Assembly (NCBI GenBank): GCA_963281155.1 | Contig: CAUJLY010000004.1 | Coordinates: forward strand, 5,208,001-5,272,000 | Direction: 5' to 3' | Length of the DNA stretch: 64,000 nucleotides | DNA from: Rhabditophanes sp. KR3021 | Taxonomy: Eukaryota; Nematoda; Chromadorea; Rhabditida; Alloionematidae | Part shown: positions 1-64,000 of the stretch, in pieces | How positions within the stretch are numbered: the stretch's first letter is position 1 | Layout of the letters: every line of letters begins with the position of its first letter | Made by a program: the position numbers and the translations under genes | The notes under the pieces: generated by a model | The model's database searches: none | Told to the model about the DNA's origin: nothing | What the model saw: only the letters and a program-made list of their open reading frames with translations

Positions 1-300
1 TTGATCCATCTTCCATAACAGAATAAAACAGAGTATTTTTTGAAAATGGATCTATGATCAAATTATTTTGATTTGAAAAAATATGTTGATGCAAGTATGA
101 ATATTGATCATCGCTTGGGATGGCTACAAAAACTATAAACCAAAACAGATTATTTGACAGCACAAACATCACTTACAGTTTTTGTTTAATTGGGTGTAAT
201 CAAATTGGTTTTGAGCAAAAGAAATTTTATAGCTTTCGAAATCCCTATCTATTAGCTGTGAATCAGGTTTAAGATCAACAGTAACGATAGACTTGGACAT
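1..300 (-). CDS. Partial unknown protein, 5' end of a gene running off the left edge
   Basis: Two exons can be read on the minus strand: 177..300 starting with ATG (MSKSIVTVDLKPDS...) and ending at a consensus GTAAGT donor, then 1..132 after a TATAG acceptor. The phases agree and the second exon stays open to the window edge, giving about 85 residues. No signal peptide, membrane segment or recognised domain is visible. The acceptor could equally be nine bases further in, which keeps the frame. I do not recognise the family. Confidence 0.55.
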
Positions 301-520
301 GCTTTAAAGATATCAAAAGTGTAGTTTATTAGATCGTTTAATAAAAGGCTATATGATTTGAACTATTGGAATTACGAGTACTAAATTATTGTCCTGACAA
401 TTAGATTTAAACAAAATTTAAATTTAATGATTACAAATGTATAATAGATAAATAGGTTAAATTCGAGCTCTTGCGATTCAGTCTACAATTCTGTTACACG
501 TACACTGTCATTAAGCAAAG

Positions 521-1078
521 ATGCCAAATCAGAAAAGCTCAACGAAAGATTCAAGTAAAAGTATTAGCAAAGGGAGTAAAGATGCATGTGTGGATAACCC
601 TGCTAAAGGAAGTCTTTTGTTTATTGAATTCCACTGGAGAGTGTTCGACACTGTAATTATTGGACAATTAATCATGGTTGCTTCAATGCTTTTGCATGCC
701 TTTCTTTTACTCGCTTTTGGATCAACATTTAATGAAATTTGTGGTTATCTAGTCTTAGCTCTTTACCTTTTTTTGCCCACTCTTCCAGCTTACAAATGCA
801 TGGCTAATGCCGATGCTTACGCTGGAGTTGCTGCTTTTTCTATTCTTCAATTGCTTGAAGGTATGTACTGCATTATTAAAGCGTCCTTCATTTGTATCGA
901 AAATTCCAACCTACCCACGCAAACTATCATGCGTTTAAACTTAATCTATATGGTTTGTGTGTATCAATTTGTAAGCGTCGTTGCAGTATCAACCATTCCA
1001 TTTAGAAAAATCGGTCTCGCTGATGTTGAAAAACTGATGGGAACTAAAAAATCACCATCTAAGAAAATTGCTCCATAA
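521..1078 (+). CDS. Four-helix integral membrane protein, unknown
   Basis: A single-exon frame of 185 residues. The N-terminus (about 1-30) is hydrophilic and rich in Ser and Lys. Four hydrophobic segments follow at roughly 42-65, 68-88, 95-120 and 135-158, and the tail is short and basic (KKSPSKKIAP). No cleavable signal peptide is evident. The layout resembles small tetraspanning proteins such as MARVEL or LAPTM-like families, but no diagnostic motif is present, so I do not assign one. An AATAAA-like signal lies near 1288. A coding role is supported by the length and the regular helix pattern. Confidence 0.6.
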   Translation: MPNQKSSTKDSSKSISKGSKDACVDNPAKGSLLFIEFHWRVFDTVIIGQLIMVASMLLHAFLLLAFGSTFNEICGYLVLALYLFLPTLPAYKCMANADAYAGVAAFSILQLLEGMYCIIKASFICIENSNLPTQTIMRLNLIYMVCVYQFVSVVAVSTIPFRKIGLADVEKLMGTKKSPSKKIAP

Positions 1079-1456
1079 TTTGATGTATTTGAAGGTACTT
1101 GCATATTATGAATTGTAATCAGATTATTTACTATGCAGATTTATTGTATGATAAAAGCGGATAATTAAAGTTTATGAGTAAAATGAAATAATTCTTAATG
1201 TGTTTCCTATCATTTCCACGATTCATCTTAATTTTCATCATATTTAGTTAATTACATAAAAAGATTAAGGGTTAGCTCTTATTTTCAATAAATACACACA
1301 ATTGAATTGCAAAAATAAGTTGATATTTGCTTGAATTTTGATACTTATTCGAATTTGTTTATGAAAAGAGTTGGCAAACTTATCATTCATTAGAGAAGGT
1401 TTTATTACAAAATATTAGTTAGTATTGAGAGTGGAGTCAAATTGTTAGTAAGAGAA
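1079..1456. other. Intergenic spacer between convergent genes
   Basis: AT-rich spacer holding the 3' ends of the convergent membrane-protein gene and threonine dehydrogenase gene. I see an AATAAA motif near 1288 and nothing else. Confidence 0.5.
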
Positions 1457-2777
<1,321 letters not shown>

Positions 2778-3565
2778 GATTTCAAGATCTATAAAGAGAG
2801 GAACGAAACGTGTTAATACAATTGCTTTTCAAATTATTCAAAAAATGTCTAAGTCTTAAAGTACGCGCAAATATAGGCAATACTAATATCCAGATATTAA
2901 GCAGTGTAACTAAAGTCTTTAAATTGTGTACAGCATTTAATTTAGAAAGAATTTTATTGTTTTTATATTTCTATAAAAAATTATAAATATTTTGAAGGTT
3001 CATTTTTTATTAAATATGTTAAATTGAGATGTAAGCTGACACACTGTAGAATTAGTAATTAGTTCAAAATAATTGGGCACGTGTGGCTGAATTCCTTTTA
3101 TATTAGTATGGTTAGATTGATCAGCCCATAATTAGATAATTGAATAAGATCAAACTTTGTTCACATAATGTAAATCAAGTTTGGTTAATTGAGAATGTGA
3201 CAGGAAATCGTACTTTTTTAAGAATATTCGAAATGCACACACGCGCAACGAATTACTTGTTTCACAAATAACCTTCTAATTACAATTATTGCGTGAAGAT
3301 GATTAAATATCTCAATTATTCTTTTCATTCTTGTCTGAAGATTTACAAAATGTGACTTATTAATTAATTTATGTCATTTGCATATTATTTTCAACGAAAT
3401 AAATACACTATTTTTTTCACATTATAAATCATTTTAAACTTTGTAATGAATAAAACCCAATTTACAACAAATATAAACAAGTATTATGGCTTTATTGTAA
3501 TAAATATAATTTTTTTAAAAACCAATTTTGGTGATGAATGCATATGTTATCTACAACATTTGTTT
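2778..3565. other. Intergenic spacer, AT-rich
   Basis: Upstream region of the threonine dehydrogenase gene and downstream region of the kish gene, both on the minus strand. Very AT-rich, with no open frame, repeat array or RNA gene that I can support. Confidence 0.5.
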
Positions 3566-3870
3566 CTAAAAGACCAATGTTATAAAAGCAATAACAAAGC
3601 AACTTAAAGCAACATAAATACTGAGTCTTTCTCCAATTCTGGCACATTTCCAAAAAGTTCCAGCAATTCTAAATTACAACAATTAGCCTACATAATTCTT
3701 TTGTCATTCTTACCCTTCTTTATTTCTGTCAATTATTTTTGGGAATAAACCCCTGATAAAAGCACATGTACAGATCAGCAATAAAACAACTGTAAATAAA
3801 CTTTGGAAATTGAACAAAGCTGACTAAAATAAATCCTATGAGACACCACATTAGCTATAACACTTACCAT
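3566..3870 (-). CDS. tmem167: Kish / TMEM167 secretory-pathway membrane protein
   Basis: A 71-residue protein spread over three exons: 3868..3870 (only the ATG), 3714..3823 and 3566..3668. All junctions are GT-AG and the frame closes exactly. The product starts [20 protein letters not shown] and contains [14 protein letters not shown], the signature of the eukaryote-wide kish family, followed by a second hydrophobic helix and a stop. The family protein is about 72 residues and acts in the early secretory pathway at the Golgi. The gene is divergent from CSTF2, with about 210 bp between the two start codons. Too short and split for simple frame scans to find. Confidence 0.9.
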
Positions 3871-4080
3871 TTTATAATACTAAAATAATGTTAAATAGAA
3901 TGTTTCTGGAACAATAATATTAAACAGAATGTCGTGCAAACTTAGTATGTGGAATACGCATTATACCAATTTCGACTGGCTTTCTTTACAAAGGACATTG
4001 AATTAACAACTTTTAAAATCTAAGATCTATTTTTTTGTACTATAATATTATAGATCAACTATATTTATAATTTCATCAGT

Positions 4081-5184
4081 ATGAATTTTCGTGGTAATCA
4101 AGACCAAGGAAATAACCCTGGATATAACAGAGGTAGAAACTCTATTTTCGTAGGAAACATCAGTTATGAAGTAACAGAAGATACTATCAAAGGGATTTTT
4201 TCACAGGTACAACAATACTTACGTTTAACATAAATTGATACAAATATTTTTTAGGTCGGACCAATCATTCACATGAAAATGGTACATGATAGGGACACCG
4301 GAAAGCCTAGAGGTTACGGATTCATTGAATACGCTGATATACAAACTGCCGAAACAGCTATTCGTAACTTAAATCAGTATGATCTCAATGGCAGAAAATT
4401 GCGTGTAGATTCGGCTGCGGCTGACCGAGATGAAGATCAGAGCAACAAACCGGAGGCAAATAGTAATCATCAGCAGCAATTGCAGCAAACAACCCTAGCT
4501 CCAGCATCTTCTACAAATAACAGCGCTCCACAAACTGACGCCAGTCAAATCAAAGGAAAACAAGACGAGAGCTTTTTATTTGGCCCACGTGTAGAACCTG
4601 GTACGGAGACTGAACACATAGCAAGAACCGTAGCTTCGATGTCCCCAGAATCAATGATTAATGTTTTAAAAGATATGAGAGATTCCGCAATCAAATGCCC
4701 GACTGAAACGAAAAATTTATTAGCATACAATCCTCAATTATCGTATGCTTTACTGCAAATGCAAGTAGCTTTGGGCATAGTCAGTTTGGAAGATGCAAAG
4801 TCATTGGCACACTTTGACATATCTGCTGAACCTTTTCATACAAGGAAGGCAGAAAGAAATTTTGAAAATTCTCATAGTAGAGATACACCACTAATTACAT
4901 CGCCGCCACCGATTGTTAGAGGGCCAGGACCATCCAGAAATGTTGTTTCGCCAATAAACAATGCTCCTCCACCACATCACAAGACTTTCAATAATAGACC
5001 AGATATGAGAATTCCTCCACCTAACGTCATTTCGCCACCAGCGCCAATACCTCCTGGCAATGACGAATTAGATACCAACTTACTGATGAGTTTGCTGCAT
5101 TTAACTCCGGAACAAATCGAACTATTGCCCCCAGAAGACAAACAAAGAGTATTATTTATTCAAAGCGAATTCAAAAACCTTTAA
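4081..5184 (+). CDS. cpf-2: Cleavage stimulation factor subunit 2 (CstF-64)
   Basis: Nuclear RNA-binding subunit of the cleavage stimulation factor that recognises the GU-rich element during mRNA 3'-end formation. Two exons, 4081..4206 and 4255..5184, around a 48-nt intron; 351 residues. The RNA recognition motif lies at about 22-97 with RNP2 IFVGNI and RNP1 RGYGFIEY. A Gln/Asn-rich linker precedes the conserved hinge (about 150-230, contains MINVLKDM), which binds CstF-77 and symplekin in the family. A Pro-rich stretch leads to the C-terminal three-helix domain ending LTPEQIELLPPEDKQRV. Shorter than the human protein because the long Gly/Pro and MEARA-repeat region is missing. A polyadenylation signal follows the stop. 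Confidence 0.93.
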
Positions 5185-5693
5185 CTGTTTTCTTATTTGT
5201 TAAATATCAATAAATTCTTTTTTTCACATTACCAATAACATATCATTTTATCTTTTTAATGATTAGATTATGATAATGATTGCTTTTAATATCTGGTAAA
5301 AACAGTTTAAAAGATGCATCTTGCAATCTGTCATTCCCTATCAAAATAGACTTATCATAAAATTGATGAAAGACACATGCATTGTTTTGTATTATAAAAA
5401 GACATTTCATGTCATAGTTTTCCTATTGGTCCTATAAGTCTAAATCCATTTATTCACTGGACTACACATATTAGCGTATATTGTATGTCTAGTGCTTTGC
5501 ATGCTCTCTCAAAATATATATTCCACATAACAATCAATAATATTTGCTCTTATCTTTGTGGTCATATTTTTGTGTATACATAGGCATAAAGTTGTCAAGA
5601 AAGCTAGTATAGTGCGTAATTTTGTTAATTTGAATTGCCAATTATTTTAGTTATTATCAGTTGCTTCTTTTGATACCCATATGCAGCTAAAGA
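5185..5693. other. Intergenic spacer before AP-3 delta
   Basis: About 510 bp of AT-rich DNA between two plus-strand genes. It holds the CSTF2 polyadenylation signal (AATAAA near 5210) and presumably the AP-3 delta promoter. No other feature seen. Confidence 0.45.
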
Positions 5694-8600
5694 ATGGCTC
5701 TTGTAAAGTTTAGATCTAATTTGGATCATTTGTTTGATAAGAACTTAAAGGATTTAGTTCGCGGAATACGTAGTAACAAGGACAATGAGGTATGTTTCAA
5801 TTATGGAAATATTAATAAATGTTTATGTAGTCCAAATACATCACTCAATGTATGGAGGAAATAAAGACAGAACTGAAGCATCCTGATACTTTTGTTAAGG
5901 CAAATGCAATTGAAAAATTGGCATATTTGCAAATGTTAGGATATGACATATCATGGGCCGCTTTCAATATTGTAGAAGTTATGTGTAGCCGTACCTTCTG
6001 TGTAAAAAGAGTGGGCTATTTGGCGGCAACTCAATGCTTTCGGGAACATTCAGATATCTTAATGCTTACCACAAATATGGTTCGCAAAGATCTACAATCA
6101 TCAAACTTATATCATGTTGGGATTGCTCTATCGGGATTAGCTTGCTTTGTAACACCTGACTTAGCTAGAGATTTGGCCACAGACGTGGTCAACTTGCTAT
6201 CATCATCTAGGCCATATGTCAGAAAAAAGGCTGTTTTATTGCTGTATAAAATCTTTTTGAAATATCCTGAAAGTTTAAAACCCACATTTCCAACTTTAAA
6301 AGAGAAATTGGAAGATGAAGATGCTGGAGTGCAATCTGCAGCTGTCAATGTTATTTGTGAACTGGCAAGAAAAAATCCCAAGAATTACATAACTTTGGCA
6401 CCCGTCTTTTTTAAACTTATGACGACTAGTTCAAACAACTGGATGTTGATAAAGGTAAATATTTTTGATATGGCTAGTTGTGAAAACAATAATCGAAAGT
6501 ACTATATTGAATTTATTATTTTAGATTATCAAATTATTCGGAGCACTAGTACCAATTGAACCAAGACTTGGTAAAAAATTGTTGGAGCCATTAACAAATT
6601 TGATTAATTCAACATCAGCAATGTCATTACTTTATGAATGCATAAATACAGTCGTTGCAGTTCTAATTAGTATTTCAAGTGGTGGCCCAGGTATACGAAG
6701 GGAAAAATATTTATTAAAACTAAAGGGGGATATCAAAATACTTATTAAGTTAATTATCAGAGGTCATTTTAAGATCGAACGTCATTTTAAGTAAGATGTC
6801 AGCAACAGCACATGCATTTCATGATGGTAAAATAGCTTGTAGTGTGAACGTTTAAAGTTGATTTATTTTTACATTTTCTGTAAGCAAGAGTCCAATTAGG
6901 TAGATAAAATCCATGGAAAAAAGTCGTCATGTTTATTTGGCTTGAACCAGTATCAGTAAACATCATGCATATATCAGCAAAGTACATTAAACTCGTTGTT
7001 TCATCTAAAGCTTTCTCACAAAACACTTTCTTCGAACATATGTAACCAACTAATCCATGTTTCAACTTGAGAACTTCACTTGGATGGTCAAATGCTTTGG
7101 TGAATTAGACGTCATATTAAACTCCTCTTCAATCACGTCCGTGTAAGCTTCAACTCTTGGCCTACTTCTATTTAGCAGCTTCCCATGTTCAGTTAAATTT
7201 AAGTCATCGTTTCTTTGAAGCAAACTAAAAAATGAGTTGGATATGGTGGCTTGCCTGGAACTAAAACGATTGGTCATTATTTAAATAGAGAACTTACCTC
7301 AGCTGTCGGAACTTCTTTTCTATCAGCAGACGACGACAGTTCATCAACAATATGTAGCTCTTTTCCAGAGGCTTCGTAGTTCAGTTGTCTCATACCAAGA
7401 GATACAGTCACCATCTCATCTTTGCTTCTCTTGAGATTGTCCTTGACATCAATTATCTTCATAGTTTAACTCCAGTTTAAGTGAATGGAGAACTAAAATA
7501 AGGAGGCAATAATTGATAGATGTCATAAGTTAAATAACAACATAAATACATTAGAAGCAATCACAAATTTGGAAGTAACTAATATTCATAATATAAAAAA
7601 TATTTTTTTTAAAAAGAAACCTTTGGTTTATAATTTGTTTAAAAATTACACTTAACACATAATATCTGTTTCAGGAGATCACACTGCTTCTATTCAATTG
7701 TGCGTTCAAAAGCTTGGTGTTTTGATAGAAGACTCCGACCAAAACTTGAAATATTTAGGATTACTGGCCATGGGTCGTATTTTGGCAACTCATCCAAAGG
7801 CCGTACAAGCACACAAGGATATCGTGTTGCGATGCCTAGATGATAAAGATGAAAGCATCCGTATTCGTGCCCTGGACTTGCTTTACGGAATGGTGTCAAA
7901 GAAAAATATAATGGAAATTGTGAAAAAATTAATGGAACATGTAAATTTGGGGATAATATTTTAAAACGTATTCAATGGGTGCACAAAAAGAAAAATGTTT
8001 TAAAATTAATTTTACGAGTTGACTGTTCTTTTAAAGACTCATGTATTTGACAAGTGGCAATGATTGTATGGTGTCAGAATTAGTTATCTGACGACAAAAG
8101 CATTCATTGAGATGGCTTCTACAATTTTAGCCGCATTTTTAGAAGGATAAATCTTTTTGATAAGTCCCGTTCAAATCCAACAATTAATGGATTAATAGAG
8201 AAGTAACATCGCACTATTTACTCCTTCCACTGCGATAATTCATTGAATTCTTTTTTGATCTCGCCGGCTTTATTGACGGGGTTGAATTTTTTTATAGATT
8301 CTATTAACTCCTTAAGATATCTTATTTTTCATGTCTAACAAGCGCAGTAGCATGCTCATAATAATTTCACAAGTTGAATACTTCAGGTCATTTCCGTCAT
8401 GCTTAGAATTACAAAAAGCAGGTTTATCGTACTTCTTTATTTGAGAGCTATAAACATTTGTTGTAAGTAGTTTTGTCACCTCAATTCCCAAGATTCTTAT
8501 TCACTCGTAATGAACTAGATTCAAGATCTAGTTGAAAACAGCTCCAAGAGATTGACTGGACGAGTCTTGGTTAGTCACACGCATACACTTATCTTAAATT

Positions 8601-11600
8601 TAGGCGATATCTTCTGAGGATTTAACAAAATAACACAAATGTCTACGTTAGTTTCTGTCTTGAACACATCTAATATTTTGGTCAATCACATTAAAATTTA
8701 AAAAAAACAACGTTTTGACGTATTGCATACGTTCATTTATTAATATTGTTGCTCATGTTGCAGGTAGACCAGGCTGAAGGCTCTTATTACAGAAACGAGT
8801 TGCTTTCGCGAATTACATCAATTTGTTCATACAACAACTATGCATACATTACTCAATTTGAATGGTATATTAGTGTCTTGGTTGAATTGACTAAAGTTGA
8901 AAGTGCTAATCATGGAAAATTGATGCATGGCCAACGTAAGTAAATAATAATAAAAAAGTTAATTAAAAGCTAACAAATATTTGAACTTCTTTATATTTAT
9001 TTAGATTGTTTTTATATAACTTATTTACACTTTTTTATCATAATTTATTTGCATTTTTAGATTCTAAATCCAATTCAACCAAGGGTGGATCAGGTGATAT
9101 AACAACTGGGCAACTGATTTCTGAACAAATTCAAGATGTTTCCGTAAGAGTGCAGAGTATCAGACACTTTAGTGTTAGCCAAATGGCTTTGCTGGTCGAA
9201 AACGGAACCTTACTTTTGGCAGGTTTGTTAAAATAAAAAGGGTAAAAATAGAGGATAAATAAGTGAATTATAAAGCTCATCTTAAATCAACACGTTCTTT
9301 GGCATCTAAAAACTCATCACAATTCGGTACTTTCTCTTTGCAAATTCGTTCTTTTATATCAGCCCATATAGTGTTGAGCAGATTCCAGAATAGCACAGAG
9401 TTGTCAGTGTTAGCTCTACGAATAATCTTTAAAAAAGTTGCTTCTTTCCGAATCATATTTTCCTCAGGTTCTTGTTTAGAAGCAAGAATAGGACTTTCTT
9501 CTTCATCGTCACTAATACAAATAACTTCAGGTTCTTGTTTAGGATCTAAAGTAGTTAATATATAATTTAACAGTTATATTAACCTATCAAGATATTTTTC
9601 TTTTCAGCAGCTTTTCTACCAACAAGATCAGCGTTGGTTAAAAGAAAATGATTAATAAGTTAATAGACCATTTAAACATACCTCTATCGATAAACGGTTT
9701 ACTTCTTACAAAAAAAGCACTGCTGACAATTCTTGAAACCTTGACATTAGGCTTCTCCTCCAAACTAGCGTCTCGTGCTAAATCACCACTCAATGCACGA
9801 TCTATTTCCTTATCTCTTTTTCTAGAATTCTCAGACATTTAGGTAAATGAGACCATAAATGAGACGATGTTGTGCAACTGAATCAAATGAGTAATTAAAT
9901 TAGGGCTCAAACATGATGACATGCAAATGCCTTTCAGCTAATGCTCATATTTCGAATGAACAACGTACTAAAAAGCTGTTGGTATACAGTGAATGTACTT
10001 TTAAAAATGATTAAAATTGTTAAACATCTATTATATTAATACTAAAATAATTTGGCAGGAAGTAGCCAGCATCGAAACAACATTAGCGAAGTGTTATTGG
10101 CAGCTGCGTGGATTTGCGGAGAATATGCTGAGCATCTCAGTGACCCACATAAGGTCATTGAAAGCATGCTGAAGACAAAAATTAGCTTAATGCCAGGGCA
10201 TATATTGAGTGTTTATGTCCAAAATATCGGAAAGCTTTATGCCATTTTGATAAACCAATATGAGAAAGAAGACGACTGGGACGCCGTTGAGACATTGGAC
10301 AATTTGATGTTGTCTAAATTACCCGAATTTCAAATATGTGACCATCTTGAGGCGCAGGAACGAGCCTGTAACTTACATGAATTGGTGAAGTTTGTAGAGG
10401 CTAAGCATAACTCAAGAGAAAAGATGGGAGCTTGTTGTTTAGAACTGTATGAAGGTGAATTAAATCCCGTTGCTGCCAAAGCCCAGAGAAAAGTACCCGT
10501 CCCAGAAGGATTAATCTTGGATACATGGATTGGCGAACCATTCCCAGAAACAGATAACGAAGAGTCTTCAGATGAAAGCGAGCCAGAACCTGTGACAAAA
10601 GGTCACAAACATGTTCATCAAGTTCCCTCTATTGAGAGCACAAAGTTAAATCATTCCAAAAAGATATCTAGTTCCGAGTTAAAGAAACAACGAGACCAGA
10701 TGGTAGAAAACAATCCTTATTATGTAAAGACATCCAAAAAGATTGAAGTGAAGGATGAAAAGAAAGTAGTTTATCCAATCAAAAAAGGTGAAAATGCATC
10801 CATCATCACAGAGTTACAAAGCCCCCTGGAAATACCAGGTGTCCTGGGAATGACACGTTACATGGCGCAAAAGGAAAATACTTTATCTTGGAGTAAAACA
10901 AAGAAGGAAAAAGTTTCGAGTAAAGGAAAGAAGAAAAAGTCTAAGAAGAGTAAGAAAAATGAGGGAAAAGAAGAATTATCTGTTCTCAGTTCTTCTCCTA
11001 GTGAAGATGAAGAAGAGCATGTTGTCGTTGACCATGTCGTAAATAGAGCTGAGGGTGAAATGCCTGAAAATGCGCTTAGCACTGATGAGGAAGTAGATGA
11101 AAATGATTTGGATAATGAATTTAAAGCACTAAACATCGATCTTGACGAACCTGTTAAGGAGTCTGAAAAATTAACTAGTGTTAAGCCATATGAAAGAGCA
11201 CCGGAAAAAGAGAGCAGAATTTATCATGTGCCCCCACCTTTGTTAACATCGGCATCAGCTATACTACAAACTGAGCAATTAAAAGTTAAGGAGAAAAAAG
11301 GAAAAGGCAAAAAGACAAAAAAAACAAAAAAGACCAATAAAAGCGATAAGGACTTAATTGTTGATATTGATCCATTCGCCACTAAGGAGAATTATGACGT
11401 CATTCAAAGTAGCTCCACAGCTGCAAATACTCCAAGCAAGCAAAATGATGAATTTTCACAATCAACTCCCCCATGTGATATGTATATTCCGATAGGAGAA
11501 AATGACAATTTGAAAATAGTTTACAGAGTATTAAAAATGAAAGAAAAATTTAGTGATATTACTATCGGTGTCATCTTTAAGAATAAGTCAACATTCAGCA

Positions 11601-12217
11601 TTGAAAAACTTGATTTTAACTTTACAAATACAATGAATACTTCGCTCGTTCAAAATAGACACAACCTAATTGAAGGCGATTTGCCATTACAACTTTTGCC
11701 AGGCCTAAGTAGTGAATATTTCTTTAACTTTGCCGTCAAAGATCATACAGTTTCTCAAAAAATAAGAGCTTCTTTTAGTTATTTTATTGAAAGATCAAGT
11801 GATACCAAAGCTGAAGAGAATATAGATATCAGAGTTGTATTTCCTTCAATGAGTTTTCTATCATACCGTGAAATTGGAACTGTTGCTTTTGAATCATTGC
11901 TACAAAATACTAAAGAATTGGCGGAAAACTACTCGACTAAAATCCCATCAGAAGGACTTAATTTGGACCTTGTAATTGCCAAATTGGTTAGCCACAATTT
12001 TTATTTAGTTCATAAGCCAACTGATAACTGTGCATCAATGTATGGTGTGCTTGTAAGCAACAATGAAGACAAACAATTATGTATCTTAGTGAAAGTTTCT
12101 GGAGATAATATCAACTTTGATATTAGAGGAAACGATTCACAATTAGTTCATTCAATATCAACTGATTTTAAGGATTTGTTTGCTAAAACAACATTAATTT
12201 CAACCAATGACATTTAA
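5694..12217 (+). CDS. apd-3: AP-3 complex subunit delta (delta-adaptin)
   Basis: Large subunit of the AP-3 adaptor, which sorts cargo from endosomes and Golgi to lysosome-related organelles. Seven exons, all phases consistent: 5694..5789, 5831..6454, 6525..6690, 7675..7940, 8764..8935, 9061..9222 and 10059..12217; 1214 residues, close to the vertebrate protein. The N-terminal adaptin solenoid is clear: FDKNLKDLVRGIRSNK, QCMEEIKTELK, the NNWMLIKIIKLFGALVPIEP helices and WICGEYAEHL. From about residue 700 the protein becomes Lys/Glu/Ser-rich with several KKKSKKSKK runs, as in delta-adaptin hinge regions, then ends in an ear-like domain. The ATG gives the family N-terminus directly. Introns 3, 4 and 6 (984, 823 and 836 nt) are far longer than the others and each carries antisense coding sequence. 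Confidence 0.93.
6799..7462 (-). pseudogene. Antisense coding relic in AP-3 delta intron 3, GIY-YIG-like C-terminus
   Basis: Three consecutive minus-strand frames (7462 down, 7277 down, 7065 down) read as protein but do not join in one frame. The first ends at a GTAAGT donor and the next follows a TTTTAG acceptor after about 30 nt, suggesting the sequence once carried its own intron and is not a processed copy. The last part reads SKKVFCEKALDETTSLM, then FTDTGSSQINM and LPNWTLAYRK. This spacing resembles the end of the LEM-3/ANKLE1 GIY-YIG domain (EA-x-x-E, then LTN, then a Trp-containing segment). The match is weak and is my alignment by eye. It is antisense to the host gene. Confidence 0.45.
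8218..8640 (-). pseudogene. Antisense coding relic in AP-3 delta intron 4
   Basis: A broken minus-strand frame reads RILGIEVTKLLTTN and then IKKYDKPAFCNSKHDG before a stop near 8312. A shifted frame continues as KELIESIKKFNPVNKAGEIK to a stop at 8218. The LGIE-x-x-x-LLTTN segment resembles the LGL-x-x-LTN element that ends the LEM-3/ANKLE1 GIY-YIG domain. There are stops and frameshifts, so it is decayed. Like its neighbours it is antisense to the host and fills much of an 823-nt intron. Family assignment is tentative. Confidence 0.35.
9277..9838 (-). CDS. Nested gene in AP-3 delta intron 6, acidic protein with a SIM-like motif
   Basis: Two exons, 9682..9838 (ATG, ending at a GTATGT donor) and 9277..9545, join in frame to give 141 residues and lie wholly inside an intron of the opposite-strand AP-3 delta gene. 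The N-terminus is charged (MSENSRKRDKEIDRAL). The middle carries PEVICISDDEEES, which looks like a SUMO-interaction motif with its acidic flank, with KQEPE occurring twice. The C-terminal part is probably helical. A possible extra segment at about 9572-9603 would break the frame; interestingly, read in the frame that joins the last exon it contains LTNAD, as in the nuclease relics elsewhere in this window. No known family recognised; it may be a live or recently dead member of the nested family. Confidence 0.5.
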
Positions 12218-12447
12218 TCAAAATAAATTAATTTAACTTTATAATATTTCAAGTTGTACAATATATATTAAGCTTTTGTTTATAAGAAAAGTAAATTTTA
12301 ATTACATACATAATGAATTTACAGATAGTGTAAGAGCTGTATAATTTGGAAATTGAATAAAAGTTAATTTACAAATAGCACCATTGGATACAATATAAAG
12401 TTACAAATGATACAGTTGAATACATCATTAATTTACGAATATGTACA

Positions 12448-13959
12448 TTAGGATCTCGCAGATAGCGAATTTTCGCTTATTTGACCGGATTTTCTAGCAA
12501 ATTCAAGGAGTTTCTGCAAGTTTTCGCTATTGTTTGAGGGACGGATTGCTTTCAATGCTTCTGAAAAGTCATTGATATTCAGAGGGCGAATTTGTTTAGG
12601 AGATATTTTTGTAATCTTATCTCTTGTAATTGAGCGCAGTGGTACCATGGACGCCTCTGCACATAAACTCGTTAAATCGGCATTAGTGTAATTTGTAGTC
12701 GCCCTTGCAATTCCTTTTAAATCGGATGCAGTTAAGCTGCTAGGTGTGTTGTGTTTTTCAAGAACTTTCCTAATACATTGCATTCTAGCATTTTCATCAG
12801 GTAGGTCAATGAAGATTCTTTTTGGGAACCTTCTTAAAACGCCTTCATCCAAATCAAAAGGCCTGTTGGTAGCTCCCATTACTAAGATTCTATCAGTGCT
12901 TTGTGTTGCACATCCATCAAGTTGTATAAGAAATTGCGTTTTGATCCTTCTGCCCACATCACTGTCAGAGTTGCTTCTTTCTGTTAAGATCGAATCTATT
13001 TCGTCAATGAATATTATTGATGGCTGAGCGTTTCTGGCAATAGTGAATAAGGAAGCGATCAGTTTTTCAGAAACACCAAAAAATTTGTCTGTTAGGTCTG
13101 CTGCAGAGATATTAAAAAATGTACATTTTGATTCGGTGGCAACAGCTTTAGCCTAAATAAATGCAATGAAAGATTAATCTATATATAAAACTCACTAGCA
13201 TAGTTTTTCCATTTCCTGAAAATATAAAATGAAAATAAATAATTTAAACACGAATAAATCTTACCAGGCGGGCCAAATAACAATAACCCAGATGTCGGAT
13301 TTCTTAGACCGGTAAAAATAGTTGGATTTAAAAATGGGAAGATAACTGCTTCTTCTAATGCTCTTTTCGCGCATTCATTCCCATTAACATCGTCAAATTT
13401 AGTATTGGTGTTTTCTAAAACTGTGTCCAACAACATTTCTCCGTATTTCGGCTCGACCCCTTTTAGCAACCCACTCTTATTTGAAGACGTAGTAGATGCA
13501 GCGATTGGCTTAATAGGAGGTGGTGTAATTTTGGATACTAAATAACGCACTCTTTCACTTGTATTTTTAATATATCTTTCTACTGCTGCTTTGGTACTTT
13601 CGTAAGTTTCTTTTTCAGCTTGAGGTATTCTTCCTGCCAAACTAATTCTTTGGCAAGATTGAAATTGGGAAATAGCAGTTTTGTATCTTAAAATGGCTTC
13701 CCTTCTGTGAACCGTGTCTGTAAAATGATACAAAAATGGTTTATTACCAAAATAATTTACCTTCATGGTTGCTATCAATTGTTATGGCCTCAGATAATGT
13801 ATTCTTAGCAGTTGCCAGATCTTTGACATATTTTATGTAATATGGGTACGTCTGGACTTTATTGGAAAACGAAGCCATTGTTGGAAAATAATAAATGTGA
13901 TAGAAAGCTTTGTGTGACTTAGACAAACTGGTCATTTCCCGGTACGAAAATTGGTACAA
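12448..13959 (-). CDS. spas-1: Spastin, microtubule-severing AAA ATPase
   Basis: Meiotic-clade AAA ATPase that severs microtubules as a hexamer. Four exons: 13761..13959, 13265..13717, 13196..13215 (20 nt) and 12448..13152; 458 residues. The N-terminal part (about 1-100) matches an MIT helical bundle. The AAA domain follows with the Walker A GPPGNGKT split across the 20-nt microexon, Walker B IIFIDEID, and the spastin-type pore loop region ending TDKFFGVSEKLI. The sensor region reads MGATNRPFDLDEGVLRRF, with the second Arg pair at DLDEGVLRRFPKR. The C-terminal helix carries FSEALKAIRPS. No hydrophobic hairpin precedes the MIT domain, as in the short spastin form. Start chosen as the first ATG; an internal ATG at MASFSNKV is possible. 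Confidence 0.9.
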
Positions 13960-14151
13960 GCATACTTATCAATCTTCATTAAGTTATAGCTGTTTCCCTA
14001 TAAATTATTGCCGATTTATTCGTACTATCCTTTATCAATTGATTTTAATCACCCTCAATAGTGCCCGTTAGTCCAATGTTAAGAAGTAAGCTTTAAAAAG
14101 AATTGAACTTTCAGTTCTTTTAATTAATTAATTTCGTCTAACAACTTTGTA

Positions 14152-15513
14152 ATGAAAGGTTTATGGAGTGAGCTTAGAGGAGTGGGAGTAAAATCTTCTT
14201 CAATTGAAATACTGCAAGAACCAAAGGATTTTTACAATACCTTGATAGTAAGTGTAAATGTATTTATTTGTAATAATCTATTTTCACAGAATCTGGCAAA
14301 TGAGGCGAAAGAAAGGATATCATTGTCAACCCTATATTTAGGAACAGGAGAATTGGAAAAGAAACTAGTCACTTCCATAAGTAATAATAAATGCAATAAC
14401 GATAAGTTGCAAATAAACATTCTCTTAGACTATTTACGTGGTACCAGAGGGATTGAAAATTCAGTTTCTACATTGGAGCAAATTCATGGCAAGGCAAATA
14501 TATTTCTGTATCATACTCCCGACTTGCGAGGACTCAAGAAATCAATCTTACCTCAAAGAGCAAATGAAATCATCGGTCTGCAGCATATGAAATTCTATGT
14601 TTTTGACAACAGTGTCATAATTTCTGGAGCAAATTTGTCCAATGACTATTTCACAAATAGACAAGACCGTTATATTCTGATTAGTGATTGTCCCGAGTTA
14701 GCTGACTTTTTCAGTGATTTGCTGGAAGCCGTAGGAACTTGTTCTTTTTATGTTGATGAAGACAGTAGTACAAAATTACACGAACAATGTTTATTTCATC
14801 CATTTGATGGAAATCCAGTCAGTTACAAGCGAATGTTCTATGAACGAATTGTAGGAATCCACAATAAAATGAGCGTCATAAATAGTGTCAAAGACAAAAC
14901 TGTCAACATTTACCCGTTATTACAAATGGGAACATATGGAATAAATGACTTTGATAGTTATCTTGTCAAGATGTTTGGGCAAGTAGGAACTGAAAGTGAT
15001 CTTACTATTGCCAGTGGTTATTTTAATCTGACTAACAAGTATTCATCTATACTCACAAGGATTACGGATAGCAAAATAAATATAATAACATCCTCTCCAG
15101 AAGCAAATGGGTTCTACACAGCTAAGGGTCTTTCAAAGCATATCCCTGCAATGTATGTTCAGATAAGCAAAAAATTCTTTAACGAAAGTAAAGATAATGT
15201 TTCAATTTATGAGTTTAAAAAACCTGAATGGACTTTCCATGGCAAGGGTATCTGGTGTGAGAAGAAAAATGATGATGAAATGATAACAATAGCCGGCAGT
15301 TCAAATTTCGGAGAACGAAGTGTATCAAGAGATTTGGAGTCACAGCTCGTCTTCGTTACATATGATGAAGAAATGAAAAAGCGATTTAATGATGAAAAGG
15401 ATTCAATGATCAAAAATTGCAATCGAATTGACAAGGACACTTTTTACGATCCTGATCATGTAGTGCCATACTGGGTTACACTAATTTCAAAGGGATTTAG
15501 ACATTTCTTTTAA
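14152..15513 (+). CDS. pgs-1: CDP-diacylglycerol-glycerol-3-phosphate 3-phosphatidyltransferase
   Basis: Mitochondrial phosphatidylglycerophosphate synthase, the committed step of cardiolipin synthesis, of the phospholipase D superfamily. The frame is open throughout, but 14248..14289 is best read as a 42-nt intron (GTAAGT ... TTTTCACAG), divisible by three and free of stops; without it the product is 439 residues and fits the family. Conserved stretches are SLYLGTG-like STLYLGTGELE, LDYLRGTRG, the first HKD-type motif in GLQHMKFYVFDN with ISGANLS, and the second in FHGKGIWCEKKND. TNRQDRY and the C-terminal FF end also match. It is followed on the same strand by two TMEM186-like genes at short distance. 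Confidence 0.92.
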   Translation: MKGLWSELRGVGVKSSSIEILQEPKDFYNTLIVSVNVFICNNLFSQNLANEAKERISLSTLYLGTGELEKKLVTSISNNKCNNDKLQINILLDYLRGTRGIENSVSTLEQIHGKANIFLYHTPDLRGLKKSILPQRANEIIGLQHMKFYVFDNSVIISGANLSNDYFTNRQDRYILISDCPELADFFSDLLEAVGTCSFYVDEDSSTKLHEQCLFHPFDGNPVSYKRMFYERIVGIHNKMSVINSVKDKTVNIYPLLQMGTYGINDFDSYLVKMFGQVGTESDLTIASGYFNLTNKYSSILTRITDSKINIITSSPEANGFYTAKGLSKHIPAMYVQISKKFFNESKDNVSIYEFKKPEWTFHGKGIWCEKKNDDEMITIAGSSNFGERSVSRDLESQLVFVTYDEEMKKRFNDEKDSMIKNCNRIDKDTFYDPDHVVPYWVTLISKGFRHFF

Positions 15514-15652
15514 AATAAATGATTATTTTATAAATCTGCTTTCTATTAATGAGTATGAACTCTTTCATTATATCGTATTTATTTTAAACTTAATCATTCT
15601 TAAACAATTTAGGCGTTACTCATGAAATAGTCTAGTGGTTTAGTCATCTAAA

Positions 15653-16327
15653 ATGGTAAAATCATGTAGTTTGAAGAAAGATAAAATAGTTAAACGTAAT
15701 ATTAACACTGGAGATACTTTTTTTCCAAAGGCGTGTGTAAACAAGGAGCAATTAACCAGAGTTGGAGGTACAGGAGTAAGAAATATCAATTCAAAATCAT
15801 TTTTAGGTTTTGATGAAGCTTTAGATAATGAAAATTGGAATTTAGTTTACCAATTCAGACAAATTAACTATGGAGGTTACGTGATTCGTATACAAGGACT
15901 TGCAACTCTTATGTTAACTATATTCTTGATATATTCTTTTTATTCCACATATGTTTATAAGGCTGATTTATTATTTACATTCTCAAAAATAGCTTTAGTA
16001 CCCGTCTTAATAATTATTGGTCTATATCTTTATTCTAAGAAATACGCTCATTTGATAGAAAGTATTTATATGACAGATTGCAACGAATTTGCAAAAATTA
16101 TCTATTTGTCCAAATTTGGATTCAAGAAAAGAAGATTCGCAACAGTAGATGATATCTGCACATTGCCAGATTTATCAAGAAAACTTTATAGGATACAAAT
16201 GCAGCAATTCAGCAGAAAAGATTCTCTATACTTGGCAGCTCAACATTTTGATATTTTTGATATCAATAGATCTATTATATTATTCAAAGATATTTCTATT
16301 TTTTATAGTGAAAAAAAGATTTACTAA
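15653..16327 (+). CDS. TMEM186-like mitochondrial membrane protein, copy 1
   Basis: A 224-residue single-exon protein. It shares with the next gene the order VGGTGVR/AGGTGIR, then W-N-x-V-Y-x-F, two transmembrane helices (about 82-105 and 110-130), Y-MTDCNEF, and a C-terminal Q-QQFSRKDSLYLA segment. That architecture (WxPVYRF, two helices, RxIG-like turn, then a soluble tail) is TMEM186, an inner-membrane assembly factor of respiratory complex I. This copy is the more diverged of the two, and its N-terminus is shorter. It lies 139 bp after the PGS1 stop codon. TMEM186 identity is inferred mainly through its neighbour. Confidence 0.7.
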   Translation: MVKSCSLKKDKIVKRNINTGDTFFPKACVNKEQLTRVGGTGVRNINSKSFLGFDEALDNENWNLVYQFRQINYGGYVIRIQGLATLMLTIFLIYSFYSTYVYKADLLFTFSKIALVPVLIIIGLYLYSKKYAHLIESIYMTDCNEFAKIIYLSKFGFKKRRFATVDDICTLPDLSRKLYRIQMQQFSRKDSLYLAAQHFDIFDINRSIILFKDISIFYSEKKIY

Positions 16328-16414
16328 AAATATTTGTTTTGATATATGTTATGGTTTACATTTTAATACCTTTATTTATCTAATTATGTTTGAATTTATC
16401 TTCATTTAGACATT

Positions 16415-17200
16415 ATGCCTATTATTGGATTACTTTATCGGGCTACAATAGCGAAACTTGTATTTCAGACAGCAAGGAATAATCAAATTGCAGTTGCAAC
16501 TTTAAATGTTGATAAGAAAGTCAAAAGAAAGCGTCTAAATCTAAACCCAATTATAAATTCAAACAAAGAAGCTTGTTCATTTGTTCCAACCCCATACTTA
16601 TCCCCAGAACTAATAGCGAAAGCAGGTGGAACAGGTATAAGAACTCATTCAACTGTATCAAAGGATGAACTCAATCTTAATGAAGCATTATGTAATGAAA
16701 AATGGAATCCAGTGTACCGATTTAATGGCATAGTTTTAGGTGCCTTCTTGGCCAAAGCTAAGATTATACAAACAATCGTTTCGACTTTCTTGATTCCTTA
16801 TGCAACTTATAATTTATATGTTGGGCAGTACGATTTTCAGTGGTTTTCAAATGTTTGTTTTGTCTCAATTTTAGCACCTGTTTTTTTATTTATCTTCTCA
16901 AAATACTACTCACGGATCATTGGAGTTATTTCGATGACGAACTGTAACGAGTACGTCCGTGTAGGATATTTATCGTTTTGGGGTACTAGACAAAACAGAT
17001 TTATCAGGACCGATGACATTATGCCCATTTTCGATACAGTCAACACTTCTTCAAAACACCTAATCTTACCATTACAACAATATTCACGTCAAGATAATTT
17101 ATTTTTAGCAACAAAAGGAATTGAAATTATGGATGGAGGTAGAGCAAAGATTTTGTTTGGAGATTTAAGCCTTTTCAATGGAACGAAAAAAGACAATTAA
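16415..17200 (+). CDS. tmem186: TMEM186 homologue, copy 2
   Basis: A 261-residue single-exon protein. Residues 1-45 are basic and lack acidic residues at the start, fitting a mitochondrial presequence. The core reads EKWNPVYRFNGI, then two hydrophobic helices (about 118-142 and 150-172), SRIIGVISM, and VGYLSFWGTRQNRF, all features of TMEM186 (complex I intermediate assembly). A good 3' splice acceptor (TTCATTTAG) ends at 16409, six bases before the ATG. The gene starts only 87 bp after the stop of copy 1, so trans-splicing of a downstream operon gene is plausible. The two copies are clearly paralogous but diverged. Confidence 0.78.
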   Translation: MPIIGLLYRATIAKLVFQTARNNQIAVATLNVDKKVKRKRLNLNPIINSNKEACSFVPTPYLSPELIAKAGGTGIRTHSTVSKDELNLNEALCNEKWNPVYRFNGIVLGAFLAKAKIIQTIVSTFLIPYATYNLYVGQYDFQWFSNVCFVSILAPVFLFIFSKYYSRIIGVISMTNCNEYVRVGYLSFWGTRQNRFIRTDDIMPIFDTVNTSSKHLILPLQQYSRQDNLFLATKGIEIMDGGRAKILFGDLSLFNGTKKDN

Positions 17201-17297
17201 ATGTATTTTTGATTTCGTTTATATGAACAAATAAAAAGTAATATGCTTAGTTAAATAAATAGTGGGTGATAATACTGTAGTTATTAAGAGAAGACTT

Positions 17298-18133
17298 TTA
17301 TTGTGCAATCGTTTCGTTAAAAATTAAATTTCTTTCATTTCTTCTTGGCTGTGAACGTATAATTCTTGAAATACTGCTTACTGAAGGAGCATTGTGTTCC
17401 CCGCAAATATTTTTATCCACTAGCTGTTGCCTTATTTCCCAAGCAAAAATCCCGGGCTCAGAGGATTTTAAATATAGAATATATTCAACTACTTTAGGTG
17501 TAGCGACTCTTGGTTTTGAGCCACCAATTGTGCCCGGGAGAATTGAGCCGGATTCGTTAAAACGCTTTAATATTTTTGAGACACATCCGTGGGAAATCTT
17601 GAGTTTTCGAGAAACATCACAAGGTCTGGTTCCGATATTTGCTAGTTGTATAATTCTTTTCCTTGTTTCTATAGGTAGCGGCCTTCCGTTGACAAATGTT
17701 CCACCTAGTTGGTTTACCACACCATATTGCTCTGGAAAATAATATTATTTTATAAGTAACGTTGATTAAAACTACCTTGTTCAGATTCACTTTGTGAAAT
17801 AGCATCATTCGAACGAAAAACGTTTTGAATATTGTAATTAATTGTGGAGGTAAAAGACTGATTATCAATTGTATTTTGGTAGAAATTATTATTCATATGA
17901 TCGACAGTAGAATTAGTTGTACTTGGAATGGAAGATATTTGTGAAGCCGATTGTTGGTAATAATAATAAGAATTTTGCCAATCATCTCTATTTGGATATA
18001 GAGATGTGGAAAGTGCATTAAAATTAGGTAAGTTGGGTTGGTAATTATAAACTAAATCAGGTGGGGTGCTATTCGAAGATGAAAAAGAACTGTTGGTGGA
18101 GGGTGAAAATTGTCCAGGATGAAGATTCTTCAT
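17298..18133 (-). CDS. pax-1: Paired-domain transcription factor, Pax1/9 type
   Basis: Nuclear DNA-binding protein in two exons, 17776..18133 and 17298..17731; 263 residues. The first ~120 residues are Ser/Asn/Tyr/Gln-rich, a likely transactivation or disordered region. The paired domain (about 124-250) opens [15 protein letters not shown], has the N-subdomain recognition helix [11 protein letters not shown], the linker [16 protein letters not shown], and the C-subdomain [10 protein letters not shown]...[16 protein letters not shown], the PGIFAWEIR segment and SSISRI favour the Pax1/9 group over Pax2/5/8, Pax3/7 and Pax6. No homeodomain or octapeptide is visible, and the protein ends about 15 residues after the paired domain, with the disordered region in front; the usual Pax1/9 order is the reverse. 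Confidence 0.85.
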
Positions 18134-19629
18134 AGTATTAAAGGAAGTGAAGCAATGAAAATGGGAACAGTGTTCTGGTGGTTGCCAACTACTAATCGGA
18201 TACGATTTGGATCACTGATCACAATTTATTTCCGCACAATGAAAAAGAAAAGAAGGTTATGAGCTTCAGTTAATGCAGCTTGGACTTTATTAAATATGAA
18301 AAAGAGATTGATATTAGATTGTAATGGTAGGGATGGGTGAATTTGTACGTCTTGTTGATACAAATTATATCAATAGGCGGGATTATTAAAAATGATGAGG
18401 TGTATCTTTACAAAAAAGTTTTTGACTTCCTTCACTTTGAGCTTAGCTTAACGCCTATTGCTTCTTTGTTTACAAATAGTAGGCAAACGTTGACCACCAT
18501 AATAGCCAAATCAACTAAAGAGTATATTCAAAATACAAAAAATAAGCCTAACTGTATATCTGAAAAATCATTTTACCCACCAATTTAGTTGATGGTCATT
18601 TATAACATTTATAGTATTTGTAAGATTAAGAACATTGATAGGGAGGTAAGGCCCACATCAAAATCAAATGTAAGGTATTTTCTTGAAATGCGAATAAGAT
18701 ATTATTTTTAAATGCACACTTTGATTGATATGTTTAACTTAAATTGTTTCATACAAATTGAATCATTTGAAAGTAATTGCAAATAGTTACTTTCAAAGTT
18801 ATTGACTTTCAGCACACCTTAAATTATTTTCTCATGAGGCACGGCTTGCATCAAAGAAGAGTAAGGTGTTTTTGTACACATAGAACGGAAGTTAAAGTTA
18901 CTAATCCAAATTCCAACATAAAAGGTTCAAGCGGTACATTTTAAGCTGGTACTATGTTTATCGTTTATGTCGTTACTGTAAAGAAACAACACTAAAAAGT
19001 TTATTTTGAACATTTAAATCGTTAATCACTTGGTTCTCTTTTATCTATGTTTGCATTATTAGCTGCCAGCTAATCTCTTCATAAACTTTAACTTAACAAA
19101 GATCTTATTTTTATTGAACCATATCATCAAGTTCCTATAAAATTAAATTAATTCCAACTGACCATAACAAAGTGCGACAATTTTGAACTTGAAGAAGTCG
19201 ATCAAATTAACACTTCCTTTTGGATTCTCAACAAACTTTTATGTGAATGTTTACTTAACAAGTTACTATTCATTAGTCAAGTAGCCATAACTAATCGCCA
19301 TTTTAAGATAGGTGTTACGTTACAACTAATGTGCTTAATTTTATATCGCTTCCATGAAAGATACAAATGTATGCGTAATATTTACAAATTAAACTTTGCA
19401 CATATGTGCGAAAGAACTCTTTGGTTACTAATTAAATTAAACTACATTTCAAATAAAATGTCCGCATCAATTCTTTTTTATAAAAACATAATAGTTGACC
19501 TTGATTAATAAGAGAAATTTAATTTGAATAAATACCCATATTATTCAGATTGATTGAAACATCACTTTATTTTACATTACTTTATGTTGTATCCCCATTC
19601 ATTAATGAACGTTATCATTATTTTGTGAC
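18134..19629. other. Intergenic region between divergent Pax and channel genes
   Basis: About 1.5 kb of AT-rich DNA between divergently transcribed genes, so it must hold both promoters. A few open frames exist but none shows domain features, codon continuity or splice partners. No repeat array or RNA gene recognised. Confidence 0.5.
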
Positions 19630-20923
19630 ATGAAAATCGCAATATTCATCAGTATATCTTTATATTTAAGTTTTACGATAGATGCAAACACCACTATTAA
19701 TCTTGACGCTACACTTGATCTTATTAAAGAACATTATGCAAACGCAGATTCCTACGTTCTTCATTCTAAGTTTATTATCCCAATATTGAGAAGCAGAAAT
19801 TATGACCAAAACGTTTTGCCACTAGCTAATACTGGCCATCCATTGGATGTCAAGATAGGAATACAAATTCTAAGTATTTCTGACTTTAAGCTTGCAACAA
19901 TGGTATGATAAATACTGCTAAAATGAACTTAACCTTCGTATTTAGGATTTCAATATAAATATTTGGTTGAAAATGGCTTACTATGATCCCAGACTTGCCC
20001 ACAATTCAGGTTCAATCATTTTAGTCAACGATTATCATGTATTACAAAAACTATATAGACCAAGTATATTTTTTATCAACTCCCGTGCTCGGTTTCATGA
20101 TGTCACTTACCGAAACGCATACATGCTTATATTTGAAAATGGGGTTGTTTTTTACGAAGTAGGGTTGTTTTTACAGCCATCATGCCAAATGTATTTGCGC
20201 CAATACCCCTTTGATAGTTCTTCTTGTAATCTTCGTATCTCAAGCAACTCATATACAAATGATTCTTTGCGATTTTCTTGGTTTGCAAAAGATGAGGATG
20301 CAGTCCAAATGAGCAAAGATATTCAATTACCTGATTTTTATATTAGAAGTCATGCTTTTTCGAAATGTGATGGTAGAAGAAAAACTGGCAATTACTCTTG
20401 CGTGGAATTCAAATTGAATCTAAAGAGAAACATTTATTACCACTTTGCTAGAACCTATGTCCCTGTAACCATGTGCGTCATTCTGTCTTGGATAGGAGTT
20501 TTTTTACCCACTGAATTTGTGGAAGGAAGAATTTTTTGTAGCTTGACTGTCTTCTTAACTTTATCGGCTGAAAGTACAACTGCAAAGGAATTAATTCCCA
20601 AATTGTCCTATCTTACTGCTATAGGCATTTGGTTCGGAGTTTTATCAATATTCGTTTTTCTGACAGTCCTTCAAGCTCTAGTTGTTATAACTTTGGAATA
20701 TAAAAGCAGAGCCTTAGATCAAAAGCTTTCAATATCGAACATGTTCGCCGATAAAAATAAATTTGACGAAATGACAAGGAAAAAAATTTATTGTCATCGG
20801 TTAGCAATAAAATTAGATAAAACTTGCAGAATATTATATCCATTGATGTTCATTATATTTTTGTTTGTCTATTATTTTATAATTATATCTCGAGATGATG
20901 GTAATTCTTTAGCATACACATAA
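19630..20923 (+). CDS. Cys-loop ligand-gated ion channel subunit
   Basis: Pentameric neurotransmitter-gated channel subunit in two exons, 19630..19902 and 19946..20923; 416 residues. A signal peptide (MKIAIFISISLYLSFTIDA) leads the extracellular domain. The Cys-loop is CQMYLRQYPFDSSSC. A second cysteine pair in CDGRRKTGNYSC, followed by KLNLKRNIYYH, is typical of glycine, GluCl and nematode acetylcholine-chloride receptors. M1 is at TYVPVTMCVILSWIGVF, M2 at GRIFCSLTVFLTLSAES, then M3 and, after a short loop, M4. The segment before M2 reads FVEGR and not the Pro-Ala-Arg typical of anion channels, so ion selectivity cannot be called. Loop C has no vicinal CC, so it is not a nicotinic alpha-type subunit. 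Confidence 0.88.
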
Positions 20924-22897
20924 CACAATTACATGTTATACTATAAATGTATTGTATCACCCCAATTTTTAATATGTGAATAATAACATTACTTTTTGAT
21001 ATGTGAAAACGATAATTTTGCATGTATGTACAAAAGCTTTGTAAACAAATAATATCCTGCTACATAATTTTTTAGCAATACTAATTGCACAACTGTGTAG
21101 GAGAATCATTTTATATTAACACCTGTTGAACGTTACTTTATCATTCATTATCTCTATATAAACATTCATTTTTGAGGTCGATTAAACAAAAATGACTAGA
21201 CTAGTTTCCTTTAATTTAAAAATTGTTACATCAAGATAGCTTATCAATTAGTCAAATCTATTAGAAGGATTAATTACATACTTAAAGACACTCTTTAATA
21301 AACGAATTATGTCTTATAATTACCTTAAAAGAATAAATGCATAGTAAATATCTATTCAGAAATAATAAATAAATCTTTTATGTGATTAAATTGAAATAAA
21401 TAGCATTATTTTTATGTATGTAGTAAGTTTCTCTTTTCGAATTTGTTATAATTTTTTATAATTACTTCTCATATATTTACCAAACATTTTCTTTTTTATT
21501 TGGATTGCTTTGTATGGTTAATAAAATAGTTTTATACATCATTTAACTCAAATAAATTATATCCAGATTGTTGTATATCACTTCCTCCGTACATCTACTT
21601 GTTTCAAATCCGGTTCTTATTCTTACGACTATGAACATAATAAGCTCAAGTTGTCTTAATTTTTGTTCGTAAATACAATTTTAAGTTACCACGTTGTATT
21701 TCAGTTCAACTATCTCTAAGTATAATGTCGTATTATTATTGTTTTCGAACTTATTGCAATTATCTGAATACTAGTTTAAAGATAACAATTATTAATATTG
21801 TAATTATTTGAATATCACATCAAAAAGTATTCTCAAAATATTTTAAATTAAATACTATTCATTTTATAATAGTTTGTTTTACCTTATTGTGTAATCAAAC
21901 TGAAGAAAATTACCCATAGCGATCAACAGTAAGAGATAGGAATGATTATAAACACTTTATATATTTGTCCTCTGATTATTTCTTATGATACCAAAAGGTA
22001 ACTAGCATCAACTAATCAAAAAATGATCAATATAATTTTGTCTATTAAATCATGAAATAGACTCTTGGGATTTTTTTAATATAAATTCATTTATATGTGT
22101 ATCATTGAGAATATCGTGTATTAGATGATAGAATGTTAACATTTTACTACATTAAATTTTGATACACTAACTTATAATGCGTATATATTTATTAATTTAA
22201 AATACGCTAAATACTTATACACTCATTTGAAACAAATATTGATGAGAGATTAATACGCAATAAATCAAATAACATTCATATTCAAAATCAATCATTTTCT
22301 AGTTTCACTTTATTTATTTAATTTAGGGTATGTAGTTAGTATTTTTTGTAAAACCTAATGATAAATTATCGTAACGAATCTAATTTTGAGAAAGTGTTTT
22401 CCAAAAATATAATTCAAATTTGTTAAAGCTGCAATTACTTTCACTTACCAAAAATACAAAGATCATTTGGTTGAAAGTAGTTTTTTATTTTGTTATCCTA
22501 TTTTAGCATTTAAAACTGTCCAGTAAGCTGCTTTCTTTAAATAGTAGTATGTGGGATTCTCTCAATTAACGCTATTTCTTACCAATCTTAATAGTATATA
22601 TTTTCTTAGTTGAACGTCAACTATTTCTCAGACCAATCAAAATGTGCTTTATCTCTGGGATATCTTAAATCCTTAAATTGGTTTGTCAAACAAAAAAGCT
22701 TACTAAAATATAATTTGGTATGTGGAAGAAATAAAATTTGAAAGATTGTTTATTCATAATTTAGTTTGATAAAAACTGTTGTAACAGCACATTTTGTTAG
22801 AATAAAACATAGTACTCGCCTACTCAACAAATACCCATATATAAATATTTTAATAAACACACATTTGATTTCAGATTACTAATTATTTAATACTATT
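20924..22897. other. Long intergenic region upstream of RABGAP1
   Basis: Nearly 2 kb, extremely AT-rich, between two plus-strand genes. I find no supported coding exon, tandem repeat or RNA gene. Its right end must contain the promoter for the upstream first exon of the RABGAP1 gene. Confidence 0.45.
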
Positions 22898-23009
22898 ATG
22901 AATGATACTCATCCCCAGCCCAGAGTTTTAATGGAATTGAAAGATTTTCCTCTATCAGTTGAAAACCATATCCTTAATATAAAGAGATTAGTACCAGATA
23001 CATGTCAAA
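22898..23009 (+). CDS. Alternative first coding exon of the RABGAP1 gene
   Basis: An ATG-initiated exon reads MNDTHPQPRVLMELKDFP... for 37 codons and ends in phase 1 at a consensus GTAAGT donor (23010). The main first exon (23485..23674) also ends in phase 1. Spliced to the shared second exon at 23745 the reading continues in frame (Gln-Asn-His-Asn-Glu). Spliced to the main first exon's own upstream region it would hit a stop, so the two are mutually exclusive starts. No domain recognised in this peptide. Confidence 0.5.
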
Positions 23010-23484
23010 GTAAGTGCACAAATAATAAAATTAACTACATATAAGTAACGCATAATTAAGTACATATTAATTGACAATAATATGGTAGACAATATTACAC
23101 TGCTTTTATTCCTGAAAATTCTTTTTATATAACATTTGTAAAGTTTGTTGTGTCAGAGGAATATTCTCACCTATAGACAATATTTGTAGTTTTGTAACAA
23201 CTATATTTTTCACACCATGTCTGGTATACAACAAAGCACATTGAGATGGATAAGAGGCTGAGTATTGTTAAAGTTAACAAAAATGTGTATAAATGTAGGC
23301 ATAGCTCTTTATTCCAAATACAAGTGCCATATTGGGAGAAGAGCGTACATATATTATATGCATAGACCTATCCGATAGTAGCTTGTGGTGAATCAAAATA
23401 TTTTATAGCGCACTGGCATTGATTACTTTATTATAAAGTTATTTACTTAATTCTATAATCTTTAGGACTTCATAGTAAACAGAC

Positions 23485-26400
23485 ATGGATAACTCGTCAC
23501 TAAATGAGCCCACGTCATCTAGTCGTAGTAGATATGCCTCAGCGTCGCCTTTCAGACATTTTTTATCCTCATCTTCAAAAAGGTCTAAAGAATCCCCAGC
23601 AGGTTTTAAAATGACTCTTGGAGGAAGTGGGAAAAATCGACTCAGTAGGATTGAATCATTAGCAAACAATAAATGTATGATAAATGTTCCACTATACAAA
23701 ATAGTGTGCAATAATATAAACTTTTACCTATCTTTTTATTTTAGACCATAATGAAATGACAACAAACAATAAAAGTAATCCTTCAACTGTACAAGATATT
23801 TATTATGGCAAAAATGATACGATATTTGAAAATGTAAGTCTTAATAAATGTGATTTTATTTAATAATAAATGCATACAAATTTAGATATCTTACTTAGGC
23901 TGTTCGAAAATTAATAATGCGGTAAGTTTGATCATTTTGTGGATTGTTATATGTATGTATAAGTATCAACTTATAATATGAACTGTTTTAGATGGATCAA
24001 AAAGAAATGCTTCAAATTATGAAAACATTAAATAATGAGCAACAACATTCAGCCGTGTTAATAAAACTTGCAATCCCACCATTTGCATCCGGAATAGTAC
24101 GATTATTAGATTGTGACAATAGAGGTGAAATAATGACATTTTCAATTCATCGAATTAGATTATGCAGCAGAGGGCACCTTCAAACTAGAACATGCGAGTG
24201 CTTTGCTTTTAGTTATGACCATTATAATTCAGGGCAATCTTCATCAATGCAATGTCATGTCTTTCGTTCAAATGTACCTGACGGTGCTGCTAGAGCATTG
24301 TTTGCTTTTTCCAATAGTTTCAAAAATCAACCACCCGATCCATTAGAAGGTTTTGTAATACCAATGTCTAAAGATATTGAAATCATAGGAGAACATTCCA
24401 TTCCTGGGACAGAAGAAAAATATCAGTTTGAAAGTTACCTGGAGATTAGGGAAGACGATGGGAAAGGAGAATTTCAAAGTTGTCCTCAGGAAAATAATTG
24501 CTTTCGATTGAGGAGGGATAGGATTAAAAAAGTAATGGTAGTATTGAGGCAAATAAGTGGCCCAAGAAATCTTCCTATTAAAAGTTGCTTTGGATTGTTG
24601 TTAGGTAAGTATAGAATGTTGATCATCATAAGAAGTTTTTCATTATAACGAGCAGTCTTTTACGTAAGATCCCTTCTAATAAGTGTGCTTTAATTCGGTT
24701 TATGAAAATGATAATCGGATCATTTAAATTTTGAAAATAAATAAATCATTAGATGAATTATAACTCACCCTTTTTAGCTGCTGGTCGGAATTTAAAAGGA
24801 AGTGATATGCAATTAATGGATATGGAGTCAATGGGTCCAGCACCCCAGAACAAAAATGTCTATGTGATAGCAGGACTATGGAATCCAATAAAAGAAAGTT
24901 TCGAAGTCTTGAATACAGAAACTCCTAGAGAAACAAGAGTATTCATGACTGTGGCTGCCGATATCATTATTTCCGGTATCGAAGATTCAATTAGGTTTTA
25001 TGTAGAATGTAAAGCTAGGATTTACCACCGATACGAACATTTTAGTTCCGTTATTAGGCGTCCCATCATAGAGAAATATGATTTGGTGACAAAAGTAAGT
25101 TTTATTTATCTTATTAAAAATGGCGCTAACCAGTAGGGTTACTAGAACAACTGTGATTAAAAGTTTTCCGAATATTGCCTGCGATTAATTTATGTTTTTG
25201 TAGAACACTTTTTGTTTGTTTAATATCGACATTTGTAGTGTTTTCTATCATTTTCAATTTATATATTTTTATAGAGCATGTACATATCTGTAACATCAAA
25301 TTATTCAATTTGATTTAAATATATTCGTGGAGTGTAAACATACATATATTTATAAAAACACATTAATAGATACTTAATAATGGCTATTTCCTTTTAAGTA
25401 CATTAAATTATCATGATAGTATTGCTCAATATTTGTTCAACAGCTTACTTTTAAAATAGAAAATAGAGATACTCATTATTTGACTCAATCAATACGCTGG
25501 CGAGCATAGTTAGCACAAGACTCACTCACCATCTTTTCTTCTTTTTGAAACGTGTCCGTTATAAAATTGTATCCTGATTTTGAATAACAAATATCGGTTT
25601 TCTTATTTAATCTTTAACCCCTTTAATATCAAATTTTTCAGATGGACGAGAACGAAAACATCGAATCAGGTGCTAGTTTGTGTGAGACCATGGGATCATC
25701 GAATGAGAATGTCCCTCCTGTGAGTGATGATTTGAAAAAAGAAGAGTCCGATCCTAATCAAAGTTTAATGAAAGTTATATCGTTCGAGTCTGTTACAGAA
25801 CAGGATCGTTCATTAACCCGTTTAACTGTGGGCAAAAATCATCAACAAATGCCTACTCAGTTGATTCATCCCGCGGATGCAGATGATTCAGGTAAAACTA
25901 CATTGAACACCTTTAATAGTAATTTTTAGATCACGACGAACCTTTACTATCTGGGTCAGGGCATGTTAATCAAGAATGCAGTGAGGAGGTCATGAGTCAG
26001 TGGGAAGAATTAATCACCAAGTGGGAGGCTGATTTAGAAAATCGTCCAGTTAATTTAGGCCCATTGGTAAAAAATGGTATTCCAGATAAATTACGTGGGC
26101 GAATTTGGCAATGGATGTCTAAAGTTGTGGATCAAGAATTATCTGACACCTACTTTATTTTGATAGAAAAAGAATGTTCCTGCGATTCAGTAATATTAAG
26201 AGACATCCATAGAACCTTCCCAGCACATGAATTTTTCAAGGTAAATTAATTATACTAACTTTAACCTTTCAACGTACCATTCTCAATAAAAGGTACACTT
26301 CCACCACAAGTCGAACTGGCTTCATTCCTAGGTGTTTTAGTTTTTTTCTAAAATTGGTTGTCTTGCCAGTTGATCACTCAGATGAGAAACAATAGTCTCC

Positions 26401-28232
26401 TTGTTTGGATGTTGAGCCATATAGTTAAAAACACCAAATAAGAGGCGATGTTTGTGCACTAAAACAAACAAATGATCTCAATATAGCTATGTTTAATCAT
26501 AACATCGCCAAAAGATAAATAGCTTTCAGCCAATATTCAAATGTATAAGGTCTGACCGTAATGTTGGTAGTGAGGATCTTCAACTAATAAATACTTAAAT
26601 TTGAAAACAAAGTTATCACGCTAATAAACTTTTCAGGAGACTAATGGAGAGGGACAAAATGCTCTGTATAAAATATCCAAAGCTTATGCCCTTTATGATG
26701 AAGAAGTTTCCTATTGCCAAGGCTTATCCTTTCTAGTAGCTAGTTTGGTTCTTCACATGGAACAACACAAAGCGTTTGCGGTCCTTGTTAAAATTATGTT
26801 TGATTATGGGTTGAGAGACTTGTACAAATTGGGCTTCAATAATCTGCAACTGCGTTTCTATCAATTAAACAGACTCTTACAAACAGAGATTCCCCAATTA
26901 TACGCACATTTTGAGGAGATCGGAATTGAAACACATATGTATGCATCAAGTTGGCTTTTGACCATGTTTACTGCCAAATTCCCTTTGCAATGTGTTTTTT
27001 ACATCATAGATATATTTTTAAATGAGGTAAGCTATTCAAATATTACCTTGTTTATTTTTTTACATATTTTATTATTGTTTTGCTTATTTTATTATTGTTT
27101 TTACTTATTTTATTACTGTTTTTACTTATTTACTTAATTTCAGGGAATTAATACCATATTCAACATTTCCTTAGCGTTACTAAATGATTCAGTTCATGAT
27201 GTAAGCCAATCTTAATTTAGCATATAACACATTTAACGTTTTTAGTTTCTGGAATTAGATTTTGACAGCAGTTTGACATATTTTAGAGTCACACTTCCTC
27301 GTAAATATAGAACTGAAGAAAGTGCCAAGCGACTGATTCACAGAGCACTCAATCTTAATGTAATTTTGTCCTAAATATATCTAAATGCAATTTTATAGAT
27401 TAACTACAAAAAATTAGAAGAGTATGAAGTAGAGTATGAAGAGAATAAGGCTAAAGAATTAGAACTGATGGATCCTATTACTAGACTTGAAAAAGACAAC
27501 CAGAAATTGCGGTTAGCTAGCATTCGTTTGGAAACAGAAAATGACGATCTAGCCCATGAATTGGTGACTAGAAAAATTGAATTAAGACACAAATTAGATG
27601 CTACCGAAGAGCAGCTTGAAAGATCAGAAAGCAATGTTGTTAAATTGACTCGTCAAAATGTAGATTTGGAAGATGAAAACAAAAGTATAAGAGAAGAATA
27701 CTTGCTCGTAAAAGAAACTTGTAGAAGAGAAATGGATAGACTAGAGAAAGATAGTGAAAAGTTTAAAAATATTGGGGATAGCTATAAAGCAATATGTTCT
27801 AAATTAAGTGAACAAATTCACGATCAGAAGGAGTCGTTTAATGAAATTCAGAAAAGCTTACTTAGTGCTATCTCAAATTGTGAATCCTGTAGTTTATCAG
27901 CGTCTGAATGGATAAAAGATTCCCCTCGTAACTCTAAGAGAGTTTCCCCAATAAATGAAGAAAACAGTGGCATTCGAATGATCCAAATGTTGGAAAAAAT
28001 AGATAATCAAGACGGAAGGATCAAACAATTAGAACTGGAACTAGCTCAAACTAAATTGGCACTAGTAGAATCACAATGTCAAAATCAAGATTTGACTCAT
28101 CAAATGAACACTAACATTATAAATGCAACTGAAAACAACAGACCAGCATGGTTTAAAAAGACTATAAGCTCATTTAAGGAAGTCAAGGGATCTTTGAAGA
28201 GTCAAGTAGAGGGCAAAAATTTAATCCCATAA
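23485..28232 (+). CDS. tbc-11: RABGAP1 / TBC-11 Rab GTPase-activating protein
   Basis: Rab GTPase-activating protein with PTB, TBC and coiled-coil regions. Eleven exons, all in phase: 23485..23674, 23745..23833, 23886..23921, 23992..24604, 24778..25094, 25642..25891, 25930..26240, 26637..27026, 27144..27200, 27246..27359, 27399..28232; 1066 residues, almost the human length. The PTB domain starts at ISYLGCSKIN. The conserved spacer EPLLSGSGHV precedes the TBC domain, which has the arginine finger in ILRDIHRTFPAHEFF and the glutamine finger in SYCQGLSF, so it should be catalytically competent. The C-terminal coiled coil contains ENDDLAHELVTRKI and LELAQTKLALVE, then the basic-hydrophobic end. 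Introns after exons 5 and 7 are longer and carry antisense fragments. Confidence 0.94.
26337..26459 (-). pseudogene. Antisense coding fragment in RABGAP1 intron 7
   Basis: A minus-strand frame of about 40 codons reads LFGVFNYMAQHPNKET and SHLSDQLARQPILEKN to a stop. It has a natural amino-acid mix in an AT-rich intron of 396 nt, and is antisense to the host. It shows no GIY-YIG signature, so relation to the other nested relics is only suggested by position and orientation. Confidence 0.25.
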
Positions 28233-28832
28233 ATTTCTTGCATATTACGGAGAAACGGACAGACTTATTTAAAGATTATTTGCGGGTTATTATAAATAAA
28301 TGTACGATATAACTTAGAACAATAATAAACCAAATTTAAATATGTACTTTTGCAATTTTTATAAATTTATATAAACTAAATTTTGTATTTGATTGGCAGC
28401 AGGAATCGTTCAACTCAAATAATAATTTTTGTATTGTTAAGAGACTTAGGTAATATTTTTTCATACAAAATTGGCTAGTAACAACGTGAATAGATTATTA
28501 TAAGCATAATTGTCCTATTGATTATACATATATTTAAGGATCTTTAGACTACTGAGTTTCATATAAAAGGCCTTTGAATTACTGATATGTTGGATTCCGT
28601 TCACACTGATGGTTTTTCATCCCCAAAGCTTAAATTATTGCTAATGTGAATACATCTAATTTAAGGTCATGCATTTTGATTGTTCTTAGGATATTCCGAC
28701 ATTCATTACAATTAGTTATAAATATAAAAAGTAATTTTAAAAACTGAAGTAAAGTAAGTATTTTAATATTAGAATTTATTAAATGATGAATAGGAATGGT
28801 TTACCAACAGTTAAACTAATAATACATATTAT
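28233..28832. other. Spacer between convergent genes
   Basis: AT-rich 600 bp between the 3' ends of the RABGAP1 and gamma-glutamyltranspeptidase genes. No supported feature beyond likely polyadenylation signals (ATAAA-type motifs near 28296 and 28327). Confidence 0.45.
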
Positions 28833-31800
28833 TTATAATCCTTCAGGATGTTGATTAGCTTTTCTTCTGTAGTCTCCGTTTGCATATATATATCCGTCGT
28901 TTTCGGCTACTACGCATTGAACGATCCCCTCAAATCCAGTTGTAATTTTGAACTTCTGGTTATATTTTTTCTCCAAATCCTTTGTCAACTCACTAGGAAC
29001 AGGAATCTCATACTGTGTGATGTCCGGAGTAAACTGATTATGTAAGGTTGGACTATCAATAGCTTGCTTGATAGATTCGCCAAATATTAAATTACGTACA
29101 ATAGCTTTCGACATGGCACTAATTATTTTACTGCCTCCGCTGGCTAAAACAAAAGCATATTGACATTTATAAGAATTTATGTCTGATTTGTACAAATTTA
29201 CACATATTAAGTAGTACATTCCCACATTATTTTTAAAGTAAATCAATTTTTTTAAATTAATATTCATGCGAATTCGCTCAAATAATCTTTTTATGTTGTT
29301 TTTGTGCTAATGTTAACTATACCAATTTAATCTTCTCAGGTTGGTTCAAATCACGACTCTGAAGAAGATACAGAAGAGGTGAAAGATTTTACTCCAAGTC
29401 AGCCTGTTGTACTTTCCCAAGTATCAAGAGTTAGCAGACTGCAACCAATAAGACGATCTTGGATGTTAAGAGAATATGTCTGCTAACAAGGTCAAGCCAA
29501 AAGTAAGAGCTTCTCTCACAGATCACAAGTTATTGGCTAATGTATGCGATGATATGTTGCTTCTGAAGATTTAACTATTAAGGAAAAAACAGAATTGCTC
29601 AAAATTTTCACTGGTTCTATATTAATACTCTTCTTGATAATGGATGGTCATTTGAAGATGCTAAACATGCCATAAAATATGTCGGGGACTTATGTAATAG
29701 AAACGAGGCTAAAACAACACAGATATGACCTCTATTGTTACATCAAATGGGAGTTTGTTTTTAACAAAAAGCAGAACGTTTCCGACAAAAAAGAATCTGA
29801 TTGCAGAAAATGTAGGTGCATTCTGATTAATGCAGTTTGAGGTCAACTCACAAATAGCGACTCCGGAAAGTCCTTTCTAGATTCTGTTTCAAATGTGAAC
29901 CCTCAAACAAACTCGAAAGTCGCCCAACTGATCCTCAATGAGTTCTCAAAATGTGGATATGGAAAACACATTCTCAGATATTAACATGTATTTTTTGTTT
30001 TCTTATTAAATAAATCTTCTGATTTTTGATTAGTCAAAAAGTTAATTTGTTTTGCGTAAATTTTTGAATATAAATTACCTAAAACAGAAAAAATTAGTTG
30101 GGAAGATTAAAGAAAGATCGAATACCTCCTACAACCATTTTTACGTCACCACTTGTTTTGTTATAGATAACCATGGGTGACATTGAACTCATTGGTCGTT
30201 TTCCAGGAGCAATAAAATTTGTTTCAGATGGTGCAAATCCAAAGCCGTTGACTAATCTGTAATTGGGAAATATTAGTTATTGTGTTAATAAATTCCATGT
30301 CAATTTATTTAATTAATAAACGCTTGTTTGCTTGTCCATGAATAACATGCAATGTATTCTAATATAGAAAGTAAAAATGGTGTGATCAACGGTAAAGATA
30401 TATTATCAAAGCTCAGACGTATATTTAGCAATAAGGTAAGTTGCCTTTCCATTTATTTGTTATTTAAATAAAGTAAACTTAAGTTAGTCTATTTTTCGGT
30501 ATTTATTAAGAAGCATATTTCTCGTCAATATTAAATATATTCTCTTACATCTTTTATACATTTATTACTCTTAAATTTTTAAATTATAGTTTTGTATGAG
30601 CCTTCGTTTTTGACAAAAAGGAAAAGTTTCTAAGGCAAGTAACTATTGCTGAAAAGAAATTAGTTATTGTCAAAAAACAATATCAGTCGAAAAAGATTGC
30701 TGAAAATACTGAAGCAATATTTATTAATGCTCATCGTGGACAGCTGACAAATGCTGATTCAGGAAAAGAATCTTTTGATTTTGTACTAGCTATGAATTCG
30801 CAGACAAACTTGGAAGTAGCTAAATTAATTATGACCCATTTTTTAAAATGTGACCATTTAGAGTATGACTTAAACTACTAATATGTCTTCCGTATTTGTT
30901 TACTATACATATATGATCTTTAATTATATCTGTTATGTATTTATCCCCCCTTCCCTTCAGTACCCAATTGTGCTGAAATCGTCCATTTCATCATTCCAAA
31001 CTATTCCCAGTGTTGGAGACTGTACCACAGCCCCAAACCATCTATTAATTGTACTTGTTGCAGACACGCCATTCCCTTCTGAATCTAAGGTTGATACATG
31101 ACTGGTTCCATGATCTGCCTTTTGGAATTGATCGATTCCACCATAATACGAAGTATTTTGAGAGAACTTTCTAACTCGATCTAAACACCATACATATAAT
31201 TTTAGTATTAGAATTAAAAAGAGTCATTTATTTTTAAGTTTGAATGTGTAGTTGGGGTTCCAAACCAACCCTCTTTTAGTACCTTGTCATTTTAAATGTG
31301 TATGCTACTACAAGCTATTTGCGTGTCATGGCTAGTTTTACGATCGAATATATCTTTACTAATTTATCTTAGTGCCACAAGATCGCCTCTTATTGGATAT
31401 TATTAAACCTACTATGGCTGATAAGAAGGAAGTAATTTTAGGTAAAAGAGGAGATGAGGGTATTTCTCGATCATTCGCCAAAAGTCTCAGTATCAAGAAG
31501 AAAATTGCTTGCCCTGATCATAGAAAGGTGTTTGATTGCTAATTCTGTAGGTGCTGCCAATCTCTCAACGGCATTGCTGCTTTTAAATGTAAACATTGCG
31601 AAAGGTGTTTCAAACCTAAAACTGGTCTGACTAATCACGGAAAAAATAATTTTTGCCAAAAAACGATGGATGCTGAAATCTTCAACCGGGACAAAACTGC
31701 TGCTTATGTTTTGGAATCAATAAAAGCTAAAGACGGCGATGAAGAAGGGTGCTGGGTGTATGTAATGATTGATCCAAGAGTTGTACATGGCAACTGGACC

Positions 31801-33768
31801 AAAGCTGGAGTCAAGAGAGCGATTCGTTACATTGGGGAGACGATAGAATCTGGCCTAAGAATGTCAAATCACAAAGCATGCTTCAAACACGCAGTTGACT
31901 TAGAGGTGTTGTTCGACAAGAAGGAGACTTCATCAAAAAAGTTGTCTATGATAAACTGTTTGGTGAGAAGGGAGTTATTGTACTAAAGAAGTGGTATTAA
32001 TCAAAAGAAGTTGCAGAGAATGTTGAGAGCATCCTAATTGACTCTCTCAGACCTCAACTTACGAACTCAGATAGTGGAAAGTCATCATTCGAAGAAGTAC
32101 GTCTCATGTTTCAAGAAATGAATGTCGAGGTAGCAGATCTTATTCTAGGTGATTTGTTCAAAGCTTGTAATGATATTGAAAAAGCTGACTATCTCACAAT
32201 TTTTTAAATATGTTTAATAAAGTTCATACCTAATATCCATTTCGAGTATTCTTTGGTAGTCAAGTTTTGTGATAAAAATTTAGATTCAGGAACGAAATCA
32301 ACATCTCCAAGTAAGGTTCTTTGAGCGTACGCAAATTTACTTGCTTCGATAAAATTGTGATAAAACTCTGGGCTGTTGTAAAGATATTCAGGGTTTCTGT
32401 TTGGACTGTCTTTGTAAATATTTGACATGATTGAAATCAAAAGCTGGACAACAGTAAAGGATGCTGGAGGCGGTGGCCCAACCATCACTAAATCTTCGTG
32501 AAAGTGGTCATTTGACAATGGAGTATCATATTCAACTGGTTTGTAATTTTGTAAATCAGCTTTGGTCAAAATTCCACCGTTTTCTTGAATCTCTTTGATT
32601 ATGATATCAGCTATTTCACCGTGATAAAAAAGATGTACGGGATCTTTTGAGTCAGCAATTTTTTCCAATGTATTTGCAAGTTCGGGTCTGAAATGTAGAA
32701 CGATTAAATTAAGACCGACTATTCAAAAGAAGCTGTTTCTAAATTCATTCTTGTGAAGAATTTTTTATTGTTTCGTTACTCAATCTTTTTAATTTTCTTG
32801 CACTTTTAAGCTCTTTTAATTAATAAGAACAAATAGCAGAATCATACCTTTTCAAAATATCACCATGAACCCATACTTTATTAGTTGCATTGTTAAGCCA
32901 CCCCTGCATAGACGGTAAAGTTCTAAAATGAGCCTCTTTGATTTTTAAAACATCTCCTAAATGGGCAAGAAGTAAATATTAATGTAAAATCAAGGAAATC
33001 TTTTTGATAATTTAAGTTGTGTAAATGAGTATTTTTGTATCCCATTTTCAGCTCAATAATTTTTTCCTTTTGACTTTGTTTTCAACATACCTAAAAATAA
33101 AATAAGTAATTAAATTACATGGAGATTCACCTAAATATTCTGATATGCCTATTCCGTTTCTAGATAATTCGACAGCTGGCATAACTAATTCTTTCCATGA
33201 TACCTTGCCACTTCCGTACTTTGTATAAGCCAAGTAATAACCATGTAGTTCACCTTGAAGGGTTAAAACATAAGCACTTAATTTAAGTCATCTAAATAAT
33301 TACCTGGAACGCCAATGGCTTTGTAACCATATTTACTTAACAATTCGTCACCTTTAAACATGTCCTTTGTAGCTGAAGCAGGTGCTGTTTCTCTTGCATC
33401 AATTACATTTGCCCGTTGTGTAGTTCTATTGTAAATTGTCATAATAAAACCCCCACCTTAAAATTTACTTAATAAAAATTATTTTTGAATTTACCTATGC
33501 CTGACGATTGAGGATTGGTGACACCAAGACAAAATAAAGAAGCAATAGAACTGTCTACTGCGTTACCGCCTTTGATTAAAATGTCACGTCCGATTTCAGA
33601 GCACAGTCCATTGTCAGAAGTTGTGGCTGCTTTACGAAACTTTCCTAACAATGAATATGATGGTTCCGGCCAGTTATAACGGTACTTTTGTCCAGAAGTC
33701 CATTCTTCACTTCCAAATACAGAAACAAATAGCACACAAAGGGACACTGTATAAATCATACCCACCAA
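28833..33768 (-). CDS. ggt: Gamma-glutamyltranspeptidase
   Basis: Cell-surface N-terminal nucleophile hydrolase that cleaves extracellular glutathione and transfers the gamma-glutamyl group. Eight exons in phase: 33495..33768, 33304..33456, 33131..33253, 32848..32956, 32230..32687, 30964..31180, 30126..30256, 28833..29143; 591 residues, the usual size. An N-terminal hydrophobic segment (about 4-18) should anchor or export it. Family motifs in order: GRDILIKGGNAVDSSIA, NPQSSGIGGGFIM, NVIDARETAP, GVPGELHGY, LLGDVDFV, then the autoprocessing and nucleophile Thr in HGTSHVSTLDSEGNG, TSTINRWFGA, PGKRPMSSMSP and GASGGSKII, LHNQFTPD. The three 3'-most introns (1049, 707 and 982 nt) each contain one antisense nuclease-like relic; the other introns are 122 nt or longer only modestly, down to about 38 nt. 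Confidence 0.93.
29340..29994 (+). pseudogene. GIY-YIG-like nuclease relic, copy 1, antisense in GGT intron 7
   Basis: Plus-strand coding remnant interrupted by stops and frameshifts. It opens with an acidic segment (HDSEEDTEEVKDFTPSQP). Later it reads SFEDAKHAIKYVGDL, aligning with the AIRYIG strand of copy 3. It then has KKNLIAENV, and after a frameshift and one in-frame stop GQLTNSDSGKSFLDSV and SKVAQLILNEF to a final stop. The same order and spacing occur in copies 2 and 3. The decay is advanced, so no product is expected. Confidence 0.65.
30603..30881 (+). pseudogene. GIY-YIG-like nuclease relic, copy 2, antisense in GGT intron 6
   Basis: Best-preserved C-terminal part of the family: about 92 codons without a stop, from FVFDKKEKFLRQV through KKLVIVKKQYQSKKIAENTE and FINAHRGQLTNADSGKESF to a natural stop. 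The order (basic helix, V-I-V strand, Ser-Lys then an E-x-x-E helix, I-x-A, LTN-x-D-SG) matches the C-terminal half of the LEM-3/ANKLE1 GIY-YIG domain. The N-terminal half with the YIG strand is not preserved, so it is a truncated relic. It lies antisense in a 707-nt intron. Confidence 0.65.
31374..32207 (+). pseudogene. Zinc finger plus GIY-YIG nuclease relic, copy 3, antisense in GGT intron 5
   Basis: Most complete copy, about 278 codons with one stop near 31543, one frameshift near 31930 and another stop near 32005. In order: LLDIIKPTMADKKEV, a C2HC zinc finger (CKHCERCFKPKTGLTNH then C), the nuclease first strand CWVYVMIDPRVV, second strand AIRYIGET with RMSNHK, then after the frameshift KKVVYDKLFGEKGVIVLKKW, SKEVAENVESILIDSLRP and QLTNSDSGKSSF, ending about 22 nt from the host splice donor. 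The VYxxxDPR and YIG strands, a Glu in the last helix and LTN together match the LEM-3/ANKLE1-type GIY-YIG domain by eye. The lesions mean it is not functional as it stands. Confidence 0.7.
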
Positions 33769-35547
33769 GTTTCTAAAAGTTTGTAATTAATAAAAATTGG
33801 TAGATACTTTATTCTATTGAAATTGAAAATATTGTTTAGTACTTTAAAAATGAATAAATGGTGAATTTTAAGATATTTTATGAATTTTGGGCAAGTTGCA
33901 CTGCATGACACAGACAAAGTCCAAATAACATTAATCTCATTTTTACGGAAGTAATTAGGTAAAAAATACTTTAGTTTAATAAATAGAGGAAGTGATTTTC
34001 AAAAATCTACAATTAATTTATACACCATTTATTATGTACATAAATTGTAACAAGAACAAAATAAATATTAACATGGATTAATGTATGTCAGCGTAAATGT
34101 TATTTGTTTAAAAAACTTGACCTATCTTTGATAATAAAATTTTGATAATATTTGCAAATATTGTAAATTTAAAGTTGCTTACATTTAAGGTGTCGAAAAT
34201 TTGGCGAATAGGAACTGTAATGTGCAAGAAAACATTTTTAGATTGAAAATCTGGAGATTATTATCTTATATTACTTAAGAAAAGTAAATTTGATTGTATC
34301 TTATCGTTTAGTATATCTCTTATTATTTCCCTTCTTAATGTATAAGTAAAAAATTGTTGAGCTCAATGTTGTATCTTTTAAAAGTTTTGTATTTGCAAAA
34401 TTGAACATCTTTATTGAAAGAAATTTTATTGTAAAAAATAATAAATTTAGTATAAAAATGTGAAGTGGACATATCATGAACTTCTGTTTTTAGGATATTT
34501 AGTGTATTATGTTAAAAATCGTGACAATTATTTTTAGTGAAGATCAAAATAATATTGCAATAAAAAATGATTAATTTTTTTATTCAAGTAAAATCACTCG
34601 ACCATTAGAATGTTTAAAGAAGAATCCTTTAAATCAAAAAGTGAATCCACTTAGAAGAAATATTTGAAGAACATTTAAACAGTATTTGATCTACATATTA
34701 AATCACGAAAATCTTGAAGGTTCATTATGAAACGTGTGCATTTAGTCTAATTATTCACATTGCAATAGAAACAATGCCTGAGGTTAATTTGAAAAGGATT
34801 TGTATATGTTTCGATATGATTTCAACGTGTTCAAATATAATTTTGAAGTGTACAACCACTTTACCATAATTGTTTTTCTTGAGTGTCAAATATATATACG
34901 ACTTGGTTTTGACTGATAATTTTTATTCAAATTTTAAGGTAAAGGGAGTAATATAAAAATTTGGCTTTTGACAGTTATTTTGATGTGTCAATTAGTCAAA
35001 TACATAATCTGGTGCAGATATAATCAAACACGTTCTTCCGTTGACTTTTATGACTTAGAAGTTAAGAAGGTAAAACACAAAGAATTTAGTGAATTTGTTT
35101 ATTATAATGACAAAGTAAATAAAGGAATCATCTTAATAATAGTTCTTAAAAAAGGTATTAGGTAATAGTCGGTAAGGTTAGTTTGCTTATAAGTACATAA
35201 AAAATGACCACTTTGTAGTTTATCCCAGTTATGAATTTTTGCGAACTGAGAAGGAAGGTGTGATCGGGACACGAGTCGAATGTCATAAACGAGCTGGCAA
35301 AAAAACGAGTGCATCAATTGACAGACCAGTCACAACAATACTTATTGAAAAGCGAGTGATCTAAAGAAACAAAGGTCAGTCAACTCCATTTACCGTTGAT
35401 TATTTCAATAATTTACATTAACTCAAGACACATTTGTTGTATAATTTTTGGTAGCACTTATCGGTCACTCTAATAGCCTTTCTTTCATTGATAGTCGTCA
35501 AAACGAATTGTTTAGTTGGTATTATAATTTATATTCAAATCTCTAAA
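33769..35547. other. Intergenic region between divergent genes
   Basis: About 1.8 kb between the transpeptidase (minus) and mucin-like gene (plus), so it holds both promoters. Very AT-rich. Short overlapping frames near 34968-35317 exist on both strands but lack start context, splice partners or recognisable domains. Confidence 0.45.
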
Positions 35548-38500
35548 ATGGTACGATTTATTGTTTTTTGTGCTTTAATAGCTTTTTCTAATGCTGCACC
35601 CTGGGAATTTAACTCTAATAATCCTAATAGAGCAGGTAACATATTAGATAATTAATGTTTTGTAACATATTAAACTATTAATGTTTTGCAACATATTAAA
35701 TCATTAATGTTTGTGATCTAATTATAAATTAATGCTTAAGATCCAAACTTCCCAGGATGGTACCCTCAAATGCAATCACAAAACAACCTAAATAGTCCTC
35801 CAATGCAATACTCCTCTAACAACCAATTCAATTCTCCATATGGCCCTAGACCTACTGCGGCATATCCAGAAAGTTTGACAGCTAACATTATGGCTCATCA
35901 AAATCCACCTTTGAATCGTAAAGAAGCCGCTGTTGCTGCTTTTTACAGAAATCAGAACATGAACACTCCCAACAAAAATGCTCAACTTCTGGCAAACACC
36001 CAAGACGTAAGTCTATATCGTAATTACTTGACTACATCCCCAGTAGCTTTTGCTTGGACTCCTTATTATCCACGAGCTTATCTTTATAATTACTTTAAAA
36101 AATCAGCTAATCGTAAAACAGCAAAAATTGAAAATAATTCATTTTCTACATCCATACCAAGCGAATCATCTACAGTTTCCTCAATAAGTATACACAAATT
36201 TAAACGTCTTTGGGAGACGTCAAAGTTTATTTATGCGTGGAGAGATTTACTTTCAAAAGCTTGATACCTCCATAAATTTAAGATTACAATTACATACTTT
36301 CAATATTTTCTTTAGAATTAGATTAGTTATTTAAGGAAAATATTAACTCTTCTTTTCATTTTTAACACCCTTTTTGTTTATTATTCCTTTTACAAACCTT
36401 TTGTTTATCTCCTTTCTATAGAAAACCCATCAAAAAAGTGTCTCTGATAGATACTTCCCATTATTAGCTCGTAAAGCTATGCTTGAAAATCTCTCTAAAA
36501 ATACCTCTACTATGGGAAATTCCTTATCATCTGCTTCTGGTAACCGTTTGTATCAAAAAGGCTTAAAACCTTCCACCACACCTTTGGCTTATACATTTAG
36601 CACGCGTCCTCCAAGATTCACAAAAACACGCGTATTGCCTGCAAATCACAACTCAAAAAGTACTATTAAAAATGGTATAAAAAATGGCGTAAAAAATGGG
36701 ATAAATAATGGTGTTGAGGTCCCCCAAGTTGAGTCCGGTAATTTCATCACTATCAACAAAGGAGGAAAGATACTCAAGGCGTCTGTTAAGCCATCTTTCG
36801 GTCAATGGAGACTCACTTCAACAACTGCAAAACCCACTATTGCTACGACAACTGAAGAACCCACACCTGTACCAACTATTCCTTATATTTACAAACAAGG
36901 TGCCAGCAAAGCGTGGGTGAAGTTATTGAGAACAACGACTACAACGTCAGCTCCAACCACAGAATTTATGACATCTAAATACCCAATTAAAATCAGACCA
37001 AAATGGACCAGGAAATTTATTTATACTACCACGACAGAAAAAGGTGAAGATAAAATTTATTCAAGTACTCGAATGCCCACTTTAATTGTAAATAAAGCAT
37101 TTACTACTACAACAACATCCAATCCAAGACGTGCACCGATAACTACGCATGTTACTACAAAGCCCTCAGAACAAACTAAAACTACTAGTACAATAAAGCC
37201 CCAATCATTAAGTAAAAAAATGACTTTACCCTCTCTAGAATTATTGAGTACAACAAAAAGTACTATCACAACTACTCCGACCGTGAATATTGAATTATCA
37301 ACTATAAAAAAAGAAGTTATCACAAGTACGTCAATTATTGAAGACACAAAAGAACTAGATACAACCAAAACTACACAAGCATCTTTTGAAACCACCTCAC
37401 CAACTTCAACACCTTTACCTACAGCAATACCCTCAACAACAACTAAAACACCTTCAACAACCACTAAATCTTCAACAGTTACAACTGCTTTGCCATCTAC
37501 AACAACCGTTCTGCCTTCTACGACGACAATAGTTTTGCCTGCTGCAACAGCTTTTCCATCTATAACGGCTTCACCTTCAAGTACAACTATAGCTGAAAGT
37601 ATCTCCTCTACAACGGACGTGGTATCATCAACTGTAATCACCTCAAGTACTGAATTGCTAACAACTATTCGTCCCGAAGAATCTTCATCAAAAACAGAAA
37701 TTGCCATTAAATCGGCAATAAACAAAAAAAACGCCAGACCATATAGTTTCAAAACGTACAAACCAGTTACAATGCCTAAAGCAGACATCTCTAAGCCAAT
37801 GGACTCTTTAGAAGCGTCAATTCAGAAAAAGAATGCCTCAACAACAACTGAAGTACTCAATAAAGTAAATAAAAGTTTAGAGACCAGTGATAGTACAGAA
37901 TCAACAAAAGAACCATTAACAGATGCACAGCTAAAACAAGCTCTTGATAAAATTTTGGTTAGGATACGTTGTTGTCGTGTTGATTGCTTCATTTTGTTTG
38001 AAACATTGAGTACTAACACTTATTTACTTGCAACCATATCTAATTTCATGCTTTTGTTGCGAAGATCGCAATATTTAAGAACTGCTCTAACAATCACTAA
38101 ATTAATGTGGTCAAAGAATCTTTTCAACGCACTGTACCCTTTGATATCACTTATCTAAGTAATTCATACCACTTACCTAAATAATTTATATCACTTACCC
38201 GTTTTCACTTAAATTATACCCTATTTACTGATACCACTACGGGAAACACTCTGATCATGATACAAACTAACACTGTTATTTTGTAATGCAAACAAAAGAC
38301 GTACTAAAAAATTTATTTTACTTAAGATAATACAAGTTTTTTATTGTATCTGAGATAATGCATACTAATGTCAATCATTTTTTAATTTATGTAAGATGTT
38401 AAGGACACTTATTTATAATCTCGTGATTAGATTAAATATTTTTGTCAGAAATTCGAATGACACGGACGGTATAATTTACTTTTTATAACCCTTCTCCTTG

Positions 38501-39692
38501 TCTTTATCTAGATTTAATATTAACCTTAAGATTTGACGTAAAGCCAGAAAAACTACACCAATCCAAATGATACAAATTGCATTCTCCTTTGTTTTACTTT
38601 TTATTAAAAGTTAAAAGAAAGAATTTCGTTCAAAGTATATACTTTTAAGCAATATAATATTTAGGGGTATTTTAAATTCTTGCTTGAAGGGATATTTTGA
38701 TTTTTTGCTCAATGGGTATTTACATAATTTTAGATAATCAAAACAATCTCGGAAAAAATATCATACAAAGCCGATACTTTATCAAAGGTTAATTAATAAA
38801 TTATTAGTCGGGGATTATTTGGGCCATAAATTTATGGAAATAACAAACATTTACTAATATTTTTAGTTCCACTACAATTTATTTAATATTATTTTCTGCA
38901 CCGTATGTATGCATTAATTAATTAATCAATTTTCTTATTCACATAACTAATTGTTTTCGTTTCATAATAATGTTATACTCCAAAACTAACTTTTTTTGTT
39001 ATTATAATTTTTATGTTAACTTTGCTTGACTTTTTAAAGGCCATTAGCTAATGTTTTATTTTTCAGCCTAATGTTGAATTACTGAGTGCTATTAAAGATG
39101 TAGTCTCAAAATTCAGACAAAGCCTTGATCATAGCGGAGTACAAGAAGATGTCCGAACAATGGGTATGTTAGCAATTGATTAGTCTCATTAAAAACCAAT
39201 TGGTAATTATTCAACATAATCTGTTTATTATTCAACATAATTCTTTCTTATCTATTTTATTGGATATTTTCAGGTAACCAAATAGAAAGTACGTTGGGTG
39301 ATTTGAAAGAGGGAATAAATCGTAGTTGGGTTGCTGTGAGGCAATCGGCTGAAAATGCTGTTAAAGAAGCTAATTTACCCATTACAACCCGGGAAAATCC
39401 TATAACTACCACTATTGCCTCAACTCTTGAAATAATTTCACCTAATAATAGTAACGTAATTCGAAAAGTTACTGATCTTAATAATACTTTACCTAAATCT
39501 ATCTCGAATAGTTCCGTTTCTCCAGCTGCCGTTTCGGCCATTCAGGTTGTCAGGGAATCTGAGGCCGAATTAAAGAGAAGACTTCACCGACCCATCTACG
39601 TTGACCACCCTTCTAAAGAAACGTTGTCGACAAGATCGCATGATACAAATCCTACTACCCAACTTAATAATAACTCTAACGGATCTTTTTAA
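35548..39692 (+). CDS. Secreted Thr/Ser/Pro-rich mucin-like protein
   Basis: Five exons in phase: 35548..35635, 35756..36006, 36422..37957, 39067..39163 and 39274..39692; 796 residues. A signal peptide (MVRFIVFCALIAFSNAA) indicates secretion. An Asn/Pro-rich N-terminal part follows, then a long Thr/Ser/Pro-rich region (roughly residues 230-480) with runs such as TTTTTS and repeated STTT-x-x-PSTTT, expected to be heavily O-glycosylated. The C-terminal part is helical and hydrophilic. No enzyme or binding domain recognised. The second exon can also read straight through the 415-nt second intron for 86 further codons, and a second terminal exon exists at 39700..39815. The donor after exon 3 (GTTAGG) is weak. 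Possible cuticle or surface-coat role is inference only. Confidence 0.75.
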
Positions 39693-39699
39693 TATTCAG

Positions 39700-39815
39700 G
39701 TAGATTAGACAATTGGATTGGCCAAGCTCGAAATGTTCTTGCCGATGATTCAGTTAATAGTGTTGATCAAAACAAAAGATATCCCAGGGGAGTGGAGGGA
39801 AATTCGCTGGCTTAA
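39700..39815 (+). CDS. Alternative last exon of the mucin-like gene
   Basis: After an ATATTCAG acceptor, this exon joins exon 4 (ending 39163, phase 1) in frame as Gly-Arg-Leu-Asp-Asn-Trp and reads 38 residues (WIGQARNVLADDSV ... GNSLA) to a stop. The competing last exon at 39274 uses the same phase and also begins with the GT of a Gly codon. From the end of exon 5 no in-frame donor leads here, so it is best read as a mutually exclusive terminal exon, giving a 695-residue form. Confidence 0.5.
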
Positions 39816-40119
39816 TTACTTATATCTAATCCTTTACTCATTTCATAATCAATCTTTATCATTTAATAACTTTATTAATAAGGACACCATGTGAACGAAT
39901 ATATTATAACAAAATTATATTTTTTATTTATTAACCTAATAATATCATTATTCACTATATAAATATTTAATAAAACCAAATAGATATTGTAATCATATGT
40001 ATATTTATTCATAAAAGTTAATATTTTAGTTATAAGTGCTCATCATATCTATAACATACTTATTTAGACGGATAAATAAATTTAGAAATATGTTTGTTCT
40101 AATCAGAGTACATTTGATA

Positions 40120-40344
40120 CTAAATTTCGAATTGTGAAAAATATTCTCTTTCTTTATCATATGGAGAAATTGTTTTGACTTTCAAGATTGAAGCAAGTAT
40201 ATACACAATAGTCACAGCTATAGCTATACAAACAAGCCACGGCAGTAGATCAACATAGATTGGTGTATTATAGTTAATAATTTTTTTAATTTGCTAAAAT
40301 AAATAATTAAAATACTAATCTTTGCAACTCACCTCAGGAACCAT
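40120..40344 (-). CDS. Small single-pass membrane protein, unknown
   Basis: Two exons, 40333..40344 (ATG plus three codons, GTGAGT donor) and 40120..40293, give 61 residues in frame. The sequence starts MVPEQIKKIINYNTPIYVD, has one transmembrane helix at about 21-43 (LLPWLVCIAIAVTIVYILAS) and a charged tail ending PYDKEREYFSQFEI. It resembles a small integral membrane protein of SMIM type, but I cannot assign a family. It sits just downstream of the calponin-repeat gene on the same strand. The splice fit and clean helix are the support. Confidence 0.6.
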
Positions 40345-40580
40345 GTTGCTTAACTATTTCTATTTTAATTCTAATTTTAAAATTGAAATTATGAATTTAA
40401 ATTTGAAGTGAACAAAACATATTATTGTGTCGGCTTATTTAATTGTCAACAATTTACTACAAAATACTCGTATTAATGTTAAATTTTGATTGATTAAATG
40501 CGTTTCAAAATAATGAGCATATGTTATTTTAATGAATTGAAATGTTTTTGAAAACAATTTGTTGCACTTTAGTTGCTTGT

Positions 40581-43500
40581 CTAATCATAGGATGGTCCTG
40601 TTAAGCCGCGTGTTTGATAGGGTAAGATTGACTTGCAAAGTCGTTCGTGATCCATGCTCATAATAGTATCATCCTTTGGAAAAACTGCTCTAAATGAGCC
40701 AAACGGCAATCCTTCCAATTTATTTAATGTGGAATCAGAAAGAATAGGTATGATGCTTTCTGATTCGCGCGATGGGGACAACAATGGCTCATTTGTTCCA
40801 GCAACTGTCAAAACAATGTTTCTTCTTCTATCTATCACACCACTTCCGGCCTTTTCTAATGATGGTTGACCAAATTTACTGATAAAACTTTCTGATTCTT
40901 TCACACAACTTTCAGACATTCCTAGTAGTAATGTAGATCATTAGTAATTGTTTTGCGAGTTAAATTATATTTATCATCAATTTTTATATGTATTGAGTTT
41001 TTCAAGATCACCGTATTTAAAAACCCTGAAAACAGACAGAACATTCTGGATGTTTTCCTTGATCACCTTCGTTTGGTTTTTACTTGACAGTGTACTGATT
41101 TTGACGACTAAACATTAACTCCCAACCAATCATCAATTTACTCATCGCTCACTTCATTACTTACAACTCACTTATCAATTGTACATAAATACATGGATTA
41201 TATCCACGTCCTTGCTCTCTCTATATTTGAATATTATTCTTACTTCCGTTAATTTATATATGCTTTAAAAGTCAACAGACGTGTCCCTTATCTCCACAAA
41301 TTATTGCAATAAAACAGCAATTCAAAGCTAAAATCTACGTAGAATGCAAATGGTTAAGGTTAAATGGCGAAGCTTATTATGATGGTAACATTGCTCTTGC
41401 AATCGAAAGGTGTATTATAGTCTATGCTTCGGGACTCATCAATCAAGATATAGTATTGAAAACTGATAATTCCTCAATTTACTCACGCTCGACCAAATCA
41501 AGCAATTAGGATTCTTTCTTCTGAGAATGCCAAATTGATTGACCAACGTTTGGCAAAAAAGATAGTTGTTCTCAAAAATGCTATTACTACTAAATTTTAG
41601 TGATACTTATGTTTCATTATCTATTTTTAAATATTTGTGTCCCAATAAACCTGGTAGTAATGTAATCGGTGTAATTTGAGATCGGTTTGAACTAAACGGT
41701 TGTGATTGACGCGTGTCAACAATTAACCCTTTTGCAAATTTGCTGATTATTGCTTCAGAAAGCCTGCGAAGACCTTCTGATTTATATTTATGAGAATCTA
41801 TGACTTTGTTTGAAGCAACATCTCTTTTTCTTCCAAAGGACATTCCCTTTTGAGATGCATTATTTGCACAGCCAGCAATGAATAAGGGATTTATAGTTTC
41901 CGATTGCAATTTACCCTGGACAAGTTCTGTCTTTCCGTGATCAATTTTGCATGATGTATCTCTGTGTCTTCCAAAAGCTCCCATTCCTTTTTGTGTTTCC
42001 CTGGCTGGTCGTTGTTCGAAAGGAATAATATTTGGTAGAATAACTTGGCTAAAACGATTTATAACAATTAACTGTCAAATTATTTATAATTAACATTTGG
42101 TTAAAAATATATGTCTTTCCATCACATCACAAACTCATAAAACTTACTTTTCACGTACTCTCCTTGCATATCGTTTGGTTGGAGCAATTCGTTCTTCTTT
42201 TAATATATCGCACAATGACTTCTCAATAGGCGGCGTAGGTATGTTTTTGAATTGCTCTTGCATGTTTGCCACGTGATCCAAATAAAATGGCATATTTTGA
42301 AAAGTGGCAGAAATGGGTGTGGGAGCAGGAGAAAATAAATCTTCGTCAAAACATTCTGGATTTTCACCTATCAGCATATTAACTGCGTCATCATCAAGGT
42401 TATCGTCAAGATCATCGTCTGCAATTCCCGAAGGGTCTTGCAAATCAGTGATAATTTTTAACTTCCTTGGTTTCGGTTTTTCTAAATGAAATGTTTTAAG
42501 TATATACCAGAAATACTGTTTTTATTGCTCACCTTTGTTCTTTTCTTCAACTTCTTCAGCTTCCAGTTCCTCGTCACTGTTGTTATTTTCATCTTTGATG
42601 TCATCTAGTTTATTTTCATCTAACATATTTTCAGCTTTTTCTTCTTCTTCCTCTTCCCATTCTTCGTCTTCATTTTCCTCGTCGTCAATTTTATCATCTA
42701 AATGAATATAACGAATGAGATAACTTACATATCAAATTTCCTACCTTCATTTTTTAGTAACTTTTTCTCACCTACTAGCTTTTCGTCAACTTTCTTCGCC
42801 AACTTTTCATCGGCTTTAACTGGAATAGATTCAGTCTTTTTGATTGGTTTAGAAGCGGAGTTGTCCTCGATCTTTTTTGCTGGTGTAGCACATTTTACTT
42901 CATCTTTCTTAGGCACATTTATTTCATTTTTTGCAAAAGCTTTATCTTCAACTTTTTTAACAGTCTTGTCTTCAGCTTTTTTAACTGGCTTGTCTTCAGC
43001 TTTCTTAACTGGCTTGTCTTCAGCTTTCTTAACTGGCTTGTTTTCTGCTTTTTTAATTTGCACTTCATCTATCTTCTTAGCTGCCAATGATTTAGATTTT
43101 TCGACTTTCTTTTCTTCAGGCTTTTTTGATTCTTCCACTTTTTTAGTCGGCGTTTCCTTTGCTTTAGAATCTTCCACTTTTTTAACTTGCACATCTTTTG
43201 CTTTTTCTACTTTCTTGTCATCAACTGTTTTAATTGGAGTTTCTATTTTCTTATCTTCGATCTTTTTGACTGGTGCATTTTCCACTTTTTTATCTGCTTT
43301 TTCTTCCACTTTCTTAATTGGTGTTTCTTTTTGCTTTTCTTTTACTTCTTTAACTGATGTTTCCTTTAGCTTTTCGTCAACTTTTTTAACTGGTGTTTCT
43401 TCCACTTTTTTGACTGGTGTTTCTTTTGATTTTTCTTCCACTTTTTTAACTGGTGTTTCTTTTGACTTTTCTTCCACTTTTTTAACTGGTGTTTCTTTTG

Positions 43501-43834
43501 ACTTTTCTTCCTTTTCAACTTTACTTTGTTCGGGCTTTGTTAATTTTTTTTCTGCAGCCTTTTCAGCTTTCTTTTCTTCAGACTTCTCAGCTTCCTTTTC
43601 TACGGCTTTTTCAGATTGCTTCTCATCAGGCTTTTCAGCTTTCTTTTCTTCAGCTTTTTCAACTTTCTTTTCTTCGGGCTTTTCTATCGTATTGCCTTCT
43701 GGTTCTTCCTCATCCTCATATTCCCATTCTTCTTCATCCTCATATTCTTCCTCGTCTTCTAAACCTTCCAGTATCCGCTTTTTACGCTCTTCTTCGGCTT
43801 TATACTTTTGATACCAGCCAGAAAGACCACTCAT
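40581..43834 (-). CDS. Lys/Glu-rich repeat protein with C-terminal calponin-like (CLIK) repeats
   Basis: Five exons: 42745..43834, 42533..42697, 42148..42481, 41651..42048 and 40581..40921; the total closes exactly to 775 residues. It begins MSGLSGWYQKYKAEEERKKR, followed by an acidic block, then about 300 residues of alternating Lys/Glu with tandem units KKVEEKSKETPV and KPVKKAEDK, probably extended or coiled. Exons 2-3 add more acid-rich sequence. The C-terminal third carries calponin-type actin-binding repeats: ARETQKGMGAFGRHRDT, NNASQKGMSFGRKRDV, and more diverged ones around LLPGMSESC and GLPFGSFRAV. CLIK repeats bind and stabilise actin filaments in nematode muscle (UNC-87 type). The combination suggests a muscle thin-filament protein; exact orthology unknown. 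The last intron (729 nt) holds an antisense relic. Confidence 0.75.
41303..41600 (+). pseudogene. Antisense coding relic in the last intron of the calponin-repeat gene
   Basis: Plus-strand remnant reading KAKIYVECKWLRLNGEAYYD, ALAIERCIIVYASGLINQ and, after a frameshift, RILSSENAKLIDQRLAKKIV to a stop. The AIERCIIVYASGLINQ stretch resembles the Arg/Glu helix plus LGL-x-x-LTN end of the LEM-3/ANKLE1 GIY-YIG domain. It is antisense to its host and lies close to the host splice donor, as with the transpeptidase copies. Identity tentative. Confidence 0.4.
42950..43510. repeat. In-frame coding tandem repeats (27-bp and 36-bp units)
   Basis: Inside the first exon of the calponin-repeat gene. Near 42955-43050 a 27-bp unit encodes KPVKKAEDK about four times. 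Near 43390-43505 a 36-bp unit encodes KKVEEKSKETPV about three times nearly perfectly. The near identity of copies at DNA level points to recent expansion by slippage or unequal crossing-over, and predicts length polymorphism. Confidence 0.8.
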
Positions 43835-44485
43835 TTTCTAAAATAGAAAGCATATTTATTAGATTTTGTAGATCAAATAGCTTGATAATAACAAATATTG
43901 AACAAAACTACGTATATAACTTCGTATAATATCAAACTTCATTTAGCATCATATATTTTATGACAACATTGTGTCAAAGTGATATTTGTTAAAACACTGA
44001 AGGAGGGGAAATCGCATGAGGAATGTTCAACTTTGGCACTACTAAATGATAAGGCATATCAGCATATATTACACTCGATATTTGAAATAGCTGCAATGAG
44101 GTTGTTAAAGTGGAGGATGTTGAACAGTGATGTGCTGTTTATATCATTCAATTGATGCCATTGATATTTATATATTTAATCATTATTATTGAGCTTATAT
44201 TTATTTTATTATATTTTAGTCAACAGATGTTGCACAAACATCTGAAAGTGTCGTTATTAACATAATCCACCTTATTTAATACAAAAATAATGTTGACATG
44301 GTTTCTCTTAAGATAAAGGTAATTTTTCGCCTAAAGGTAAATCTTTATCGTGATCTAGTTTACTACCTTTTTTAGTATCAAAGAGAGATATCTTTTTTAA
44401 CATCCTTTCAACTAATCCCGTTTTTTGTGACATATTCTTTACTGGAGCATTGCACTAATTAATCACCTACTTGTTTCAAAAATGG
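43835..44485. other. Intergenic region between divergent genes
   Basis: Holds the promoter of the calponin-repeat gene (minus) and upstream region of the collagen gene (plus). No coding sequence supported. Confidence 0.45.
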
Positions 44486-44494
44486 TATATAAAG
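44486..44494 (+). promoter_or_regulatory. TATA box of the collagen gene
   Basis: TATATAAAG lies 31 bp before the collagen ATG, a typical strong TATA element for highly expressed, moult-regulated cuticle collagen genes. The short distance implies a very short 5' leader. Confidence 0.5.
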
Positions 44495-44524
44495 GAGTTG
44501 TGAATATGCAAATATCATACAGCC

Positions 44525-45731
44525 ATGTCTATCAATACAGCTACTTTGGGAGCAGTCACCATTTCTGGTGTAACTTTGTTGTTATGTTTATATTCAATCG
44601 CTAGCGTTCATGAAACCGTCACTACTATGTGGAGTGAAATCGACAATGAAATGGACTCCTTCCGCGTCCGCACTTCCGATCTTTGGGGAGATATGGTTAA
44701 ATTGGGAGCCGCTACCCCCGCCAACCGTGAAAGAAGACAAGCTTATGGAGGATACGGAGCTTCAGGCAGCCAACAACCTTCATCTGGATATGGATCATCC
44801 CCAAATGGAATTCCAAAAGACACTCCAAACGGAGGATTCCCAACTGGCCCCAACACACCACAAGGAGCCTTCCCACCACAAGTTCCAGGACAAATCGGAG
44901 TTCCACCATCCTCAGCAAATCCAAGAACGCCAAGTTTCCCAGGGCAAGTTCCAGGAACTCCATCATTCCCAGGAGGTAACAATGGAAACGGACCTCAACC
45001 AACTTGCAGTTGCTCTACCGCTGTCAACAAGTGCCCTAAGGGACCAGATGGACCAAAGGGAGAAACCGGAAAGCCAGGTTTGGATGGACAAGATGGAAAG
45101 AACGGAATTCCAGGACAAGATGCTGAAGATGTCGAACAAACTCCACCAACTGGATGCTTCAAGTAAGCTTTTTAATAATCTATTTATAATAACTTTATTT
45201 GCAGTTGCCCAGCAGGACCACCAGGACCACAAGGCAAAAATGGCTCACCAGGAAAAAGAGGAAACCGTGGGCTTAATGGAAGAGCTGGACGCCCCGGAGT
45301 CGACGGAATTCCAGGAGGTCAAGGTAAATCAAAGTTGTTTGAATTTAATAAAACCTGATTTAGGTCCTGACGGAGAAACAGGAGCACCAGGAGCACCAGG
45401 ACAAAGAGGACCACGCGGAGAGCCAGGTGCTAATGCAGAGAAGCCTGTCGGTCGTCCAGGACCTAAGGGAGATACTGGAGCTCAAGGACCAGAAGGAGAT
45501 GTTGGAGCCCCAGGAGAGGTTGGATTACCAGGAAAAGCAGGCGCTCCAGGACCAAGCGGAGAAAAGGGAGATACCGGACCTGCTGGCCCAGATGGAGATG
45601 CCGGCCCAGATGGTGAACGCGGTCATGTGGGTGCAGACAAAAACTACTGCCCATGCCCACCCAGAGGCCAAGGAGTCTCTAATTCCAACGCCGGAGGTGC
45701 CTCTGGAAGCTACAAGAGAAAGAGAATCTAA
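44525..45731 (+). CDS. Nematode cuticle collagen
   Basis: Secreted structural collagen of the cuticle. Three exons in phase: 44525..45162, 45205..45323 and 45364..45731; 374 residues. The N-terminal nematode cuticle collagen domain has a membrane anchor at about 7-30 and ends at a furin-type site NRERR (about residue 70), where the propeptide should be cut. A Gly/Pro/Ser-rich linker follows, then Cys pairs ([17 protein letters not shown]) flanking interrupted Gly-X-Y blocks, and the C-terminal knot NYCPCPPR with a short Ser/Lys/Arg tail. Unusually, each Gly-X-Y block is separated at an intron. The exact subfamily (sqt/dpy/rol/col) cannot be assigned from memory, so no symbol is given. Confidence 0.95.
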
Positions 45732-46646
45732 ATTAATTGTATTTTGCATTTAAATAAATTATCTTCAAACATTTTCTGCGTAACCACAAAATATTAATCA
45801 AAAGTTTGTGAGACTATTTACCATTGCACTATACGAGTAGTTTAATTATATGAATCTCTTTTTACTAAACCGAAACTAATATACATGATATTTTAAATAA
45901 ATACGCGTATATTCGAGATTGTCAATCTAAATTCAGGCCAATTCAGAGTAATCCAAATTAGCATGACACATTGTACATTTGCACTTTGCTAGTGTAGGAT
46001 GATGAAAAATAGTAATGGTTACACATTTTGACGCCTCCCCATTCAAATTATTCTATGGTTTTAATTGTATGTAGTTTGATATGATAAATTGCAGATTATA
46101 ATATTATTACAAGAAACTTAAAACAACTATCACATTCTGGCAACTGGCTTCAAAATATATTCCACAAACTCACCTGCTCGTTGCAAAAAATAGTTATTGG
46201 GTGTCATATATTTCCATTGGAAATAAAAGATTATTTATTTTGAAAGAACGTTCTCTAATGAAGCTTAAAAAATATTTAGTGCTTTGTATATTCAAATCAG
46301 GGTAATTATAATTGATAGTACCATGTTTATATGACCAATATATTTTGCTTCTTGGGGCCTTCAATAAATGATAAATAAATATAATATATCAATAAAGTTC
46401 AAAACTCACGTCATCTATACGTTTTACAGTTAATTACAAACTCTAATATTATACTACATGATGTTAACTTGAAGAAACATTTGCTTATCCTTATAAGGAA
46501 AAAGTATATGCCTAACTTTAATTGCATGATAGAGCAAGCGGATACTATGACTCCTTATCAACAATTTATGAATCAGAAAAATAAATAATCATTCATATAG
46601 ACATTGTATTTTATATTTAAGAACATATAAGACACATCTTCTTAGG
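45732..46646. other. Intergenic spacer before the PMP3 cluster
   Basis: About 900 bp, AT-rich; contains the collagen polyadenylation signal (AATAAA near 45753) and nothing else I can support. Confidence 0.45.
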
Positions 46647-46654
46647 TATATAAG
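46647..46654 (+). promoter_or_regulatory. TATA box of PMP3 copy 1
   Basis: TATATAAG about 52 bp before the ATG of the first PMP3 gene. Similar elements precede the other two copies (TATAAAAG near 47659, TATATATA near 48701), which suggests that each copy has its own strong promoter and that they are not one operon. Confidence 0.4.
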
Positions 46655-46705
46655 CATAAACCTTTTCATTTTCCCACATTATTTTGCAAACTATATTCAA
46701 GCATC

Positions 46706-46977
46706 ATGACAGCTGACTTCGACAAGGACCCTGTGGTACTAGGCATTTTCTGCGTCTGCCTGCCCTTTTTAGCAGTAAGTTTCAAGCATCCCTCTTATTA
46801 AACTTAATTATGATTTAGGTTTATATGAAAACACGACAAGTCGATGCCTTCTTCTTCATAACAATCATATTATGCTTTCTCTTCTTTCTTCCAGCTATAT
46901 GTAACTAAATAACTTGTTGATTTTAATAATTCATTCTTTTAGTATTCGCATTTTGGGTTGTCTTCTTCAGAGAATGA
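46706..46977 (+). CDS. PMP3/UPF0057 small membrane proteolipid, copy 1
   Basis: Three exons, 46706..46774, 46819..46900 and 46943..46977, give 61 residues. Two transmembrane helices (about 12-30 and 34-58) are joined by a short polar loop (KTRQVDAF). The first contains VCLPFLAVYMK, the second LFFLPAILFAFWV, matching PMP3/UPF0057 (P-P-x-x-V, then L-x-x-x-P-x-I-x-H). The family consists of small hydrophobic proteins linked to membrane potential and stress tolerance in yeast and plants, and expanded in nematodes. The usual Gly-x-x-His of helix 2 is replaced by Ala-x-x-Phe here. Confidence 0.75.
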
Positions 46978-47721
46978 TGTTCCAGATCACCAAACCGCCA
47001 TTTTCAAATACTTAAATTCGTGATATGCCTTTTTTGTTATAAATAAATTTTAATAAAGTTCTATTCAATAAATTCTTCATCTTGATTAAATATTACCTTA
47101 AAGACCTCATATTGAAAGTTTATTTAAAAATATGTACAATCAGCTATGTCTACATCAAATTGTACACATTCAAACTTTATCTGTGTCATAAGCCTTTAAA
47201 TTCCTTCTAACATGAAGTATTAGTTATGAAATTATTAATTAAACGTTAGTTCAAAATCAGTGCAAACTATAAGTTTTGTAAAAAGTACTATCAAAATATA
47301 TTTTATAGCCATCTTATAAGCAGATAAAATCGTTGCATTCATCAAGTGACATAACAATATTTGCTTTTTCACCATGATAAAAACTACACCCACTGTCATT
47401 CTACCTGAATAAAAATACTTTGACTATATCAATATGTATTGATAAAATTATAGCATTGATAAAATAAAGATATTGATAAAGACGTGTGTACTCGAAACGT
47501 TAACCATTTATGTATAATGAGGAACGAAAGTGTGGTAATGAATTCAGAAACTGCATATTATCCAAATTTTATAAATGATTCATAAAAGTAAATAATCACA
47601 GCATTTGATAAGAGTTTGATGAGTCTTTTATAAAAAGTTGAATAGTCATCAAGACTAGTATAAAAGGCATAGTATTAAATGTCTAAAGGTATATTCTTAA
47701 AATTTTATCAAATCTAAAACC

Positions 47722-47928
47722 ATGCATGCTTGCGAAGGTTTCTTATTAGTATTATGCTGTTTGTTTATTCCATTTCTAGCAGTATTTTTTAGAACTGGCT
47801 GTTCTCTTCAATTTGGAATTAACATACTGTTGTGCATATTTTTCTATATACCAGGAATCATCCACGCTTTTTATATTTGTTTCTTTTCGGAACATCATCA
47901 TCATCACCACCATAGTGATCACTGTTGA
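47722..47928 (+). CDS. PMP3/UPF0057 small membrane proteolipid, copy 2 with His tail
   Basis: Single exon, 68 residues. CLFIPFLAVFF forms the first helix; NILLCIFFYIPGIIHAFYI is the diagnostic second helix of the PMP3 family, including P-G-I-I-H-A. The tail after it is SEHHHHHHHSDHC: seven consecutive His plus another His and Cys, which could bind metal. The protein lacks the introns of its neighbours. A TATA element is near 47659. Confidence 0.9.
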   Translation: MHACEGFLLVLCCLFIPFLAVFFRTGCSLQFGINILLCIFFYIPGIIHAFYICFFSEHHHHHHHSDHC

Positions 47929-48761
47929 AAGTTGTATTTTTTATGAATCTTATATTAAATAAATTTCTTTTATAAATTCTTGTGCACTCCAAACAAAAAA
48001 ATGTGGCATTAACACTAATTCTGATAATAGCTAATAATACACATTTAAAAATTATTTTTTTATAATTTGTAGAATAAAAATATATGTTAATAAAGGATAT
48101 ACATTCAAATAGTACATTAAATGAAATTGAATAATTATTACTTCTACTCAAAATGAATAATACACTGGCTTAAAGTAATAAGTTCATTACTTTGAAAGAA
48201 AACAAACACATAGTGCATTAATTCAAAAGGGAAACTAAGAATTATTACATTAACTTAAAAAAGAAATAAACAATTTCACCCAGCTTAGCATGTAAAAAAA
48301 TTTGAAACTTGGTTTTAAAGAAAACATACGTATTTTCACGAAAAGTACAAGAAGTCTTTGAATATTTTTATTGACATATGTAATTTGTTGGTATATTATA
48401 TAATTTTGTGGCATTGCAATGTAATCGAACTTTCAAATACTGAACAAATGCTGTATTAGGAAAGACTTCAATTTTTGGAATTTGATTATCAACAATTTGG
48501 TATGAATGATAGAATATCGTGATTGATAAGTATTCAGCCTAAAAAATGGTACATTTATCACCAGTATGATTCAGCTTAATCCATGCGTATCGTCGTCTTA
48601 TTAGATGGAAAGTTGACAAGTTAATATATGATTCACTACTATGGTTAAACAACGTTAGAGAAACATAGAACATGCATAGAACATAGCCAATAAAGCTAGT
48701 ATATATAGGCTGATATATCATTCAAAATTACTTCTGTCTGTTTTAAGCTCATTCTTCAAAT
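47929..48761. other. Spacer between PMP3 copies 2 and 3
   Basis: AT-rich spacer with a TATATATA element near 48701, about 60 bp before copy 3. No other supported feature. Confidence 0.4.
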
Positions 48762-49363
48762 ATGGCTCACCGAACCTGCGCTTATACGCTCTTATTAGCA
48801 ATTTTAAGTTTCTTTTTGCCACCTGTAGGTTTCTGATAATTATTTACATTAATCTGACCAATTATTGCAGATTGCAGTACTTTTAGAACGTGGCTGTGGC
48901 TGTTCATTGTTAATCAACATTATTCTATGCATCCTTGGTAATTACACAATTTCAGTCACTCAAGTGACCAAGTCGGTTTAAAAAACTTTGTCTTTATGTT
49001 TTTATTTAAAAAGTTTTAATTGGGAAGTAGCAAATTAAAATGATAATTAACAAACTCATTTAAAAACTATTAATCAACTGATTGATGCCAAATATAAACG
49101 GATGCATTGATAAAAAAGTACAAACGACTTATTGACAAAAAATATAAACCGACTTGTTGATAAAAATATAAACCGACCCATTGGTTAAGTCACTTGAGTT
49201 AATGACATTGTATAATAAATACTTAATAAATATTAATTTAATTTTAGGAATTATACCCGGAATAAGTAAGGTTTTTCGTTTTTATTCACTTTATTTATCC
49301 TTTTTAGTTCACGCTTTCTGGGCGAATTTCTGTAGCTATGACAGAGAATGCCATCATCATTAA
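48762..49363 (+). CDS. PMP3/UPF0057 small membrane proteolipid, copy 3 with His tail
   Basis: Four exons, 48762..48824, 48871..48937, 49248..49265 (18 nt) and 49308..49363, give 67 residues in frame. Helix 1 is FFLPPIAVLLERGCGC, with the family PP-x-AV; helix 2 is LLINIILCILGIIPGIIHAF, the PMP3 signature. The tail carries CSYDRECHHH, again His-rich. The 310-nt second intron is longer than the others. Three copies in 2.7 kb point to local duplication, with intron number differing between them. Confidence 0.88.
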
Positions 49364-50131
49364 TTGAAAAGCAATTTATTTTCTGTGCTTTGAAAATGCT
49401 TTAAAACGAAACCATTGTACTTAGATATGTATTATTGCTTTATTTTATATAAGATATGGTCATTTTTATGACTATTTTAATTAATAAAAGTGTAATCATA
49501 ATAATCAATATCTTTCCATGCAGTCAACTCTCGTTTACGTCTTATCTTTTGTGAAAACTTTTATTTGCTTAAGTGTATCACAAAATAAATTATATACCAT
49601 CAGGGAGAACAAAACAAATCCATTTCCTTGTTTACTTAAATGAAATGGTTAATCACAAAACAGACACATATTCTAGATGTAATATTTTGTAATACGACGT
49701 ATTAACTTTGTTTAATATCACGGGATTAAATTATGAATGCTTAATATTAATTTTCTGATATATCAAACCAAATTTAAAGTGATTAAAAATAGTACAACTT
49801 TGTGCGTTAAAACAAGGTAAGAGCACCGTCACAGTAAATGATGGAAATATACCATGCACTTTAGGAAAGTACACGTCTTTCTGAGAAAATAGACGATACG
49901 CAACATGCTACATCAAAGTAAATTATATCAAAGTGTGATGTTAAAGCATGTTGCACATTGGACGGAATTACAAAGTTATTCTTTTGCATATAGGGCTAAT
50001 TTTTCCTCAAGCCAATTTAATCAAAGAGTACGAAGTATAAAAAAGTGTCATTCAATTATTTGTTTTGTGGGAACCATTTGCATTTTATATTACTTATTTT
50101 TATTATTGCCTGTTTTGGAAAAGACCTGCAG
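49364..50131. other. Intergenic region
   Basis: AT-rich spacer. A frame at 49905..50165 is open on the plus strand but runs into the next gene in the wrong frame and has no recognisable domain. A good 3' acceptor (ACCTGCAG) abuts the next gene's ATG at 50132. Confidence 0.4.
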
Positions 50132-51452
50132 ATGGATGAACAGGAAAACTTACTCTCACGTATGAGATCAACTCATGCGGCAAGAAATATTACATTGGGC
50201 GAATTAATTAAGGATGTAAAGTATGTTTATTGATTTAAGAATTGATTTAATATTTGTAGACTTGACTGGAATGTTGATGTTTTTAAAACATGCGATAAAA
50301 TTAAGGCATATTCTGGAAGGGATATTCACACCATTGCCGCCTTTCTGAATGCAATTCCTGGAGTATCGTTAAAACCACTGGGGGCTTCTGATTATGGAAT
50401 TTCTTTTCAAAGATCACAAGAACAAGCACTTTTGATTAAAATGATTGGTATTTCTAAACCAAAGAAGTCTAGAAAGAAGAAAAAGCCAAGTGGTATGTCT
50501 TCCAATATGCCAATGTTTAACACGGTGAATTCAGGTCATTCTTACATGGCTCCACCTACAAACTTTCAGATATCCCCCCATATCTCATTGCCTCCAAAAA
50601 TATCTTCAGTTTCAAAAAAGAAAAAGATTTATACTTTTAATTATGCCTGTAAGGATAAGATTAATCAAGACTCTATTGTTTCTGCTACTTTTGCTCAAAA
50701 TAAAAAGTATTTGCAAAATGGCACAAAAAAATATATATTTGAAGATCAGATGAACAATTCGTGTACCGATTCAATGAACACTTCAAGCAAACATTCGATT
50801 AGCACTCGTTCCGAGGCATCGGTTAACAGCTCAACGGGTCGAACTTCATTTCATTTTACTACTCCTGATTCTTTTAAAGCTGTAAAGCCAATAAACACTA
50901 CAAAAACTGTGCCCAAAAAAGCTGTTAATATAAGTGCTGACAAGAAATATACTTTTGGTTACTCACTCCCTAAACCATTATCAACTACTTTTAAAAAAGA
51001 AATAGTTTATGGACAAAGAAAGGAATCTGAAATACAATCACCTGCTACAACCCTTCTTGATTCTACTGAGACTTCTAGAAAATCAAGTAAGCTTCATTCT
51101 GTAATGTTTATTTATAATATATTTAGTTGAGCCGGCAATTAATACAAACTGTCAGCCTCATTTCTTTACAGTTATTGGAGATTTTCAAATAAAAGTAGCT
51201 GCCACGTCGTTTTTGGATTCTCTTGTTGCCAGGAAAGTTGAAAAAGTGGAATTAATGAAAAATGGAAAAAGTGTTGAGGAAGTTTTAGCAGGAAAGCAAT
51301 TTAAAGAATTCAGATCATTATCAAATAATTTAACTAAAGAAAAGCCCATACCAACTTTCTTCGAGCACTATGACTATCAGCTAAAAATTTCAAGCAATAT
51401 CTCGAGGCAAGTTATGTTGCTCGCATCCAGATTTAATCTTTTGTCTTTTTAA
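50132..51452 (+). CDS. Unrecognised basic, Ser/Lys-rich protein
   Basis: Three exons, 50132..50220, 50260..51086 and 51127..51452, give 413 residues in frame. The first ~100 residues are helical (LLSRMRSTHAARNITLGELI, then DRDIHTIAAFLNAIPG-like sequence), followed by a basic run KKSRKKKKPS and a long low-complexity Ser/Thr/Lys linker with repeated KKYTFGYS / KIYTFNYA-like units. The last ~110 residues look folded (PHFFTVIGDFQIKVAATSFL ... YDYQLKISSNISRQVMLLAS). No signal peptide or membrane helix. Start chosen because the ATG directly follows a strong acceptor, suggesting SL trans-splicing. A nuclear or cytoskeletal role would be guesswork. Confidence 0.65.
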
Positions 51453-51942
51453 TATATTAAATTATTCCTTTATTTTAATAAATTCATTCTTTTAAAATCA
51501 CTTATTAACTGAAACTAAATAATTTCGAATAACATCTATATTTAGTAACAAAATATAAAGCAACGCTAAATTATACTGTTTGTTTACTTATCTAAAGTGA
51601 AACCAGTCATTTGATCTAAATAATGGATCTAATCCAATATACCCAGCTGAGATAGAATACATGATGGAGATACAGCCTCTATAATCATGATCACGTATCA
51701 ATTCAATTAGAGGGTCAAGATATTATTTTTTGAAAGAAGTGATTTAGTCTAAATTGCATATAAAACAGTTTACCTTAATCTTTTCAAAAGAAATTATTCG
51801 CCATCTTGTTTGTTAAAATAATTGACTAGGGCATACATTTTCAATATTTGTATTATTATAAAAGTGTTTATCAAATATTTTAAATCGTGAGATTAACAAT
51901 ATTTAGAACTTTCCATTTTAAACATTTTCTATTACAATTTTA
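51453..51942. other. Intergenic spacer
   Basis: AT-rich; no supported feature. Possibly holds the promoter of the Ground-like protein gene. Confidence 0.4.
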
Positions 51943-53343
51943 ATGATTTTACCTATATTGTTTGTCATTGCTACCACTATTTCAGGAGAAAGCTCCCAAA
52001 AATTAAAAACAGAGTTACTAAAGAGTTTAAACCATTTTAGCAACAATGAAGGCGAGCAATTAGAAATATTAAGTGCTAGTCCTCACAGTTTGCCCGCCAA
52101 AGATAATTCTGTATCCTCTCCGATAGGACAAATTAAAATATTCAAAAGAACAAAACATTCCCACGAAGATCAAAGTAATCGTATTAAACTAAAGCAACTT
52201 GCGAGATTCGACTCCATACCAGAATTGCATAAGATACGTGACTTGAGGCAAAACTTTTACCAAAACTACAAGTCAAATTCTGATTTTTTTAAACCACATT
52301 ATTCTCTGAATCAGGATCCTTTGAGGAGTCCAATAATTAAGGAATTCGGCAAGGACACTAATGGCAGAACAATTAGGTAAACAGGTTCTTAAATACATAA
52401 CATTATTTGGTTTAGATTATTTGGTGTGGAATCTAGTGGATATCGTTTTAACCAATCCTCATTGCCATTAACACCAGTTCAAAATTATTTGTCTCCTCAA
52501 TATCCAACATTATCACCTATTGCTGGGGACAAAGTTTATGAAGACAATTATGGAAACAGTTATTTATCGCCGATGACAAGTAACAACAACTATGATCCGA
52601 CTCCTATTGTCAGGGAAAAAGCAGTTTATGACAATCAACGGCCATCATATTCTCAGCAAGCTCATTATAACTCAATTCCATCCAACACATATTCATCATA
52701 TACAACACCAACTCCACAGTTGTTTCAACCACAAACTATACCACCATATACGATAACACAGCCTCCCTACATAAATTACTACACAACTGAAGCTCCTAAA
52801 TTAAACTATTATGAACCACAAGTATATTCACAAGTTGAGAATAAAGTATATAATTCTGCTTGTCCTAGTGGAACAAAACCGTCTTATTCGACACCAGGAG
52901 CTTGCGAACGAATTCTTGAAGAAACTCCTTCTTATGTTCCGCAAGAAATTGGAGTTCCTGAAGTGACGGCAGAAGATATAAATGGAGCTAGACATACAGA
53001 AAGTATTGAAAAATGCAATAGTCCAAGACTTCAAAAATTAATCGAAGAATCCATTATAACGAATAATGCCGACAAATCTAAGAGAGCTGTTCAGGATAGA
53101 CTTGAACAAGAATTTGGTGTTTACTTTAATGTCATTTGTGGAACAGGCTTTTTTAGTTACATAGCACATACAGATGAATTTTGTCAAATAAGTGGAGGTA
53201 ATGTTAATTGCTATGCATTTGCACCAGCTTGTTCACCACCTCCAAATGCACAAAGAATGCAACAATCAATGTCGTCTTATCCAGGAATGTTTCCTACAAA
53301 AAATAAACGATCACATAGAAAGATTCTTCTAAATTTTAATTAA
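51943..53343 (+). CDS. Ground-like domain secreted protein
   Basis: Two exons, 51943..52376 and 52416..53343, give 453 residues. The N-terminal signal peptide is MILPILFVIATTISG. A long low-complexity region rich in Tyr, Pro, Ser, Thr and Gln follows (about 150-310). The C-terminal domain (about 345-425) is a Ground-like domain: EKCNSPRLQKLIEESI, KRAVQDRLEQEFGVYFNVIC, then FFSYIAHTDEFCQ, and VNCYAFAPAC, with the conserved Cys spacing. The family relates to Ground/Hedgehog-related extracellular proteins of nematodes and is expected in the cuticle or extracellular matrix. Its gene ends only 89 bp from the convergent lipase gene. Confidence 0.92.
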
Positions 53344-53432
53344 TTTTGTAAATAGTGGTAAAAATCATTTTTATTTAGTAAATCGTATTTACATCTGCTT
53401 TTAAGTAGTTTTTGAATTGATAAAAATTGTAT

Positions 53433-55618
53433 TCATTGAAATGTATGTGTTATCATTTGATATTGAGTTTCAGCAGTATCGTCCTTTGTTTTCTCATGCG
53501 TCAATCCGCTCAAAACGTTGGTTATGCTGTTAGGAATTTGACAAGTGTGCTGGCCCCAAACTTTTGTCGAATATTGAATTACTTCATCTGATGTTGACCA
53601 TTGTGAATAAACGGTCGTTCCCTCAGGTTGAGTATCACGATTAAGTTGAGTCAAAAAAGAACTATAAGTTTCACTTGTACATCCTAGATCGATGCCGCAT
53701 GCAAAATTAAACCCGCAGAAATCACCAGGCCATAATCCGCTCTAATTAATAAGTATTTACTATTTTACAATTAAACTTACAACTTGGTTACAAGTTGCAG
53801 CTTCATCGGCAAATACTCCTTGGCAATTGCAAAGCCCGTAATTTGCTCCGCTAATTCCTATACAAGTATAAACAAATGATGAGTTTTTTAAACACCCCAC
53901 TTTTAGCGTCTTTTTAAGTCACATGTGTTTGATCAAGAAGATTATGATTTAAACCAAAGTTTAAATTATTTTAATTTTTTGGCGCAATATCATGTCTAAG
54001 GAAGGAGTCATCTCAAACTGCTCCTTCTTCTCGAATTAAAAAGCCAGGGATAGAAGTAATTTACCTTTCGGGTAATGATGAAGAGTCTGAAAGGTTGATG
54101 AAAACGTCAAAGAAGAAAGTATAGTGAGCAATGATGATTCGGATGAAGATGAGAAGGAAGAGGTGCACGGCAATTTAGAGGATGACATGGAACCTGATGA
54201 AGGTTCTTTTGAAATGCTCAAATTAAATGATGGATCATCAATGAAATCTAGTCAATCCGATTCTACTTTTTATGACAAGAAACTGACTCGCAAACCATGC
54301 ATAACGTAATAATAAAGAAGTAGATGTTCGACAATAAACATCTAATTGCAGGTAATTCTTGTTTCTATCAATAACCTCTCATTATTTTAGGCGACATAAA
54401 TTGGTTTGATGAGTCTAAAAGAGGAAACACTGACTACCACAAGAGTTATCTCAAAATCTTAAAGACATGCCAGGTGTGTACACAAGTATTGTGAATCTAA
54501 TCCAACCAGAAAATTCTAAGAAGATTTGGGCAAAAATAAGATTAGTTATAATAGTGAAATTGAGATTATTTTTCCTGCAGTGCTCCCAATTGTCAATGTA
54601 AAGGACATTTGTACAAATCGTCTCTTGCTAATAAATTAGCCAATTTTGGAGGAGAGAACAAAATACAGATACGAAGACAATCATGACAGACGTTCTCAGA
54701 AGATGGACTCCTGGGTTTGGAAAATGAAGAGGTCTTGAAAGAATTCTATGGTAAAGGTACCCATATTAGTACAGAAAACAAATTTTAAAATAACTTTCTA
54801 GTTAGATATTATTGTTTTTAAATAAAATTACTTACCAATAAAGACATCAACAGACGAACCGAGAGAGTTTCCCAAATCACACGATGAAATAGAATTTTCA
54901 TAGAGAATGCCACCTTTAATGGCTTTTCTTCCTAAAGTAAAATTTTCGGTTATTATCCAAACAAAAAATAAAACGATTGAATTTGATTAATAAAGACGTC
55001 TAACCATCACTAAGAATTAAAACTAGCAAAAATATTGAAATAACTGTTTTGTGACAAATTACCTAAAGTGACTCCCATACTGTGAGTTATGACACTAATT
55101 TTTGGCGCCCCAGTGTATGCCAAAACTGCTTCCACAAATTTGCGAAGTCTAGTGACAGTTTTGCAATCATGAACTTTCAAAGCGGCTGTCAATGCATCAC
55201 GGTCACCCCATGTCACTGCGTACAATTCAGAAGTAGAGTAGCCTTTACTGAGAAAATGTGTAATGGTGCTTGTCCAACCCCCATTTGCTGGAGCATAAGT
55301 ATTCAAAGCTCCGTCACTGTTGCCTAGATATAATATAAATTGAATAATTTTAGAAAAGTAAATATTAAGAATAAATGTTATCTCTTTTATTGACTCACCG
55401 TGAATAAAAACTACTGGAGTATTCTTTAATTTATCATTCGAAGCTTTTCCTCCATAAGAAGCATACTTGCCCATATCCAAATTTGGGAAGTTGTATTGTC
55501 CGTACCCATTACTTGTCAACCAAGACTGAAAATCTTGAGTAAATGGTCCTGCTAGTCTATCTTGACCATAGCACACAGATGATAGAAATAAAACAATTGT
55601 TAAAATATTGAAAATCAT
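53433..55618 (-). CDS. Secreted class 2 lipase (lips family)
   Basis: Secreted triacylglycerol-lipase-like alpha/beta hydrolase. Five exons in phase: 55399..55618, 55063..55323, 54836..54931, 53781..53857 and 53433..53741; 320 residues. A signal peptide (MIFNILTIVLFLSSVCYG) is cut near residue 18. Motifs in order: PVVFIHGNSDGA (oxyanion region), GYSTSELYAVTWGD, the nucleophile elbow THSMGVTLGRKAI, GLCNCQGV, and the probable catalytic Asp and His in STSDEVI and SGLTHEKT. Many Cys suggest disulfides. The third intron (978 nt) contains an antisense coding relic; other introns are 39-131 nt. Confidence 0.9.
54000..54760 (+). pseudogene. Antisense coding relic in lipase intron 3, acidic SIM-like N-terminus
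   Basis: Plus-strand frames, broken by frameshifts, read PGIEVIYLSGNDEESE, then an acidic block (NDDSDEDEKEEV), SFEMLKLNDGSSM, DINWFDESKRGNTDYHKSYL and, further on, CSAPNCQCKGHLYKSSLANK. The EVIYLS-acidic motif parallels PEVICISDDEEES of the nested gene in AP-3 delta intron 6, and the Cys-rich segment could be the remains of a zinc finger. No GIY-YIG signature is preserved. It is antisense to the host in a 978-nt intron, so I group it tentatively with the other nested relics. Confidence 0.4.
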
Positions 55619-56070
55619 ATTTGCATAATGTGAGCTTTCAGAAAATGTAATCTTTTATATAAAACTTGCTAACAGTTAGAACATGGGTCCGAAACTGATA
55701 CAAATCAACTAATCAACCGGATTATTCTTATGTTTCATGCTGGTGATAAGGAAACTTATACTTTTTGTGCTTTCTGTTGCTTATATTCCATAATCATGTG
55801 AAGTATGTGTGCAGATTATTTAAAAGTACAATAATTAAAAATCATTTATAATCATCATAAAATTATATTTGAAAAAAACGCAAAGTATGTACCTAAAAAC
55901 AAATGTATACCCAAAGTATTTTCAATGGAACTTCTTACTACGCAAAGTATATGGAGTATTATAAGACAAAAATTTATCACTAAATATTAAATCTTTACTT
56001 TAAATTTTAGTTTACAGAATATTATAGTCAAAAATGTGATTATTAAATGCATATCATGCAAAAATTATGA
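55619..56070. other. Intergenic spacer
   Basis: Upstream region of the lipase gene; AT-rich, nothing else supported. Confidence 0.4.
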
Positions 56071-57010
56071 TTAATCCTTAGAAGGCATAGCCTTAAGTTT
56101 CTCTAAGGCAGACTTTTCAAGATGTTTTCGATCATCAGGATGAGTTATTTGAATTAGTTCAAAGACACGTTGTCTTATATTCTTGCCAAACAAATCGGCA
56201 ATACCACATTCTGCGACTACATATTTCGTGGCAACACCACTACCTTCTCTGATAACTGGCACATTTCTGTTTGGATTCCAAGATTCTGATGTGCAGTCAA
56301 ATAATTACAAGCTGCATCCGGATTGAACCAATGCCTAATGTTGCACCATCGCCAACCAAATTTTTGGCAATTCGCTTTCCAATTTTTGCTTCAGGTACTT
56401 TGGAATCAAAGGTGGATTTAGGTATAGCTTTCAAGACGAAAAACCATCACACACTGATGCTTCAAAATGTGAAATATGAATAAGGCCGTCACCACTGAGT
56501 CTGGGTAGTTTATCCGAAACCAGACCAATAATTTTCTTAAAATGTTGTAAGCCGTTGTACAAGCAGTCATTGACATTCATATAAAACCGTGTGCGTCTGG
56601 TGGAGAAACTGAAACAAATGAAACGTTGAATGGAGAATCCATTTGTGAAAGCATTTAAGACATTTGCGAAAAATACATGGGAGCATAGTCAGATTTCCCT
56701 GTTGACATTTTCTGAAATTTCCACAAATAAAAAGAAAATTACTTCTTATTTTGTCCATGATAATAATTCAAAACTTTGTGTAATTATAGGTTGAAAACTT
56801 GCCATAATATTTCGAATCCACCCATGGAACATTTGCAATTGCAATAGTGTGGGAAATAGATAGTTTATCCAATTTTGTTCATAAATTCTTTTTACAAGGC
56901 TATCCACAATGAAACTGGGCTGTTAACCGCTTCTTGAATAAGCATTTTATCTCCATTTTTAACATGAGACAATGCTTGTTCGTAATTATATAACATATTT
57001 GTTAACTTTT
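56071..57010 (-). pseudogene. Decayed acetyl-CoA hydrolase / 4-hydroxybutyrate CoA-transferase gene
   Basis: Pieces of this family follow one another on the minus strand in the right order but different frames: YEQALSHVKNGDKMLIQ, FVSVSPPDAHGF, HFKKIIGLVSDKLPRLSGDG with IHISHFEAS, STFDSKVPEAKIGKRIAKNL with VGDGATLGIGSI, HQNLGIQTEM, and finally MPVIREGSGVATKYVVAECG...DDRKHLEKSALEKL to a stop. There are several in-frame stops and frameshifts. About 100 residues of the middle, including the region around the catalytic Glu, appear deleted between the HQNLG and ATKYVV parts. The enzyme moves CoA between acyl groups in mitochondria. This copy cannot encode it; an intact copy may exist elsewhere. Confidence 0.8.
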
Positions 57011-57762
57011 GTTACTGATAATGGAATCTTCAAGTGCAAATTTTGCCTCCTTGTCTGACAGCATTAAAATAGTTTCTTTGTCCAATTATCATTTAAATTT
57101 AAATGCTTATTGCTAGCATGTAATTAATCAGTTTTTATTCATTCATATGAATTGCCCGAACATAATTTTGATAGGGAAAAACATGTTGTCTAATTCGCCA
57201 TCATTCCGTAAATTGAACGTAAACATAATGAATGAGTAATCACTATTTACGGAATCGACAATCTGTTCTTCTACAAAATTGATAGACTGTTCTGCTTTCA
57301 ACTGGAATATGTTATAGTCATTGGTATATCGTTAGTTAGTGTAAATTTTGTTGATCAACACACAGAATATTGTTTTACATTTATGACATTGCCTTAAATC
57401 ATTTAAATGGTCCTCACATATTCTGCAAATATAAAATTATGATCTATAAGATATATAAGTGTCATAAAGTTATTATCTTTTGATGACTACAGAAGCAAAG
57501 TTGAAAAAGATATTAACTTTACATCAAAACATTTTTCTTTTGGTTCTTTTAGTTATAATTATATGCGTAACTAATTATGAGATTGCATTAATCTCAAATA
57601 ATTATCTTATTTTTGATGTTTGTAATATTCTAAACTCGTTTGCGGTAAAAACTCATACTATTGTAATAATGTTGTTGTCTATTTTACTATGACTGTTCAA
57701 TCGATTTGTGACCATCCCCAAACTATCTTCTTTAGTTACTTTTATTTTCAAGGTTCGTAAAA
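57011..57762. other. Intergenic region upstream of ARP2
   Basis: AT-rich. A 70-codon hydrophobic frame at 57480 lacks any supporting feature. The right end must contain the ARP2 promoter. Confidence 0.4.
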
Positions 57763-59986
57763 ATGGATTCACAAGGCAGAAAAATTATTGTTGTTGATAA
57801 CGGTACAGGGGTATGTTTATTTTTGATACGTGAAATTAATTGCATTTTAGTTCGTCAAATGTGGATACGCAGGAACAAATTTTCCCTCGCACATCTTTCC
57901 ATCTATTGTTGGTCGGCCTATTATTAGATCTTCTCAAAAAGTAGGAAATATTGAGATTAAAGATTTGATGGTTGGTGAAGAATGCACGAAGCTAAGACAC
58001 ATGCTTGATTGCAATTATCCTATGGAGAATGGCATCGTTAGAAACTGGGAGGATATGGGCCATGTTTGGGATTATACTTTCGGACCAGAAAAACTGGACA
58101 TAGACCCCTCTGATTGCAAATTGATGCTTACCGAGCCCGCATTAAATCCAAATTCAAACCGCGAAAAGATGTTCGAAGTAATGTTTGAACAGTATGGTTT
58201 TAATTCAGTTTACATTGCCGTTCAAGCAGTACTGACACTGTATGCTCAAGGCTTGTTAACAGGCGTGGTTGTTGATAGTGGGGATGGTGTGACTCATATT
58301 TGCCCCGTTTACGAAGGATATGCCCTAAACCATTTGACAAAACGATTAGACGTTGCTGGAAGAGATGTAACTAGGTCAGGAGTCTTTTAATTAGTAATAA
58401 TATTAATAATTATTTATATTTTAGGTATGCTACAGAACAGTCAAAAGATTAGACAAAAAAGAGTTGATCAAAAATGTTTATTAAAAGGCAGAAAATATAA
58501 GACTAGACAAGATATTATCTAGAAATACGTTTTAAAGAAGAATAGATTTTGTTTAGAACAATAGTTGAGATTCTTTTTACTGTTTCTGGATGTTTTTTGA
58601 ACATGACATCGTTTGACTGACCGGATGCGTCGATGTTGGTTAAAACAGCTTGCAGATCCAATGTAATAGCATACTCAAAATCTGGTGCTTCATTAGCAGT
58701 CAAATCATCTAATTAGAAGATCACAGGTCGTCTCTTGTTGTCCAAAATATCCATAATCCTTTCACAATATTAGGTTCGTTGTTTGGATTTGAGACGGGTT
58801 TCATTTCATAAGCATTGTGGTTCTTAAGTAAATATTCATAAAAATACTCACCCAATCTCTTTAATGTCCCTGGATGGAGAAGAGAAACAAAAAGCATTGT
58901 CTGATTAGTGGAGCAATTGGATAAACTTGGAAATAAGTAATTTAAGGAATTCTCAATGGCAAAAGCAACAACCTTAGTAAACTTTTCTTGTCACTGGACC
59001 AATAACTAACCATAGACAGACAAACATTTCCACTGTGCCCTTGGAATCATCCGATCGGCCCTCATCTTCCTTTCCATCTGATGGCTTAGATACTCATACG
59101 TACTTAGGAGACCTTTCTGTATCTAAGCCAATGAGAAGTTGCAAAACAACTCACAATAAGGGCATTTTTTTTCATGTGCTTTGTTATAAAACCGATGTTC
59201 ACTAATGGTCTTTTCATCATCGCAATATCAATTTAATTGATGTATAAAACACTTTTATAAGTGAAGCTAATTCGAATGCTAAACAAAACGCCTTACCATC
59301 ATTGTCTTTTTAAAACATAATTAAATTTAACTTTATATTAAATATGATTTATAATATTAATCGATTCATTTAGATATTTGATTAAGTTATTATTACTTAG
59401 AGGTTACACCTTTAATCACTCCGCAGACTTTGAAACCATCAGGCAATTAAAAGAGAAGTTGTGCTACGTAGCTTATGATGTGGAACAAGAACAAAAACTG
59501 GCCTTAGAGACTACTGTTCTCACCGAAAAATACACGGTCCCTGATGGAAGAACTATCAAGGTTGGAGGTGAACGTTTCGAAGCTCCCGAAGTATTGTTCC
59601 AACCTCATTTGATTAACATCGAGAAGCAAGGGTTATCAGAAATGCTCTATAATGTTATCATGTCCGCAGATATTGACACAAGAATGGAGTTGTTCAAGCA
59701 TATCGTATTAAGTGGCGGTAGTACAATGTATCCCGGACTTCCATCTCGTTTAGAACGGGAAGTTAAGCAATTATATTTAGATAGAGCCTTAAAAGGAAAT
59801 GCTGAAACATTTTCTAAATTTAAAATTCGCATTGAAGCACCACCAAGACGTAAGCATATGGTCTTTTTGGGAGGTGCTGTTTTGTCTCATTTGATGCGCG
59901 ATCGCGATACTGACTTTTGGGTTTCAAAAGCTGACTGGGAGGAACATGGAATGGCTTATTGCATAAGAAAGCTCGGAATTAAGTAA
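57763..59986 (+). CDS. arx-2: Actin-related protein 2 of the Arp2/3 complex
   Basis: ATP-binding subunit that, with ARP3, forms the pseudo-dimer nucleating branched actin filaments. Three exons in phase, 57763..57810, 57851..58374 and 59374..59986; 394 residues, exactly the family length. Actin-fold phosphate loops are VVDNGTG (first) and [10 protein letters not shown] (second). Other motifs: [48 protein letters not shown] and [19 protein letters not shown]. The donor of intron 2 (AG|GTCAGG) is weak but is the only one keeping the family sequence. That intron is 999 nt and contains an antisense relic, while intron 1 is 40 nt. N-terminus is [12 protein letters not shown] as expected. Confidence 0.96.
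58515..59215 (-). pseudogene. Antisense coding relic in ARP2 intron 2, GIY-YIG-like
   Basis: Minus-strand frames broken by stops read [13 protein letters not shown] (a possible zinc-finger remnant), [45 protein letters not shown] and, after a stop, [20 protein letters not shown] then [18 protein letters not shown] to a final stop at 58515. The order (Cys pair, strand with LLHPG where copy 3 has MIDPR, V-I-F strand, E-A helix, LTN-x-D-SG-x-S) parallels the transpeptidase copies, especially [10 protein letters not shown] against LTNSDSGKSS. It is antisense to its host and ends about 140 nt from the host donor. Confidence 0.5.
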
Positions 59987-62900
59987 ACTATACCAATACT
60001 TTTTATTTAATGAATTTCCTTCTAATTAATTTATTCATACTAATTATCTTATGTAATTCCTTTGCTTTAACGGTTGTTTTATTTCGATGAATTAAAGCAA
60101 ATTTTATCCTATTTATAAAAACATTAATCACATAAATTTTAAGTTCTTTGTTTTACAATTACACAAATCAAGTTGTTAAAGTTTATTTCGTTAAAACTAG
60201 TTTTATTCTAAAAACAATGCCACAAAAAGCGAAACTTTTTGCAATAACCTTAATAGAAAGAATTCCAGCTGCGTACAACATTTTGATTACTTAATACCGT
60301 GTAGTTTTCTTCACAAATTGTGCTTTTCAGTAGTTATCAAAAGTGTGGGATTATTTAAAAAAACCAAATTTATATGCAGTTATTGTTGACGCATTTTTAT
60401 CACTTGGATCTAATTTATTGCCTTTTGTTCACTTTGAAATTTTGAGTTGATGTATAATTGGTTTTTTAATTGTATTTTTTACTTTTTGTGACAAAGGATC
60501 ATTTGTAAGATTGGAACTTATTAGAAATGGGACAAAGGAAATATTTTTGATTTGAATAATACCATTTATTGCTAAATTGGTATGCATAAATTTGAAAAAG
60601 GGCATCTGTTCTATTGTGTTCATCTGATTTTCAACAATATATATGCAAATCGCTTTTTATGCCTATGTTCAAGTATTTATTTTGAGTTCAAAATCATTTT
60701 CAGAGTATTGGTGTGTTGAGTGAGGGATGTTTCAAATTGAACACTTTATTACACTATTCAAAACTAATTTAAAAGTTTGCGCGCATTTTTTTAATTAAGA
60801 CAACTTACGTAGACCGAAATAAGAGGAGGCTTTGAAAGTTTATTGTGTATCGTTATATCAAATAACACTTAAAGAGATTAAATTTTTTGGTCATGTTCTT
60901 AATTCCATTTAAATAGTTTTCTATCTTATCAGATTTAAACTGATATTCTAATACCACACATTAATATGTATATTTCAAAGATGCGATTCGGCTAAAGTTA
61001 AAAGTCACTACATTATTTTGTTAAAAGCGTGAAATGAATCATTTATAGATCGTTTTAATTACCTTTAGTGGTTATCTTTAAAAACTTATTTAAAAAATAA
61101 AATTTCAAACAATAGTAATCGGTCTTTGTTATTCTACTAATTGCTTTATGGATCATAAATTTTTATTAGAAAGTATTTAACGCAAATGTGTAAGGTTATA
61201 AGTTACTATACAATATGGCGACATTAATACTTCCTATCCAAACATATTGTACTTATGATCGATGAAGTTATTTGTGTATTTTGAATCCCAATTATTTTTA
61301 AAAAATTTACAAAAAATGATAACGCCTGTTCTACAAACAAAATAATTAGCAAATGTTGCGACATAGATTGATTCGCATATCTAGGCAACACTAATTTCCC
61401 CCATTAATATTAGGAATTAATAATGTCTTGTCATCTATCATGTCAACAGCTTTGTCTAGCACTTAATATAGATATTTCTATGATGATTTATTTGTACATC
61501 TATTAACAGAGAAACATGCGTTCAAATATTCAATTAGAACGGTGCACCTCAAAACATTTTCATTTAGTCACAAATTCCTAAAATTGTATATTGTAATCCT
61601 TAAGAATGTGCCTTCTCACATGATGATTGACCCCTACTTTATAAGAAATATTAATACATGAAAAAACATGTGCTTTTGTAGTTGACAACTAATATTGACT
61701 GTGGAGAATAAATTCTTCCAAATGAAAAAAGATATTGAAAAATGTTTATTTGTAACCTTTCATGGTTAATATACGACATTAGTATGTTGTGTATATATTA
61801 GACTCGGGATATCACTTCTTCCCGCGCACATCAAATAACATCACTTCTGTCAGTCTTATTCTGTCACTGTATCTTTCTTGAAAGTTGCCAAATTTAAAAT
61901 CGTTATGTATATTAGTTTATTACAGATAATATTTCCTGATTTGTTCCCTTACTATAATCTTTTTGTTCAAATTTAGTAATATTTTAGACACCAAATATTG
62001 TTTATTTCAAAGCACCTGCGGAAGCTCAGATCATAACTTACTGCTAATAATTTCAATGTATGTTTTATTTTATTTATTTTTTCCAAAAAAGCCCTGTTCT
62101 CTTTGTTGATGCGTTCTTGAATAAATTATTTGATATGCTATAAAAAATGACAATTATTTGATCAGCTGTTAGCTTGCAAATAACAACATATAGATATTCC
62201 AACTGATGCCCTAATTCCATCACTCAATCATATTTACCTTTCTTTATTTTTACAACCTAAATTATTTTGCACGCTTCATCACCTTGTCTTTTCAATGTCG
62301 ATTGACTATCTATCAACATTCTTTTATCGTTTATGTTTATAATATGTGATATAGTGATATGCAACAAAATAATGCATTTTACTTTTATTTATTTTTTAAA
62401 CCATTATTAACACCTTTTTTGAGTGGTCATTAAAAATTAATCCATTTCTGTTTACTATTTATGAAGCGGGTTCGAATAAAAAATAAATAAAAAAGAGTTT
62501 AGATGGTAGGAAGTATTAAATTTAGATGAATGTCATCAATTGTTTTAAAAATGCAACAACTTAAGAAAGAATAATGTGCACAAAGTTAGGATAATAATTT
62601 TGTTTTGTATTGTGTGTTTATTCCTCATCTTAACTTTTATAAAACATAATCGTGACTCAACTCTAAAATTGATACATATTTCGTAACTGAATTTTTTCAA
62701 AAAGAAACCTTCTTACTTAGCAACAGTCATTCTTTAAAAAGTAATATATTTACTACTTATTTCAAATCATATTAATTGATACTTTGCGCAGTACCATTTT
62801 ACCGATGCATCCTTAAATTCTCACACTTTTTACATTCATATTTATTACAACAAAATTAAACGTATTTATCATAATTTATCTTATAATTGAACATGACACT

Positions 62901-64000
62901 TGATCTATTCAATTATGTGAAGGAAACAAACTTTGCATGTCATATTTTCCTTCTTTACTTTAACCACAAGTATGAATCATTTTGTTTATTGTATTATTTT
63001 ACACTAAGTTCTCCATTAATTATTAATTGTAATATTTAATTATAAAGATAGACATACACATATTCATAGCATATATTATGACAAATGGGGATCAGTCGGT
63101 AATTGGAACATATTTTAATATCCTATTTCTATAAAATTCGTTTCTAGATCTTCACACTTATTCTAATGATTATTTTGAAGTTTGTTTTTACATTTGCTTA
63201 ACCACAAAACAACGATCACAGCTAAATATTTGAAGATGAAAACAATTGCTTGATATGTGCCATTGTTATTACCTGCTGACCCAATAAAATATAATAAAAT
63301 AAATTGCTCTTCTATTTATAAACAAATAACATTTTATGATGAAAAGGTAATAAAATAATAGATCAAATAGACTAATTTTTTTTCAAGATTTGGTTTGCAA
63401 AATAAAAGTTCGAGAATGTGTAGTTTTAAACTAGTTCTTAATGAATGAATAAAAGTAAGTTGCATTTGAATGAGTTTAGAAACTTTATTTAAGTATACAA
63501 AGTATGGGATGGTGATGTTGTTACGATATTCTAGCATAGTATTAAATATCGGTTTTGTTTATGACACTGATATTGTTTCGACAATTAGCATAATGTTATC
63601 CATTTCTTTTATCCTTTCTCATATTTATTAAAATAAAAAACATCAAATCATAGTATTTGAAATAACGATAATGACAACAACAATACAATATAATTACTAT
63701 CAATGATATATGTTCCGCTAATCGTCACCTTTTTACATGCCACTATTCTCATCTTAAATCTTCGTTTCTTTATTTCTTTAAATCTCAAAACAACGTCAAA
63801 AACAATTGGTCTTCATAGAATGAATTATTCCCATTCAACATATGAGCTTCTATTTTTTATAAACAGCTAAATATCTGTTGTTTATTAAGGCTATTGTTTA
63901 ATGAAATCGTGGAAATTCATACTTATAAAAGGTTTCTTAGATTCTTATCGTCTATCTTGGTAATTGTGTCTGTGATTGAATACCTTAATCTATTTATTTT
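59987..64000. other. Long gene-free AT-rich region
   Basis: Four kilobases with no frame I can support on either strand and no splice-linked exons with protein-like content. An ARP2 polyadenylation region is near 60010. It may be regulatory or intronic sequence of a gene to the right, but nothing in the window shows that. Confidence 0.5.

Follow-up and report, generated by a model that had tools for sequence, protein, structure and literature searches.

Antisense relics of a GIY-YIG nuclease in nematode introns suggest a candidate autonomous introner

The window, a stretch of 64,000 nucleotides from the nematode Rhabditophanes sp. KR3021, contains a minus-strand gamma-glutamyltranspeptidase (GGT) gene in which each of three consecutive introns holds one plus-strand relic of the same nuclease family. 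The GGT exons kept one reading frame once joined, and the resulting protein matched the E. coli enzyme (PDB 2e0w, 1.7e-49). Plus-strand family matches in the window fell at 29612–30011, 30582–30890 and 31462–32225. The features of the gene and its relics were as follows:

29144–30125, minus strand: intron A of the GGT gene, holding copy 1 (exon-end/intron-end similarity 5/8)
29612–30011, plus strand: copy 1, heavily frameshifted, covering the last part of the core plus the C-terminal part (tblastn E = 1.5e-19 against family peptides)
30257–30963, minus strand: intron B of the GGT gene, holding copy 2 (exon-end/intron-end similarity only 2/8)
30582–30890, plus strand: copy 2, C-terminal part only (tblastn E = 1.9e-29 against family peptides)
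31181–32229, minus strand: intron C of the GGT gene, nearly all of it antisense element copy 3 (splice sites, joined frame, splice model score 9.70)
31181–31191, no strand assigned: presumed target-site duplication, left copy, CTAAACACCAT, which includes the minus-strand acceptor AG (8 of 11 bases identical to 32230–32240)
31206–31525, plus strand: copy 3, 5' end block (DNA matches in 10 fetched loci; 5'-end profile 2.5e-35)
31575–32227, plus strand: copy 3 body, with zinc-finger motif, second GIY-YIG unit, C-terminal part and 3' end (DNA matches, 49 fetched loci, some overlapping one another)
31588–31656, plus strand: zinc-finger-like motif of the C2HC type in copy 3 (seen by eye; zf-C2H2 E = 0.004, under the Pfam cut-off)
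31660–31929, plus strand: GIY-YIG core of copy 3 (IDPR..RYIGET), used as search query (97 genome-wide matches, E <= 0.001)
32230–32240, no strand assigned: presumed target-site duplication, right copy, CTAATATCCAT, part of the coding sequence in the upstream exon (8 of 11 bases identical to the left copy)

The first-pass annotation had described relics of one nuclease family, antisense and one to an intron, and the joined frame, the 2e0w match and the pairwise scores bear this out. The best translated scores were 148 (copy 1 versus copy 2), 95 (1 versus 3) and 183 (2 versus 3). Similarity above shuffled sequence had been set beforehand as the test; when the first copy of each pair was locally shuffled 200 times, none of the controls attained the real score (maxima 48, 50 and 55). 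Two of the earlier details held in part. The family similarity behind the proposed common motifs was recovered, but the (A/I)xxY(V/I)G strand was absent from copy 2, which comprises the C-terminal part only; likewise there were three relics, but copy 1 had no clear family match upstream of approximately 29612. The zinc finger proposed ahead of the copy 3 nuclease was found again as a zinc-finger-like motif. Copies 1 and 3 were interrupted by stops and frameshifts, while copy 2 was an open-frame fragment, and copy 3 seems to have lost the middle of the full element (the first unit) through a deletion between 31525 and 31575.

Tandem duplication within the GGT gene was rejected as the source of the three copies, because their nearest DNA kin among the fetched loci sit elsewhere. 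Among these loci, copy 3 shared 88% identity with a copy on contig C1 and 87% with one on C5, while the best DNA match of both copies 1 and 2 was locus L047. Not being each other's closest kin in this set, the three look like separate insertions. Further copies occurred in two other genes of the window, again antisense:

6709–6825, minus strand: small fragment of an additional copy between AP-3 delta exons (blastn 2.4e-16, tblastn 2.3e-5)
7950–8164, minus strand: C-terminal fragment of an additional copy between AP-3 delta exons (tblastn 5.3e-13, blastn 3e-23)
9223–10058, plus strand: intron of the AP-3 delta gene (exons by Pfam, splice sites set by eye), with TTTGGCAG at both its end and the exon end
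9224–10053, minus strand: element copy filling that intron (DNA matches 9224–9315 and 9584–10053; 5'-end profile 10033–9841)
26241–26636, plus strand: intron of a RabGAP-TBC gene (exon joining restores the domain, the joined protein matching PF00566 at E = 9.1e-42)
26419–26627, minus strand: 5' end of the element copy that this intron holds (5'-end profile 2.1e-28; blastn 1.6e-14)

The genome search that the first-pass annotation had proposed found many more copies, one of them with a long intact frame. Across the genome (44.8 Mb) there were 97 matches to the core, 150 to the C-terminal part (scored out of 611 candidates from a first look) and 81 to the first unit. These merged into about 239 scattered element copies; 93 of the 97 core, all 150 C-terminal and 76 of the 81 first-unit matches entered the merge, the rest overlapping or adjoining a match already entered. 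The longest copy seen with both ends measured approximately 2.1 kb. The element protein has an N-terminal part followed by two zinc-finger plus GIY-YIG units, and the intact member, L051, has both units in an open frame of 509 amino acids. It lies antisense between the MIR and RIH exons of a ryanodine/IP3-receptor-like gene. L051 was absent from the matches of both end profiles.

The GIY-YIG identity proposed earlier is supported by L051, the sole long intact member, which matched PF01541 with 25.4 bits (cut-off 22.6; E = 1.7e-5); the best stretch, 148–192, was in the first unit. Of the 17 relic cores, 7 likewise matched PF01541 (E <= 1), the strongest with 4.5e-4. The second unit of L051 gave only sub-threshold matches to GIY-YIG enzymes (PF19239, 0.0011; TIGR01453, 0.0023; I-TevI 1mk0, 0.021; T4 endonuclease II, 0.13), in lists that also contained unrelated weak matches. 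By eye, both units appear to show the conserved GIY, YIG, Arg, Glu and Asn positions.

The narrower assignment to LEM-3/ANKLE1 was not supported. Relics and LEM-3/ANKLE1 (PF22945) share the superfamily and, by eye, DPR-, YVG- and LTN-like words in a similar order, and the host has strong PF22945 loci of its own (C2:2186518, 5.7e-48; C1:2498294; C6:4280), from which a gene family could have expanded by retroposition or duplication. Against this, PF22945 on the copy 3 piece reached only E = 0.094 (13.1 bits, under the 27-bit cut-off), it matched 1 of 17 members (E = 0.011), and it did not match L051 at E <= 5. A family profile compared with the host's own LEM-3 gave a weak result (P = 0.0099 across just 33 columns). 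Neither LEM domain nor ankyrin repeats were among the Pfam matches of the 509-residue frame, and the family has many copies, conserved ends of its own and a two-unit design. An origin from the host LEM-3 gene was set aside on these searches and is very improbable. Searches of 5.8 billion proteins with the intact frame or alignment A3 returned no homologues at the thresholds used. Viral contigs and phages yielded no relative of L051, and a viral origin was set aside on that basis.

The relics had been described as nested in introns. Their position is confirmed, but the relationship is more than nesting, since at many loci element and intron nearly coincide: lying antisense to the host gene, the element takes up almost the whole of its intron, and family homology begins and ends just inside the splice sites of the opposite-strand gene. 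The 5' end of the element lies at a near-fixed distance from the acceptor, the 5'-end profile being 15–20 nt away in 18 of 28 models (0–49 allowed), while the 3' end is often a few bases from the donor. In 16 of the 28 models, the donor was at most 16 nt from the 3'-end profile and the acceptor at most 20 nt from the 5'-end profile, which leaves little room for an older intron; in the other 12, the ends were not both near splice sites. Splice-model scores of at least 8 were obtained for 23 of 29 copies with both ends in antisense and 3 of 29 in sense, compared with 13.2% of random spans (n = 600); at a score of at least 9, the values were 15/29, 0/29 and 4.2% (n = 600). This score is home-made and favours AG before the donor, such that the target motif given below is partly imposed by it. 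Models were poor for L039 and L050 and absent for L064 and L074.

Introns with an element were about 0.4–2.1 kb long and contained remains of the nuclease gene. Host or flanking genes included GGT, AP-3 delta, RabGAP, RGS, Sec3, phosphorylase, GH116, DOP1 and the ryanodine/IP3-receptor-like gene, as well as collagen at L016 (by eye). RGS, Sec3, phosphorylase and GH116 were recognized by Pfam scans of hand-picked opposite-strand frames only, and these scans therefore identify hosts and are no measure of orientation. Similar elements thus appear as introns in many unrelated genes, with element ends at intron ends, as is expected of introners. Insertions seem to number some two hundred, and in the dozens of cases examined the element appears to have turned into an intron of its host gene.

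An ordinary mobile element entering pre-existing introns near the 3' splice site might leave a similar picture, its antisense bias reflecting selection against sense copies. Antisense bias is common among transposons in introns; a preference for acceptor-like TTTNAG would also fix the distance to the acceptor, and the 12 models in which the ends do not both lie near splice sites agree with such an origin. However, it does not account for the donor also lying close in the 16 other models, and it predicts a duplication inside the intron, whereas it is the exon ends that match the intron ends. Identity between exon end and intron end averaged 4.39 of 8 bases within loci and 3.51 of 8 between loci (38 introns, p = 5e-5); here the 3' end of the window copy was set by hand, the sites of the four other window introns were chosen visually, and all others were automatic first-ranked splice models. 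For 17 loci added once the hypothesis had taken shape, the values were 4.24 and 3.52 of 8 (p = 0.004; 10-mers, p = 0.002), and for the last fetch alone (six loci) p was 0.054 with 8-mers and 0.062 with 10-mers. This anchored similarity is modest. Several loci fell below the chance mean of 3.5/8 (L075 with 0, L050 with 1, and L039, L060, L068 and GGT intron B with 2 each), and an unanchored free search for target duplications gave no signal (15 loci, p = 0.43 and 0.68). The exon ends next to element introns also carry GG at -10/-9, which is not known to be part of the donor consensus: GG occurred between -12 and -7 of the exon end at 21 of 38 sites, compared with 30 of 188 AG|GTR control sites (Fisher p = 1e-6). 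The likeness of exon ends to intron ends is what a target duplication of approximately 10 bp would leave, and entry into older introns is accordingly considered unlikely.

The explanation preferred here, with a probability of roughly 0.7, is an autonomous introner: a mobile element, equipped with its own enzyme, that creates spliceosomal introns and of which the relics are old copies. The element would enter exons where the coding strand bears a loose likeness to TGG-NN-TT-NN-AG, duplicating about 10 bp of target. In the antisense orientation, the GT of the 5' splice site would come from its last bases and the 3' splice site from the AG that ends the duplicated target, so that the spliceosome would take out the element with one copy of the target and restore the message. 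Antisense insertions would then survive, and their nuclease genes decay. On this reading, the introns would be spliced and would represent gains, and the nuclease would be the agent that cuts the target and drives movement. Read directly from the sequence are the number of copies, their antisense placement, the agreement of element ends with intron ends, the likeness of exon ends to intron ends and the selection on coding.

Selection on the coding sequence also favours this reading. Divergence among copies was 0.189, 0.152 and 0.368 at first, second and third codon positions, and the third position was the most divergent in 46 of 46 copies, although these share a phylogeny and are not independent data points. 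Since divergence is mostly at third positions, the codon comparison indicates that the nuclease protein was under selection while the element spread. It may instead be that introns were made by an enzyme acting in trans (the transposase or reverse transcriptase of another transposon), with the nuclease as a passenger or homing helper. This possibility shares the introner half of the preferred explanation, and so the odds of the two are not exclusive. It is consistent with the absence of terminal repeats tying the element to its enzyme: in a single test on the 29-base end consensus, neither inverted repeats (3005 of 5000 shuffles as good) nor direct repeats at the termini stood out from shuffles, with very short repeats beyond its reach. 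The same test gave no support for a DNA transposon with terminal inverted repeats. The genome also contains reverse transcriptases (37 RVT_1 matches). Yet the nearest of these lay 4375 bp from any merged copy, the long copies showed by eye no coding region besides the nuclease protein, and a passenger does not explain coding selection during spread; insertion in trans is therefore a real but minor prospect. Penelope-like retroelements are animal mobile elements that use a GIY-YIG endonuclease together with a reverse transcriptase. They resemble the present element in the former, but differ in the latter, no RVT_1 match falling within 4 kb of a copy, and a link to them was set aside on this distance.

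The autonomous introner proposed here may be compared with two described systems. Introners are similar sequences found as introns in many genes, some families having short target duplications; many evolved from non-autonomous transposons, and median lengths of described families are 30–654 nt (Gozashti et al. 2022, PMC9860276). In the family of Fig. 2C in that paper, the 5' splice site comes with the element while the 3' splice site is co-opted. The same is proposed for the element here, which differs in that its introns measure about 0.4–2.1 kb and hold remains of a nuclease gene. The words nematode, endonuclease and GIY-YIG each have 0 occurrences in the main text of PMC9860276. The shintrons of mirusviruses are GT-AG spliceosomal introns, lacking group I/II features, that carry GIY-YIG (132) and other endonuclease genes; they are viral and mostly specific to a target gene, and homing is proposed for them (PMC12768974). 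In such a system the nuclease would cut intron-less alleles and recombination would copy the intron in. The likeness is a nuclease gene in a spliceosomal intron, here seen as relics and as the L051 frame between exons of one gene, its borders unplaced. Homing, however, keeps to one site, and confinement to one target gene or site was not found: the present element, in an animal nuclear genome, occupies some 200 places in unrelated genes with differing flanks, antisense, with a putative short target duplication and a double nuclease, and L051 has no viral or phage relative in the sets searched. Spread over many genes disfavours homing of this kind, which is quite improbable as the main process; allelic drive could still contribute.

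The origin of new spliceosomal introns is an old question, and why the origins of gained introns escape recognition has been discussed for nematode introns (PMC9169325). In this genome, the source of some two hundred introns still seems to be legible. Because remains of a candidate mobility enzyme persist within them, along with one long intact frame, both intron gain and the enzyme are testable. A search of open-licence PMC full text found no published description of such an element. The odds are about even that it represents a new class of eukaryotic transposon, whose sole enzyme is a two-headed zinc-finger GIY-YIG nuclease that cuts exons at a degenerate TGG..TT..AG target and which hides as a spliceosomal intron; it would perhaps be the first autonomous introner of animals, a cellular counterpart of viral shintrons and the cause of a burst of new introns in a nematode lineage. 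If true, this would supply the eukaryotic shintron counterpart that PMC12768974 describes as apparently lacking, and it suggests that new introns can arise from an element carrying its own cutting enzyme.

The three plus-strand relics reported by the first-pass annotation were confirmed. Each occupies its own intron, the three introns following one another in a gamma-glutamyltranspeptidase (GGT) gene on the minus strand:

29144-30125, minus-strand gene, GGT intron holding copy 1
30257-30963, minus-strand gene, GGT intron holding copy 2
31181-32229, minus-strand gene, GGT intron holding copy 3

The joined GGT exons gave one open frame, residues 6-365 of 375 aligning to E. coli GGT (2e0w, 1.7e-49). 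The three copies were far more alike than shuffled sequence, none of 200 shuffles per pair reaching the observed similarity in any of the three pairs; copy 2 comprised the C-terminal part only. The element occurs seven times in the window, each time antisense to its host: three copies are in the GGT gene, three in the AP-3 delta gene and one in a RabGAP gene. A Ground-like domain match (PF04155) in the window points to a nematode, the domain not being known outside nematodes. The interval 7412-7655 has approximately 68% DNA identity to 8612-8853 of another copy-bearing locus, L039, beyond the element there. At 42702-43834 both strands carry an open frame of 369 aa; the minus-strand frame encodes a Lys/Glu-rich repetitive protein, and its mirror is therefore probably a by-product.

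A genome-wide search for further and intact copies, as the annotation had proposed, returned many copies and one long open frame:

C1:5776300-5779300, locus L051, long open frame of 509 aa

This frame comprised two units, each zinc-finger-like plus GIY-YIG, and lay on the opposite strand between exons for the MIR and RIH domains of its host gene, an arrangement as in ryanodine/IP3 receptors. The proposed GIY-YIG identity was borne out by L051, whose best PF01541 match, in the first unit, reached the cut-off (1.7e-5). The second unit, which is the one first seen in the window, gave sub-threshold matches to PF19239, TIGR01453, I-TevI and T4 endonuclease II, in lists that also contained a few unrelated weak matches; 7 of 17 relic cores matched PF01541 at E <= 1. 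Membership of LEM-3/ANKLE1 was not upheld for the family, although true LEM-3-like genes do exist in the host genome. Three strong PF22945 loci (C2:2186518, C1:2498294, C6:4280) and 20 weaker ones were observed, and C2:2186518 appears to encode an intact GIY-YIG domain of the LEM-3 type. No protein relatives outside this genome were found in the collections searched, which included viral contigs and phages.

The majority of copies read were broken. Measured against the second-unit open frame of locus L010, the copies diverged by 0.189 at the first codon position, 0.152 at the second and 0.368 at the third, and position three was the most divergent in 46/46 copies, as it was in 44/44 with L048 as reference and 2/2 with L051. 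In a 150-base 5' non-coding control the values were 0.193, 0.170 and 0.232, position three being highest in 5/10. The third-position excess implies that the nuclease was selected along the lineages giving rise to the copies.

Matches in the genome (44,845,725 bases in six contigs, the window being on C4) numbered 97 for the second-unit core, 81 for the first unit and at least 150, from 611 candidates, for the C-terminal part. These merged to approximately 239 copies, a rough figure that is too low in that only 150 of the 611 C-terminal candidates were scored, and that may count twice those elements with parts more than 900 bp apart. Contigs C1-C4 held 229 (4.6 to 10 per Mb), while C5 and C6 (~13.6 Mb together) held 10 (0.74 per Mb), a scarcity that possibly reflects a sex chromosome or other origin. 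Neighbours tended to share a strand, in 28 of 36 pairs less than 10 kb apart (binomial p = 0.0006) and 11 of 12 within 3 kb (p = 0.003).

Orientation was gauged from the longest open frame (at least 50 aa) next to the element in L051 and L053-L075; L058 was excluded, its longest frame being the nuclease. The flanking frame ran antisense to the element in 18 of the 23 loci. Forty flanking frames (34 opposite-strand, 6 same-strand) were scanned with Pfam; these were hand-picked, one batch entirely from the opposite strand, and therefore name hosts only and do not test orientation. Nineteen of the 34 opposite-strand frames, from 18 loci in three batches (that batch with 12 loci, L019 alone, and five loci), exceeded a Pfam cut-off, and that of L048 fell marginally below. 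One of the six same-strand frames passed, a PI4-kinase frame in L039, 961 bp from the element and probably a neighbouring gene. A NACHT-domain frame (L033, 2003-2983; 6e-11) adjoins one copy.

Aligning a window copy with 24 further loci at the 3' end and with 11 at the 5' end showed that family homology starts near TTTTGTAAATTAAA and stops near TTTAATAAA, with splice sites of the opposite-strand gene just beyond these borders at many aligned loci. Splice models for the 29 both-ended copies were ranked by a home-made score combining donor, acceptor and open frame. Scores of at least 8 were obtained for 23/29 loci read antisense, for 3/29 when those loci were read in the sense direction, and for 13.2% of random spans (n = 600); for at least 9, the values were 15, 0 and 4.2%. 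No model could be obtained for L064. The acceptor was 15-20 nt from the 5' profile start in 18 of 28 models; in 16, the donor was no more than 16 nt and the acceptor no more than 20 nt from its profile end, at least one distance being larger in the other 12. The main rival explanation is that the element inserts beside acceptors of already existing introns, and where both ends lie so close to splice sites there is little room for a pre-existing intron. L037, L038, L058, L069, L070 and L071 form a subfamily, seemingly with an additional copy of the terminal tail motif. Models exist for five of them and place the donor ~40-67 nt past the 3'-end profile; several of these donors are GTACAGTTTA. 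On the sense strand (window 31206-31420 and other 5' ends), an acceptor-like TTTACTAAT...TTTTAG precedes the first ATG, and perhaps serves the element's own splicing or trans-splicing.

Were the intron made by exonic insertion, a single target should be present twice, once at the end of the upstream exon and once at the end of the intron. Exon-end and intron-end 8-mers, anchored at the two splice sites, matched at 4.46 positions when taken from one locus and at 3.60 when taken from different loci (28 loci, p = 5e-5). For 17 loci added once this hypothesis was in place, the values were 4.24 and 3.52 (p = 0.004; 10-mers, p = 0.002), and for all 38 introns 4.39 and 3.51 (p = 5e-5). The last-fetched loci alone (n = 6) were not significant (p = 0.054 for 8-mers, 0.062 for 10-mers), an unanchored search of 15 loci for target duplications was negative, and six introns fell at least 1.5 positions under the chance mean. 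Clear cases were as follows:

L016, putative duplication ACTTTCAG
AP-3 delta intron, putative duplication TTTGGCAG
L045, L061 and L069, further clear cases

Insertion beside existing acceptors leaves this exon-end similarity unexplained. Exon ends also bore GG at -10/-9, which is not known to belong to the donor consensus; GG occurred within -12 to -7 in 21/38 exon ends against 30/188 control AG|GTR sites (Fisher p = 1e-6), which reads as a target preference. The AG that closes the exon owes something to the donor score, which favours it.

No pointers to another insertion route were seen, there being no terminal repeats (29-base end consensus against shuffles) and no reverse transcriptase near copies. 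Movement by an enzyme in trans is compatible with the introner reading; since a trans-mobilised element would still be an introner, the odds of these explanations are not mutually exclusive. One introner family described by Gozashti and colleagues (PMC9860276, Fig. 2C) has the same splice-site arrangement. Nuclease genes within spliceosomal introns, named shintrons, were described from mirusviruses in 2025, eukaryote genomes apparently being without equivalents, according to PMC12768974. Searches of open-licence literature pairing introners with GIY-YIG or nematodes brought up no description of a comparable element. The best-supported interpretation, from sequence comparison, is that the element would be an autonomous introner encoding a double GIY-YIG nuclease. 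Its own sequence would provide the 5' splice site and the duplicated target the 3' splice site, and the nuclease may drive insertion.
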